Below are positions 1 to 64,000 of a stretch of DNA of 64,000 nucleotides, one piece after another. The notes below the pieces were generated by a model. That model searched no databases. It was not told the DNA's origin and was given only the letters and a program-made list of their open reading frames with translations. Origin of the DNA: Liolophura sinensis (Eukaryota; Mollusca; Polyplacophora; Chitonida; Chitonidae); NCBI RefSeq assembly GCF_032854445.1, contig NC_088297.1, positions 17,497,127 to 17,561,126 on the forward strand, in the 5' to 3' direction. Every line of letters starts with the position of its first letter. Positions within the stretch are counted from its first letter, which is position 1. The translations under genes were made by a program, and so were the position numbers.

Positions 1-3000
1 TTATGCTCCCCAAGGGGCTTGGTCATTCCCTGCTGACATGGACATCTGGGGCAAAGAGTATCTGTCCCTGCCACTCCCACCCTTCTTGCAACCTCCACCA
101 GTTGGACAGTACATGGACGTACGTGTGCGTTGGGCAAGCGATCCAGAAAACTTTGTAGTAAGTGTGACACCAACAGTTCATTTATTTGATTGGTGTTCAC
201 CATACTCAAGAATATTACACTTATATACGACAGTGGCCAGCATTATAATGGCAGGAAACCGAGCTAAGCCTGGGAGAAAACTCACCAAGTGACCTTGCCA
301 CATATGGCCAGTGAGGAAGCCAGCATGAGCTGGACAATTAAAAGCGATCGCATTGGTGACAGGCTCTTGAGTTAACCACCAAGCCACCAGATATTGATTA
401 GAATCTGTCTGTTCATATGTCCGTCTGCCAAGCTTTACATTTCATGCAATAACTGCTCCAAATGTTGTTTGACTTTTGATAAAATTTTGTTGTACAGGAG
501 GTAGAACCTCAGATCATTGTTGAAATCCCAACTGGACCCATGCATAAGTTTTGCCCATTTAATTTGGTGCTTCTGATTGGCCAGTGGTTTCCATGTAATA
601 ACTTCTTCAAATACTGCCAAATTTTGAAAACCACTTGCAGATTCATTTTTTGAAAACCACATGCAGATTCACATGCAGTGAAAACCACATGCAGTGGGGA
701 AATAAATTCTCTGAATTTGATTGATATGTTACTTTGCTTTTTCAGTGCTTGCCGTACAACACCTTGCAGCAGTTTACAGAGTTCACGGAGTCTTTACAAA
801 AATACTTTGAGGAAAATCCCCCTGTGAGTATAAAGAAATATCCACTATTCTAAGCAAACGGTGTTGTATTGTCTTTTGTAGTCGGGGGTGGAGTTGAGAA
901 GGAAGGCTCAGTTTACCAAATTAAGTTTATTGCAATTCCTCACATATGCTTAGTTTATTATAAAGGGATAGACCAAATTTGCAATTTAGGGCCTCTGTGG
1001 CTCAGTCGGTTAGCGCAGCCTAGTGACCTAGATGCCTCTCACCAATGTGATCGCTGTGAGTTCAAGTCCAGCTCATACTGGCTTCCTCTCCGGCCGTACG
1101 TGGAAAAGGCTGCCAGCAACCTGCGGATGGTTGCAGGGTTCATTTCCACCCACCATAATACTGGCCGCCGTCATATAAGTGAAATATTCTGAAGTACGGC
1201 GAAAAACACCAATCAAATAAATAAATAAATCAAATTTGCATTTTTGATGGTCAGCTCAGAAAGGTTCATGTGGCCAGACTTGAAAGCCTTTGAAAAAGAA
1301 AATGAATTCCCTACCATGGAAATCCTTGGAAAATTAGCCAAATCATTGAAAAAGTGTAGGCATGGAAAGTCTTTGAATACCAGTTTGGGCTGTGTAGACC
1401 TGAACAGTCCTTGAATACGTGTTTGCGCAGTGTAGACCTGAAAAGTCCCTGAATACCTATTTGATCTCTGTAGACCTGAAAAGTCCTTGAATACCTGTTT
1501 GAGCTCTGTAGACCTGAAAAGTCCTTGAATACCTGTTTGAGCTCTGTCCTTGAATACCAGTTTTAGCTGTGTAGACATGAAAAGTCCTTGAATACCTGTT
1601 TGAGCTCTGTAGACTTGAAAGTCTTTGAATATTCAGTTAATTAGCCCCAGTTCTAGAATTAAAGTTAAAATAAGAATTGGTGGCCAAACATATCGGAAGT
1701 TCTTTTGATCTTTTTACATGTCCCTTTGTCGCTTTTTATGCTTAGCAGCACGTCAGAAACCTGCCTTATGTATTTATCTTTGCTTATTTATTGTTGCTCA
1801 ATGATATACTGTTAATTTCAGGCTCGCACCCCGCGTATGGAGGAGATCCAGGCGGGCCATCTGTACGCAGGTCGCCAGTGTGGCACCTGGTATAGGGTCA
1901 TTGTCAAGGACTTCTTACAGGACACAGACCTGGTCAGCTATTCTTTGTTAAAATCTAGGCTAAAAATTTATTATTGTACTGTTTCAAATAATAAGTAATT
2001 AGAATACATAATGAAGTGAAGTCTGAAATAGAGAGGTTCATTTCCCAGGGTTAGCTGTATAACTTAGGCACCAATTTTGATATGCACAGTGCTCAATTTC
2101 ATTATTTTTATATACACTTTATGTAAAAAAGAAAGATATGAAAATATGACAGTCATAGAACACACATTATTCTGTATTTGATCTAAAAATTTCGTACAAA
2201 AAAGTGTTTTTTACTGGCAAATAAAGGTCATAAAGTATTACTTTGAGCTGAAACTCGCATTTTTCCAGTAGTATATCATTTTACTTTTCAGACAGACCTC
2301 AGTTTTCTACAACAACAAAGACAGGAACATTTGGTCACATGAAAACATAGGAAACTCACTCTCAGCTCTATTCTCTTTGTTAACTTGCACATGCCCTAAA
2401 CACCTTCCAGATTTCTAATAAAGTGTTTATTTTGTTTTGTTTTGTCTTTCAATCCAAAAGGTATGTATTTTAATGGCGGATATTGGAGAGTTTGATGTGA
2501 TGTCCCTGAGTGATTTGCACCCTTTGCCCCTCCAGTTCTGGAGAATTCCTTTTCAAGCTATCCGTGCCAAGTTACATGGTATGCTAATAATTATCAGTTG
2601 GACACAACCACAGTGTAGGGAAACATGCTGCAAGTTAAATGTTTTAAAAATCCTTTAAAAATCTATGTTATAAAAAACGTCCACCTTAGCACGGAGAAAC
2701 CTTTGACTATTTACTTCTGTAGATGAAATTCTAAATGAGTCAATGCAAGTATTTCTATATAAGGGGTTTTTTTTGCAGACTTGTCAAGAAAACGATTTAG
2801 TATTTGACTGTGAAAAAGTGTTTTGTACACAGTTGATAAAATGGTTTGTTTTATTGTGTCTGTTGTCTTTTATTCTAACTATGCAGTTTTTATTTTTGTC
2901 GGTCTAAATTTACTCAAATTCCGATCTGCATGTTTAAAGGTGTAACCTGCGCAGCGTCCAAATCCTGGTCCGAGGCAACAAAGTTCAAGTTCCTGGAACT

Positions 3001-3154
3001 CGTTCTCGACAAAGACTTGGTGGCCATGGTCCAAGCCAAAGATGACAGTGCAGGGGTTGTCTCCCTTGATCTTGTTGACACCTCGCAGGAAAACCAAGAT
3101 ATTTGCATTAATGATATCTTCATCTCCAAGCTCCTTTCCTGGACTGACAGCTAA
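1..3154 (+). CDS. TDRD7: Tudor-domain protein, TDRD7-like, 3' end (partial)
   Basis: Five terminal coding exons join in consistent phase: <1-157, 746-823, 1822-1932, 2461-2578 and 2940-3154 (stop TAA 3152-3154). All introns are GT-AG; the donor at 1933 is a weaker gtcagc. The joined product (about 193 residues visible) is one extended Tudor module. It opens with PPPVGQYMDVRVRWASDPEN, continues with a WYRVIVKDFL strand and a VCILMADIGEFDV strand, then LPFQA-like IPFQAIRAKLHG. It closes with a staphylococcal-nuclease-like half containing LVAMVQAKDD and LDLVDTS. The order, the spacing and the short tail after DTS resemble the C-terminus of TDRD7. That family's Tudor domains bind methylated arginines of PIWI proteins in germ granules, with LOTUS domains upstream. 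The exon at the left edge is open to base 1, so the N-terminal part is missing. TDRD5 or another Tudor paralogue is possible. I am sure of the Tudor call and less sure of the paralogue. Confidence 0.72.
180..390 (-). repeat. MetaSINE-type SINE, diverged copy
   Basis: Starts (plus strand) with atttatttgattggtgtt, the complement of the SINE tail, and runs through the core and head. It lies antisense in TDRD7-like intron 1. Confidence 0.85.
989..1230 (+). repeat. MetaSINE-type SINE, near full length
   Basis: The tRNA-like head gggcctctgtggctcagtcg with an A-box-like TGGCTCAGTCGG is followed by a B-box-like gagttcaagtc, the core cagcaacctgcggatggt and the tail caaataaataaata. It lies sense in TDRD7-like intron 2. 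Confidence 0.9.
1340..1640 (+). repeat. Tandem repeat, unit about 40 bp
   Basis: Six to seven units of tgtagacctgaaaagtcctt plus gaatacctgtttgagctc fill part of TDRD7-like intron 2. The gaaaagtccttgaat motif also occurs in hAT-like repeats elsewhere in the window. Confidence 0.85.
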
Positions 3155-3639
3155 GGCGTTGCTCTGATAAAAACAAGAAAAAGTTGTACATAACTTGTAA
3201 TCAGATATTGTATGTGTAATGAAAGAAATCCGATGCATTGTAACCCAAAAAAATTGATACGTTGATATATTGATACATTGGAGTGGAAGTTTTCACTCTT
3301 TTCATTTTCTCAACGTTGGGTGACTTTTGGATTCATACCTTGCCTGGCTGGGCAAAATTAAGACTTGAAAAATTATTATGTCAGTTATTACACCTAATGT
3401 TGTATTGTGAATATTCATGGAGATTTATGTGATATAAGGAATGGTATTCAATATTACTTTTTTGTTTTGGACTGTGAACAAATACATACATTTATACAGT
3501 TGTCCAGCAAATCCTTTAATAAGCTGTTAAAGCCTTAAGAAAATATCATATGGCCGTTGGATCTATTCTTTCCCAATTTAGAGTATACACACGTAGCTCT
3601 GATTAAATGTTCCTAGGCATGAAACTTCTAATTTTGTTA

Positions 3640-3795
3640 TGTGAATGATGGGGGTTCCATGTGTTTGTGACGTGAATGATTAGGGTCCCATGTATTTGTG
3701 ACGTGATTGAATGGGGCCCATGTATTTATTACGTGGATGATTAGGGCCCATATATTTGTGAGGTGAACGATTGGGGTCCATCGATTTGTGACAGA
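3640..3795 (+). repeat. Short tandem array, unit about 37 bp
   Basis: Four diverged units of gtgaatgattagggtcccat plus gtatttgtgac. Confidence 0.8.
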
Positions 3796-3930
3796 GGATT
3801 TCAACTGTTGAATTTAGAGCATGAACTTAATGTCATGGAAACAACTTGTGTGGAAAGGCAACCTCCAAGGGTGTGTTATTGTGTAAATAAGTACAGTGAG
3901 TTTGCGTAAATCATGATGGTCCATGGAAAG

Positions 3931-4036
3931 ATCTACCAGCAACCTGCGGATGGTTGTGGGTTTGCTGCCATCATAATATGGGCTGCCATTGTGTAAGTGA
4001 AATATTCTGAAGTACGGCGTAAAACACCTGTCCATT
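3931..4036 (+). repeat. MetaSINE-type SINE, 3' half
   Basis: Holds the core agcaacctgcggatggttgt, then gtgaaatattctgaagtacg and gcgtaaaacacc. The tRNA-like head is absent. Confidence 0.8.
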
Positions 4037-4082
4037 AAATACATTAAATTAATGTGCTTGTGATTAGACATCAATGTGGAAC

Positions 4083-4118
4083 TTGCCAGTGCCAGTGCCA
4101 GTGCCAGTGCCAGTGCCT
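4083..4118 (+). repeat. Hexamer microsatellite (CCAGTG)n
   Basis: About six uninterrupted copies of ccagtg. Confidence 0.9.
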
Positions 4119-6856
4119 GTTTGAAATTTGGATACCCAGTTTCTCGTTACTCCGCACTGCATACCCTGGGCAATTCACACGCCAAGTGAGAAGACAACGG
4201 ATGAACGATTGTGATAAAAGAAAGGTTCAGAAATTCAAAAGACTGAATTTCACTTGTACGTAAGGATTTGGGCATGCATACTTGATTCTGCTTGCTTTTT
4301 TCCACTGGTGCAGTTAAACATGTCGTTTAAGACCTCTGTATTCTGGTGACAACATACAATGACAAGACTTTTATTAGACAAGGAGTGTGGACTGTCTCGG
4401 ATCATACAAGCAGAACATGACCATGGAAATCTCAAGTTCAAACTCAGCTCATGCCAGCGTGAACACAAGCCTTCACTAAAGTGTGTCATGCTAAGCACAG
4501 TGTTAAGGTTTGCTACCGTCTACTTTATAGTTTGTACCACCCATAAATCTGATCTGGCCATTGTGTGAAGTGAAATTTTGTTGTACATGTACACTGGCTT
4601 ACATATTCATCTGTGGCATGACATCATACTTTGCCCCATCTGTCCAACCAAACGACATTTCAGAGACTTACTGAGACATAATTAGCACAAAGTAGACTTT
4701 CATCCTGTATGATTGTAATGATCTTGGTTTGATTTTAGTGAGTCATTATCAGTGTGTATACTTCTGAGTCTTCGTGATCAGATGTGAGTCAGCTGACGAA
4801 GGTTGCTGAATGATTTTGCCTTACAATTGTAGTATAACCATTGATGAATTGGTTAACCTGTGTTACGGGCAGAATTCATTTAGGTAGCTATTGAGGAGTC
4901 AAATGATATGGCCCAAAGAAGTTCATATTGCCAGTGAAGAGTTCAAATACAAGGAATTCTTAGCTTGGAATCTAATTAGGAATACCAATGTTAATAGTTT
5001 GTGTCCATTCTTGGGACTCTTGATGTAGTCAGAGGTGTCTGGTGTTGGCTCCAGCTGATCAAACCCTGTTTAAAAGCTGTTATTGCCACATGAAAAATAA
5101 ACTCTGGTTCAAAAGTTTTTTAACAGGTAATAATTCATTCATTAGCCATTTCATGTACCTGCCCGTCGATGATTTGGGAATGCTCCTTGAAAATGCATTA
5201 GCTGGTGTTGTGCATGCTTGATTTTTGTAGTCCACTTACACATCCCCTTTTTTGTCTCGCTCAGATTCAGCAAAGGAGTTTGTCAAGATACTTCAGTTTA
5301 GTTGAAGTCCGAATGAACTGAGTGAGGTTTCCGAGGGTTGGGTGTTGATGCACCTGGTCATACCGAGCATCATTCATAGCTTTTGAGCATGCCTTTAGAG
5401 TGAATAGTAGATAAATACACATGGGAATTTGATAATCCTTCTAATCTAGGCATTTATTAGGACACTGAACAAATGGTATATTTCGCTCTGCGTCTGCAAA
5501 TGACCTTCAAGAGCCTCGCATGTCCCAGACCTGCAGATGCCAGAAGATCTACACGGTTTGTATTTTCGTGGGGGAGCTGGGAAATCTGGCATGTCATCTT
5601 TTTACTCGGATCAAACCACTTGAACTTTGTTTTCTGAGCGAACATTGTTTATATACTTTCTGTGAAATAACCGATGCCATTAACAGCAAAACGTACTCCT
5701 CAGAGCTCGATGTTCTCTCAAAGTTGTCTGGTACGTAGATCAGAAGGCATTTGTATGGTAAAGTTGAAAGCCGGGTTTAGCTAATTTAATGACATATATA
5801 CACGAAAGTACACGTATTAATTTTTCTTGAAATGCCTGTGCTGATATGTTGCAAACTATCTTTTTAAAAGTAATCTAAAAAGAGCTGGAGTGGCCGGCAT
5901 GGCGATGTCACCCGCCGCGAGCACTTTGCGGGAGACCCCTGATCTACCCGCTTACTTTCATTGTGTCTCAATTAGCGAGTGTGTAATTATTGAAAAGGTA
6001 AGGTATCCAAATACTGTCAGGTTGAGATGCCAAAGAACTCTGCTGCTGAGTGGACACAATATGTATTTTAACTGAAAGAATCTTTAAAAGTGCTGGAAAA
6101 TAAGCCGCAAGTCATTAGAAAGTCATAGCAATATATTGTCGTGGGTCAGAAATCTGAAGTGTTTGTAAGTATGTATTTTTCCGGAAAACAAAGGTCCTGG
6201 GAGCTGGAAGTCCGTGAAAAATATTGATTTTCATGGTTCAGAAAATGCAGGTTGGAAAGTTCTTCAAAATACTGACTGTTATAGGTTGGAAATCTGAAAT
6301 TTATATATTTAGCTGGAAAATAGATGTCATCAGGTCCTTGAAAGTCCTCACAAATAATGATTTTCACGTGTCATAGATCTAGGGTGGAATGTTCTTCAAA
6401 AATATTAACTGTCATGGGTCAGAAGTCTGAAATGGGTCAGAAATCTGAAATGTATTTGAACATGTAAACGATATTTTCGCGGGAAAAACAGAGGCCATTA
6501 AGTCACTAAAAGTCCTTGTAAAATATGGATGTATTGACATGCAAGTTTGAGCAGGGAAAGATGTCACTGATCAATATAGTAAATGAGCACTCACAATAAA
6601 TAAGAACAAAATTCCTGAAAAAAGCTCTCCATGTCTTCTCCACAACCATTGTCTTACTTACAGAGGGCTTCCCGTAGCGTCTTCAAATATGCATCTATTC
6701 AGAAGTTGAACTTACTCGCATAGAGGATTTGTATCCAGCATAAGCATGTCAAGATTAAAGTTGTCCAAGCACAAAAACCAACATCTCCCATGTACAGATT
6801 TTTCTTCAGATATACTCAGAACCTGAACTTACTTACATAAAGGATTTGTGTAATCT

Positions 6857-6860
<4 letters not shown>

Positions 6861-6893
<33 letters not shown>
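6861..6893. repeat. (TA)n microsatellite
   Basis: About 16 TA dinucleotides in a row. Confidence 0.9.
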
Positions 6894-6894
<1 letters not shown>

Positions 6895-6966
6895 TATATG
6901 TATCCTCAAAATCCTGAATAAATACAAGTGAAGATTTTCTTAGAGTGCAGAGAGATTTTCTGTGTA

Positions 6967-7400
6967 CTCAACTGTGATGGCGCTTACACAGAAGACTTTT
7001 GCGTGCCATAAGTGTCACAGCACTTACAGAGAGGACTTTTGTGAGCCATAAGTGTCAGCACTTACAGAGAGGACTTTTGTGTGCCATAAGTGTTATAGTG
7101 CTAACAGAGAGAACTTTTGTATGCCACAAGTTGTATAGCACTTACACAGAAGACCTTTGTGTGCCATAAGTGTCACAGCACTTACAGAGAGGACTTTTGT
7201 GAGCCATAAGTGTCAGCACTTACAGAGAGGACTTTTGTGTGCCATAAGTGTTATAGTGCTTACAGAGAGAACTTTTGTATGCCACAAGTTGTATAGCACT
7301 TACACAGAAGACTTTTGTGTGCCATAAGTGTCACAGCACTTACAGAGAGGACTTTCGTGAGCCATAAGTGTCAGCACTTACAGAGAGGATTTTTGTATCC
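6967..7400 (+). repeat. Satellite of 40-bp units in a higher-order repeat of about 155 bp
   Basis: Basic unit: gccataagtgtcacagcact plus tacagagaggacttttgtg. Variants (cacagaagac; gtcagcact lacking three bases; ttatagtgct; acaagttgtatagc) recur in the same order every 154-157 bp, seen from cacagaagac at 6991, 7145 and 7302. Confidence 0.88.
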
Positions 7401-7671
7401 TGGTGAACATATGTTAAAAATCACTAATACATAAATCAGAATAAAGCTCCTTATGTGCACACAGTCCGTACATGTTCTCGACTTATCGTACATATAAATA
7501 AATTAGCCTACTTTTTTTTACCACATCGGCTAGTACATTTATATGAATGTATATTTATATACAATGCTGAATAAATGCATGTTCACTGCAACTTTAAATA
7601 TCTTCAGGTAGATGTACAACTGTATATGCACTGCACTTCACTCTCATTGAGGATTTTCTGGCCTTATGCGG

Positions 7672-7792
7672 GAAGGTCTGTCAGCAACCTGTGGCTGGTC
7701 GGTTTCTTCCAGCCATAATGCTGGCCGCCGTCGTATAAGTGAAATATTTTTGAGTACGGCGTAAAACACCAATCAAATAAACAAATCCTTAA
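7672..7792 (+). repeat. MetaSINE-type SINE, 3' half
   Basis: The core (gtcagcaacctgtggctggt) runs to gagtacggcgtaaaacaccaa and tcaaataaacaaat. Confidence 0.85.
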
Positions 7793-9237
7793 GGATTTTG
7801 ATGTTTTGGTAAGTTTGTCCTTACAATCCTGAATACATACGTTTAGCATCAGGATTAAATGTCTTTAGATATATTCTGCATTTCACTTGCTTAAAGTGCC
7901 TTTTTATGGTGCCAGAAATGTGTTCTATGTGGCGTGAGTAAAGATCTGTCAGTACATGTACATGACTAGAGAATTTGAGGGGTTTTTTGTGGTATCATAC
8001 AATTGGCAGCTAGACCTGAATAAACATGTACATAGCATGAGGATTAAACTTACAGATGCTTCGCACTTCCAGTAGCAGCTTACTCAGAGGATATTACCCT
8101 GTTCTGGCCATTGTATATATGTCCTCAGTCCTGAAGATGTACATATACATGTCTGTACATGCACTTTCAAAGGGTTGTAGAACACAAAACCAAATACATT
8201 ACTTTGCTCTTTATGTATTACCTATGTATCAGACTCAATGTATATAAATGTACAATTACCTGTATATACTGTTTATACTTTTTTTTGTTTTCTCTTTATG
8301 CTGTGATTTGAACAGTTTGTAAATTCAGTCACGTTGCACCGGCATCTTTTCGGTAATGTCACTTCCTTTATTATCTGGAAACTGAAAAAACATTTAAAGA
8401 AGGTGTATTTTTGCTGGAGGTCAACGATAATTTAAGACTGTTAACAGATTTTGCTGAGCAGGTATAATTGTAATTAGCAGGCTTTGAAAGGGTTAGTGAT
8501 AACATTTTTAAGTCCCAGTACATGATATTCTTTCAGAAAAGCAAGACAATACATTTGTATAAAGTGGGGAAAAAAATACTTATTTCTTGTTCATTTCACC
8601 GATTAAATTATTGTGCTAAAATGTTTGCCTGATTAATTGGTGTATGCTTCATACATTATAGTTGTATTTTATTGCTTTAGATTCCTGTTGTATGATGTAT
8701 TTTTTGGCAAATCTGTGGTGAAAGATCTGGCCAGGTTTACCTTGAACAATCTAAAATTTCAGAGGAATTTATTCTTTGATTTCCTGATAAGGTAATGTAA
8801 TTGGTAGGTGTGTGCACATGGCAAGAATAAAAACACATTATTGGCCATTAAAGACATTAAGCTTGGCTTTTTATGTGCATCTGATTTGTGTAAAGACTTG
8901 TAACAAGGGCCTGAAGTGTGAAGTCTGTCATCCTTAACAGTTGCACCCACACTCCTGCCTTTTTGCAGTTATAAAAACACATTATTAAGTGTATTTACGG
9001 AAAAATATTTGTATTGATATGCACTGTTTCCTTTTGATCAAAAAAGTTAAGATTTGCTGATTTTTTTTCCACTAGAATCAATGGAAAACTAACTTCCCAC
9101 TGTTCCGATTGAAAATTTTACTGGGGAAAGCGATAACTCCTAACTAAAAATGTGTCATGGTTGAAGACAACAGTTCTAAAAACTGATTTCTTGTTGCTGT
9201 TGTAAATAAACATATTTTAACAGCTTTGTTTACTGGT

Positions 9238-9495
9238 TATTTATTTACTTCATTGGTGTTTTACATCACAGTCAAGAATATTTCACTTTATATACTGTGG
9301 CAGGCAGCATTATGAACCCAGAGCTTGGGAGAACGTCGCCGATGTGAAGAAACCCAAGACTATCCATAGGTATCCTTACCACCTGTGACCGGAGATGAAG
9401 ACAGCATGAGCTGGTTTTGAACTCAGCGACTGCATTGGTGAGAGTGTACTGGGTCATTCTGCTGAGGTAGCAGGCTAACCACTAGGCCCCAGTGG
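9238..9495 (-). repeat. MetaSINE-type SINE, diverged full-length copy
   Basis: Complement of the tail, core and head can be followed across the span, ending in accactaggccccagtgg. Confidence 0.8.
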
Positions 9496-10774
9496 TCCCA
9501 AGGAAGGATGCATACATGTAATGGCTATTTCTATCAAAAGAGGACACTAAATATTTCCACAAATTGGTAGATTTGAGGCTTTAATTTCACTTATATATAT
9601 ATACATAGTACATGTTAAAATGTTCATTTGATCATGTCGTTTTCTGTGCCCGAGCATTAAATATGACACTTCTCTAGGTATACAGGGGCCAAATCTACAC
9701 AATCAACTATTTCTGAGTTCAGTAAAAACTTGAAATATTATAAAACAACCGGTACAAAAAACAAAGCACTATGACAAGGTCTTATATTTTTTTCTAAATC
9801 AGAAATGACTTTGTAGAATCGATCAGCCCTAACATTAGTCCTCTTATTTATGTACCCATATTTATGTATTATGAATACTATTTAAAAATAACACATCACC
9901 GGTATTTAAAGGTAAAAATTAAAATTTGTACGCAAAATAAAGAGTGAATAACTTCCTTGAATTCTTCAATACAGATACTTCTGGTTACTGTTGCCAATAC
10001 AAGTAGTCTGGGTTATCAAGGGGTCACCAAACTGCACATTAAGAAAACAGGGTTCTTCATGTCAAGAAATGCTATGTTCACATCCAGATGGTGAATGACT
10101 GGTCTTTCAAAGCAATTCTTATAACAACATTGGTCTGGGGATGTTAGGCCTATAAACAGAATTCATTGAAGTGCTTTGTAAAAATTTGAAATGTTAAGAA
10201 CTGATATGTTTTCTCTTTCTTTTCTTACTATCCACATGGAAAATTCATTAAAGGTTCTACATGTCACCTGTCCTTCTAGGTGTGTTAGAATAATAAATAA
10301 AACATTCCTTCCTCTGTGTAATGCATGTACATGTATATTCACAATGTCAAAAGTAATTCATCATACAACACCTGACGTCTTTTTTCATCACATATACACA
10401 AAAGGTTCCTGACTGAAGGAAACAGTTTTTATTTGCAGTGTTTTATTCTGTAATCCTGTAATTTCCCGCCTATACATACACATCAGCTGTCATGACTTGG
10501 TCAAGCATGGGTGGTGAAATCTGTACAGAAGGAACAAGGCATTCAGAGAACACTGGTAGCCCCGCTGATTGAGAGGTTCATAAAACTGCATATTGGTCAA
10601 GTCATGTGATACATTCAAACTGACCTCAAAACCACAATAAAGTAGAATGACTGACAGTCAAATACTGATATTGTTCTCTAATTAGTTGCTGCCAAAGTCT
10701 TGCCATTAAATCAACAAGGCCAAAAAAAATTATTGCACTGTCAAAACTATAACTGTGCATCATACGTTAAGGAT

Positions 10775-11157
10775 TACAGAGTAGTGACTTCGTATGTTAA
10801 GGATTACAGAGTAGTGACTTCGTATGTTAAGGATTACAAAGACTTCAGATGTTAAGGATTACAGAGCAGGGACTTGATATGTTAAGGATTGCAGAGCAGT
10901 GACTTCATATGTTAAGGATTACAGAGTAGTGACTTCATATGTTAAGAATTACAGAGTAGTGACTTCATATGTTAAGGATTACAGAGTAAAGACTTCAAAT
11001 ATTGAGGATTACAGAGTAGTGACTTCATATGTTAAAGATTACAAAGACTTCAAATGTTGAGGATTATAGAGCAGGGACTTTGAATGTTGAGGATTACAGA
11101 GCAGTGACTTCGTATGTTAAGGATTGCAGAGTAGTGACTTCGTATGTTAAGGAGCTG
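10775..11157 (+). repeat. 30-bp satellite, about 13 units
   Basis: Unit gttaaggattacagagtagt plus gacttcgtat, with single-base variants and some units shortened by 9-10 bases (acaaagacttcagat). Confidence 0.92.
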
Positions 11158-12679
11158 TAAATCATTATGGTAGTGACAGAAAAAATGGAGGGAGTGCATG
11201 TACAAATTTACCGCAGAGGTCTTTGATACGCAAATTGCGAACTGCACTTGGCAATCCACGTACAATGGGATGCAACTTCAACCATGTTAATTTTTGAGGA
11301 AATGTTGAGCTATGGGGCAAAAAAAACTTCCTTGGACTTTAATATGCAAATTGCTTCTGACGAATGGCTATGTGTCCACTATGGGTGGCCACTGCAACCC
11401 TATGCAACCCACCAACAGCATCTGCCCCCTCACCTACCACCCACCCCCTCACAATTCCTCTCCTTACTTTCTACAGGTGAGCTATACACGAATGGTTATG
11501 GCTTAATGCTACTTCGGCATTATTGTATCCATACTGTTGCAAGAAAATGTTTACACCAGGAGAGAAATCTGGACATAAACCACAGTTCCTAGCCAGGCAC
11601 CCGACATTCCTCCTGAGGATGCTTCAGAACCAGCTGGAGTTGCATTTAAACTTAGAATTGGTAGTAAGGCTACCATAGAATTCATCCAGAGGAGACGCAG
11701 GAGTGCAAAACTTCAGCTCCATACATAAAGTATTTAAACATTTTCCTTAAAAAGGATTCTAACACAGAAAAGAGGAAGGAAGTTTGTAATTTTTTGTATT
11801 CAACATCCTTGCAGCGCGTCAACCGTGGAACAACCCCCTCCAAGTTGTTGTGCTTCACACGCATGCAAAACCTGAGCTCAATACATGCAGTACTTTTCAC
11901 AGAACAAAGCTTAACATTGCTTTAGCTAGCTGATATATTTGTTCTTACTGGACACCGATCCTCAGAGTATAAGCCACGCTAGCAAATGAACTCATTGATT
12001 TAAGTTGAGGCAGTTTATAGACAGTGTGTTTTCCCAGTAAAGGTATGCCTGATTAAACCAGGATAGGACCAGTGTGAAATACCTGTATCTGACTTTCCAG
12101 ATTTATTTATAGGTTCTAATTATGACTGAAGAAACTGTGCAAAGATTAACTCAGAGTGAGCAACAAATGCATCGGGCAATACACCCAAAAGACCCCCAGA
12201 CTCAATACCAGACAAATGCCAACTTTATAGCTTAACAGGTGCCTGCAACCTTACTGGTCCACAGCTAATGTTCTCCAGCCAATGGGCTTTAGACGGCTAT
12301 AGTCACTGGTCATCAATTAGCATTTCAGTGCAGCAAGTTGGAGTCTTCATTCAAATATACACATCACTGATGGAGAATCTAGGATGTAATTATTTGTACA
12401 CACCGTTTATTTGTTATATGTACAAAAACATTGGCCATTTAAATCTGAATTGCAAAAACTACCAACATTTACAGCTGATACAGAGCAAAGTAATGGATTT
12501 GTGACACTGAAAATTTACAACTACATGTAGATTTGCTTTGATCATAAAAAAAATACATTCTCCTGTATTATATATGATTTTAAGATAGATAATGGGGTGT
12601 TAAAACTACTTGTATGTGGTATTTCCAAATACAAAAAGAAGTACATGTATGACCTTTACAGGACAGAATTAATGCACTG

Positions 12680-15600
12680 TTACAGCTTGGACTGAGCCAT
12701 CCCAGCCTGGATCAATGGACGGAGGTACTTGTAGTACGAGTCGTGGACCTAAAATCAAAACAAAAATCACAGATTAAAATACTGGTATTAATACTAACTA
12801 TGGTAATTAAGTTTAAAAAAATAAAATAAAACTTCTAACGCAGCATACTGCATCACATTTCCAGAAGCTCTTGCTGATATCCAAATAAAACATTTTGAGA
12901 ATGGTTTCTTTCTCTATATTTGGATTAACTGACTAGTGTGTTACAGCTGCACAAGAAGATTATGTACATTTCAATTACAGTTATGAGTGGGGAAACTAAA
13001 ACTATTTATTTATTTATTTGATTGGTGTTTTATGCCGTACTCAAGAATATATCACTTATACGATGGCAGCCACCATTATTGTGGGAGGACCCCTGGCAGA
13101 GCCCGGGAGAAAGCCACGACCATGCGTAGGTTGCAGACAGACCTTCCCACGTATAGTCAGAGAGGAAGCCAGCATGAGCTGGACTTGAACTCACAGCGAC
13201 CGCATTGGTGAGAGGCTCCTGGGTCATTGCGCTGTGCTGGCATGTTAACCCCCTCGGCCACGGAGGCCCCCAGACTAAATATACCATAGACCATGGTATT
13301 TGATGGCTGGATTACAATATTTTACCTCACTGGTCAAGGGCTTGTTATCTCTAGTCTCCACAGCCACAACACCTTATGTCACTGAGCCAGACTGACGCTT
13401 TTACCTCACTGGTCAAGGGCTTGTTATCTCTAGTCTCCGCAGCCACAACACCTTATGTCACTGAGCCAGACTGACGCTTTTACCTCACTAGTCAAGGGCT
13501 TGTTATCTCTAGTCTCCACAGCCACAACACCTTATGTCACTGAGCCAGACTGACGTTTTTACCTCACTAGTCAAGGGCTTGTTATCTCTAGTCTCCGCAG
13601 CCACAACACCTTATGTCACTGAGCCAGACTGACGCTTTTACCTCACTAGTCAAGGGCTTGTTATCTCTAGTCTCCACAGCCACAACACCTAATGTCACTG
13701 AGCCAGACTGACGCTTTTACCTCACTGGTCAAGGGCTTGTTATCTCTAGTCTCCACAGCCACAACACCTTATGTCACTGAGCCAGACTGACGCTTTTACC
13801 TCACTGGTCAAGGGCTTGTTATCTCCAGTCTCTGCAGCCACAACACCTTATGCCACTGAGCCAGACTGACGCTTTTACCTCACTAGTCAAGGGCTTGTTA
13901 TCTCTAGTCTCTGCAGCCACAACACCTTATGTCACTGAGCCAGACTGACGCTTAATACCATGCATAAGACACTTATGTAAAGACAGTCAGGTGCATGGGT
14001 CTACTGTCTATATGTACCCGACAACCCCCCTGTGAGAGCCAGATTTTTGCATGCAGTATAACTGGTCAACACACAACAGATCAGTAAAATACTCTTTATT
14101 CAAGCACGACATTCACTTCTAGAGGAATTGACAAAATTCATGGCAATATCAGTTCATCAGCCAGCTAAAACCATCATCCTCAGCAACCGGAGTGGTTATT
14201 GTCACCAAAAGCCCCTTACAGAGATGTTTTGGCGTCCTCCTGTGTCCTAGTGATTGAATCCTAGTGACTGAAGGGCAAGCATGTTTCTTCCCACAATCCC
14301 TTCAGTTAAAACAGTACCTCTGAAAACTTACTTCAGTTTTGTTGAGTGGTGAGTTCTTGGCGTAATTGTACATGGCCTCATACACGTTTCCGTCATACCG
14401 CCCAATACAACTGTCAAGGATTTCGTCTGGCATGTCCAACGCATCAACCAGAGCCACTGCATCTGGTCGTAAATCAGCAAACAGGCTTATTTCCCTTTCC
14501 TTCAGCAGTTTGGCTTGGTCAGCACTTAAGTAACCATCCTGTGGAAAAAAAAAAAAGACACAGATTTCCAGTTAAAAAAAACAAAAAAGTGACCTATTCT
14601 TGAGGCAACATTTTCACATGTTTATGGTATTTACAGATATCACATTTTCTGAAAAGCATATGAGTATGGGTGTCTTTACACAAACTGATGAAGATAAGGT
14701 TAATGTTTTGTTCGGCTTGACACAAAGTGATGTCATTTTCACAGAATTGTTCTCATATCATAAAGCTGTATCCTTGCAATGACCAGCATACCACTAAAAC
14801 ACTGTCATTGCAAGACAAGATTTATTCGCCTGAATAAATGCATTTTTAGAGGTCAAATAAAGGTCATAAAATACATCTATTACTTTATATGCTGAAACTC
14901 TGTCTCATAATTTATCATCCTACCTTCTGAACAACCCCTAAAATATCTTGATGTTTCCAATCCCACTGGCTTAGATTGACAGAGGCATTACTTATGGATA
15001 ACAATCCAATCCCACTGTTAAACTCACCACAAGATAGTCACCAAGGTGACTGTTGATGGATGAACAGCAATACAGTCTGTACAGAGTTGTCAACACCCGT
15101 CGGACGCCTGCATCAAGGGTCCGCTCTGACAGCCGCTGACTGAACACCTTCACAATGAATGCCTCACAATGGGCCTGACATGATAAAACAAACAGGAATT
15201 ACTGTTAAAGTTATAAGGTTTGACAGAACATAACTGACACTATGTCTGAAAAAAATAATAAAGAATGTACAATACTGTTTAATGAGTGTAAATGAAGTTT
15301 CCTTCAAAAACGTACAATCGGCCTGACTTGATTTATTTATTTATTTATTTATTTATTTGATTAGTGTTTTACTCAAGAATATTTCATTTATACCACAGCG
15401 GCCAGCATTATGGTGGGAGGAAACCGTGCAGAGCCCACGTCCATCTGCAGGTTGCTGGCAGACCTTCCTAGGTATGGCCGTAGACAAAGCCAGCCTGGAA
15501 CTGGATTTGAACTCACAGTGACCCCATTAGTGAGAGGCTCACCAACAGTTCATTTTTCGCTACCTAATATGACAACAGATGTACTCAGCAGTTGAATCAG

Positions 15601-18600
15601 TAGAATACTGTAATAATATATCCAAGAATGATGAAGCATAAAAGTGAAACTCAAAACGCACTTCCCACACCTCCTTCACAATTTTATTATTTTCATCATT
15701 TTTCCAGGCAATCTCTGAAATATTCAAATCAAAAATTACACTTGAAAATGGATCAGGAAAACCATCTGAGAAAACATCTAACCACTCCTCCCTATTATAG
15801 TGAATCTGTCCAGTTCTTGTATCCTCCAAACTTACCATGGCAGTGTCCACCAGCAACACTGATGACAAATTCCAGGCTTCTGCTTGTGAGTGACCTTGCT
15901 TGGTAAGGTCAGCAATGCTCTGAGCCGATGCCAAGATTAACCTGCCACAGACACAATACCAAAGATAAGAACTAGAAATTACCTGGTGACATCATTCACC
16001 CAGTCAACCAGTCTGTGAGTCACCCAGCTAAACTGTCAGTCAACTAACAAATTCATCAGTCATTCACCCAGCCAACCAGTCTGTGAGTCACCCAGCTAAA
16101 CTGTCAGTCAACCAACAAGTCCATCATTCACCAACAAGTCCGTCAGTCAATGAACTAGTCAACCATCAAGTGAATCAGTTAGTCACCCAGCCAATCAGTC
16201 TGTCAGTCAATCAGCCAGTCAACCAACAAGTCAGTCACCAAGCCAACCAGTGTGACAGTCACCCAGCTAGCCAGTCTGTCAGTCAAGATACCAGTTAACT
16301 AACAAGTCTTCTTTTTTGCCCTGTCATCGTTCAGATACTGGTAAATGAAACATAAGGAAAATTTGTGGTTTCACCCAAGGTAAAAAAATACATGTACTTG
16401 AAATGACCAGCGTGAGAGATCTTGCCTAAGCTGAATTTCATGGACTGTACAGTTATGCAAGAGTGACCAAGGCTGTGGGCTTTAACCATGAATATCCTAT
16501 CTCCATCGTCAGCCAGTCAGCTTTGGTTCTATATGTATCTACAACCTGTTGTTGAATGGCACAAAACTTACCTGGCAGCTCTGTACTCAAAGGCATCCAG
16601 CAAACTCTCCTCATTCAATGCACTGTTCAGAGATGATTGTCTGTTGGGTTTGCGCCCCAGGTATGCTATGAAGTTTGGCAACGTCTCTCCCATTTGAAGT
16701 TTAGTGCACCATTTCATCAAAAACCTGAAAAAAAACACAAATGAACCAACTTGCAAATTATTTTTCCCTCAAGATGAAGAAATGGAGGAAAAAATGTAGA
16801 GATAGGCAATCTGAATAGAGTTTTGCTACACATACATCTCTGATTAAATAATCACTGTATTTCACCTAAATCAGAAGCACATGAAGGCTACGAAGCCAAC
16901 ACTCAGGCTTTTCTAACAGTAAAAATTAATCAAACTTCACAAAAAAACTCTTTAGTGGTCCTGTGAGGTGGATGAATCCATCAGAATCAAACAAAACGTG
17001 TCAATTGAAAAAAAAAAAACGCTTAACTTTAGGTGAAATATGTAAAGCTGTAACTCCATGAACGGTAGATGATCCATAGTCTGATACACTGTATGTTGTT
17101 GAACATAGGACTCCAGGCACCAGGATCATGGAGTGATCTTAGACTTAAGTCAAAATTTCTATCACTACAATTGGTATATTCCTTTCCAGTATTTCGGCTG
17201 AAACTTGTTTCATAACTTAGCCAGAATTCAAGTTGTCAAGCAATATATCTGACGCAAGAAATAACAGTTTTAGGTTGATTTTAAATTTTGACTTAGGTCT
17301 AAGATCACTTCTTTCTCCAAGCCTTGCTCTATTTCTGAAGGTTACATAGGCACAATTCACACGGATTCGGGTCCAAAATTTGCCTCCAAATTGAAGAGTT
17401 CTAGGGCACTGATTTCATAACTCTTGCACACTGGCATTACGTGTTGGTGACACACTACATATAGAACTGAAAATTGTTAACCCAGAATGAATATACCCCT
17501 AATTGCTCAACCGTTTCCAATGTGAAAGAGCAATTTTCAGTGCAATACATGCCCAGTTGATTTTCAAGACAAAACAAAGCGTAATTTTATCAGTCTACAC
17601 ACATTAATGCCTCCAGAAAATGCTTGAATAAACACCTTGCAAACATATGAAAAGGTTATGTTAATTCCAGCGTCAACATTTCCATGGTCATGCTACACAT
17701 AGGCAGAACTTTTTTATAAATGTGTGCGGTGGAGAAAAGTGGAAGCTGTACTTGGTGGTGTATAGCACACTGTCCCTACCTCATGCTGGATTGTCATTGG
17801 CTGATCAGTTGTCACAGCTGCAGGACACGCCCACATAAGGTATATGAATCACATCAGGGGTTTAAATGTCATACACCCTGCACAAAAGAATTACCACGCA
17901 GGATTATAATAAGGGGGATAACTCAGCTCAGCCCACTGTAGTCTGCTGGAGTTGCTAAAAGGAGGATCACGCTGATGTGTGTACAGGTGGCATTTGCACC
18001 TTATACCAGTGAAGAATTTTTAAAAAAGGCAAAGTTATTCCAGAATCAACACAAAAGTGTAATTCAAAAGCGGAGAGAATATTTCACGAATACCTCCTCA
18101 AAAAACAACAGGATGTGGATTTTGAGACATACAACCCAGTGAACCTTGATGAAGCTTAATCACACCTTTACACTGACTGTCTCAAAGAAGACTGTACTCA
18201 CTACAAAACAAATTCCCTAGATAGTTTCCAGTATGGATTAAATCGCTATCTTAAAGCTCCGCCCCACTGTAAGAAATATGACATCATCAGAGACCCGGCA
18301 TTTACAGATGCAAAAGAAATGTTCAAGGCAGCCATTAATGAACTGAAACAACTTGGCCATGGTACAACAACCCATTACCCTGTCATTTCTGAAGCTGAGA
18401 GGAAGAAGATTTATTCCGCCATTCACCTCACTCCCAAAATATACAATAACCCCTTATGGGTTACTAAATAAACTTATTTTTGACGTGAGACTGTAAATTT
18501 GTTGATGAGGATTTGAAAATATGGACAAGATGACTTAGGCAACATCTGCGGTGAAAGTGGACAGTACCACTTGACTGAAATATGTATAAACACTGTAAGG

Positions 18601-21600
18601 CTGTGGGCAAACTGACAAAAAAATTAAAGAGCTTGTGACAAAGACAAAGTTTCTGGTTTCATGCCAGAAGAATCAGACTCATCCATGTGCCTGTTGGCTT
18701 CATTTCAACCATACATCACTAAATTGCATCCCGATCTGGACAGCCTCTGGCAGTACCCAATGGATTCATTCCTGGATGAAGAAAGTGTCTGGTTTAACAG
18801 GAAACCACTGGGGAAGGCCACCATATCACGCTTCATGTCCAAACTGAGTGAACATTGTAATCTGTCCCAAACATATACCAATCACAGCATCCCTGCCACA
18901 GGGGCCACAATACTTTCACAGTTAAACTTCAGCGTGTCACAAATTACTTAAGTCATGGGTCACAAAAGTGTGTCGAGCCTTGCTGTGTATCAGCACGTAT
19001 CCAAGAGTGAAAAGTTGGTAACAGGGAAGCCATGACTGCTGGTATGTCATCAATAAAACGTAGTGTGCCTATCTCTGGAATACAACCTCCTGCATTACTT
19101 CCTGCAACTGTAACTGCCAGTCCATCAGCATCAAATCTACAGTCAGCATTAACTGGCCCAAGTGACATCATCTCTGGTGATGCACTAGTTCACCAGCCCC
19201 ACACCCACCCACCCACCCACCTCTTTAAGAAATAGAAATAATCATAAATTCAACTAGCAGTTTGTTTTCTAGACTAGGGCCCAAGATAAAGGTCACTTGC
19301 ACATAGGCCCCCTATATATATATTGGGTGGGCATAAAAAAAATGGGCCGTACTTTGACACTCAATATCTCCAAAATCCTCTTAAGTCACCTTCTAAAAAT
19401 TTACACGCTCAAAAGCCATTATGTCCTAAGTATACAGACCAAAATTCAATTTCATCCTTTAAGATTCCTCTTCATGGGACCAAAATCAAAAAATGCATGT
19501 TCTGCCTTGTTTTACTTGAAAAGATTATCAATTGGTCCTCCCTCTTCTCGGTAGATGGTGTGCAAACGTTTCTTCCATGAACTGATTGAGTCCCAAATCT
19601 CCTTAAGAGTACTTTTTTTCCTGCAGCCCTTGATGCATGCTTTTAGTTCATCCTCAGTGAATTTTTCCATGCTCTACTCATGACACCTGACAGATGATGC
19701 AATGTGGGTCACCAGAACGTGCGTTTTTGAGGCTATGTTTTCATTTTAACCCTGTGTACAGATTACTCAAGCTATGACCTTCAAAATGGGTCAGTATATT
19801 AACAAAATCATGCCATTTGAATGTCTGAAGTTTGAAAGGCTTTGAACAAAGGATAATGGAGCAATGCAATATCAAAGTACGGCCCATTTTTTTATGCCCA
19901 CTCGATATATTAATTATAAATTCAACTTACTAGCAGTTTGTTTCACAGATGATGGCCCAAAATAACTTGTAGGCATATATATGCTCCCTATATATATGTT
20001 GTCTCCTATGTCGAAAGTTACTACATTGATCTTTGTCTGATACATGAAGGCCCACACATACCTACATGTACATTTCTGATTACCAGTATAGAAAGTGAAT
20101 ATTAATGTTTACAAAGATGAATCGATCTCAGAGTTTTTATTAAATTCATTTAATATTCAGTTCATCATCTAAATGTGTCTTTGCCTTAGCATTTTTCAGC
20201 CATTAAATTCCTAGCTGACATCGCATGTGTTATAGATAGATTGCCAGATTAAATTTGATTTGATTGGTTAACAGAATAACTGCCATTCTTATAGAAGCAT
20301 GCTTATACGATAGATGTTGACATACGTTGGAGCTGGTAAGCACACTGGTGATGAACCACAAGGGTATATACATAGCCTATATAAAATTACAGTTCCCTTT
20401 ATAATGGCATTTGGAGACAAAATCACTGTCCGATGGATATGGAGGTGTTTAAGCACAGTAAGACGAGTTCAGCCGACGTCAATTTTCTCCATGTCGCTTG
20501 ATTCCACGGAGCTGTCACTGTGGCATAAATGAGCGTGACGAGTGCAAATGAGGTCATTTTTCTTTGTGACGCTGCATTCCATGGCGCGTCACAGTGACAT
20601 CACGCTACTGTACCAGCGCTGTCTGCATGCTATAAGGCTTACACGATATTTCTTAGCTCAGCTTTACATATATTAAAGAATGGCTTTTGACAAATATTGT
20701 GGGGACAAAGTAGTTATCCGCTTATTGAGAAGGGTACGTGGGGATTCAAACTCTGGGTGTGATATTTTAACCCTTTCGCCTGCAGCACTACATAAACAAA
20801 GAGAAATTCTATCTGTTCATATATAGCATAGTACATGTACCACACTGAAAACTGTGGGTGTATATTTTTGTATCAAGACGAAGTTTCATAAATGGTAATG
20901 ATAATCAAGGTGCTCGCGTAACCTTACCGAGCTGTCTGAAGTGCCATAACGGTGTATTCTCCCTCATATGTCACCGCTGGAGTGATATTCTCGTAAATCT
21001 TGGGGAGTCCGCTGAGCTGGGCGTAGCCGTGACCACCACAAGCCATGCGACACTGCTCTATACCTGCCGATGTCACCAACGATGTGAACGCTTTCAGGCC
21101 CGCTGAGAGTGCATGAAGCTGTCAAAATAGCCACAAAATATTAAATATACATTTAATTTTTTTTCTGATTATTCTATTCGAATATTGTTTAATGGCATAA
21201 GAATTCTTCATGTATACTACAGCAGTCAGTTTTATGGATGGATTGCCCAGGGATAAAACCTCCATCCATGAGCAAGTTACTGATGAACTTCCTAACCACT
21301 GACATACACTATTAAAATCATCAACAAACTTTCAGCGCCATGATATATTTATTTATTTTTACATCGTATTCAAAAATATTTCAATTGTACAACAGTGATC
21401 AACATTATAGTGGTAGAGTCCGGGCAAAACACACTGTCATCCACAAGTTGCTGACAGACCTTTCCACGTAACGGCCGCATAGGCAACCAGCATGAGCTTG
21501 ATTTGAACTCACAGCTACCGCATTGGTGAGAGCCTCCAGAGTCACTGTGCCACGCTGGCACACTAAACCCTTTGACCATGAAGGCTACCCAGCTGGATCC

Positions 21601-24600
21601 CAAGTGTTTTTAAAACAAATGTTACTAAAAATGTTACACTGTGTTACTCGCTCACACGAGCATCGTCCAACACTTACTGTCACTTAGGCCTCTACAAACA
21701 GTGAGAGTTGGTGAATCTATATATTCAATGTCAACGGCCAGGATTAACCCCACACCTCATGGCCGACCCAAAATTAAAGAATCAACAAACTAACCTTTGG
21801 CAGGTTTTCCAGATCTCCCTTGGCGACATCCTCGCTGATCCGTGTGTACAGCGAGATCATTTCTGTGGCGACTAAATGAAAGGCGTACGCCTTGGCCAGG
21901 TGTGGGAAAAGCTTGGACTGCTGTGTTTGGAAGTCCAGGACTTGGGGCTCCCTTTCTCTGAAAATATGATCAGTAATGTAAAATTTCATCCAAGACCAAG
22001 TAGCACATTTTGCCTTATTCTGACAGTTCTCCCGATCTTGGAAAGGTCTTTTACGGTTTGTTTGGAAATTAGCATGATATCCTCAGGGAAACTTGTAACT
22101 GTAAATACTAAAAGTATTCTTTAAGTATGTGTCAAAAATAACCTATTTTCTATAAAAATTCATAAAATCAAAGAGGAAGAAAAGAAAAGTATTTGGTATT
22201 TGTATTTTTTCTCAAATACATTTACATATCAGACTTTTTTCTAAATAATTAAATTTAGTTCAGTGTATTTACCCTAAAATCTCACAAAAAATACTCATTT
22301 TTCCTGATTTTGCAAGTTTTTCTATTGATCTTGAAAAGGTGCTTCATGGTTTGTTTGGAAGGTAGGACAATATCCTACAGAACAAGTCTCAGTCCCAAAG
22401 CAAATATTTTAAAACCTTTGGTATCCCCTAAAAATGCACTTTATTTTTTATGACAAATACATTATTAGACTTACTGAGGGTTAATTTTAGACTGTCGTCG
22501 CACGGCACTGTAGCGGATAGCAATGGTGCATGCCTGTTGCAGTGATCGTGCCATATCATAAACAATGTAACTTCGAATCAGCATCATGGAGCCATAAGTC
22601 AGTTTGTCGTACGCAAGTTTACGGAATGTACCATCTTTTTCCACCTAAAAATTAGATTATACCTGGATCAATTGATTAATTCGTGTTTACAGTCATACTG
22701 CAAGAATATTGATTTTCAGTTTCAAGTTGAAAGAAACCAGGATGTCCTGAGGTTCTCGTACGCAAATTTACGGAATGTACCATCTTTTTCCACCTAAAAA
22801 TTAGATTATACCTGAATCAATTGATTAATTCGTGTTTTACAGTCATACTGCAAGAATATTGATTTTCAGTTTCAGTTGAAAGAAACCAGGATGTCCTGAG
22901 GTTCTCGTACGCAAGTTTACGGAATGTACCATCTTTTTCCACCTAAAAGTTAGATTATACCTGGATCAATTGATTAATTCGTGTTTACAGTCATACTGCA
23001 AGAATATTGATTTCTGTTTCAAGTTGAAAGAAACCAGGATGTCCTGAGGTTCTTGTACACAAGTTTACGGAATGTACCATCTTTTTCCACTTAAAAATTA
23101 GATTATACCTGAATCAATTGATTAATTCGTGTTACAGTCATACTCAAGAATATTGATTTTCAGTTTCAAGTTGAAAGAAACCAGGATGTCCTGAGGTTCT
23201 TGTACACAAGTTTACGGAATGTACCATCTTTTTCCACTTAAAAATTAGATTATACCTGAATCAATTGATTAATTCGTGTTTACAGTCATACTCAAGAATA
23301 TTTATTTTTCAGTTTCAGGTGGAAAGAACCAGGATGTCTCCCTGAGGTTCTCGTATGCAAATTTACGGAATGTACCATCTTTTTCCACTTAAAAATTAGA
23401 TTATACCTGAATCAATTGATTAATTCGTGTTTACAGTCATACTCAAGAATATTTATTTTCAGTTTCAGGTGGAAAGAAACCAGGATGTCCTGAGGTTCTT
23501 GTACACAAGTTAACGGAATGTACCATCTTTTTCCACTTAAAAATTAGATTATACCTGGATCAATTGATTATTCGTGTTTACAGTCATACTCAAGAATATT
23601 TATTTTCAGTTTCAAGTGGAAAGAAACCAGGATGTGCTGAGTATCAACAGGATTCGATGTCAGAGATCGGAATTGGACGCACAATTTTCTATTTATTTGA
23701 TTGTGGTCAAGAATTTTTCTCTTCTCAACATTCAGTCTTATGGATTGAGGAAACCAAAGCTTTACAAAGCTTTAGACTTACCACAGCGTGTTTCATCAGC
23801 ATGTTCAGTCTGGGAACTCTGACATTATCCAGTTTAAGAAAACCATTATCAATGGCAGCATAGCCGAACTTTGGCCCGATATCACCCACCGTCACACCTG
23901 ATAACAAATGAAATACATGTACGTATGTACGTGTGCTTGGGATTTTACATCATACTTAACTTTTCAGTCACATGATTGATGAGTTATTGGTTGTGGTACA
24001 CTGCCTCTTATTGTCCAGGGCAACCATTGAAGTATCATGCTGAAGACTTCGGATTTGACACCCCACCCAGTCACATTTCACCGATACCTGGCCAACCAAT
24101 CCCACATGAAATTCAGGTACTCAAGGATAAGACAGAAGAATGTCGAAATTCTCAGTGGAATTGCTGAGCTGAAGCATATAGCCATCTTTAATACATAACT
24201 AAACCTTAATTTAAGGGATACAGAATCAATTCTGAGTGGTTTGTGTGAGAGTCCGGGCTATACCTTACCTAAACTCAATTTTAGGTACTTTACATTTATT
24301 CAAGGGCGACCAAGGCTGCAAGACTTAATTCAGGAAACCCTATTTCAATTGTCAGCCAATCAGGGTCGATTCTGTATTCCTTTAAACTTTTGACTGCATA
24401 AAATATAAACGCGAAATGATATCAAACGATTATGTTAATGACATTTTGCTTTTCCTTTGCACAGAAGAGTTGTATTTTAATCTTGCTGGTACCTTGCCCT
24501 AAAATGAAACCCTTTGCTGCTGTAGCTGTTCAAAAGAGTCTGGGATAAAAAAAGGGAACTTGCTAATTTTCGAGAAAGAAGAAAACACCAAACTGTGAGC

Positions 24601-27600
24601 TTGTTCGTTGGGTTTTTCTCGGTAGTAGTGAAGTGTTTGAAGACAATGCACAGTGACAGTTGTGGATGTAGGCCTTGTTTTTATCTGCAGAAATCACACG
24701 AAAGATACGCTTCTCGAGGATGGTGGTACGCTAGAAAGCGTTACACACTTGCTATTACCTCTGAGCACCCACCTAATCAAGACGCAAGATTTATTTATTT
24801 ATTTATTCATTTGATTGGTGTTTTACGCCGTACTCAAGGAATATTTCACTTATACGATGACGGACACCATTATGGTGGGAGGAAACCGGGCAGAGCCCGA
24901 GAAAAACCCACAACCATCCGCAGGTTGCTGGCAGACCTTCCCACATAAGGCCAGAGAGAAGCCAGAATGAGCCGGACTTGAGCTCACAGCCACTGCATTG
25001 GTGAGAGACTCCTGGGTCATTACGCTGTGCTAGCGCGCTAACCAACTGAGCCACGGAGGGCCCTCAAAACGAGGGACATGATGCCCAATCCATTTGGGGG
25101 TAGAACAACGCTGACATTTTGCATTTCAGGTCAGTGCAGTATGACAGCTACATGTATGTTCCCTTTATAATAGGGATCATTTCTGGCCTAAACACTCCTC
25201 CTTCTTGGGCTGTTTTGTTGTAGTACTCATACACTACATCTCTGCATCATGTGCACATTAACAAACAGTGACAGATTATAGAAAAACACACTGCTGCAAC
25301 CATCTAGTTCTAACACCATAAGCTGTGGCAACCACCGGAGACGCTGCCAATTCTGCATTTCTGTTAAAAGACCAGACTAGACGAAATATATACATGTATG
25401 TGCATTGATACAAAATACCCAAAATAAGTCCCACATACAGTTTAAAAAGCATACCTTATCATTTTTAGGACATTGCATAATCAAGATATCAGTTCAAATA
25501 AAGCAAAATCTTCCACACTGAGAAATTCTGTTGCACCACCATATTATTGGTTGTAACCAATGAGGAATGTGTTCTTTCTATTATCAGCTGTTTATTCCAA
25601 CGTCACGCGAAGCCTGAATTGCCTTGTAACCCTACAAGCGACATCATGATTCTGGTTTGTTTGACATGACAATATCTCATCGCCTAGCAAGGTTTCTGGA
25701 TTATAAGTTGATCTATAGAGTTATCTAAGCATGTCAGAACAAAATGTCTGTGGACATCTAAATTTGTTTAAACCCCTTTTTGAAATTTATTTATTTATTT
25801 ATTTGATTGATGTCCTAAAATGCTGTACTGAAGAATATTTCACGTACAGGACGGCGGCGAGCATTATGGTGAGAGGAAACCGGGCAGAGCCAAGGGGAAA
25901 CCCACGGACCATCCGCAGGTTGCTGGCAGACGTCCCACTTATGGCCAAATAGGAAGCCAGCATGATTCTATCTATAAATATAAATGCTCTGTCACTCACA
26001 TGGATAGAGACAAAGGCAAGTAGCCCAACTGCGCCATTGGGCAGCCACATCATTTTGCACGAAGATGTTGGTGTAATAGCCTAACACAAAAAAATCTGTG
26101 AAAGAAGTTGAACTGTATCTCCATGTATTCTGACCTGGCATTGGTTGGTGATTCTGGAGACTCCTAATCTGGACAATGATTGGGTACACTCCACAATGCT
26201 GCCCCCTGGTGTAAACCTGTGCCATGACAATGGCGTGGTTTGTTGTCTTCCCCACTGAAAAAGATGTCTTTAGTATTACATGTGTATCAGGACTTAAATA
26301 AACCACAGGGAATAAAAAGCAAGCTCACAGAAAAAGTATAGCCAGAATTTTAACACGAGGATTTTCAAAAACCTTATCTCTCAAAAGGGACATAACTGTG
26401 AAGTTAACCGTGATGATCCAGCCAAAGATATTCCCATGGAAAACCAGATTTGTTTAAACATGCTCTGAAAATGCAATTTCTTCATATTTCAAATTTTGTT
26501 CTACAAGACCCGACATCCTGCAACAACGTCATGACATGAGCAAATTGCGCTCAGAATAAATTATCGCTGTTGTTGTTTACATATTTTGATTTATTCATTT
26601 ATCTGACTGGAGTTTTCTGCCGTACTCAAAAACAGGCATAACTCTGACAAGACTTACAAGCTCCAGGCCACCATTTCATGGATGTGAGTGATGGAGTGTT
26701 CATCACAAACTCGTCTGTTTTAGGGTCAAAGGTTGCTGTAGTTTCTAATCCTCTTATGAATGTGCCTGATATATGAAAACAAAGAAGTCAATGTATGATA
26801 TGAACTGAGTTTAAAAAGCATTACAACTCTGGCGCCAATTGAATGACTTAAGTCAAAATTTGAAATGCAATCTTAATTCTTATATTTGGGCTTTAGAAAT
26901 TAAAATTTTGCAAACTTTATCAATGTTATATTGCTACAAATGCGTCCAAATTTCTAGCACTAAGAAAATCCGCATTGTACAGAATTTTTAAATTCTGACT
27001 TTAGAATCTGCCCCTGATGACAGTAATCATGCAAGGCTAGTTACAATTGTTCTCAGTATTAGTCAAGGAAAAGCTAAGCCCTGACTCCTTGCATACATCT
27101 GAAAGATCAGTGTTGACAGTGGAGGAAAACTGCTGACACAGTACATATTTCCAGCAAATTAAATCACATTTTGTTTTTTAAAGCAGTTATTTTTCTTTAA
27201 CACCCCTCCCCCCCCCCCCCCCCCCCCACCCCAGATGATATTGAAGAAATATCCATTCTGCCTGTAAAACAAAACAATTAAATCGGTGTGACCTAAAGGA
27301 GAGCTTCAGCTATACATACCATGACCCAGCTCCGTCTGAGCATAAGTCCCTATAATCTCCAGCCTGTTAGATCTGGGCACCCAATGATTCACTTGCTCCT
27401 TTGTGCCCATGCCTTGAAGGGTCTGCAAGAACATGCTGAAATGCAAACCTAATGGGCTCCCCTCATGTGCAGTGGCTGCACTGAAACATGAATATATGAC
27501 CAACATTTATACAAAGATGACACTTCAGTGGAGTTTGAAGCTCAGAAAAAATTTCACTTTGCATGACACCAATAAGTTTTAAGGGCAGAGGAAATATCAG

Positions 27601-30600
27601 GCAACATAGGAAAAGAGCACACCTAACCAGATACTTGTGTGACAAGGCAACCTGTTAGGTTGGATTTGATCTAACGACCTTTAGGTTTTGATTCCACACT
27701 TCTACCACTAAACTAAAGGGAAATTCCCTCTATCCCGAAGATAGATACAGCGCTTACATATGACAAAGTCCTTCCCAAAGTATAGAAGACTGAACTTAAG
27801 CTACCCCAACTCTTCCCACCTCTGACACCAGAATGTAACCCATACTGGAAGGGAGGGCAGAGAAAACATGCAACACTGCTCTTAACGTGCAACAACCATT
27901 TTCCCTCTCCCCTTAAACCTAACTCGCCTCAAGTGCCAAGTGCTTTCCCTAGAACGGGGAAGATCACCCCTCCAGCCCCAAGCTAGAGTTAAAATCACAC
28001 TATTTGCAATGATGAACTAACCAAAAGATTGCAGTTAAATGACCTTTAAAATGTATTTTAACTGAGGTTTTAGGGGACTACATTTCACTTCTATGCCTGA
28101 CAACAGTCAACTTCATTGCTGGGAGAAACCTCTGTTAAACCACCAAACATCACCAGGCACCTGACCTTTACAATGCATATGCCTACTGATAGGTGTTTTG
28201 CCTCAAATTCAGGTACTTATATATTTCACTTCCATCACTGACAACTGTCAGGTTCATGGGTGAAAGAAACTACACGTAACCAGGTACACCTTTAATTGAT
28301 TTATTTATTTGATTTGTGTTTCACGCCGTACTCAAGAATATTTCACTTATACGACGGCAGCCAGCATTATGGTGGGTGGAAACTGGGCACAGCCCGGGGG
28401 AAACCCACGACCATCCGCAGGTTGCTGTCACACCTTCCCACGTATGGCCGGAGAGGAAGCCAGCATGAGCTGGACTTGAACTCACAGCGACCACATTGGT
28501 GAGAGACTCCTGGGTCAAAAACTGTGCTAGCGCACTAACCAACTGAGCCACGAAGGCCCCCCTCCTCTGTTATTTTAGAAGAGGGGTTGCAGCAGACCTA
28601 TTTAATGACAACAGCCTTATTTCTCTGGTCAGACGTACTTGATGATTCTATAATTATCTTTACATTAACAAAAAATTCTTATGAGGCTAGGGGATCTGCC
28701 ATATTAAAACGAATGAATGAATGTTTCCGGTTTAATGTCGCACTTAACAATTTTTCAGTCAGATGATGATGAGGAGTCATTATGTACATGTATGTGTACA
28801 TATATTGTGTCTTCTTGTGAAAAGGTGAGTTCTTGCCACCAAAGTACTGCTGCCACAGAATAGGTACCATACGAAAGACACCAAACATGACACCCCATCC
28901 AATCACGTTATACTGACACCGGGCTAACTAGTCATGTTTGCACTAACATCTCAGTATTAAGTATATAGTGCTAAGCTCATATACAGCTGGCACTAATGAT
29001 TTTCTACTGGTTGACTGATTGATTGTAGTTACAACCTTCTGCCGTGCTCAACAATTCTTCACGCTTCAGAAGGCAGGTTACACAAAAGAAACACAAAGGT
29101 CTAAATGTGCACTTTTTGTCGTCTTTTAACTGTAACCTGTCGGTTATACATCACCTAAGTAAAGGGATCGCTTCGGTGGCCTAATGTTAGAGCATCAGAA
29201 GATCTGGTATCAAATCTGTGTAATACGAAACGCTTTTTGATACCAAAAAAGGCACTTGTTGCTGCCTCAATTGACACTCAGCACTGAGAGATTAGAGCAA
29301 AGAAACAGGACTGGTTGGCCCAGTGTCAGTATAATGTGACAGGGTGTTTGGTGTCTTTCATATGGTACTATTTCTGTGGCAGCAGTACTTTGGTGACACT
29401 GACACAAGAATATACTGTACATGTACAGACACCTAAATGACTTGTTGCCATCATCACTGAAAAATTGTACTACACAAAAACCCAAGCATGCATCATAAAT
29501 AGGTATTAACAGGTGTGCTGTTCAAACTTAGTGCAGGTTGATTAGACATTTCCTTTAGGTGTACTTTCCCTGCACTTACTAATTGAAGATCGCCACCTCG
29601 TAAGGGTCTGTGAGGTTGAGCTCTTTGATCCGGTTCTGCAGGTAGACGGCTTTACGCATGCTCTCCGAGTAAGCCTCATCCCGTGTCAGGTAAGTAAACT
29701 TCTTCTGACGAATCTTGTGATCCGACAACGCCAAGTTCTCTGATACACAGAGCAGAGACATGTATGCCACAAACTGGCTACCTGTGCACGTTGGCCTGCA
29801 TCTAGCATTTACAGAACCTAGCCATTAATTTTAATGCATGTAAATTTATTCATTTACTGAATTATTGTTGAGCACCTTAATCAGGGCTTTTTCACTTATG
29901 ATAGCCAGATTAACAAGTGGAGGAACCAGAATGCTCTGGGGTAAAACCACTGACCTTTGGCCAGAAACTTTCCCATGTACACGTATGACATACTAAAATG
30001 CATGCCCGAGTTACAGACCAACCCCATTGAGCTTTAAACCAATAGCCTTTATCAGGAAAGTATATTTATTTCTTTATTTCATTGGTGTTTTACGCCTATT
30101 CTGTGGTGGCCAGCATTATAGTGGGAGGAAACTGGGCCAGGTTCAAACCCATGACCATCTGCAGGCTGCTGAAAAATCTTCCCACATATGGCTAGGAAGG
30201 TATAGCATGAACTTCTAGACCTCGACCACTTGGTACATGACAAGTGTGCAAACAGCCACGTACGCATCAATGACCAGCTAAATTTATTTTGCCAATCCTC
30301 CCAGCATGTACTTCTTGTTTGTGTCATATAATTGAAATATTCTCGCAGTAAAACTCATAAGAACTCCAATCCAATAAATTAAAAACTTAACTTACTGTCA
30401 ACCACAAACAATGAGACAGGGTTCGTGCAGGTATATGAAAATGAAATTCAAGGAGTTTTCAAGGAGTTTTTTTGTCATTTTCAAGGTTTTCAATGCTTCA
30501 ATTTGCATTCATGTATATTGAATAGTATGCTTGCTTTTGCAAGAAATATCTGCCCTTCACCTACATGTATATAATAATGCGACACATTCTTTGATCTGGC

Positions 30601-32501
30601 CTTGGCTCAGTTAAAAAAATGAACGTCATATATCAATATGCAGGGCTTCCTCTGGGTCAGTATTTTTTTTAGCCAGTCACTTTAGCCACTCATCAGATTT
30701 TGTAGTAAATACTATTTTTCTTTAGCCATACTTCCTTAGCGGCCATGACACTTGTAGGTCTCCTTCTGTAATTCGTTTTTATCTGCCTTAGTGTAGCTGC
30801 TAGAATCAGTTTATCAAATATTACAATTAGAACAATTGCCCTCAAAATAATGAACCAATGCTTGGCAGCATGTTTTCATTTTTATCTGAAGGATTCTAGT
30901 AAAATGTAATTTCCTGTCTCAGAAAAATTTGTTACGAAATTAATTTGTAAATTCAGTTTATTTAAGTGAAACACTATGATCAGTACATTGGAGTAACTCA
31001 GTCTGAGAGGAGAAAACCGGACGGTGTACACATTTATGGAAAGGCATACATTCTGAAAAATTTAATTTACAGTTACAAAAAAAAAATAGTTTATTAAGTG
31101 AAAAGTTTAAACTTTTTATGGGAGGTAACTTCATTTACAGGTGTAGCTCTACCTTGATTTATTTCCCTTGATAACTGTTTATCCCCCAAAATGCATTCTC
31201 ATTCGTTATTTAACAAAAATGATTTCAAGCGTTATTTAATGTAAGTCAATTTGCAACAATGCTGAACCCCCCTTTGTAGATTTCTATCCATTAATCGCCA
31301 TACAACTGTGCTGTTGTTGTTTCGCCGAGATGAGATCGTTTGAAATGAAAGTAAGCGGATTATTTTCATAAGAAAAATTGTGAAAATCTGCTAAAAAACC
31401 CAGAAAACTCTCATGGCAGATTCTGTATAACGATTGTATTTTTTCTTAAGTAAATAAATTTGCCGCCAAAAACACTCTCTTTTTTCAAATTTTATCACAT
31501 CTCAAAAAACTGTTCTAAATTTGCGACAATGGCGAGTCCCAGCCGAAGCCCTAACTATGGCAGAATTATCAGTGAGCTCCTGATATACAGACTCAGCGGT
31601 CAGCAGACAATATTTAAATTTGGGACAAACTAAGATTTTCAAGGAATTTCCAGGAGTATTAGTCTTTTTTAAGGACTTTCCAGTACTTGAAAATGAAATT
31701 GTCTTTTTCAAGCACTTTCAAAGGAGTTTCAAGGACTGTTGAACCCTGTGAGTGCTGGGGAATCTACCAATTCCCTGTTCCAGTCAAAGGCCAGTTTAGA
31801 CCCTGAGTTGGATTTAATTTTGGTATCGGGAGTAGCTTATTGCTCATGGGCTTGAAGATCTCTAGAATTTATCCAAAACTATAACTATCAGGGCAGAGTT
31901 TCACAAAGAGGCGCACAACATTTTTTAATCGTACATTTGTTGTACGATACTTTGTACGTCACTATTACCGACAGATGTATGACATCTTTGTGAAGCTGGG
32001 CCCAGTTGAGCCACACATGCAGCTACACTACAGACTGACAGATCAACAGAACGGCCCACTTAAACTGAGTTGCATGTGTACCAGCTAACATTAAAAGCAT
32101 TGCCTAAATCAGTTTTCGCAGAGTCTCGAAAATGGTGTCACTTTAAGGCTTTTAGTGGAAGATTTTGAAGAAAAGAAAAAAAGAATATAAAGGTCGTAAA
32201 GGAATGGCATATTTCGGACTTCAAGCTCCGTTCACCTGTAACTCGTACTCGAAGGCTGCTACGTGACGCCTAAGAAAAGGCACACCAACTCCTTCACTAA
32301 ACCCCCAACTCCTACCCTACCCCCACTTAGCTAAAAAAAAAACTCACGAATAAACCGCCTCCTTCGAACTTTTTCTGGTCCGTCGTACAAAAAATATGTC
32401 ATCTGCAAACTGTCAAATGAAGCTCGGTCTCTTTCCTTCTGCAGGTCTGGGTTCGTTTTGCTCGGCATTTTCCCGGTGTCTGCCACAGAAGCCGATTCCA
32501 T
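12680..32501 (-). CDS. ACOX1: Peroxisomal acyl-coenzyme A oxidase 1 (complete, 14 coding exons)
   Basis: Flavoenzyme of the first step of peroxisomal beta-oxidation: acyl-CoA plus O2 gives trans-2-enoyl-CoA plus H2O2. Coding exons in transcript order: 32501-32348, 29739-29580, 27480-27320, 26765-26658, 26254-26135, 23897-23782, 22644-22475, 21957-21795, 21118-20928, 16724-16572, 15941-15836, 15174-15028, 14538-14332, 12748-12680. They total 2025 nt (674 residues; human is 660), with every phase matching and no internal stop. Landmarks: N-terminal [14 protein letters not shown]; flavin and substrate region [11 protein letters not shown] (about 149-159); [34 protein letters not shown]-like [15 protein letters not shown]; the expected catalytic Glu in TYEGEYTVM (Glu436); and a C-terminal SKL, the PTS1 import signal. 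The start at 32501 is the first in-frame ATG, with a TGA 12 nt upstream; the ATG at codon 12 would give a start nearer the human one. Introns are full of repeats. It is divergent from KDM1B. Confidence 0.95.
13004..13271 (-). repeat. MetaSINE-type SINE, near full length
   Basis: Runs from tatttatttatttgattggt to ggccacggaggcccc. It is sense to ACOX1 in intron 13. Confidence 0.9.
13321..13953 (-). repeat. 79-bp minisatellite in ACOX1 intron 13 (8 units)
   Basis: Unit starts at 13321, 13400, 13479 and so on, each with tttacctcactggtcaaggg, cttgttatctc and cacaacaccttatgtcactg. Units differ by a few substitutions (ctggtc/ctagtc, ccaca/ccgca). On the minus strand each unit contains ccagtgag|gtaaaa, a donor-like sequence, after a short open stretch ([16 protein letters not shown]). 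No phase-compatible exon can be built, so I treat it as a plain minisatellite. Confidence 0.93.
15330..15548 (-). repeat. MetaSINE-type SINE, head truncated
   Basis: Tail (atttatttatttgattagtg), core and B-box region are present; the final head bases are lost. It is sense in ACOX1 intron 11. Confidence 0.85.
15985..16305 (+). repeat. GTCA/CCAG-rich low-complexity array
   Basis: Irregular tandem of 4-, 8- and 12-base words such as agtcaaccaacaagtc and agtcacccagcca, in ACOX1 intron 10. The open frame over it (NQxVNHQ-like) is a by-product of the repeat. Confidence 0.88.
17132..17310. mobile_element. Small MITE with about 27-bp terminal inverted repeats
   Basis: The left end agtgatcttagacttaagtc (17132) continuing aaaattt is mirrored by aaattttgacttaggtct (17283) continuing aagatcact. 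The 179-bp element has no coding capacity. It lies in ACOX1 intron 9. A related piece (gacttaagtcaaaatttgaaa) starts at about 26846. Confidence 0.75.
18067..19235 (+). pseudogene. Crypton-type tyrosine recombinase transposon remnant
   Basis: Broken coding sequence in ACOX1 intron 9, opposite to ACOX1. Segments in order: [19 protein letters not shown] (18085 on); [20 protein letters not shown] (about 18203-18262) followed by [20 protein letters not shown] and a cysteine-flanked box (18480-18512); [13 protein letters not shown] to [19 protein letters not shown] (18661-18950); and [20 protein letters not shown] (18954-19013), then a Ser/Pro-rich tail to 19235. The C-terminal HSxR...GHKS...Y order is that of DUF3504/Crypton-type tyrosine recombinases. 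The Tyr remains. Arg of HSIR reads Pro, and the expected C-R-R-G box reads TGT TGA TGA GGA (18500-18511), as CpG decay would give. Several frameshifts and stops are present. The element is inactive. Confidence 0.8.
19241..20000 (+). repeat. Imperfect direct repeats flanking the mariner-type element
   Basis: About 80 bases left of the element (19241-19320) and about 85 bases right of it (19911-20000) share, in order, ataaattcaact, agcagtttgttt, gcccaa, acttg and ccctatatatat. They are far longer than the TA duplication such an insertion makes. Confidence 0.7.
19323..19905 (-). mobile_element. Tc1/mariner-type deletion derivative (583 bp, TIRs, TA target site)
   Basis: Inverted ends gtgggcataaaaaaaatggg (19329 on) and its complement tttttttatgcccac (ending 19902), extended by gggccgtactttga, are flanked by TA at 19321-19322 and 19906-19907. 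On the minus strand the interior encodes a degraded C-terminus with [21 protein letters not shown] and [18 protein letters not shown], typical in style of mariner/Tc1 transposase ends. The rest of the transposase is gone, so the element is non-autonomous. It lies in ACOX1 intron 9, just after the Crypton remnant. Confidence 0.83.
21344..21590 (-). repeat. MetaSINE-type SINE, diverged full-length copy
   Basis: Tail tatttatttatttttacatc, core and head are recognisable. It is sense in ACOX1 intron 8. Confidence 0.83.
22605..23643 (-). repeat. Minisatellite of the ACOX1 exon 7 5' part plus its 3' splice site (7 units, about 148 bp)
   Basis: The unit core ggaatgtaccatctttttcc occurs at 22623, 22772, 22921, 23069, 23216, 23367 and 23515. 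The copy at 22623 is the authentic start of exon 7. On the minus strand every unit carries the acceptor context ctaatttttag, then about 40 bases encoding [12 protein letters not shown], then about 100 bases of intron. The copies at 22772 and 22921 keep TAG at the acceptor; the four further away read TAAG, moving the AG by one base. The array fills the end of intron 6. Confidence 0.95.
23955..24115 (-). repeat. Second SINE family, 3' part
   Basis: Complement of the family's tail (ttttcagtcacatgattgat; gacaccccacccagtcacat). It is sense in ACOX1 intron 5. Confidence 0.65.
24786..25064 (-). repeat. MetaSINE-type SINE, full length and well preserved
   Basis: Runs from agatttatttatttatttatt to ctgagccacggagggccc, with intact core and box motifs. 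It is sense in ACOX1 intron 5. Confidence 0.93.
25786..25965 (-). repeat. MetaSINE-type SINE, 3' two thirds
   Basis: Tail and core (ccatccgcaggttgctggca) are present and the head is lost. It is sense in ACOX1 intron 5. Confidence 0.85.
27203..27229. repeat. Poly(C) tract
   Basis: A nearly pure run of C of more than 20 bases, a likely site of length error. Confidence 0.9.
28298..28562 (-). repeat. MetaSINE-type SINE, full length and well preserved
   Basis: Runs from gatttatttatttgatttgt to gagccacgaaggccccc. It is sense in ACOX1 intron 2. Confidence 0.93.
28695..28920 (-). repeat. Second SINE family, 3' two thirds
   Basis: The complement shows gtcagtataacgtgattggat, ggtgtctttcgtatgg and gactgaaaaattgttaagtg. 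It is sense in ACOX1 intron 2. Confidence 0.75.
29165..29495 (+). repeat. Second SINE family, full-length diverged copy
   Basis: The tRNA-like head cttcggtggcctaatgttag is followed by cacttgttgctgcctcaatt, aggactggttggcccagtgt and cactgaaaaattgtac. It is antisense in ACOX1 intron 2. Confidence 0.75.
30062..30230 (-). repeat. MetaSINE-type SINE, 3' part
   Basis: Tail tatttctttatttcattggt, core ccatctgcaggctgctg and part of the head. It is sense in ACOX1 intron 1. Confidence 0.75.
30417..31748. mobile_element. hAT-like non-autonomous element
   Basis: It starts CAGGGTTC (30417-30424) and ends GAACCCTG (31741-31748), a perfect 8-bp inverted end of hAT type. Beside each end are runs of tcaaggagtttt / tttcaaggac, a motif common in hAT-derived MITEs. 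The interior shows no transposase. I see no exact 8-bp target duplication. It sits in ACOX1 intron 1. Confidence 0.65.
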
Positions 32502-34268
32502 CGCCTTGTTTCACTGACAGAAACAAAAATGACTTGCTCATTCAATTTGTGTCTCTTTTTTGACCTTATGGACTTTATACCACACGTTCGCCATTCACCT
32601 CTGTTCACCTCCGATATCTGCCTCGAGCCGTCTTCCGCGGGATCTTAAATCTCCGAGCTGCTGTACTGCCCTCTGAATGGTTGGTGTGCGTTCAGCAGTC
32701 CGTAGCTCAATGGCTCGTTTTCACTATCCGTGTATGAAGAACTGTTGCCTTCTTCATGATTGTTAGATTCACAGAAATACACAAAACAGTGATGTCATTT
32801 CATTTGCTGAACTATTATAAGGACCGAACAAAATCTTTGCCAAACCTAACTTCAGAATCGGTCCACGCGTGATGAAAAGAAATCAAACTGAAATTCTATG
32901 GTAGCAGAGTAGCGGCCCCTTGCATGAAAGTCTTTATTGTTGGAGTGTGAAACAGATGCTCAAGCTACAAAACAGAGACTAATTTTGGCAACAATAAGAC
33001 GTTCAGTATATCTAAAATTTGTGTTGCCAGTGCTTTCTGCTATATACTGACGGCCTGGATAATCTGAGTCAAGCCGGGTTAGTGAGTAGCATGTGAAGTA
33101 ATGCATTTTCGAGGCCAAACCAAAAGTTAGAACTGTCGCGTGTTGCAACAACAACAACATTTGAATTATTTAAATAATGTTTGTCACTTCTCTCTTGGAG
33201 TTCGTAAATTCAGAATTGATGTGCCTGTGTTGTATCGATAATTCATGTAGCTTTCTTGTAGTCTTTATTTCTGTATGTGATAAGTGAACAGCTAGATGCA
33301 TGGAACATCATTTAGTGCTCCTACAACGCAGTTGCCTCCCCTTGTTGCAGCACGCTGTGCACAACAAAATTCCAGTCCGAGATAGCGGAGACGTTAGGTT
33401 TGGCAAAATTTTGTTCAGCCAAGTATGGCCCCAAACCAGCGTCATAGCTCGCTTCATTTTAAAAACAGATGCAGTTACCTGCCAATGTCAAATATGTCAA
33501 GGCTGTGTGTACAGCCAGTCGCTTTGAACATCTCCAAGGAATTTCGGACCCATGCGGCCTGCAAGTGTTAGGCCGTGGAGATGTATTAGGTAGTTAATGT
33601 TAATGACACAGCAACTACATCAAGGTTTTAAATTGAGCGTGCTCTGACGCTGTTTTGACTTATTTATTTGATTGGTGTTTTATGCCGTACTCAAGAATAT
33701 TGACGTTGGTTTGGGGCTATCCTTGGCTAAACAAAATTTTGCTAAAGCTAACATCAGAGCAGTCTCAGATTACTGAATTCGAGTTAGTTTTTGCCTAGTA
33801 CCTCTTTCACTGGTCAATAAGAATTTAAATGCACTTTTTGATCATTGGTTAAGACACTTGTTTTAAATCGCTAGGACACTTTAATGCAGGGTCAATCCAG
33901 TCCCTGGATATGTTGGAGAGGGAATTTGTAAACTGCACGTCCTACTGTTTGTGGGGCTTGGTGACAGGAAGCAGTCCTCAACAATTGTATCATTATATGC
34001 CATTTGGATTATGATATGGATATCTTTGCTTCATACGTGGGAAAGTTCATCCTGGACACCCCAGTCTCTTGGCAGTCATAAAACTGACCACCACTGTAGA
34101 TTTTGTGTGCGTGAAATATTCTTCAATATGGCATTCAGCAACAATCAAAAACAAGATTTAATAGCCTGTACTGTTTGCCATGTTTTATATTTTCCCAGGT
34201 CTCATGTTTGCAAATTGTCTAGTAGTATAGGCACAATGGTCAGCTGACTCTTTGCGGGCACATTTATC
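32502..34268. promoter_or_regulatory. Divergent promoter region between ACOX1 and KDM1B
   Basis: These 1,767 bases separate the two start codons, which face away from each other, so both promoters and 5' UTRs must lie here or start here. I see no clear TATA box. A probable 3' splice site (ttttcccag, ending 34198) may join an upstream noncoding exon to the first KDM1B coding exon. The core of a SINE-like sequence lies at about 33895-33975, with a MetaSINE end fragment at 33660-33705. Sharing of control elements is inferred from the arrangement only. Confidence 0.5.
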
Positions 34269-37200
34269 ATGGACAACACTGTTAAGACTGAGCCCGCCTC
34301 AAACCAGCTGGGACAAACACCAAGGTGAGCTCCTTTTCAGGTTTAACTCTGGTTTCCTCCACAGATAAAACTGGGAGCCATAGTATATTTAAAGTGAACA
34401 ATTCTTGAGTGTGGCAGTAAGCAACAATCAAATAAATCAGTCAATCAGATGATAAAGGTTTATTGACACAGTTTATCAAATAAGCTTTTGTTGTTGTGTC
34501 CAAATTATGTTGATTTCTTTGTAGGTGTTCATTTACAAAAATGAGGTTTACATTTTCTTTTTTTACTGGTAATATCCTTAAACCTGTTGCTTTAGGGTGT
34601 CATCACGACCGACAAAAAGAAAGTCTTTCTTTGACGAAGAACAACCCAAACCTGCTGTGAAGCCAAATCCCAGCAAACGCCTCTCAGCAAGCACTGTTAC
34701 TGCTAAACCCAAAGCCAAAACAGAACCAAAGAAAGCTTACAGGAAGTGTGAGAAGTCTGGCTGCTCCGCCACTGTACCCATATGTTTCGTAAACGCCACT
34801 GAAAGGTACGTAGTGAACAGACTGTGGCTGAGTCGTTAAGGCACTGGCCGGAAGCCTTTCACTCGTTCTAGTTTCAGGTTCAAAATAACCTTGGACAAGG
34901 AATTTGTAAATTCACCTGCTCCTCACTGTTTGTGGGGACTTGGTGACAGTAAACAGTTGATGGTGCCAATGTCATTGCGCAATTGCGTGTAATGTTCTTT
35001 GTAGGCGACTTGCCTCCCTCCAATATGGCTTACATATCTGCACTTGTAACAGTGAGAAAGTTTTTCAGTAACAAAGGTGGCTGGTTTACTTTAGACTCAA
35101 AGCTTCTCTCTCTTTATATATCAGATAAATAAATATATTAAAGGCGCATGCACGTGTGTGCACCTTAATTCTTATCACCGCACCTTGGTAGCTTTGAGAG
35201 TAGAGATGTAACGATGCACCGCTGTATCGATGAATCATGATTCGTTGCCCCACGATTCCTGTATGGATATGCCAAAACATGTATCGCGATACAGAGTTCT
35301 TAATGGTTGGTTTATTCTCAATATAAAGTGCAACGTCTATGTATAACGTAGTTTGCCAGAGCGTGAATGAACTCACAAACCTTTAGTTTGCCGGGTTTAA
35401 ATCTGTGTTTCGGCTACCGGCTTCTGGCTTACAGCGGAAGTCAGACCGTTTCCAGAAGCCTAGCTCTGATAGGCTCTCGGTCAGCAGTACAGCTAATCAG
35501 ATGACCCGTACTATGTCTCCTTGAAAGACCAACAACCAAAATAACTTCACATCAAGAACTTGATACCCCGAGCCATGCAAGCGGAGTGAAGTACAAATCT
35601 GGTGTGTGGAAGCATTTTACTTTCATGGCAGATAACTGCTTGGTAACTATATGTCAGACTTTCAAAATTGCAATCGTTATACTAAGACACATTCTGACAA
35701 TAAATGTAAGTCTATATTGTTTTAAAATAATTTCAAATCTGCTTAATTTGCAGTGTATAATTTTATTGATATACGGGTCCATAAGTTAATTCACTTTGAT
35801 CCAATGAGAGCAAAATATTTGAACGAGATTTCTTTATTTATATTTGGTGATTGCCTTCTTGTTAAGTTGCTTGTATTCTGGGATAAAAGTTTTCACAAGA
35901 TACATTTATGTTGAACTTGTTATGTGATAAAGGAAATATGTTTCTTTTTATTTTCCACACATTGTAGCTCTATGTTTTTTTATTTATTAGGAAAGATGGA
36001 TTTATTTGATTTAACCAAAGAAACTTAAAAATGTTTTATTTTTGGAGATTCAAATAAGATTAATAAAGTTATGTTTTCATGTGATTTGTATTCCCTTCTT
36101 CTAAGTAACCATACTTACCAAATAATGAAATATGCAGGGCTTCACCTAGGTTAAATTGAATAATGATTTACTCTCCAGCCCAATAGTCAGACAAGGCACT
36201 GTATAAAGTGGGCGTATCGTGAACGTATTGTATCGCAACTCCTGTATCGTGTATCATATTGTGACAGGACCATATCATAACATGCCTATTTGAGATTAGA
36301 TTGTCTTGCTCTTAATAAGTGAGAGGTTTTGGGTTCAATCCCAACCTTGGACGACGAATTTTCAAGATTTGTCAGCTTTCACTAAATTGCTCAGTGCTGG
36401 CCCTGTGATCGTAAAACTGGCTTAGATTGAAGTCAGACTGATGTTCAAAAAGAAGATGGCACCTTGTAGTCACAAGTGGTATTGGAAAACCAATCTGACA
36501 GTCCATTATTAATCAAAATTTTGAATGGTAGAGAAAAAGTTTGACTTTCATGTAAACTGATGGTTTGAAAATTGTGGCTTCAAAGTTTAAAAATTATAGA
36601 TTCATTGCTAGAAATTGAATGATTTTTCCCAGTTTGGAAATTTAAGGTCCTAAAAAATGTGGACTGTCCTGGATTTATTCTGTGTTCCTATCACTATAAA
36701 TGCCAGTCAAATAAGTTAAAAAAGTTAAAGTTATTAAGAGAATGTTATTAAATTTACGTTGTTAAATAATTTCCAAAATTTGTCATGTGAAATCCTGAAG
36801 TCATTTTGGGGATCAATGTAAAATTTGTGTTCTTTACTGTAACAATGTTTATACAGATGTGCAGGAAATGGCTACACGTCACGATGGTACCACATATCCC
36901 CAGCTGAGCACTTCTGTAATGAGTGTTTTGAGTATTACTACAGAAGGTGAGTTATAAGGGCGAAACTACATATCCCTAGCTGGGTTTTTACTGAAAAACT
37001 TGCTTTATGAAGGACTCCAGGATAGACCTGCGTTACCATCAAATTTTAGTACTGACAAACACATTCACTGACCTGATTTGACCCGCACACTAAAGAGTAA
37101 TGCTGATGCTCAACCAACTCAAAATTTCAGTGAGTCAAGGTCAGGGGAAAGTGTTGTGCCTTAATTCAAAAAGTATGCAAACCTCTAAAATCCCACCAGC

Positions 37201-40200
37201 ACCAAAAAAAATAAAATTAAAAAATAAAAAAAATTGTTTATAATTTTTGTGGTGACAAAATAGTCAGTATATAGATTATTCAAATCAGTGTAGCTTCATT
37301 TTACGATTGATCGATATAATACGCTATTTTACATGCAATACACGGCTTCGGTGACCTAATTGCTAGAGTATCAGCCTCAGAGTCGGGAGACCAGTGATCA
37401 AACATGGATCAGCTCATACCAATGTCTTTAAAAATAGTACTTGTTGCTGTCTCGCTTGGCACTCAGCACGGAAATATTAGAACAAGGAAACAGGACTGGT
37501 TGGCCATGTGTCAGTATAATGTGACTGGGTGGGGTGCCATGTCTGGTGTCTTCTGTATGATACTTCAGTGACGGCAGCACTTAGGCAGCATGGACTCGCC
37601 CTGCCACATGAACACACAGTATATATATACACACGTCTAATGACGACTCTACATTAACGTTAAACCCCAAGCACTTATCCATTCATTCTTCATGCAGTAA
37701 GTTTATAATTTCTTGCGGCAGTCATAAAGATGGCTACGAAGTTTTCACAGCTTGGAAGAGACAATGGTCATCCAACTCCAAGACGGAGGCCAGCATCCGC
37801 GGCCTTCATGATGGACCAGGTATTACCCTACTGGGTGCAGTGCACTCTTCCGGGCTGTGGCAAGTGGCGACAACTCTCAAGAGACCTGGAACTCTCCCCC
37901 AACTTCATTCGACGCTACACCTGTGGTATGAGTGCCCAGGGGTCAAGGTAGGTGAAGTCCATGTTAGTATGGGAATTTGAAGTTATGACTTGTGACTTCG
38001 TTGGTGCAGTTTACACCATTTTAGAGCTAACTTGTGCAAATTCTTAAGAAAAAAAAGTTGAGAAAAAAAAGTTATCTTTTGTGGATGGTTTTTCATTACT
38101 GTATATACTCATCCATGAGAAGATACATTGCTTTGCCTCAACAAGTCGCACAGTGGTAATGTCATGGAAGAAAGGGACATAACCATGGTTTTGAAACATC
38201 ACAATTTTCCTGTTCTGAACACTGTGCTGACCTTCACATAGATTGATACAGGCCTACATGGTTATTGTTGAGCGTGTGATTTTCACACCCTTTCGCAGAA
38301 CACAAGGGGTGTGATTTACACACCTACGCGTACATACATTCTTCTCAGAGTTGTGATTATGTTAGGTGTGTCAAGAGTGCGAAGAGAGTGACAGCACATG
38401 TCAGATTTGAAGTCCAGGTATGATTAGGCTTGTACTGTACATGTACATATGTGGCCATTTTGATCTTAGAGTTTCCACACAAGTGAAAATGTGGCCAAGC
38501 GTGCTAGCGCGGCATAGTGACCCAGGAGCCTGTCACTAATCCAGCTGTGATGAGTTAAAGTCCTGCTTATGCTGACTTCCTCTCTCACTATACATGGGAA
38601 TGTCTGTAATTACCTGCAGATAGTCATGGGTTTCTCTTGCGCTCTGCTCAGTTTCCAGCAACCTGCGGATGGTCGTGGGTTGTCCCCAGGTTCTGCCCGG
38701 TTTCCTCCCTCCATAATGCTGGCAGCCATTGCATAAAGGGAAATATTCTTGAGTACGGCATAAAACTCAAATCAGATAAGTAAATAAATAAGTAAATAAA
38801 TAAATCCAACCAGATAAATAATATGAATAATAAAAGAAAACTGGGCTGATGAAGAATAAAGGAAACAAATTATTGGCATTCTGGTAACTGTTGTGAAATA
38901 TTTGGTTTCAGAATGAGAAACAAGCTGAAAACTGTGGAAGGCTTGAAGATGAGGTAAGTTCTTCACAGGTTACTCTGGATGCAGTTTTTCCCTAAGAAAG
39001 CATTCCGTTCCCATTTCTATTTCTTTTATTTCTAGCTGCTCTCAAAGAAATACAATGTTTGTCTTCAGTCAGGTTAATCTATGCTGCATTTGCCAACTGG
39101 TAGAGTGTAAACATGCTTTATGGCAAGCAGGGAGTGTTCAGTTCTGAGTCAGGCCGTATAGATCTAAGACTATAAATCAGCATCGAACTTAATAATCAAC
39201 TGGAGGCAACAGGCCAATAACTGATTGCTCGGTATCAGCCATGGCAGGGCTGTTCTACATGCCTTCGGTAAGTTGTCTCGGTGAAGCAACCACTAGATAA
39301 AAGGGCAGTGGAAATCCGTCCTTCAACAGGGAGGCACAGTACATGCACTCTAAGGAATCCTTCATCGTCTTATGACTGAAAAATTGTTAAGTACGATGTT
39401 AAACCCCCAAGCCACTGGACTCACTCACTCTTCTTTCATTAGAGACAGAGATGTATTTCAGTATGTATACATACTTTAGTCATGTTTCCAAGCATTTGAA
39501 TCAGCATCATTACTTTTTGTCTTTTTTTTTTTTTTCTGCCGTCTTTAGAGAGCAACAAATATGAGGAATGCAGCATGGTGGGAACTCCAGCTTCTCCCAT
39601 CATTCCTCAGGAAGTCTCCAGCCATTGAATACCTGGGGCCTCATTTTTCCGGGACCGTGTTGGGATGTCACCATGTGACGAAGCCTTCCTAGAACATGCT
39701 GAAGGCAAAGCTGGTGAGGATCACTTGTCAAGTTTGATTCTGAAATGCTAAACTTTTTACACTTTGTGTAATGAAAAAGCATGCAGTAATTTTCAATTCC
39801 ATTCAATGCTTGAAACCTTGGAAAGTTTCTCTCTTGTTTCTCGACTTTCAATTTTCTTCGATATTCCAGTTATGCTTTCACCATTTTACCACCCATTTAA
39901 CCATCTACTTTTCTCTCTGAAAACACTATTTTAAGGCTATTTTAAGGATCAGTTTATGTTTTATGCATTCACATGTTCAACATATGTACATGTGTAAATA
40001 CTGAAAGACTTCAACTACCTTACTGAATTTAAGAGTGTATTTCTTTCCTAAACCATCCTTGTGGTCACATTTTCTGAGCTGTATGCATGTTTTTTTTTGT
40101 TTTGTTTTGTTTTTTCTGACAGTGTTGCATGATTTTTTATTCTATCTCAAATTTCAAGCTTTCCCTTCAGAATTGTCCTAGGGCAATAGATGAATATTTT

Positions 40201-43200
40201 CCAAATCTCAATATGCAAATTAGCTACTGAAGGAGTTTGAAATCAGGTTTTCTTGACAGGTACATTGTTTGAAAATGTGTTTGAATCACCAAAGTGATTA
40301 GGTTAAAGAACTTTTGATTATTCAGATAGACTGGTAGTCAGTTATCTTTTAACGGAAAGGTCTATAAATTTGTCTTTTATTGTAATTGATTTGTGTAACT
40401 CTGTGTTCAGAACTACCAGAATCAGACTCCATTATCCAGCCATTCGCCATTTCTGTGGAGCCAATGAGAGCACAGAGTTTTGACCCGGCAGCCATGTTGT
40501 CTATGGAGGAGATGGAATTCCCTGGCTATGTGCGGGAACCAGTCATGTACCTTGGTCTCAGGAACTTGGTCGTTGCTCTGTGGGCCAACAATGTCACAGT
40601 AAGTTTTTATGCAAATTCATTACTTTTTACCTGTTTTTGTATTCGGTAGGTGACTAAAAATTTCGTCCATGCATTAAGTTGTGAAATTTTCCTGAAGCTA
40701 AGAGTTGTATTGATATTTGAAAGGTGTTTTAAGGTTTGTTTGGAAGGTAGGATGATGTCCCACTGGAAATATATAGGTTTCAGCACCAGAAGTAATGTTT
40801 TATGACATTTGACCTCTAAAAATGCACTTTCCCAGGCCAAATTTTAGCTCATTAAGTTTTAATTGATTACCCGCCTATGTATGTTGGCTTAAAGTGAAAG
40901 GCAGCACCTGTCTAATGTTTATGTCCACTGAAGGACTATCATTCAAAGTGTCTTAAACCGTCATTAATTTTTTTTTTTTTTCAATTTTCTTCACCTATCC
41001 CACATCACTGTGTGAAATGGGCCTTCGGCTATACGTAAACAAATCATTGTAAATGATGTCTTATGCAGTAACTCACATGTGTTATCACATGTCACTTCAC
41101 GGAGTGAATGGGTAAAGGCTATGTCACAGCTTAGGCTGCTCAGGGAGGTAGAATAGATGGAGGCACAACTATGAGGCTTCACAGTGTTCAGTATACATTA
41201 CCAACACCGCGGGAGCTGCTCTCTGGACAGGAGATAGCTGTCTAGCTCCGTCAGACCTAGGTGCATGCACTCTGGAGGCTGTTGCAGAGGAGCAGCCAGG
41301 ACATGTTTGTTTTTAATAAAGACTATGATAAGCTTGCAGAGATCTGCTGACAATGCCAGTAAATTTGTGTACTTCTGTTTGTGTTTTTTTTGGGGGGTGA
41401 AATTAAAATAAATAAATGTTTTGAACATCAATGGAAGTTGTATATTTGCGAATAAGCAGGCCAAGAAGACAAAGAAAGGACTGACTAGCATCTTGATCTT
41501 GGACTCGCATGAACAAAGCAGGAAATACATGTAGGCCTACATGTGTAATGTTAAAGTTGCTATCAAAATAGTGTGAGTTGTTGATGGTTCTGTAATCAGG
41601 GTCCGTTATGCCCTCTATGCAATAATACACAAAATCTCCAGGAATTATAGGGTCTATGTGATTACAAATGTTGATCTACAGTGACTGAATTTATCAACTT
41701 ATTGTATAAGATTCGGTAAATCTGATAATTTACATGTTTGTTTGTGATCGATGCATTCCTATTGCTGGGGCCTCCGTGACTCAGTTGGTTAGTGCGCTAG
41801 CGCAGTGTAATGACCCAGGAGTTTCTCACCAGTGGGGTCGCTGTGAGTTCAAGTCCAGCTCATGCTGGCTTCCTCTCCGGCAGTACATGGGAAGGTCTGC
41901 CAGCAACCTGCAGATGTTCGTGGGTTTCCCCCAGGCTCTGCCCGGTTTCCGCCCACCATAATGCTGGCTGCCATCGTATAAGTGAAATATTCTTGAGTAC
42001 GGCATAAAACACAAATCAAATAAATAAATAAATAAATGCATTCCTACTGGTTTGTCTAGTTCAGTTTGGAACAAACTCGAGGTAGTGGTCATTATTTTAT
42101 ATATTATTATCCATTACGGAGTTTTGTATTCAACACTAAGGAAAATGGATTTTGTAAGCTTTGCAACAAGAATTGCATGCTGTGTCCAAGTTCTGTTGGA
42201 CAATAAGAGTTATGTTAATTTTCAACCTTTTCACATCTGAAATAGCAATGTATGCATATTTGTTACTTGATTTTGGAGACAGATCTACATCGGCCATTTT
42301 CAGGGCTTCACAAAAGTATAATATTATCAGTCTTAACAAAATAATGCCCTCAGCATTTACTTGAGTAAACACCTTGAACCTCCTGCGAAAAGATTGAAGA
42401 ATTACAGTTGTCACTTTATAGCTTCTGCACCTGATGCATATTCACCGGACAAACTTTGATAGACATGATGAATATCACTGCTGCAAATTACATTCATGAC
42501 AGAGACATAAACCTGAAGAGCGAAAGAAGAAAGATCTTGTGGAAAAAATTCTGGCAAAAATAAAATTATGTAAACTTTGAAAAGCTGCATTTGCTGATTT
42601 GTTTCGTATTTATTTCAGGAGCGAGTATCCCTTGAGCGCTGTGTCCCTCACATTATCTGCCGAGGGATCGCACGGTTGCACTACGTTCAAGCTGCAGAGC
42701 GCATCATATCCTTCCTTACCAGACAAGGGTACATCAACTGTGGTTTACTCAGCCCTTCCGAGGAGCCTGCACTTCTGCCAAAGGAACACAGTCAGGTAGC
42801 AGCTTATTGGAAGTGCAAATCCACTCTTTGTTGCCTCCAAGATATTTTTAATATTAAACTAGCTATATCTTGAATTGCAAAGAAAAGATAGAAGTGGAGC
42901 AGGCATCATTTGACAGACCATTACAACTTTTTTTATGAAAATACCAAAATAAATACTGATGCTCTATACAGATTCTTCCCTTTATATCCGACTGTTCTGT
43001 TGTACAGGAAATGGTTGCTGTTATAGGAGCAGGCCCAGCAGGACTGGCTGCTGCAAGACATCTTAACAGTCTGGGGGCCAAGGTTAGTACTTAAACTGTG
43101 CGTATTTCCGTTTAACAATTCCTTGTAAAAGTTTTGGTGTTACCACTATATCTGCAGAGGCGTAGAAAATTTGCTCAGAAACAAGTCATGTTGCTTTAGA

Positions 43201-46200
43201 ATATGCAGAATTATGCCCCTTTTTGGGATATATTGGCGAAGCCTCTGTGACCTTGTGGGTTTTTTTGGGTTTTTTTTTTTTTCGAGTGGGTGTTTTACGC
43301 CGTACTCAAGAATATTTCACTTATACGACGGCGGCCAGCATTATGGTGGGTGGAAACCGGGCAGAGCCCGGGGAAACCCACGACCATCCGCAGGTTGCTG
43401 GTAAAATACAACAAGTAAACAAGTAAAATATTCTTGAGCACGGCGTAAAACACCAATCAAATAAATAAACAAATAATGGTGGCTGTCATTGTTTAAGTTC
43501 AATTATTCCTAGGGTACGTCGTAAAACTCCAGTCAGATAAATAATTAAAAATAATCCTGTCCATTTCTGTCATCAACACTTGCATGTAACCGGATTTCAT
43601 TGCTATTAATTATGTCATTAATTATTCACTGTGCCTTGTGCTTGACGAGCATTTCTTGAGACCCAGAACACTGTTGATTTTGCTGCACAGGTGATTGTTT
43701 TGGAAGCACGAGACAGGATAGGTGGTCGAGTCTGGGACGTGGAAAGCCTGGGTCAGGCTGTAGGGAAAGGGGCACAGATGATCATCGGGGACATTAACAA
43801 CCCCATAACTCTGATCTGTCAACAGGTGAGTCACACACAGTGTAAATGTAGGGGGTCAGGGCCAGACTGTGGACAAAGGGACACAGATGATCATGGGAGA
43901 CATTAACAACCCCATAACTCTGATCTGCCAACAGGTGAGTCGCACACAATGTAAATGTCGGGGGTAAGGGACAGAGTGTGGACAAAGAGACACAGATGAT
44001 GATGGGAGACATTAACAACCCCATAACTCTGATCTGCCAACAGGTGAGTCGCACACAGTGTAAATGTAGGGGGTCAGGGCCAAGCTGTGGACAAAGGGAC
44101 ACAGATGATCATCGGGGACATTAACAACCCCATAACTCTGATCTGTCAACAGGTGAGTCACACACAGTGTAAATGTTGGGGTCAGTGACAGAGTGTGGAC
44201 AAAGGGGACACAGATGATCATGGGAGACATTAACAACCCATAACTCTGATCTGCCAACAGGTGAGTCGCACACAATGTAAATGTCGGGGGTAAGGGACAG
44301 AGTGTGGACAAAGAGACACAGATGATGATGGGAGACATTAACAACCCCATAACTCTGATCTGCCAACAGGTGAGTCGCACACAGTGTAAATGTAGGGGTC
44401 AGGGCCAAGCTGTGGACAAAGGGACACAGATGATCATCGGGGACATTAACAACCCCATAACACTTATCTGTCAACAGGTGAGTCACACACAGTGTAAATG
44501 TTGGGGGTCAGGGCCAGACTGTGAACAAAGGGACACAGATGATCATGGGGGACATTAACAACCCATAACTCTGATCTTTCAACAGGTGAGTCACACACAG
44601 TGTAAATGTAGGGGGTCAGGGCCAGACTGTGGACCAAAGGGGACACAGATGATCATGGGGGACATTAACAACCCCATAACTCTGATCTGTCAACAGGTAA
44701 GTCACACACAGTGTAAATGTTGGGGGTCAGTGACAGAGTGTGGACAAAGGGACACAGATGATCATGGGAGACATTAACAACCCCATAACACTGATCTGTC
44801 AACAGGTGAGTCAGACACAGTGTAAATGTAGGGGGTCAGAGACAGACTCTGCACAAGTGGGTACACATGATCATGGGGGGACATTAATAACCCCATAACT
44901 CTGATCTGTCAACAGGTGAGTCACACACAGTGTAAATGTAGAGGGGTCAGGGACAGAGTGTAGACAAAGGGACACAGATGAGCATGGGAGACATTAACAA
45001 CCCCATAACTCTGATCTGTCAACAGGTGAGTCACACACAGTGTAAATCTCGGGGGTAAGGGACAGAGTGTGGACAAAGAGACAGAGGTTTCTCCATGCTG
45101 TGCTAAGTGGATGAAAAATTCACAAGAAATTGTATGTGATAACTGGTTGCTATAGTAGCCCAGATTCACCGAAAAATCATGAGGTGCTGTTATATAATAC
45201 ATATATGCATTTTAAACAGGAAAAATGTGATTAAAAGAGGAAAATTACTGTGTTCAACTTTTTTTTTTTATTATATCCGTGTTAATGGCTGAGTGAGTAA
45301 ACATCTATAGAAATACAATCATTTTACTGTTAGGCAACACCAACTTTATTTTTTTTTTTTATGGACAAACCGACACCAAAAAATCCAAAAGCGGAAATAA
45401 AACTGAAAATGCACCTTTTTATTTTTGTCCTATCTTGGTTTATTTATGATTTTTCCTGTTTTTCAAGGCATTCCTGATCATGTATATATCATGATATCAT
45501 GATCCTGTCATCAACAACAAGACAAATGCATATGCTGGGTCAGTCCTCACTTCTCACAGATTAGACGATTTTCAGCTTTTAATTTTATACCCTTTAAAGA
45601 CAGATTTTGAAGATTTATTTTGACCATAAAAAGACAATTTAAAGTAGTGTAGCCTTACTTTTCTTCAATCTTTTATAGTTCACCCTGTGATCATGGCGCG
45701 ATGTGTTTGTGTGTTCAGACAGGAGTACCGATGAAGCGAGTAAAGGACCGATGTGACCTCTTCACAAGCTGTGGCAAGTGTGTGGAAACACAGACAAACA
45801 CAGACGGACAAACGGATTGACTTCCACTTCAATGCCATGCTCGATATCATCGCTGAGTGGCGGAAAAAACAAAGACAAAACTGCCCGATGTGGATCTGCT
45901 GCGTGAGTATGTGGATGTGTGTTAGGTGAAGACACCTGTGAAATAATGTCAACACTGGTGCATCTAAGTATAGGTGTTTATGGACGGATGTATAGACCAA
46001 TAGAAGCATGGTGTGGACATGTTATCCTAGTATGTGGATTTGTGTTAAATGTAAGAATATAAAAGCTGTAATAAAAGGTTGTAAACTCTGATGGACTATG
46101 TAAACAGAGTACTGAAAAGTGTAAACACATTATTTAAAAGAAAAGTGGAAATACACCAGTAGGAGAGTGCAAACACTTATACAAGTGAATACACTGATGG

Positions 46201-49200
46201 AAAAAATGGATACACACTCATTATCAAGTGGACACACACTTATGGAAAAATGTAGACACCCAGTATTGTAAACACTTAAATAGACAAGTGAATGCACTGA
46301 TGGAAAAATGGAAACACGCCAATTATCAAAGTGGACACACACTTATGGAAAAATGTAGACACACAGTATTGTAAACACATTAATAGGTAAGTGAATGCAC
46401 TGGTGAAAATGGAAACACACTAATTATCAAGTGGACACACTCTTATGGAAGAATTTAAACACACAGTAATTGTAAACACATTAATAAACAAGTGAATGTA
46501 GTGATGGAAAAATGGAAACACAGTATTGTGAACACATTAATAGGTAAGTGAATGCTCTGATTATCAAGTGGACACACACTTATGGAAAAATGTAGACACA
46601 CAGTATTGTAAACACATTAATAGACAAGTGAATGCACTGATGAAAAAAATGGAAACACACTAATTATCAACTGGAAACACTCTTATGGAAGAATGTAAAC
46701 ACACAGTATTGTAAACACTTAAATAGACAAGTGAATGCACTGATGGAAAAATGGAAACACGCCAATTATCAAGTGGAAAGACACTTATGAAAGAATGTAA
46801 GCACACTATTGGCAAAAAATTATTAAGCGCTTCACTGGAAGACTGGAAACACATTTGACACACTCCAGAAGAAAAATGTTGTCCACACCTCACAACAATA
46901 CCATAGCACAGTTGCGTCGTTTTGCGGAGAAAGTGCATCTGTGTCTGGTCACATACAAACCGAGGAAGAACAGTAAGGCACTAAATTGTGTTTTTGTTCT
47001 GCAGGAATCATGAGGAAATTATTATTTTATGTAATATCATTTCATTAAGCTTTGATTTCTTCTGGGAAAAACTTTAGGATGAATTATGAAGGTCTTTTTT
47101 TTGGGGGGGGGGGGGTTGTTTTGTTTTGCTATTGTATAGATAATTTAAAAAAAAAAACATATGTATGATCATTCAGCATCTTTGTCGAAATTCTAAAAAC
47201 AGCAGCATAATTATCAAGTTGTGTGTTTTTGTTGTAGAGAAAATTTGGGAAAAACATCAGCAGTTCATGGAGGAATCTCAAATGGAGTTCACAGAGGTAG
47301 GGTGTCTGGTGTTTTCAGACTTTGGCTCATGGCTAAGTTTTTCAGACCACTTGGTTGATATAATGGCCAGAGCATTCGCATCGAACTCTGGAGACGACAG
47401 TGATCAAACCCATGCTTGATCATACCAAAGACATTAAAAATTGTACTTGTTGCTGACTTCCTTGGTGCTCAGCATTAAGAGGTTAGCGCAAGGAGACAGG
47501 ACTGGTTGGTCTGGTGTTAGTATAATGTGGCCAGGTGGTGTGTGACTGGTTAGGGTGTCATGTCTGGTGTCTTCAGCATGATAATTCAGCGCGGCAGCAC
47601 TTTAGTGGCGTAGACTCTTCCTGCCACAAAACGACACTGCATGTAAACACACACCTGGTGACTTTTCGACATCATATGACTGAACAACAGTCAAGTACAA
47701 TATTAAAACCAAAGCATACATGATGTACATACATATACAAAAAAATTCTGTGGTATAGCACTAAAAAACATTGGTAAAATCCATAATTCAGTTAATTATT
47801 GTCATATGTATGGCGTGATTGTTGTCTTGATGTTATTCTGTATTAAAGCAGCCATGAACTAGCCTTTCAGATTGTTATATTAGAACATCTAGTTTTACAA
47901 TTCATAATTTATTTTTCTTTTCGTTAGTGCTTTGATTGTTGTCTTGATGTTATTTTGTATTAAAGCAGCCATGAACCTAGCTTTTCAGATTGTTATATTA
48001 GAACATCTAGCTTTACAATTCATAATTTATTTTTTCTTTTCGTTAGTGCTATCTTCCGATTTTAAAAACAGTACTAATTCTTGAGACAATAAATGTGATT
48101 GTGTGATTATGGCTTATAACACCACAGTCACTCTCTGAGTCATTCTGCTTGAGGAGCTGCATGGTATCATAAACCAAAAAAAATATTTTTGTAAGAATGG
48201 TTGCATTACTAGGTGTTGCAACATAGCATTTTGTCAATTTTGGTGCATCTTTCAATGGCATGTATTTATATGACGTATATGGGCCCAACCATTTAGGATT
48301 TTTGTTGCATTGTTTGCATGACTAATTAATGTCAACCAATCGCTTTTATGTTTACATAGTTGGTTCAGTAGTTGATTCCAACCAATCAGATTTTGTGTAA
48401 CATTTGCTTTAGGAAGAGACCCAAGCGCTACAGTTCCACATCAGTAACCTGGAGTTCGCATGTGGGGCACCTCTGGACAAGGTCTCAGCGCTGTACTGGG
48501 ACCAAAACGAGAGCTTCCCGCAGTTCGCAGGGTCACACGTCTTCATCCAAGGCTGGCATTCAAAAATACTCACAACAGTAGCTGATGGATTGGATGTGAG
48601 GTTAAATACAGAGGTATTTGGAATCTTCAAATGCTGACAAATTGGTTACAACCTGGATTGAGGGCTAAATTGTGTTAGATACCCTGAATGACCAACAAAT
48701 TTCATCCATTTTGAGATTCTGAGAGTTCTGTGGAGTTAAGGATGGTGTTTTGAGGTTTGCTTGGGAACATGGATGATATTTTACTGGGAAAATGTAAGTT
48801 CAGCACCAAAAATAATATTTGTGACATTTATATACCTGCACTTTTGTGGGCAAAAGTGAGGTCATTTAGGTATTTATTATTTATTAAATTTAACGACAGC
48901 AATCAGTGTAGGAGTGTAGAGAGCCTGGTGTAAACTGTCGACCTTTGGCAAGTCACTGACAATCTTTTCCACCTTTGTGCATGGATGCATGTTGACGTCA
49001 TGAAGGAAATGAAAACACAGAATTGATTTCCAAAATCAGATGAAAGACCCATTTGCAAATATGGTTTTTAATTGTTTTTTTTATTTTGCAAGTAAAAAGG
49101 GTATTTGAAAAATATTTTGTATGGTGGGTAATTTGGACCACCTTTTGGCATTCATAGTTGTTGCATAATAGTGTTCTAAATATGATGTGATGCATGTCTA

Positions 49201-52200
49201 ATAAATATATTGATTGTACATTTGTTGGTATATCCAAACATAGTATTTAATCTGAATTATGACAGTATTTATGAATATATTAAAAATATGAATATGATCA
49301 AAATCAAGGCTTAACAACATTTGTTAGCTGAAAAGACCAAATTCAAGTGTATACGTTTGTTAAGCATGTCTTACATACTCGTTTATAACATTATTACACA
49401 AAGACTATATGTACCAAAGGTGATCAAAATACCCAAATACAAAATTTTTTTTGAAGTTTAACTATCATATTTACAACTAACTTTTGCATTCTACCATCTG
49501 AACTTAAGTAATTTTTACATTTCTCCCACCTTTAAAGATATGACATTGTCAAAAAGTGTTGTCCACTCTCTTGGTTTTTATTTGAAGAGTGGTGAAAAAA
49601 AAATGTGTATGACGTTTTAGAAAAGCATTTATTGTTGCTGAAAGCGAAATATTTGTAAGGACATGCTAAATAAGCCACTTGAACGATATGCTTGATGAGC
49701 CACTTGAACGATATGTTTAATAAGCCACTTGAACAATATGCTTATTAAGCCACTTGAATGATAATCTTTAAGTATTTTTCCTTCCAGGTAGTCAAGATAG
49801 ATTACTCTTCTGACTTGATCTCCATAGCAACGGACCAGCGGCGAGACCTTCACAGCAGTAAGGTTACAATGGTGTCTCTTGTGCGAACTGATTGCTTTGA
49901 GCTTTCATATTTTAAAAGTCCTTAATAGGTGTCTTCTTAAGTAATCAAGACTTACAATCTCCAACCAGTAGGAAACAATGAACTAAAGAATGATAAAAAT
50001 AAAAAAAAAAAAAAAAGAACACACTGGTGATAAATTTGTAAATAGATAAAGAAGTTTTTCAAGGCATGTTGCAGCTGATTTTTTTTTTTTTTTTTTTTGT
50101 ATAGTATTTTAATCCCATGCTTACATGAGACTAACCTACAATCAACTATCTACAATGTAAAAAAACAACTTGATCAATCAGAAAAAGGAGCACGTTACTG
50201 TGGTGTGGGAGTTGTCAGGGATTATCTTTATTGCAGTTGTCATGGACAGTATTAATCAGCAAAGAATGTGCAGATGATAAAAGATAAGACCTGGGCAATT
50301 CTCTGCAAGGGAGAAATATAGTATCATAAAACAAGCATAAGCAGTGAAACAGATTTGAATGTACATGTATAATAGTGCGTGTAAAGTGTGTTAGCTGGGG
50401 AATAAAAAATGTATAGATAACACCTTTAGCCACCGGCAAATTGTGCCTGGGTCAGTACAGGATTTATCAAAATCTAGTATTAAACAAAGTTATAGGCACT
50501 TTTCATGATTGACGCAGTGTTTCTCTCCCAGCTTACATCTGTGGACATAAATAAAGATCAATCTGCTATAGAGGTTGCTTGTGAAGCTCTCTGAAGACTC
50601 ATGACCCAGGGATGACCACATTCTAGCCAGGTCGTCCTCAGTCCAAATTAAAATCAGATTAACAGGGTAATCCTATCCCAATCTGTCACCCTTTGGTTAC
50701 TCAATAATACTTCCCAAGTGTGGTCCGATTTTGTGTGCAGGTTAACTTTGTGACACCTAAAATCAATTTTAATACCACAGTCTGTGAAACAGTTTTGTGG
50801 ACCGGTATGTTGTAGTGGGGAATTTCATTTTTCTCACAATCCATTGGTTTCTGTGAAATAATTACCCTAAGTATGGTTCAAATTTAATTCAAGTTCAATT
50901 TTATGTGCAGGTTCGTTTTGTGAAATCTCAGCTTAAGTTTAAAAATCAGCCAAATCCGTTCACATTAAGCTTTGCTGTTAGCAATGAGACCCTAGCTCTA
51001 ATTTTACGTGTTTAGCTAGGGATTTTATATCTCTGAATTGGGGTGTTTTCTTTAACAGGTCCTTGTCACATTGCCCTTGGGAGTACTGAAGAGAGACAAG
51101 ACTTTATTTACACCCCTACTACCTGAGCACAAACAGCTAGCCATCTCAAAGCCTAGGAACAGGCGTCATAGAAAAAGTGGGTTATCTCCCTTTATGGTCT
51201 GCAGTTATTTGTCAACTTTTTCTTGTCCATAACTCTTGAAAATTGAAGAAGGCTTCATGGACTGTTATTGCATTCATAACAGTTTCAACAGTAGACTAGG
51301 TTCATGATTTGCTTGTTCCAAAGTCAGTAGGTAACATCAAGAATTAAGGGATGTGAAAAATACAAAAAGCTTCCGTAAACCAACAGAAAATATAGTCTTT
51401 AACACATCGCTTTGGCGGTAAACATGAACATTTTTGTGTAGGAAGTTTCCAAACAGGTTAGGCACAGTGACCCTTCTCACCAATGTGGTTGCGATGAGTT
51501 CGAGTCCAGCTCGTCCTGTCTTCCTCTTCGGCTGTGCATGGGAAGGTCTGCCAGCAACCTGCGGGATGGTAGTGGGTTTCCCCCGGGCTCTGCTTGGTTT
51601 CCTCCCATCATAATGCTGGCCACCATTGTACATATATAAGTGAAATATTCTTGTAAAAAACTCTGGTTAGCCCCTCAATAGATCCATTAGGAGTTAACCA
51701 TGTATGTTTCCATTGTCTCTGCTTGCTAATGGAATGGTTGGTTTTTTTTTTTTGTTGCTTGTTTCCTGCGCCACAGGTTGCTTTACAGTTTCCAACCAAG
51801 TTCTGGGAGTCCAAGATGAAAGGTTCCATGGTGTTTGGTCAGATTCCAGTCTCACCTGATCAGCGCGGTCTATTTAACGTCTTCTATGATCTCACAACAG
51901 TCACACAGGTGATTAAACTTTGTACATTAAAGATGTACTCAAAGACATTTAATGCAATCATGATCAAAACAGATAAAGATCACATCATTTTCGTTCTCAT
52001 ATGAATCTTGAACTAATCATGTAAATTGCAAATAAAAAAGAAATATCTTGGAAAAAACAAAAGAAATCTGATGGACATACCGAGATAATTTATACATTGC
52101 TGCCTTACTGAAATGCCATGATATAGACACCAAACATGACACCATATAAAGTCACAATATACTAATACTGGTCCAACCAGTACTTGTAAACTTGCTTGGT

Positions 52201-54852
52201 GGCTTGTTGTATCAGTGCACCATTACAAATATGACTGTAAAATTGAGTTCAAGTCTATTTTTAATCAAACTTTTGTCTATTGAATTTTCCAGGAGTGCAA
52301 CGGTGATACGACTCCTCATGAGCAGTATATTTTGATGAGTCACATGACAGGGGCTGCTGTCACCATGATAGATGACCAGTCAGATGAGGATGTTGTGGCC
52401 ATGTGTTTGCAGGTCTTACGAACTCTGTTTCCACCAGAGGTAAGAGTTTTGTCCCCTTCCTTTATATCCCTCTTTCCTCTCGCTGGGTGTGATGGCTTCA
52501 GTGGCCTAATGGTCAGGGCATCCGTTTCAAAGTCAGGTCATACCGAAGGCTTTAAAAATGATACTTGTTGCTGCTTCACTTGGCGCTCAGCACTGAGAGG
52601 TTAGAGCAAGGAAACATGACTGGTCGGCACGTTTTCAGTATAATGTGACTGGTTGGAGTGCCATGTCTGGTGTCTTCAGCATGATACTTCAGTGGCGGCA
52701 GTACTTACAATTGGCAGCATGGACTGGCCCTGCCACAAGACGACACAGTATATGTACACACACCTAATGACTCCTCGTCATTATATGACTGAAAAATTGT
52801 TAAGTACGGTGTTAAACCTCAAGCATTTATTTATTTATTCATTCATTTATTCCAGCAGGGTGCAGGGTCTTCTGCAATCACTACACATGGTTCCCTGTGC
52901 ATGTTTGTGTTCGTCTTTGTGAATGTTTAAACTGAAGTGGACGTCCCCTGTTCTTACTGTTCATGGGTCGTTGACAATAAAAGGCCACTTGTCCTCTGCT
53001 CTTATGATATGTCTGCATATCTGTGTGGAGAATTTGTTACTAATTTATCAAATGTCTGTGGTTCACCCCAGGCACTGTGGGGTTTTCTCTACCCCTAATT
53101 CTGATAGCCATTGTGAAAGTAAAATATTCTGGAGTATGGCGTTAAAATACTCGTTAAAAACTACTTGTCTTCCACCTGCATAGTGTGCACATCAGTACTG
53201 AAAGTTTCTATGTAACCTCCCAAATGTGTGTAGTTTATCCCCGCCGCTCCGGTTTCTTCTTCACACAATGCTGACTGCCATCGTATAAGTGATAAATACT
53301 TCAGTCTGGTCAGTGACCAACATTGAAATGTATAATTAAACAAATAAACGTAGACAAGATTTTGGGTACAGCCGGCTAAAATGTTTCACAAATTGTTCTC
53401 TGGATCATGATAGCAGTAAGCAGTCAACTGTGAAGATTGCTGGAGACCATTTGCCTTTCACCAGTAAGGCGCTCGTTGTGAAATTTTTGATTATAGCATG
53501 CAAAATGTCAGTGGTATACTACAGGTACTACGGTTTCCTCCAGCCATACCATACTGGTCGCCTTCATGTAAGTGAAACGCTAAATGACCATAAGTTTCAC
53601 CCGTGACTTAACTTGCCCATTTTCCCTGATTCTTGGAGTTCTGTTGATTTTTAAAAGGTGTTCTGAGGTTTACTTTGAACATGGGATGATATTTTACTGG
53701 AAAATTGTAAGTTTCAGCGCCAAAAAAATTTAGGTCAATTCGGGTATTGTATCATGAAACAACAGTCTGCAATACTAATATCTAAAGGTCCATCAGATCT
53801 TTGAGATGAAAACTTTATGATGTCATGGACACCTTCCATCGTCTGCAGAGTCCAGTGTTAAAACAACAAAAAAAAGTAATTTTAGTTTTTGGATGTAATT
53901 TTCAGAGAGAAATTTCACACCTTTTCATAATAGCATATTGCGTAGAAAATTAAGGGTGTTAGTTTTGAGTAAACTTCAGAACCACTGCAAATGTATACAA
54001 CAGGAAGTACCAGATCCAGAGAAGTATTTTGTAACCAGATGGAGAGATGACAGGTATGCTCATATGGCCTACAGTTTCCTCCCCGTGGGAGTGGATGGTT
54101 CTGCATATGATGTCATGGCTGAAGAGGTCAACGGGAAAGTCTATTTTGCTGGAGAGGTGAGTCAAGCATGCAATCTAAGGTCAACAAATATTATGTGTGA
54201 ATGTAATATAATATGTTTAAAATGTATGTCTTTTTGTTAATGTATTCATGTCCACGAAATTTTTCAAATGATATCTAACAAACGCCAGCCTATGCTAAAG
54301 AGACTGTACCAAATTATTGCCTTTCACAGATTTCATTGTGTTAAATTAGTGAAAAAGTTCAAATATGAAATAATTTGTAAATTTTAATAGCTTGAGTACT
54401 TAACGCCATCTATGACAGTTAATAAGCCAGTATTCTCCAGTATAGTATCTTTTGATGTTGCTCCATCATCTGATTCCCAGTTGATAAACTGTTGTTTTTC
54501 TGCGAATATAGCCTTAAAAAAAACCCTCCATGATAGCTACAACATGTTGTTTTGGCAGCAGGTATGAGTCATTAATGTCAAGGGAAACTATTTTATGGTG
54601 GATACCTCTGTTTTTTCAACTCATTAAGTCTGGCTGTTAACACACTAGTGAAGGATTCCTGAACATGAGTTAATATGCCAGTCAAATAAATGTGAAAGCC
54701 TGTCAATGTTTCTGAGTGTAATTTTTATAAAACGTTCCCTTCCCTGTCTTTTACAGGCGACAAGTCGAGCTCATCCACAGAGCGTCACTGGAGCGTATCT
54801 GTCAGGAATCCGTGAGGCAAATAAAATTCTGGAGTCGCTTGATTTGTCATAG
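34269..54852 (+). CDS. KDM1B: Lysine-specific histone demethylase 1B (LSD2), 19 coding exons, frame disrupted as sequenced
   Basis: FAD-dependent nuclear amine oxidase that in known homologues removes H3K4me1/2. Coding exons: 34269-34324, 34596-34805, 36857-36946, 37722-37947, 38912-38953, 39549-39713, 40411-40598, 42619-42795, 43008-43082, 43691-43825, 45719-45902, 47238-47296, 48413-48613, 49788-49862, 51059-51176, 51777-51908, 52293-52439, 54004-54156, 54757-54852. They total 2529 nt; human LSD2 has 822 residues. Domain order: C4H2C2 zinc finger (exons 2-4, all eight ligands kept), CW finger [16 protein letters not shown] (exon 4), SWIRM (exons 6-8), FAD motif [16 protein letters not shown] (exon 9), [12 protein letters not shown] (exon 10), expected active-site Lys in GTGVIEK at the end of exon 15, FVTRW (18) and the C-terminal [21 protein letters not shown]. 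The start has a good context (atcATGG) and an in-frame TGA upstream. Small indels in exons 4, 6, 11 and 15 shift the frame. Either assembly errors or a decaying gene would explain them; errors seem likelier because the flanking residues stay conserved. Confidence 0.93.
34345..34445 (+). repeat. MetaSINE-like 3' fragment in KDM1B intron 1
   Basis: Contains ctctggtttcctccacagat, attcttgagtgtggcagtaa and caatcaaataaatca directly after the first coding exon. Confidence 0.6.
34819..35000 (+). repeat. Third tRNA-headed SINE family
   Basis: Head ctgtggctgagtcgttaagg with A-box-like and ggttcaaaa B-box-like words, then ggaatttgtaaattcacctg and tgtttgtggggacttggtga. A body copy without a clear head lies at 33895-33975. 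Confidence 0.6.
35202..36275. mobile_element. Probable hAT-family remnant (TAACGAT / TATCG ends)
   Basis: The left edge reads agagatgtaacgatgcaccg with several TATCG/CGATAC motifs (35202-35300). The right edge repeats gtatcgtgaacgtattgtatcg and gtatcgtgtatc (36210-36262). These end motifs are typical of a widespread hAT MITE type. The interior is non-coding and AT-rich. It fills much of KDM1B intron 2. Exact borders are uncertain. Confidence 0.45.
37345..37680 (+). repeat. Second SINE family, full length
   Basis: Head ggcttcggtgacctaattgc, then ttgttgctgtctcgcttggc, gtgtcagtataatgtgactg, tgccatgtctggtgtcttct and a tail ending near cattaacgttaaacccc. It lies sense in KDM1B intron 3 and stops about 40 bases before exon 4. 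Confidence 0.82.
37722..37947 (+). CDS. KDM1B: KDM1B exon 4: end of C4H2C2 finger plus CW zinc finger, with frame change
   Basis: Two conserved halves lie in different frames. From 37722, following exon 3, the frame reads [16 protein letters not shown] and KTEAS up to about 37794. The CW finger ([19 protein letters not shown], then KWRQL and YTCGM) lies one base on, starting near 37802. LSD2 has two residues between these blocks. The seven bases 37795-37801 fit this if one base is extra. The exon length suits direct splicing to exon 5 (phase 0) only if the frame returns near the GGGG run at 37939-37942. The linker from CGM to the next Cys is then 13 residues, the same as I count in human LSD2. 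In the CW frame an ATG at 37730 opens a 73-codon ORF. Confidence 0.85.
38492..38806 (+). repeat. MetaSINE-type SINE with a partly duplicated core
   Basis: Head gccaagcgtgctagcgcggc; the core word appears twice (ctgcagatagtcatgggttt, then ctgcggatggtcgtgggttg); tail aaataaataagtaaataaat. It is sense in KDM1B intron 4. Confidence 0.85.
39150..39425 (+). repeat. Second SINE family, diverged copy
   Basis: Ends in gactgaaaaattgttaagta followed by cgatgttaaaccccc. The head is poorly kept. It is sense in KDM1B intron 5. Confidence 0.6.
39549..39713 (+). CDS. KDM1B: KDM1B exon 6: start of SWIRM region, one base short
   Basis: The first half reads [20 protein letters not shown] in phase with exon 5. 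Read straight on, it meets a TAG just before the donor. The second half, [19 protein letters not shown], matches the LSD2 PDCVGMSP region but is in the frame one base back. The switch falls in cctggggcctcattttt (about 39632-39648), a GGGG and TTTTT homopolymer context. Exon 7 demands phase 1 at the donor (39713/39714), which only the second frame gives. One base therefore appears to be missing here. Confidence 0.85.
41767..42036 (+). repeat. MetaSINE-type SINE, full length and well preserved
   Basis: Runs from ggggcctccgtgactcagtt to caaataaataaataaataaa with every landmark intact. It is sense in KDM1B intron 7. Confidence 0.94.
43285..43470. repeat. Two MetaSINE 3' pieces in inverted orientation
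   Basis: A minus-strand piece (tgttttacgccgtactcaag to catccgcaggttgctgg, 43287-43402) is joined by about 20 bases to a plus-strand tail (aatattcttgagcacggcgt, 43428-43470). Together they form a foldback in KDM1B intron 9. Confidence 0.85.
43748..45086 (+). repeat. Minisatellite of the KDM1B exon 10 3' half plus its 5' splice site (12 units, about 109 bp)
   Basis: The first unit is the real end of exon 10 ([17 protein letters not shown]...CQQ) with donor GT at 43826. Eleven further copies follow, with GT at 43935, 44044, 44153, 44261, 44370, 44478, 44586, 44697, 44806, 44916 and 45026, each in an aacag|gtgagtc or gtaagtc context. Spacing is 108-111 bp. Each unit repeats acagatgatcat, acattaacaaccccataa and a 3' piece, acacacagtgtaaatgt. 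Some units keep the exon reading frame locally (for example [18 protein letters not shown] near 44402). All lie inside intron 10. Confidence 0.95.
45719..45902 (+). CDS. KDM1B: KDM1B exon 11: amine-oxidase segment with two compensating shifts and an in-frame TGA
   Basis: The exon starts [15 protein letters not shown], matching LSD2 after INNP...CEQ, and in this frame runs into TGA near 45818. The conserved [19 protein letters not shown] follows one base on. A short repetitive insertion (acacagacaaacacagac, near 45787-45808) sits at the junction; about 10 extra bases would explain it. After an A6 run near 45863 the frame returns, giving [11 protein letters not shown] before the donor at 45903. 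Total exon length fits the flanking phases (0 in, 1 out), so the two shifts cancel. Confidence 0.82.
46085..46865 (+). repeat. Minisatellite of about 104 bp in KDM1B intron 11
   Basis: Units contain acacttatggaaaaatgtag, acacagtattgtaaacac, gtgaatgcactgatgg and aattatcaagtgg, with some shortened or merged units. About seven copies. Confidence 0.9.
47103..47116. repeat. Poly(G) tract
   Basis: Short run of G, likely hard to sequence. Confidence 0.85.
47330..47715 (+). repeat. Second SINE family, full length
   Basis: Contains ttgttgctgacttccttggt, gtcatgtctggtgtcttcag, cctgccacaaaacgacact and gactgaacaacagtcaag. It is sense in KDM1B intron 12. Confidence 0.8.
47812..48051 (+). repeat. Tandem duplication, unit about 117 bp
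   Basis: Two copies in a row of tgattgttgtcttgatgtta to ttcttttcgttagtgct, differing by a few substitutions and small indels. They lie in KDM1B intron 12. Confidence 0.9.
49655..49772 (+). repeat. About 30-bp tandem array beside the KDM1B exon 14 acceptor
   Basis: Four units of aagccacttgaacgatatg with variable linkers (cttgatg, tttaat, cttatt). The array ends about 15 bases before the acceptor at 49786-49787. Confidence 0.88.
51059..51176 (+). CDS. KDM1B: KDM1B exon 15: carries expected catalytic lysine, one extra base
   Basis: The first part reads [19 protein letters not shown] and [10 protein letters not shown]. The conserved SLGTGVIEK, which ends in the Lys that contacts flavin in LSD enzymes, is one base out of frame, after atctcaaagcc (51152-51162). 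Removing one A would give [11 protein letters not shown], and the donor at 51177 then follows at phase 0, as exon 16 ([10 protein letters not shown]) requires. The length of 118 nt is one more than a multiple of three, which supports a single inserted base. Confidence 0.85.
51430..51655 (+). repeat. MetaSINE-type SINE, head truncated
   Basis: B-box region, core (agcaacctgcgggatggtag) and 3' end (gtgaaatattcttg) are kept; the (AATA)n tail is missing. It is sense in KDM1B intron 15. Confidence 0.85.
52488..52850 (+). repeat. Second SINE family, full length
   Basis: Head ggcttcagtggcctaatggt, then cttgttgctgcttcacttgg, gtgccatgtctggtgtcttc and gactgaaaaattgttaagta, with a tail of ttatttattcattc. 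It is the best copy of the family here, sense in KDM1B intron 17. Confidence 0.85.
53040..53345 (+). repeat. Two consecutive diverged MetaSINE 3' ends
   Basis: The first (53040-53160) ends near aaaatattctggagtatggc. The second (53200-53345) has cgctccggtttcttcttcac and gccatcgtataagtga. Both are sense in KDM1B intron 17. Confidence 0.65.
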
Positions 54853-54915
54853 CTTGAATTCCTGCAAATCTCAGAGTATCAGTCTGAAAACACCTGTGCC
54901 AACATAGACAAATGT

Positions 54916-55064
54916 ATTAAAGGGATGCAGAATTGACCATAATTGGCTGACGACAGTGGAGATAGGATTTGTTGGGTTAAACCTTCAAGCCTGGGTCAAG
55001 CTGAATTCTGAACCTAAAATTCAGCCATCGTGTATGTGAAATATTCTTGAGTACATAAAATAAA
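54916..55064 (+). terminator. Candidate poly(A) signals for KDM1B
   Basis: An ATTAAA lies at 54916-54921, 64 bases past the stop, and an AATAAA at 55059-55064. The second sits in the tail of a MetaSINE 3' fragment (55022-55066), so it would be a SINE-donated signal. No transcript evidence is available. Confidence 0.35.
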
Positions 55065-55279
55065 ATTCAGCTTACCGGTACCCTTAGTTTTGCCTATCTC
55101 TGACACCAAAAAGTCAGCAACAATTCTGTATCGGTGTAACGTACAATTACTTTTAATGCAATCCATGTGCCCAAAATTACAGATGAATGTACATGGAATT
55201 ACTGTGTTGGGTGTTACGACTCACCTTAGGGCTCCAAAAGAATGAGTTTCCTCCAAAGCGTAATTTGTTTTGCAGGAAT

Positions 55280-55530
55280 AAGTGTTCCAGCTAGTCCTTG
55301 AAAGTCCTTGAAAAGAGTTTATTTTGGGATAAGTCCTTGATTTTTACAATGTTAAATTTTATCATATTGCATTGTGTGTGAAATGGTCAGGTAAATAAAT
55401 ACTAAATTACTGCCCATTAAACTTGACTTGATAGAATCAATTTAAATTGAATGCATATAAATAGTCCTTGAATATGCAGGAAAAAGATGAGATATTAAGT
55501 CCTTGAAAGTCCTTGAAAAACATTTTCTTT
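55280..55530 (+). repeat. Interspersed cttgaaagtcc-type repeat
   Basis: Several tagtccttgaaagtccttga words around an AT-rich centre. It resembles the ends of the hAT-like element at 30417 and the array at 58130-58400. Confidence 0.55.
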
Positions 55531-56679
55531 TACTTGTGGGAAGTGTGCGTTGGTAACGTTTCAGTGGCACAATTTAGCGTCATCAGTTGAAGGACTAAAG
55601 CGTTTGTGCAGTGAAGAAGTAACAAAAACACTGCCACAAGAATTCACAATAAGCACATTATTTGTGACACTACATTTTGGTGCAGCAGCTTAGGATGGGA
55701 TTGTGTCAGAACAAGTTTTGTGTGGCACTTTATAGTTTAGCGGCACAGTGTTTATTTTAACTAAGTTGCACTGGCACAACTTTTGTGGCCAAAGTTTGAT
55801 GCAAGAGCGGAAAATAGAGATGCGTGCGAAATATTTTGGTGCGGTGAGAGTGTAAGCATTGTTGTGCGAGGAAACATATTTTTTTTTAAACTCCACATTA
55901 CTTCTTTGTAAAAAAAAAAACATATGATTTTGGATGAGTACAATAGACTTTGAAATGGAATGTCCAAGGTTCCTTGTAGCATTTCATCCACGAGTTTTTT
56001 CACCCTTGTGCATATATGTGATGTGAGTAATTGCATTTTGATTAATTTTAAAAGTACGCAACTGTCTACATTTTAGCATGTGCTTCCCTGATTATTGAAC
56101 ATTGTGCCATTTCTTCTCATTAATTGTCATTTTGGTTGAACTCATCTTGATCTATAATTGTATAATGATAAAATACCTGTGGAGTTAATCAGTATAATCA
56201 TTCTTTACAGGGTATTCTGACAGTATTGATTGTGTGAAGAATTAACTAATTTTCTGAACTTTATGAACTAATTTTCTGAATGTAGCATGGTACAATATAC
56301 CATGAATGAAATTTCAGAGGAGTCGGTCTCAAGATGACACAAACATCTTGAATGTTGGACGTGTATCTCTAAATATGAGGTTACAATGTACGGCAATAAT
56401 TTGACGTGATTTATCACTAGTGTCAATAGTTTTGCATGGTAATAAAGCTTTTAGCTGTTTTAGAGGATACCTGGTGTAGGTTAACTTCCTGACAGTCTTG
56501 CAGATATTCTGTAGCCGAAGTCATGAGAAATCATCAAGAGTTTATCCAAAACCGAGAAGTGGTAGCGTTGGCTTGAAGGGAGGTCACTCTCGCGATACAA
56601 TGCAATAAATGGACGGAAATGGACTTTTGTGCTATTAAAGATATGTGACATTCCCATCTGAAGGCTTGGAGCCTTTTTT

Positions 56680-56960
56680 TGCCCAAGAGAACTCTTGCTT
56701 GGCCATAAAACTTTCTTGCCGCTGAAAATTTCATGTTTAGCATTGGATATGTTGTTTGTTCTTGAAAACTCAATATTTGGTCTTGAAGACTTCGTTTGAC
56801 CTTGAAAGTTGTGTTTGCCCAAACTTAGTTTGGTCTTGCAAAGCGTTGTTTAGTCTTGTAAGTCTTGTTAAACTTTATTTGTCCTTCAAAAATTTGTTTT
56901 TATTGAAAACGTGCTTGCCCTGGAAAATTTGTTTTCCCTTGAAATCGTTTTCAAATGAAA
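56680..56960 (+). repeat. Degenerate short-period array
   Basis: Loose repetition every 25-30 bases of ttgtttg/ccttgaaaa words. Copies are too diverged for a firm unit. Confidence 0.45.
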
Positions 56961-58129
56961 TATTTTGATTAAGCGAAACAACAATCCTCTGCAAGTGCCA
57001 AAGGGTAACCAGTGAATATTGGTTATAATATAACAATATTTTTTTTAGCAGTGGCTTAATTTTAAACATGGTTGAGCCTTTGTTTGGATACACATGTCTA
57101 TATCAAAAACAACGTGTGATTTTAATTTTAGAAATGAGATCTTCCATTTTGTGAAATAATCTGCAGTATTGAGTTGGTCAATTTCAAAAGTAAACTATTT
57201 TTTACGAGAATACAAGAGAAGTTTTAAACATTATATCAGAATGTCATAATCGCTGCATGTCAAAAATTCTACTAATTGGCGTAGGAGCTTGAAATGTGCT
57301 GTTATAAAATGAACATGGTGTCTTTACACAGGTAGTAGTTGTACTCCTCAGTTTACATTTATTACGACAATTCATTTAAATGACGTTAGCTGCAATACAT
57401 GTGGTGATGAGTTTTGAAATTAATACTTTTATAAGTTTGCATTTATTGTATGAAATACATTTTTTTTTGTTTTTACCTGTGAGTAAAGGTTTTTTTTTTC
57501 TACGATGTATACGAATTGGCATATTATATATAAAACCGAGCACATACCAACTGCGCACACGTTGAGGCTTTGTGGAGATTGGGAATGACAAGGATGTTTT
57601 GGTTTTATTATACCGAGATATGAGACATTACTTCTGACAATAAGTTACGAGTACTTTATTACTGCATACTCTGAAATCTTCACGTTGTGTTTTTTCCCTT
57701 TTTTGTCCAAAGTAGCGGTCTGCTTTATGTGCTATATAATTTGTGAAATGAAATAGATTTCTCCTCCGCAAAGAAGATTCAAAACCAGTTTTGAAGGAAG
57801 ACAAAGTTTGAAATTTGTTAGAAAGTCCTATTTCAGCGCGATTAGATATCATTAAAAAATAGAAGTGAAGAGTATGGCTTTCAGAGTGAGCAGGTATTAA
57901 ATTTTTTAGTAATACTGTGTCACTTAAACTTGGGAACACTCAACAAGTGGTATACTGAGATGAAGATGTCCTTTATTTTGAATTTCTTTGCGTTATAAAC
58001 TGTAATTTTGACCGAATGAGTAAAATCGATTTGTGGAATCTCCTCTTGATGAGGTGTCAGTGGCAGCTTTCAGTTTTCAATTTTGTCTTTACGTTTTTAC
58101 TTTACTGTTAATAGGGAGAGCTCCCACGG

Positions 58130-58400
58130 TTTCTTGATTGCTTGAAAGTACTTGAATTTTGTTAAAAGGTTTTGAAGGCCTTGAAAATCCTTGGAGAAAA
58201 GATTTATTTTTGGGATATGTCCATGAAAGTGTTTTTTGATTTTTTATTGTCTAAATGGACCGATAAAGGATACTACCAGAATACACTGTAGTATCGATTA
58301 ATCTCCACGTGGAGGTTTGTACTCGCACTGATTGATCCTTGAAAGGGCTGAAAATCATTGGTAATTGAAAATCCTTGAAATTTATTTTGTCTTGTACGAA
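58130..58400 (+). repeat. Interspersed cttgaaagtac-type repeat
   Basis: tgcttgaaagtacttgaatt, ttgaaggccttgaaaatcct and a second block, ttgaaaatccttgaaattta; same family as 55280-55530. Confidence 0.55.
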
Positions 58401-59227
58401 TCCTATTAAACACAGGGTGTCATAGCGATGGTTTTAGGTTTATTATACGTCGTTTACAGTCATAGCTGTGGAGGCTTAAGTTACAGGCGTACCTGATTGA
58501 CACTAAAACTGTTACCAGGACAATCCGTCCTTCAGTTGTTCACGAATAGTATCCCGGAGTAGGGATTATTTTTCTCCACGCCCAATGGACATCTTTATAT
58601 TGGAACGTTCAAGTTCCGGATTGTTTTCTTGTGTGTAAGTTTTTCTTAGTGAAAGTCTTACCAATTATTTTCACTTATTCCAGGCAAAGAGATGCTTTTA
58701 GCATATGAAGGTATATACGTTTACTGTCATTGAATCACATTCGTTCCACTTATTTTATTACCCCGTCATTGTAAAAAGCTGTAAAACGCTTAGTACTTTT
58801 ATCGTCTTGAGGGACTATCATTTATTAAAATATATTTTGCAGTTATCTGTTGTTGAGTGTATAAATAAAAGGAACACGAGTTTAAACTTGTAAATATTTT
58901 TTATTCCAGTGTAATCATTTTATAGCGTTCGGAACTGATGCACATGCAGTCTACCTCAGTTTTTCTGTACATAGATTTTCCACAACTAATGCAAAAAAAA
59001 CTTTATACCTAGATTTCGATAAGGACGGATCTTTATTGATGTTGGTAAAGGAATACACGTTTAGCAATACGGATGGATGCTCTATATCACTCGTTGTTGT
59101 TGGTGTTTGGTTTCAGTTGGCTTCTCGTTCCACAAAGTCAATATTGTTATTAACTGTTTGTATCCTTGTACATGTACATAAAAAAAAAAAATCTTTCATG
59201 ATCATATGTTCGTCTTTACTCGTCTTT

Positions 59228-59304
59228 TAATGCTGGCCGCAGTGGTATAAGCGAAATATTCTTGTGCACGACGTGAAATACCAGTGAAATAAATAAATAA
59301 ATGT
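59228..59304 (+). repeat. MetaSINE-type SINE, 3' end only
   Basis: aatgctggccgcagtggtat to gaaataaataaataaatg. Confidence 0.85.
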
Positions 59305-62004
59305 ATGATAGCAGTTTGTTAGAGCGTTCGTCAAGTGGTAGACGACAGGTCAGGTGAAGCATAAACCCCCCATAGTAGTTCGCCCGTACGGACATCCAGG
59401 GCGACACCAGATGCGTCTGGGACGAACCATGACCATCCGTAGTAACGGAACCCTGGAACCCGTCATGTTTCCTATATATACAAGTATTTCTGACCCATTA
59501 TGGTTTAACCCGAAGCACCGTAGTCTTACCTTGGCCATCCGTAGTAGAACTGTATATTGTTGTGTATGGCGTAAAACCCTAACCAAGTAAACAGTTTTCA
59601 CGCTTGACGCTCAAGAGCTGACGAGGCTTGTGTGCATGTATCCGACTGGATTGTCATGCCAGGTGTCTTCGGCATGGCCTTCCAGTGAGACAGCACTGTT
59701 GGAGTCGCTGTCTTGATTTAACGGGGGAAATGCAAGGTACGTTAAACGACAAGGAAAAACCTGCAAAGTGAACTTATCACCCCTTCCTCCTCAAATAAAT
59801 GCTGTCTTGCATGTACTGGGATTAAATTAATGACCCTGAGTTTTGGGGTCTGAAAGCAAAAATTTTCACCTATTCAACGAAGTAGTTTCAGTTTTAGAAT
59901 GAACTGCCGCGGTGTGTTTTACCATCTCCGTAAGGCTTTCTTCTATTTGGGTGTGTAAACCCACGTAGAACATCGTCATTGTGAAGAACAATACTTCACA
60001 AAATACTGGTCAAGTTGTGATTCTTTTATAATAACATTTTAGTGTTGTCTGTTCGCATTCGTTAGCTACATGATACAAAATGGTCGCATTTTCAGCGATT
60101 CAGCCAGGTCATGATTTAAGAAAATGTTTGTTGCGGGTGATGTGACCGAGTCGCTAAATTCGGGCCGACTGAAAATTTGTTTTCGGGAAATGTGAGAATT
60201 TCTTTCATCAGGAGACAAACATTGCCGAACAAAAGCCACTGCACTGCTCCGATTTACCGAAATTAGGTTCAGTATTGCAAGTTTGCCCTCGGCGGAGTCA
60301 GGGGAAAATCCATTTCATCCACTACGTTACAGCACATTCATCTTTACACCATGAATGTTGGTCATGAAGTCTAGCAACGGCGTGGTTTAAACCCTGATAT
60401 TTTGCAGCCGATACTCACAGATCGGTTGGACCTACCATTTAATACCACTAGTCAGTGTGGATCAGTACTGCTCAGTACGTCAGTGCATCGTTAGATCAGT
60501 TGACCCACATTCGAGCGGCCAACACCTTATAATCCTGCAATTGCATTGCACAATAACCAGACCCCTTTTAAACCTTCGAGTTCTTGTTAAACAATATCAG
60601 GTGAAAACTGGAGTTTCTATAGTGTAGAAAACGTTAAGACAGCCTTTATGTACAGTGTATATGTAATCTATAGTTTACGCTCTTTGCTAAGTTCCGGAGC
60701 TTGTATGTATGTTACCATGGTAATAAGTATTGTGCAGTCAGCATAGCCTGTTAACAGCACTGGAAAATATTACATATTACATTCCTTTAAAATTCGTTTC
60801 ATGTCATAGCTTCCACCTGTAGGATTATCTGATAGATTAATGTTTAATGCAGCATCATTTTTTTCAGTATATTCATTGCCATTGGTGGAGGATACAATGA
60901 GCCTACCGTTGGCAAGTCTGACAAATTTACACCCGTAACACCCTCCCAGATGCCGGCATAGAAAGTGTAATATATGACTTTTCACTCACAGAGCAAGTGT
61001 ATGCTAAGCTAAATTGACAAGGGGCCGTATTTCAGAGATAAAATGTTGCCACGTGTATCACACGCTGTCGTCGCTGCTCTGATCTTTCACTCTATGCTGT
61101 ACGTCTTAATCATATTGCTAAATACATGTATAGTTAGTTGTCCCTTTGAGGTTACCATATGATAAAGACAATGCAATGTGCGTTGAACGATTGTTCTGCG
61201 TGTAACAAAGCTCTATGTATACTTCGAATTTTTGCCAGTTTTGAAATTGTTTAGGCCTATCAAGATACTATTTTATTAATTTATTTAGTTAATTAATGTA
61301 TATGTTACTCGATTGCATGGCGTTGGCCGCAGCACTGAAAAATTTGTACGATTGGGGTCAGTTTAAAGGGCGCAGGAAATCTGAGTGACCGGCGTAAATT
61401 ACCGAACTTCACAGGTATATATAAGCCTACAGTCAAACATAAGAGAACAGACGAGGTACGGGTTCGAACCCTGCCTTGGACAGTTAAAATTGTCGATCCT
61501 CCAGCTCTTATTGCTTGTGCGGTCTTGGTAACAATCGGCCGCTGATGGTTGTGTGTCCTTTTGTACGGTCTAACATTTGTCGACAACCACTTGTCTTCCA
61601 CCAGTAATTATGGTGAGCATATATGCACGTCACATGTAGAAAAGTTGGTCAGTGGCTTGCCAAAGCTTTGTGGTTCACGCCGGACTCTCCGGATTACCTC
61701 CACCTATAACACTGCCCCATCGTATGAGTAAAAACTTTTTGAGCACTGGAAAATGTTCGGAACTCGAGGGAATTCAGTGACGCAAAACACAAGCCTCCCC
61801 AGGATGCAGGATCCATGTACTCCTCAGGGTATGGAGCTTATTCGATAAGGAGGTATACATCACGTTATACGGGTAAAATCGTTGTTTGATTATTGGTGAT
61901 TATTTATGAACATTGCTGTTCTGTTCTTTTTAATCTGTTTGTGTCCAGTGTACTTTGATTTCAATATTAAAGAATCTTTTCGTAACATGCACAGTGCATT
62001 GTAG

Positions 62005-62110
62005 TTATTTATTTATTTGACTACCATTTTATACCGTACATACGGTAAAGATTTTTTCACTTATACAACGATGCCCAGTTTTATGGTAGGACAGAGCTTG
62101 AGTGCCTGGG
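62005..62110 (-). repeat. MetaSINE-type SINE, diverged 3' part
   Basis: Starts tatttatttatttgactacc; the core is only partly recognisable. Confidence 0.6.
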
Positions 62111-62382
62111 GTAAAACAATGACATTTGGCAGTTACAAATGAACTTTCCCAGATGTGACTGTATATTCATTTTTTCGGACTATTTTCACTACTCAACAAG
62201 AACACGCCATGTTGTTGGAAAACAAATGGTCGTTAAGAAATGTAAGACTGCAGTGGCTAATTTTCACGAAGGCCGCACAAACACAGATGAGAGCGGGAAT
62301 CTAGAAAATCCTTGCATTCCAAGGCCGGTGTTGAACCCGTGTCTAATTCTACATATATAGGAGTGGATTTGGAATTATTTAT

Positions 62383-62650
62383 TTATGTATTGATTTATTT
62401 ATTTGATTGGCGTTTTACGCCGTACTCAAGAATATTTCACTTATACGACGGTTGCCAGCATTATGGTGGGAGGAAACCGGGCAGAGTCCCGGGGAAACCC
62501 ACGACCATCCGCAGGTTGCTGCAAGACCTTCCCACGTACGGCCGGAGAGGAAGCCAGCATGAGCTGGACTTAAACTCACAGCATTGGTGAGAGACTCCTG
62601 GGCCATTACGCTGCGCCAGCGTGCTAACCAACTGAGCCACGGAGGCCCTC
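62383..62650 (-). repeat. MetaSINE-type SINE, full length and well preserved
   Basis: Runs from tatttatttgattggcgttt to tgagccacggaggccct. The B-box region has lost about nine bases compared with other copies. Confidence 0.93.
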
Positions 62651-63434
62651 TTTTGGGATTGAGCTACAGCGCTAAACGTTAACATCGTCTCTTATGGAAA
62701 ATTAATGGGGTTCTGAGGCCATTTGGTATCGAGTACCTTGTCACTAAGCCACATTCCGCTCCGCGTACGTCACGTCTTGTTGTATATACTCAAAGGTGCG
62801 ATCGTTTTGCCACACCCCCTGTCCTTGGAATGGTTGCTATCCATTGAACGGTTCAATCAAAAAGCAGGCAGCCACGAAGTCACCGAAAAGGACAAATCTG
62901 AAACTGAAAAGATATTTTTGTCTGTTGAACTGCACCATAAAACATTCACCGTTACAGATACTGTGTGACTGATGTTGAAATCACACGGCATATGACCCAC
63001 CTAAAGCCCTTGTTGTTTAACCTGTCTATCCCGTTAGGCCCGGGTTAATGCCAAACACTTTAAAACGGGGAACCGTTCCCACCTTAAGTAATTCGTACTC
63101 AAGCTGTGTAGTCTGCTATTCATCCAACTATTATAATGACGTTTTGTGACCAAAATGCTGACGTAGTATACTCATTTATTGCAAGGAAACAAGGGCCACT
63201 CCAGCTTGGACCCGAGTCGTGGTTGGGGTAGGCATGGCTGCTTGGGTCCATGCTGAGATGATCATTACTGCATTGCAATGCACGGGTAATACGTTGTAAG
63301 TTTGTCCACAAAGACAGTTGTAAGGGATATTAGACTATACACAGCGTAGACGCGGGGATATTTTTATTTGGAAAAAGTTCCCCATTGCACGGGGAAAGTT
63401 AACCCATTCGCAATCTTAGTAGTTCCTCCTTGGT

Positions 63435-63485
63435 ATAATTTATTTATTTGATTCGTAGTTTACGCCGTACTCAAGAATATCTGGT
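63435..63485 (-). repeat. MetaSINE tail fragment
   Basis: tttatttatttgattcgtag then cgccgtactcaagaatat only. Confidence 0.75.
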
Positions 63486-64000
63486 TGACATGGCGTTCAG
63501 GATATAAGTGTACACGTATAATATAGATAGTAGTAAGTATACTTAAGACTACAGGTGTACTAATTTGTCCGATGTCAGTATATACTGTGGCTGAGTCGGG
63601 CGTCATTTCTGTCTGATGTCGTCGGTTTGTATTTTAATGCGGCAGCATTTAGAGCACGGCCTAGTGATATACAGGTAAGGTTCGTGAAAGCATTATTATT
63701 CCAAGTCATTCAGTCTGAGAGATGGAGGCAACGTCGTGAGAGAAACAAAACAACACCTTTATCTTTGTATTACGGAGTATTGCCTTGTATACATAGGCAT
63801 TTAATGCAGTGTCTATACATTAAATGAAGACACCAATAAAAAAACACATTTAAACTTTGTCCGAACATATTTGTGTTGTTTGTTTTTTGTTTTTGTTTTC
63901 TTTTTTAATGTGCGTGTTTGTTGTAATCAACACACAGTAACAAGCAGTGTGCTTGAGGACATGCATCCAGGTACGTTCGTTCTTGTTGTTTTCATGAAAC

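Follow-up and report, generated by a model that had tools for sequence, protein, structure and literature searches.

Tandem repeats that span exon-intron borders, termed mirages, have been described in lancelet Adh3, in the globin genes BflGb6 and BflGb9, and in TnC, and similar repeats are reported in PGBD5 (PMC3087553, PMC3902484). As described in these reports, the repeat units range from 10 to 160 bp, many of them carry AG/GT signals, and in one globin gene the copy number differs between two haplotypes (PMC3087553, PMC3902484). RT-PCR suggested that splicing of lancelet globin and Adh3 transcripts was undisturbed in the presence of mirages (PMC3087553). The reports on this subject that we recognised, in a literature search of limited extent, all concern lancelets. 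A related process is intron gain by tandem duplication of AGGT-containing segments, for which Rogers 1989, Hellsten 2011, 24-bp arrays in fission yeast and the potato RdRp gene are cited (PMC4974935). Minisatellites also occur within introns, as in the earthworm metallothionein genes, where no repeat across an exon border was found in the available text of the report (PMC12783039).

Here we describe a 12-unit array at the end of a KDM1B exon in a chiton, within a window of 64,000 nucleotides (i.e., the whole stretch of DNA that was analysed). The genome assembly was built from PacBio HiFi reads at 14x and Omni-C data, with haplotypic duplications removed, and was published as Liolophura japonica (PMC11068029); a correction reassigns it to L. 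sinensis (PMC12441733). Our preferred reading, to which we give a probability of about 0.8, is that the array is a passive minisatellite of the mirage type in a broken KDM1B gene for which a second copy was not found, and that its extra donors are passengers.

The array at the KDM1B exon border

TRF reported a single array of period 109 with 12.1 copies, 89% matches and a score of 2083, and the 12 units and this score reject a chance origin. Local alignment matched approximately 76 nt of the unit to the end of the upstream exon, with 70/76 bases identical, and the remainder of the unit corresponds to the start of the intron; the units thus cross a genuine exon-intron border, as in mirages. The tblastn piece covering this exon is 58% identical to human KDM1B, and the exon translation ends in LICQQ. 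Every unit carries CAACAG/GTRAGT (slash, splice border), placing AG/GT signals in 12/12 units at a spacing of 108-111 bp, with the GT of the donors at 43826, 43935, 44044, 44153, 44261, 44370, 44478, 44586, 44697, 44806, 44916 and 45026. The donor reads GTGAGT in 11 units and GTAAGT in the remaining one (44697). A preliminary description of this DNA had proposed a row of 12 consensus donors made by tandem repetition of the KDM1B exon end, and TRF, the alignment of the 12 units and tblastn all bear this out.

Pairwise identity among the units is 82-99% (mean 89.5%), which together with the 109-bp unit length gives the minisatellite size and the high but imperfect identity seen in mirages. A three-unit higher-order pattern is also present, with the second and fifth units 97% identical and the third and sixth 99% identical. 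In these sequence features the chiton array matches the mirages. The intron that contains it is 1,893 nt long, and the next acceptor AG lies at 45717-45718. When three units were used as a DNA query against the genome, 5/5 matches fell at the array locus, and when the exon was used as a protein query, 9/9 matches fell at the KDM1B locus. The insertion of a dispersed repeat into KDM1B is unsupported, as the unit matched nowhere else.

Under the preferred reading, one tandem duplication would have covered the 3' end of the KDM1B exon together with the first part of the intron (approximately 76 nt of exon and 33 nt of intron). Expansion to 12 copies may then have proceeded partly as three-unit blocks, presumably by unequal exchange or replication slippage. 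The extra donors would ride along with the repeat unit without being selected. As a rule the exon end would be set by the first donor, which lies nearest to the acceptor upstream, with the remaining 11 spliced out as part of the intron; occasional use of an extra donor would yield a transcript with an immediate stop codon.

Table 1. Coordinates of the features discussed, as positions within the window.
Feature	Position	Strand	Basis or remark
KDM1B exon, source of the repeat unit	43691..43825	+	acceptor AG 43689-43690, donor GT 43826-43827; tblastn, translation, sequence
109-bp mirage-type minisatellite, 12 units with CAACAG/GTRAGT	43766..45083	+	TRF, unit alignment, genome search
In-frame TAA reached from any of the 11 downstream donors	43904..43906	+	open frame 43646-43906; predicted products
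KDM1B exon, frame change near 37796	37722..37947	+	tblastn pieces in frames 1 and 2; borders from sequence
Next KDM1B exon after the array, two frame breaks	45719..45902	+	tblastn, translation; donor read from sequence
Open stretch with KDM1B amine-oxidase exon	48413..48634	+	PDB LSD2/KDM1B, E 3.3e-17; copy-number probe
KDM1B exon, frame change near 51149	51059..51176	+	tblastn pieces in frames 2 and 3; borders from sequence
ACOX1 array, 148 bp x 7, across exon acceptor	22607..23641	-	ACOX1 exon 22477-22644, minus strand
SINE-like element, examples	24815-25060, 25832-25960, 28300-28500, 38536-38766	both strands seen overall	
SINE-like element, further examples	41826-42113, 43251-43418, 62394-62590	both strands seen overall	

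Donor conservation, predicted transcripts and the host gene

Across the 12 units of the KDM1B array, 75/109 consensus columns are invariant, and 52/109 two-base windows are as invariant as the donor GT. When windows of the same length are ranked by variability, 109 in each case, the 9-base donor falls within the lowest 9 and the 12-base CAACAG/GTRAGT within the lowest 2. Conservation in seven arrays (KDM1B, SUFU, fucosidase, CIAO3-like, BMS1/TSR1, WD-repeat and POLR3B) was measured in another way as well, by iterative nhmmer. Dinucleotides at least as conserved as GT numbered 59/105 in KDM1B, 55/85 in SUFU, 28/35 in fucosidase, 33/38 in CIAO3-like, 31/56 in BMS1/TSR1, 65/105 in WD-repeat and 47/95 in POLR3B; in none of the seven did GT exceed the rest of the unit in conservation. 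Octamers at least as conserved as AG/GTRAGT were fewer (KDM1B 23/99, SUFU 20/79, fucosidase 9/29, CIAO3-like 7/32, BMS1/TSR1 4/50, WD-repeat 44/99, POLR3B 17/89), and this 8-base block lay above the unit median in 7/7 arrays, all of which had been chosen by that word and had seed units centred there. Its ranking may reflect ascertainment, the arrays having been found by the same word, or could reflect weak constraint on the donor block. The earlier suggestion that the donors are unusually retained is not supported, since in none of the seven arrays, KDM1B included, is GT better conserved than its unit. Selection keeping the donors is unsupported for GT and ambiguous for the longer block.

The same unit alignments bear on zero-length recursive splicing, by which a used downstream donor would be re-spliced from the preceding donor and the row removed stepwise and harmlessly. 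At ratchet points an acceptor and a donor adjoin each other (PMC8605326), and AG/GT is present in 12/12 KDM1B units, preceded by sequence of 56-67% pyrimidine, compared with 56-72% at six KDM1B acceptor regions (four of these windows being offset by 1-2 bases). However, the same pyrimidine content is reached by 24% of all AG dinucleotides in the window, and the intron is merely 1,893 nt long. In other arrays, moreover, the juxtaposition decays: GT is lost in 25/94 CIAO3-like units, while the preceding AG is kept in 94/94, and GT is lost in 15/66 fucosidase units, with AG kept in 51. We therefore regard recursive removal of the row as improbable, although it fares best among the alternatives to a passive minisatellite.

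Use of the extra donors was assessed from the predicted products. Splicing from any of the 11 downstream donors would lead to the same stop codon, 71 residues from the start of the exon and inside the first retained unit of the array. Because this shared stop sits in the first retained unit, unit length is irrelevant to the products. The preliminary description had argued that units whose length is not a multiple of three would mostly shift the frame; this argument is not borne out, as 11/11 products stop at one codon whatever the retained length. That length is a multiple of three for 3/11 extra donors, and frame-neutral isoforms by way of these three are rejected, since all end at the same stop codon.

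An immediate in-frame stop in 11/11 alternatives is what one would expect of a poison switch. With all 12 donors matching the consensus, and with the above-median ranking of the 8-base block, it could be taken to mean that choice among the 12 donors tunes the amount of productive KDM1B mRNA through decay-prone transcripts. The host gene, however, argues against this. The KDM1B reading frame changes four times across three exons, none of which is the array's own exon, as seen by tblastn and translation. The first of these exons is presumably the zinc-finger part of the protein. In the exon that follows the array, one break is a 10-bp tandem duplication (45786-45805) and the other is a change in an A-rich stretch near 45865; the exon reads in phase 0, then in phase 1, then again in phase 0 from LPDVDLLR, and phase 0 contains a TGA. 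The stop met in phase 0 of this exon means that no full protein would result even from the first donor. An open frame across the KDM1B exons, as expected of a functional gene, was thus not found, and on reading the sequence we saw no GT/AG pair that might explain the frame breaks by splicing.

Controls were run on two other genes. ACOX1, in the same window, gave 12 tblastn pieces and KDM1A, in the same genome, gave 18, and neither showed a frame change within an exon. Stop codons were present in three control pieces (one of ACOX1 and two of KDM1A), which we read as run-on into introns. Genome searches with two exons, over those stretches of the assembly that were open to search, found no second KDM1B copy, the 46 matches to amine-oxidase family exons being counted without individual identification. 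The amine-oxidase exon used as the copy-number probe (Table 1) had as its sole other match the KDM1A locus, at 48% identity. KDM1B, a histone demethylase gene, is on these observations a candidate unitary pseudogene in this chiton. KDM1B has been lost elsewhere, being absent from the annelid D. gyrociliatus (PMC12153100). In the same gene, an array of four 25-bp units (49663-49763) ends just before a probable KDM1B exon, which was recognised by eye and had no tblastn match.

With four frame breaks in the gene and a second copy not found, it is hard to see how the choice of donor could control a complete KDM1B protein. The proposed use of the donor row in KDM1B regulation thus finds no support in a gene broken in its other exons; GT is not conserved beyond its unit here or in the six other arrays, and similar donor rows are common in the genome. 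We consider a regulatory or decoy role very unlikely. A passive minisatellite, which the preliminary description had held in reserve as its fallback, is the better reading, as GT is not specially conserved and the KDM1B frame is broken.

The frame breaks could be assembly errors at 14x HiFi coverage, although a 10-bp duplication is unlikely as a base-calling error. That copy number was collapsed or expanded, or that consensus errors broke the frame, is suggested by the 14x coverage, the average read length of 8,347 bp and the heterozygosity of approximately 1.2% (PMC11068029), but has little chance of being correct given that the 1.3-kb array is well within an average read, that its units differ at many sites instead of forming identical blocks, and that the two control genes have no within-exon frame change.

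Donor rows elsewhere in the genome

Rows of donors are not peculiar to KDM1B. Three copies of CAGGTGAGT at gaps of 90-120 occur 617 times in the genome, compared with 58 times for the reversed word, and the KDM1B row as a unique arrangement is rejected by this count. Single sites number 10,120 for CAGGTGAGT and 2,743 for the reversed word (3.7-fold). Among the places listed on chromosome C1 up to 88.4 Mb, 13 triple-donor arrays were recognised by eye, against 3 for the reversed word; this ratio is close to that of the single sites and therefore speaks against a strong hot spot.

Frequencies per locus were obtained from the first 100 listed sites of each word on C1, with an array locus defined as three or more sites at gaps of up to 1 kb. 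For CAGGTGAGT, whose first 100 sites cover 5.27 Mb, 8/57 loci hold arrays, and for CAGGTAAGT 5/46 do so. Three control words gave arrays in 3/87, 2/95 and 3/69 loci, one of the last three being the CIAO3-like donor array itself in decayed form, and an acceptor-like word gave 2/66. By Fisher's test, CAGGTGAGT differs from the single controls with p = 0.026, 0.006 and 0.065 and from the acceptor word with p = 0.043; CAGGTAAGT differs from the three pooled controls with p = 0.035. Both donor words together (13/103 loci) against control (8/251) give p = 0.0019, in samples drawn from the start of the site list for a single chromosome, with controls chosen afterwards and genic bias left in. Arrays may accordingly be in excess at 5' splice sites, which is a lead and no established result.

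To identify host genes, 18 loci were examined: the 8 CAGGTGAGT arrays and 10 from the listed C1 triple-donor places, with one near-duplicate omitted and two further listed places already among the first 8. For 15/18 loci, the open frames that run up to the first donor were searched against Pfam. Recognisable exon ends were found by Pfam or PDB at 6/18 loci, and the other 12 were without such support, short exons possibly being missed. Five loci had Pfam matches with E below 0.001: SUFU (1.8e-9), an Fe-only hydrogenase C-terminal domain (1.8e-12), a Tsr1/BMS1 C-terminal domain (4.5e-11), alpha-L-fucosidase (5.4e-4) and Rpb2 domain 2 (2.8e-4), the last two falling below Pfam's own cut-off. The Rpb2-domain locus (POLR3B) also matched RNA polymerase III RPC2 in PDB (1.1e-15). 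The sixth is a WD-repeat locus, with PDB E of 1.9e-14 to a designed WD protein and 0.084 to PWP1. We take the Fe-only hydrogenase locus to be CIAO3-like.

Pfam had no match for the majority of the candidate exons that precede arrays, and PDB had none for three. At one locus (L012) the exon is, we assume, KATNIP-like; it had no Pfam match, and PDB gave weak helical-repeat matches only. Three of the five CAGGTAAGT arrays had upstream frames of at least 18 residues, and four frames from these gave 0 Pfam matches. In 6/7 of the arrays analysed (KDM1B and five others), 26-93 nt of the unit correspond to the exon end, and in the fucosidase gene the repeat starts within the intron.

Some of these arrays hold dozens of donors. 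The alpha-L-fucosidase-like exon (L014, G000:C1:5263500-5269500) is directly followed by 37 clustered strong donors in 38-bp units with a pyrimidine-rich stretch, and the CIAO3-like exon (L025, G000:C1:5471400-5475900) is followed by 94 units. In KDM1A, an array of 53/114 bp begins within approximately 20 bases of a donor (L006:1240-1926). An array across an acceptor is present in ACOX1 (Table 1), where TTTTAG/GTGG occurs in the 3/7 copies nearest the exon, the real one included, and TTTTAA/GTGG in the 4 distal copies; this acceptor array is the mirror case of the KDM1B donor array. Elsewhere in the window a dispersed, apparently SINE-like element lies on both strands, with similar spurious peptides in several open frames (Table 1).

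We tentatively raise the possibility, at somewhat less than even odds, that 5' splice sites in this chiton are hot spots of tandem duplication, such that about 1 in 8 strong-donor loci would be mirage arrays, some with tens of consensus donors and including genes expected to be essential. If so, the spliceosome would have to select, as a matter of routine, the first among many near-identical donors. Mirages would then be a mutational outcome that splice borders produce repeatedly, and no lancelet peculiarity, and they would supply a lasting store from which new introns and isoforms could arise. Seen by itself, the KDM1B array is passive repeat DNA inside a gene with a broken frame, and its value is that it opens the way to a wider pattern; that pattern, of many donor rows with some at the exon ends of conserved genes, is more interesting than this array alone. 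Rows of consensus donors at the exon ends of housekeeping genes offer a natural experiment in spliceosomal choice among near-identical donors.

Comparison with known systems

The KDM1B array shares features with four described kinds of sequence. Like an ordinary intronic minisatellite, it has head-to-tail units, higher-order blocks and unit turnover; unlike one, it was seeded across an exon border, so that each unit carries an exon end and a donor. As in recursive splicing, acceptor and donor coincide in juxtaposed AG/GT, whereas the KDM1B intron is short and its GT is under no clear constraint. As in intron gain by AGGT duplication, tandem AG/GT copies create candidate donor and acceptor pairs. 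In KDM1B, however, an existing intron border has been copied and the extra copies lie downstream of the exon's own donor, in place of a new intron within formerly continuous coding sequence.

The closest likeness is to the lancelet mirages, in which, as here, the first copy is joined to a real exon. The chiton array differs in its mollusc host, its 12 copies and its broken gene. Such arrays also look numerous in this chiton, where one array can contain dozens of donors. The KDM1B array thus extends the lancelet mirages to a mollusc, as an example of a kind that is known, though little known.
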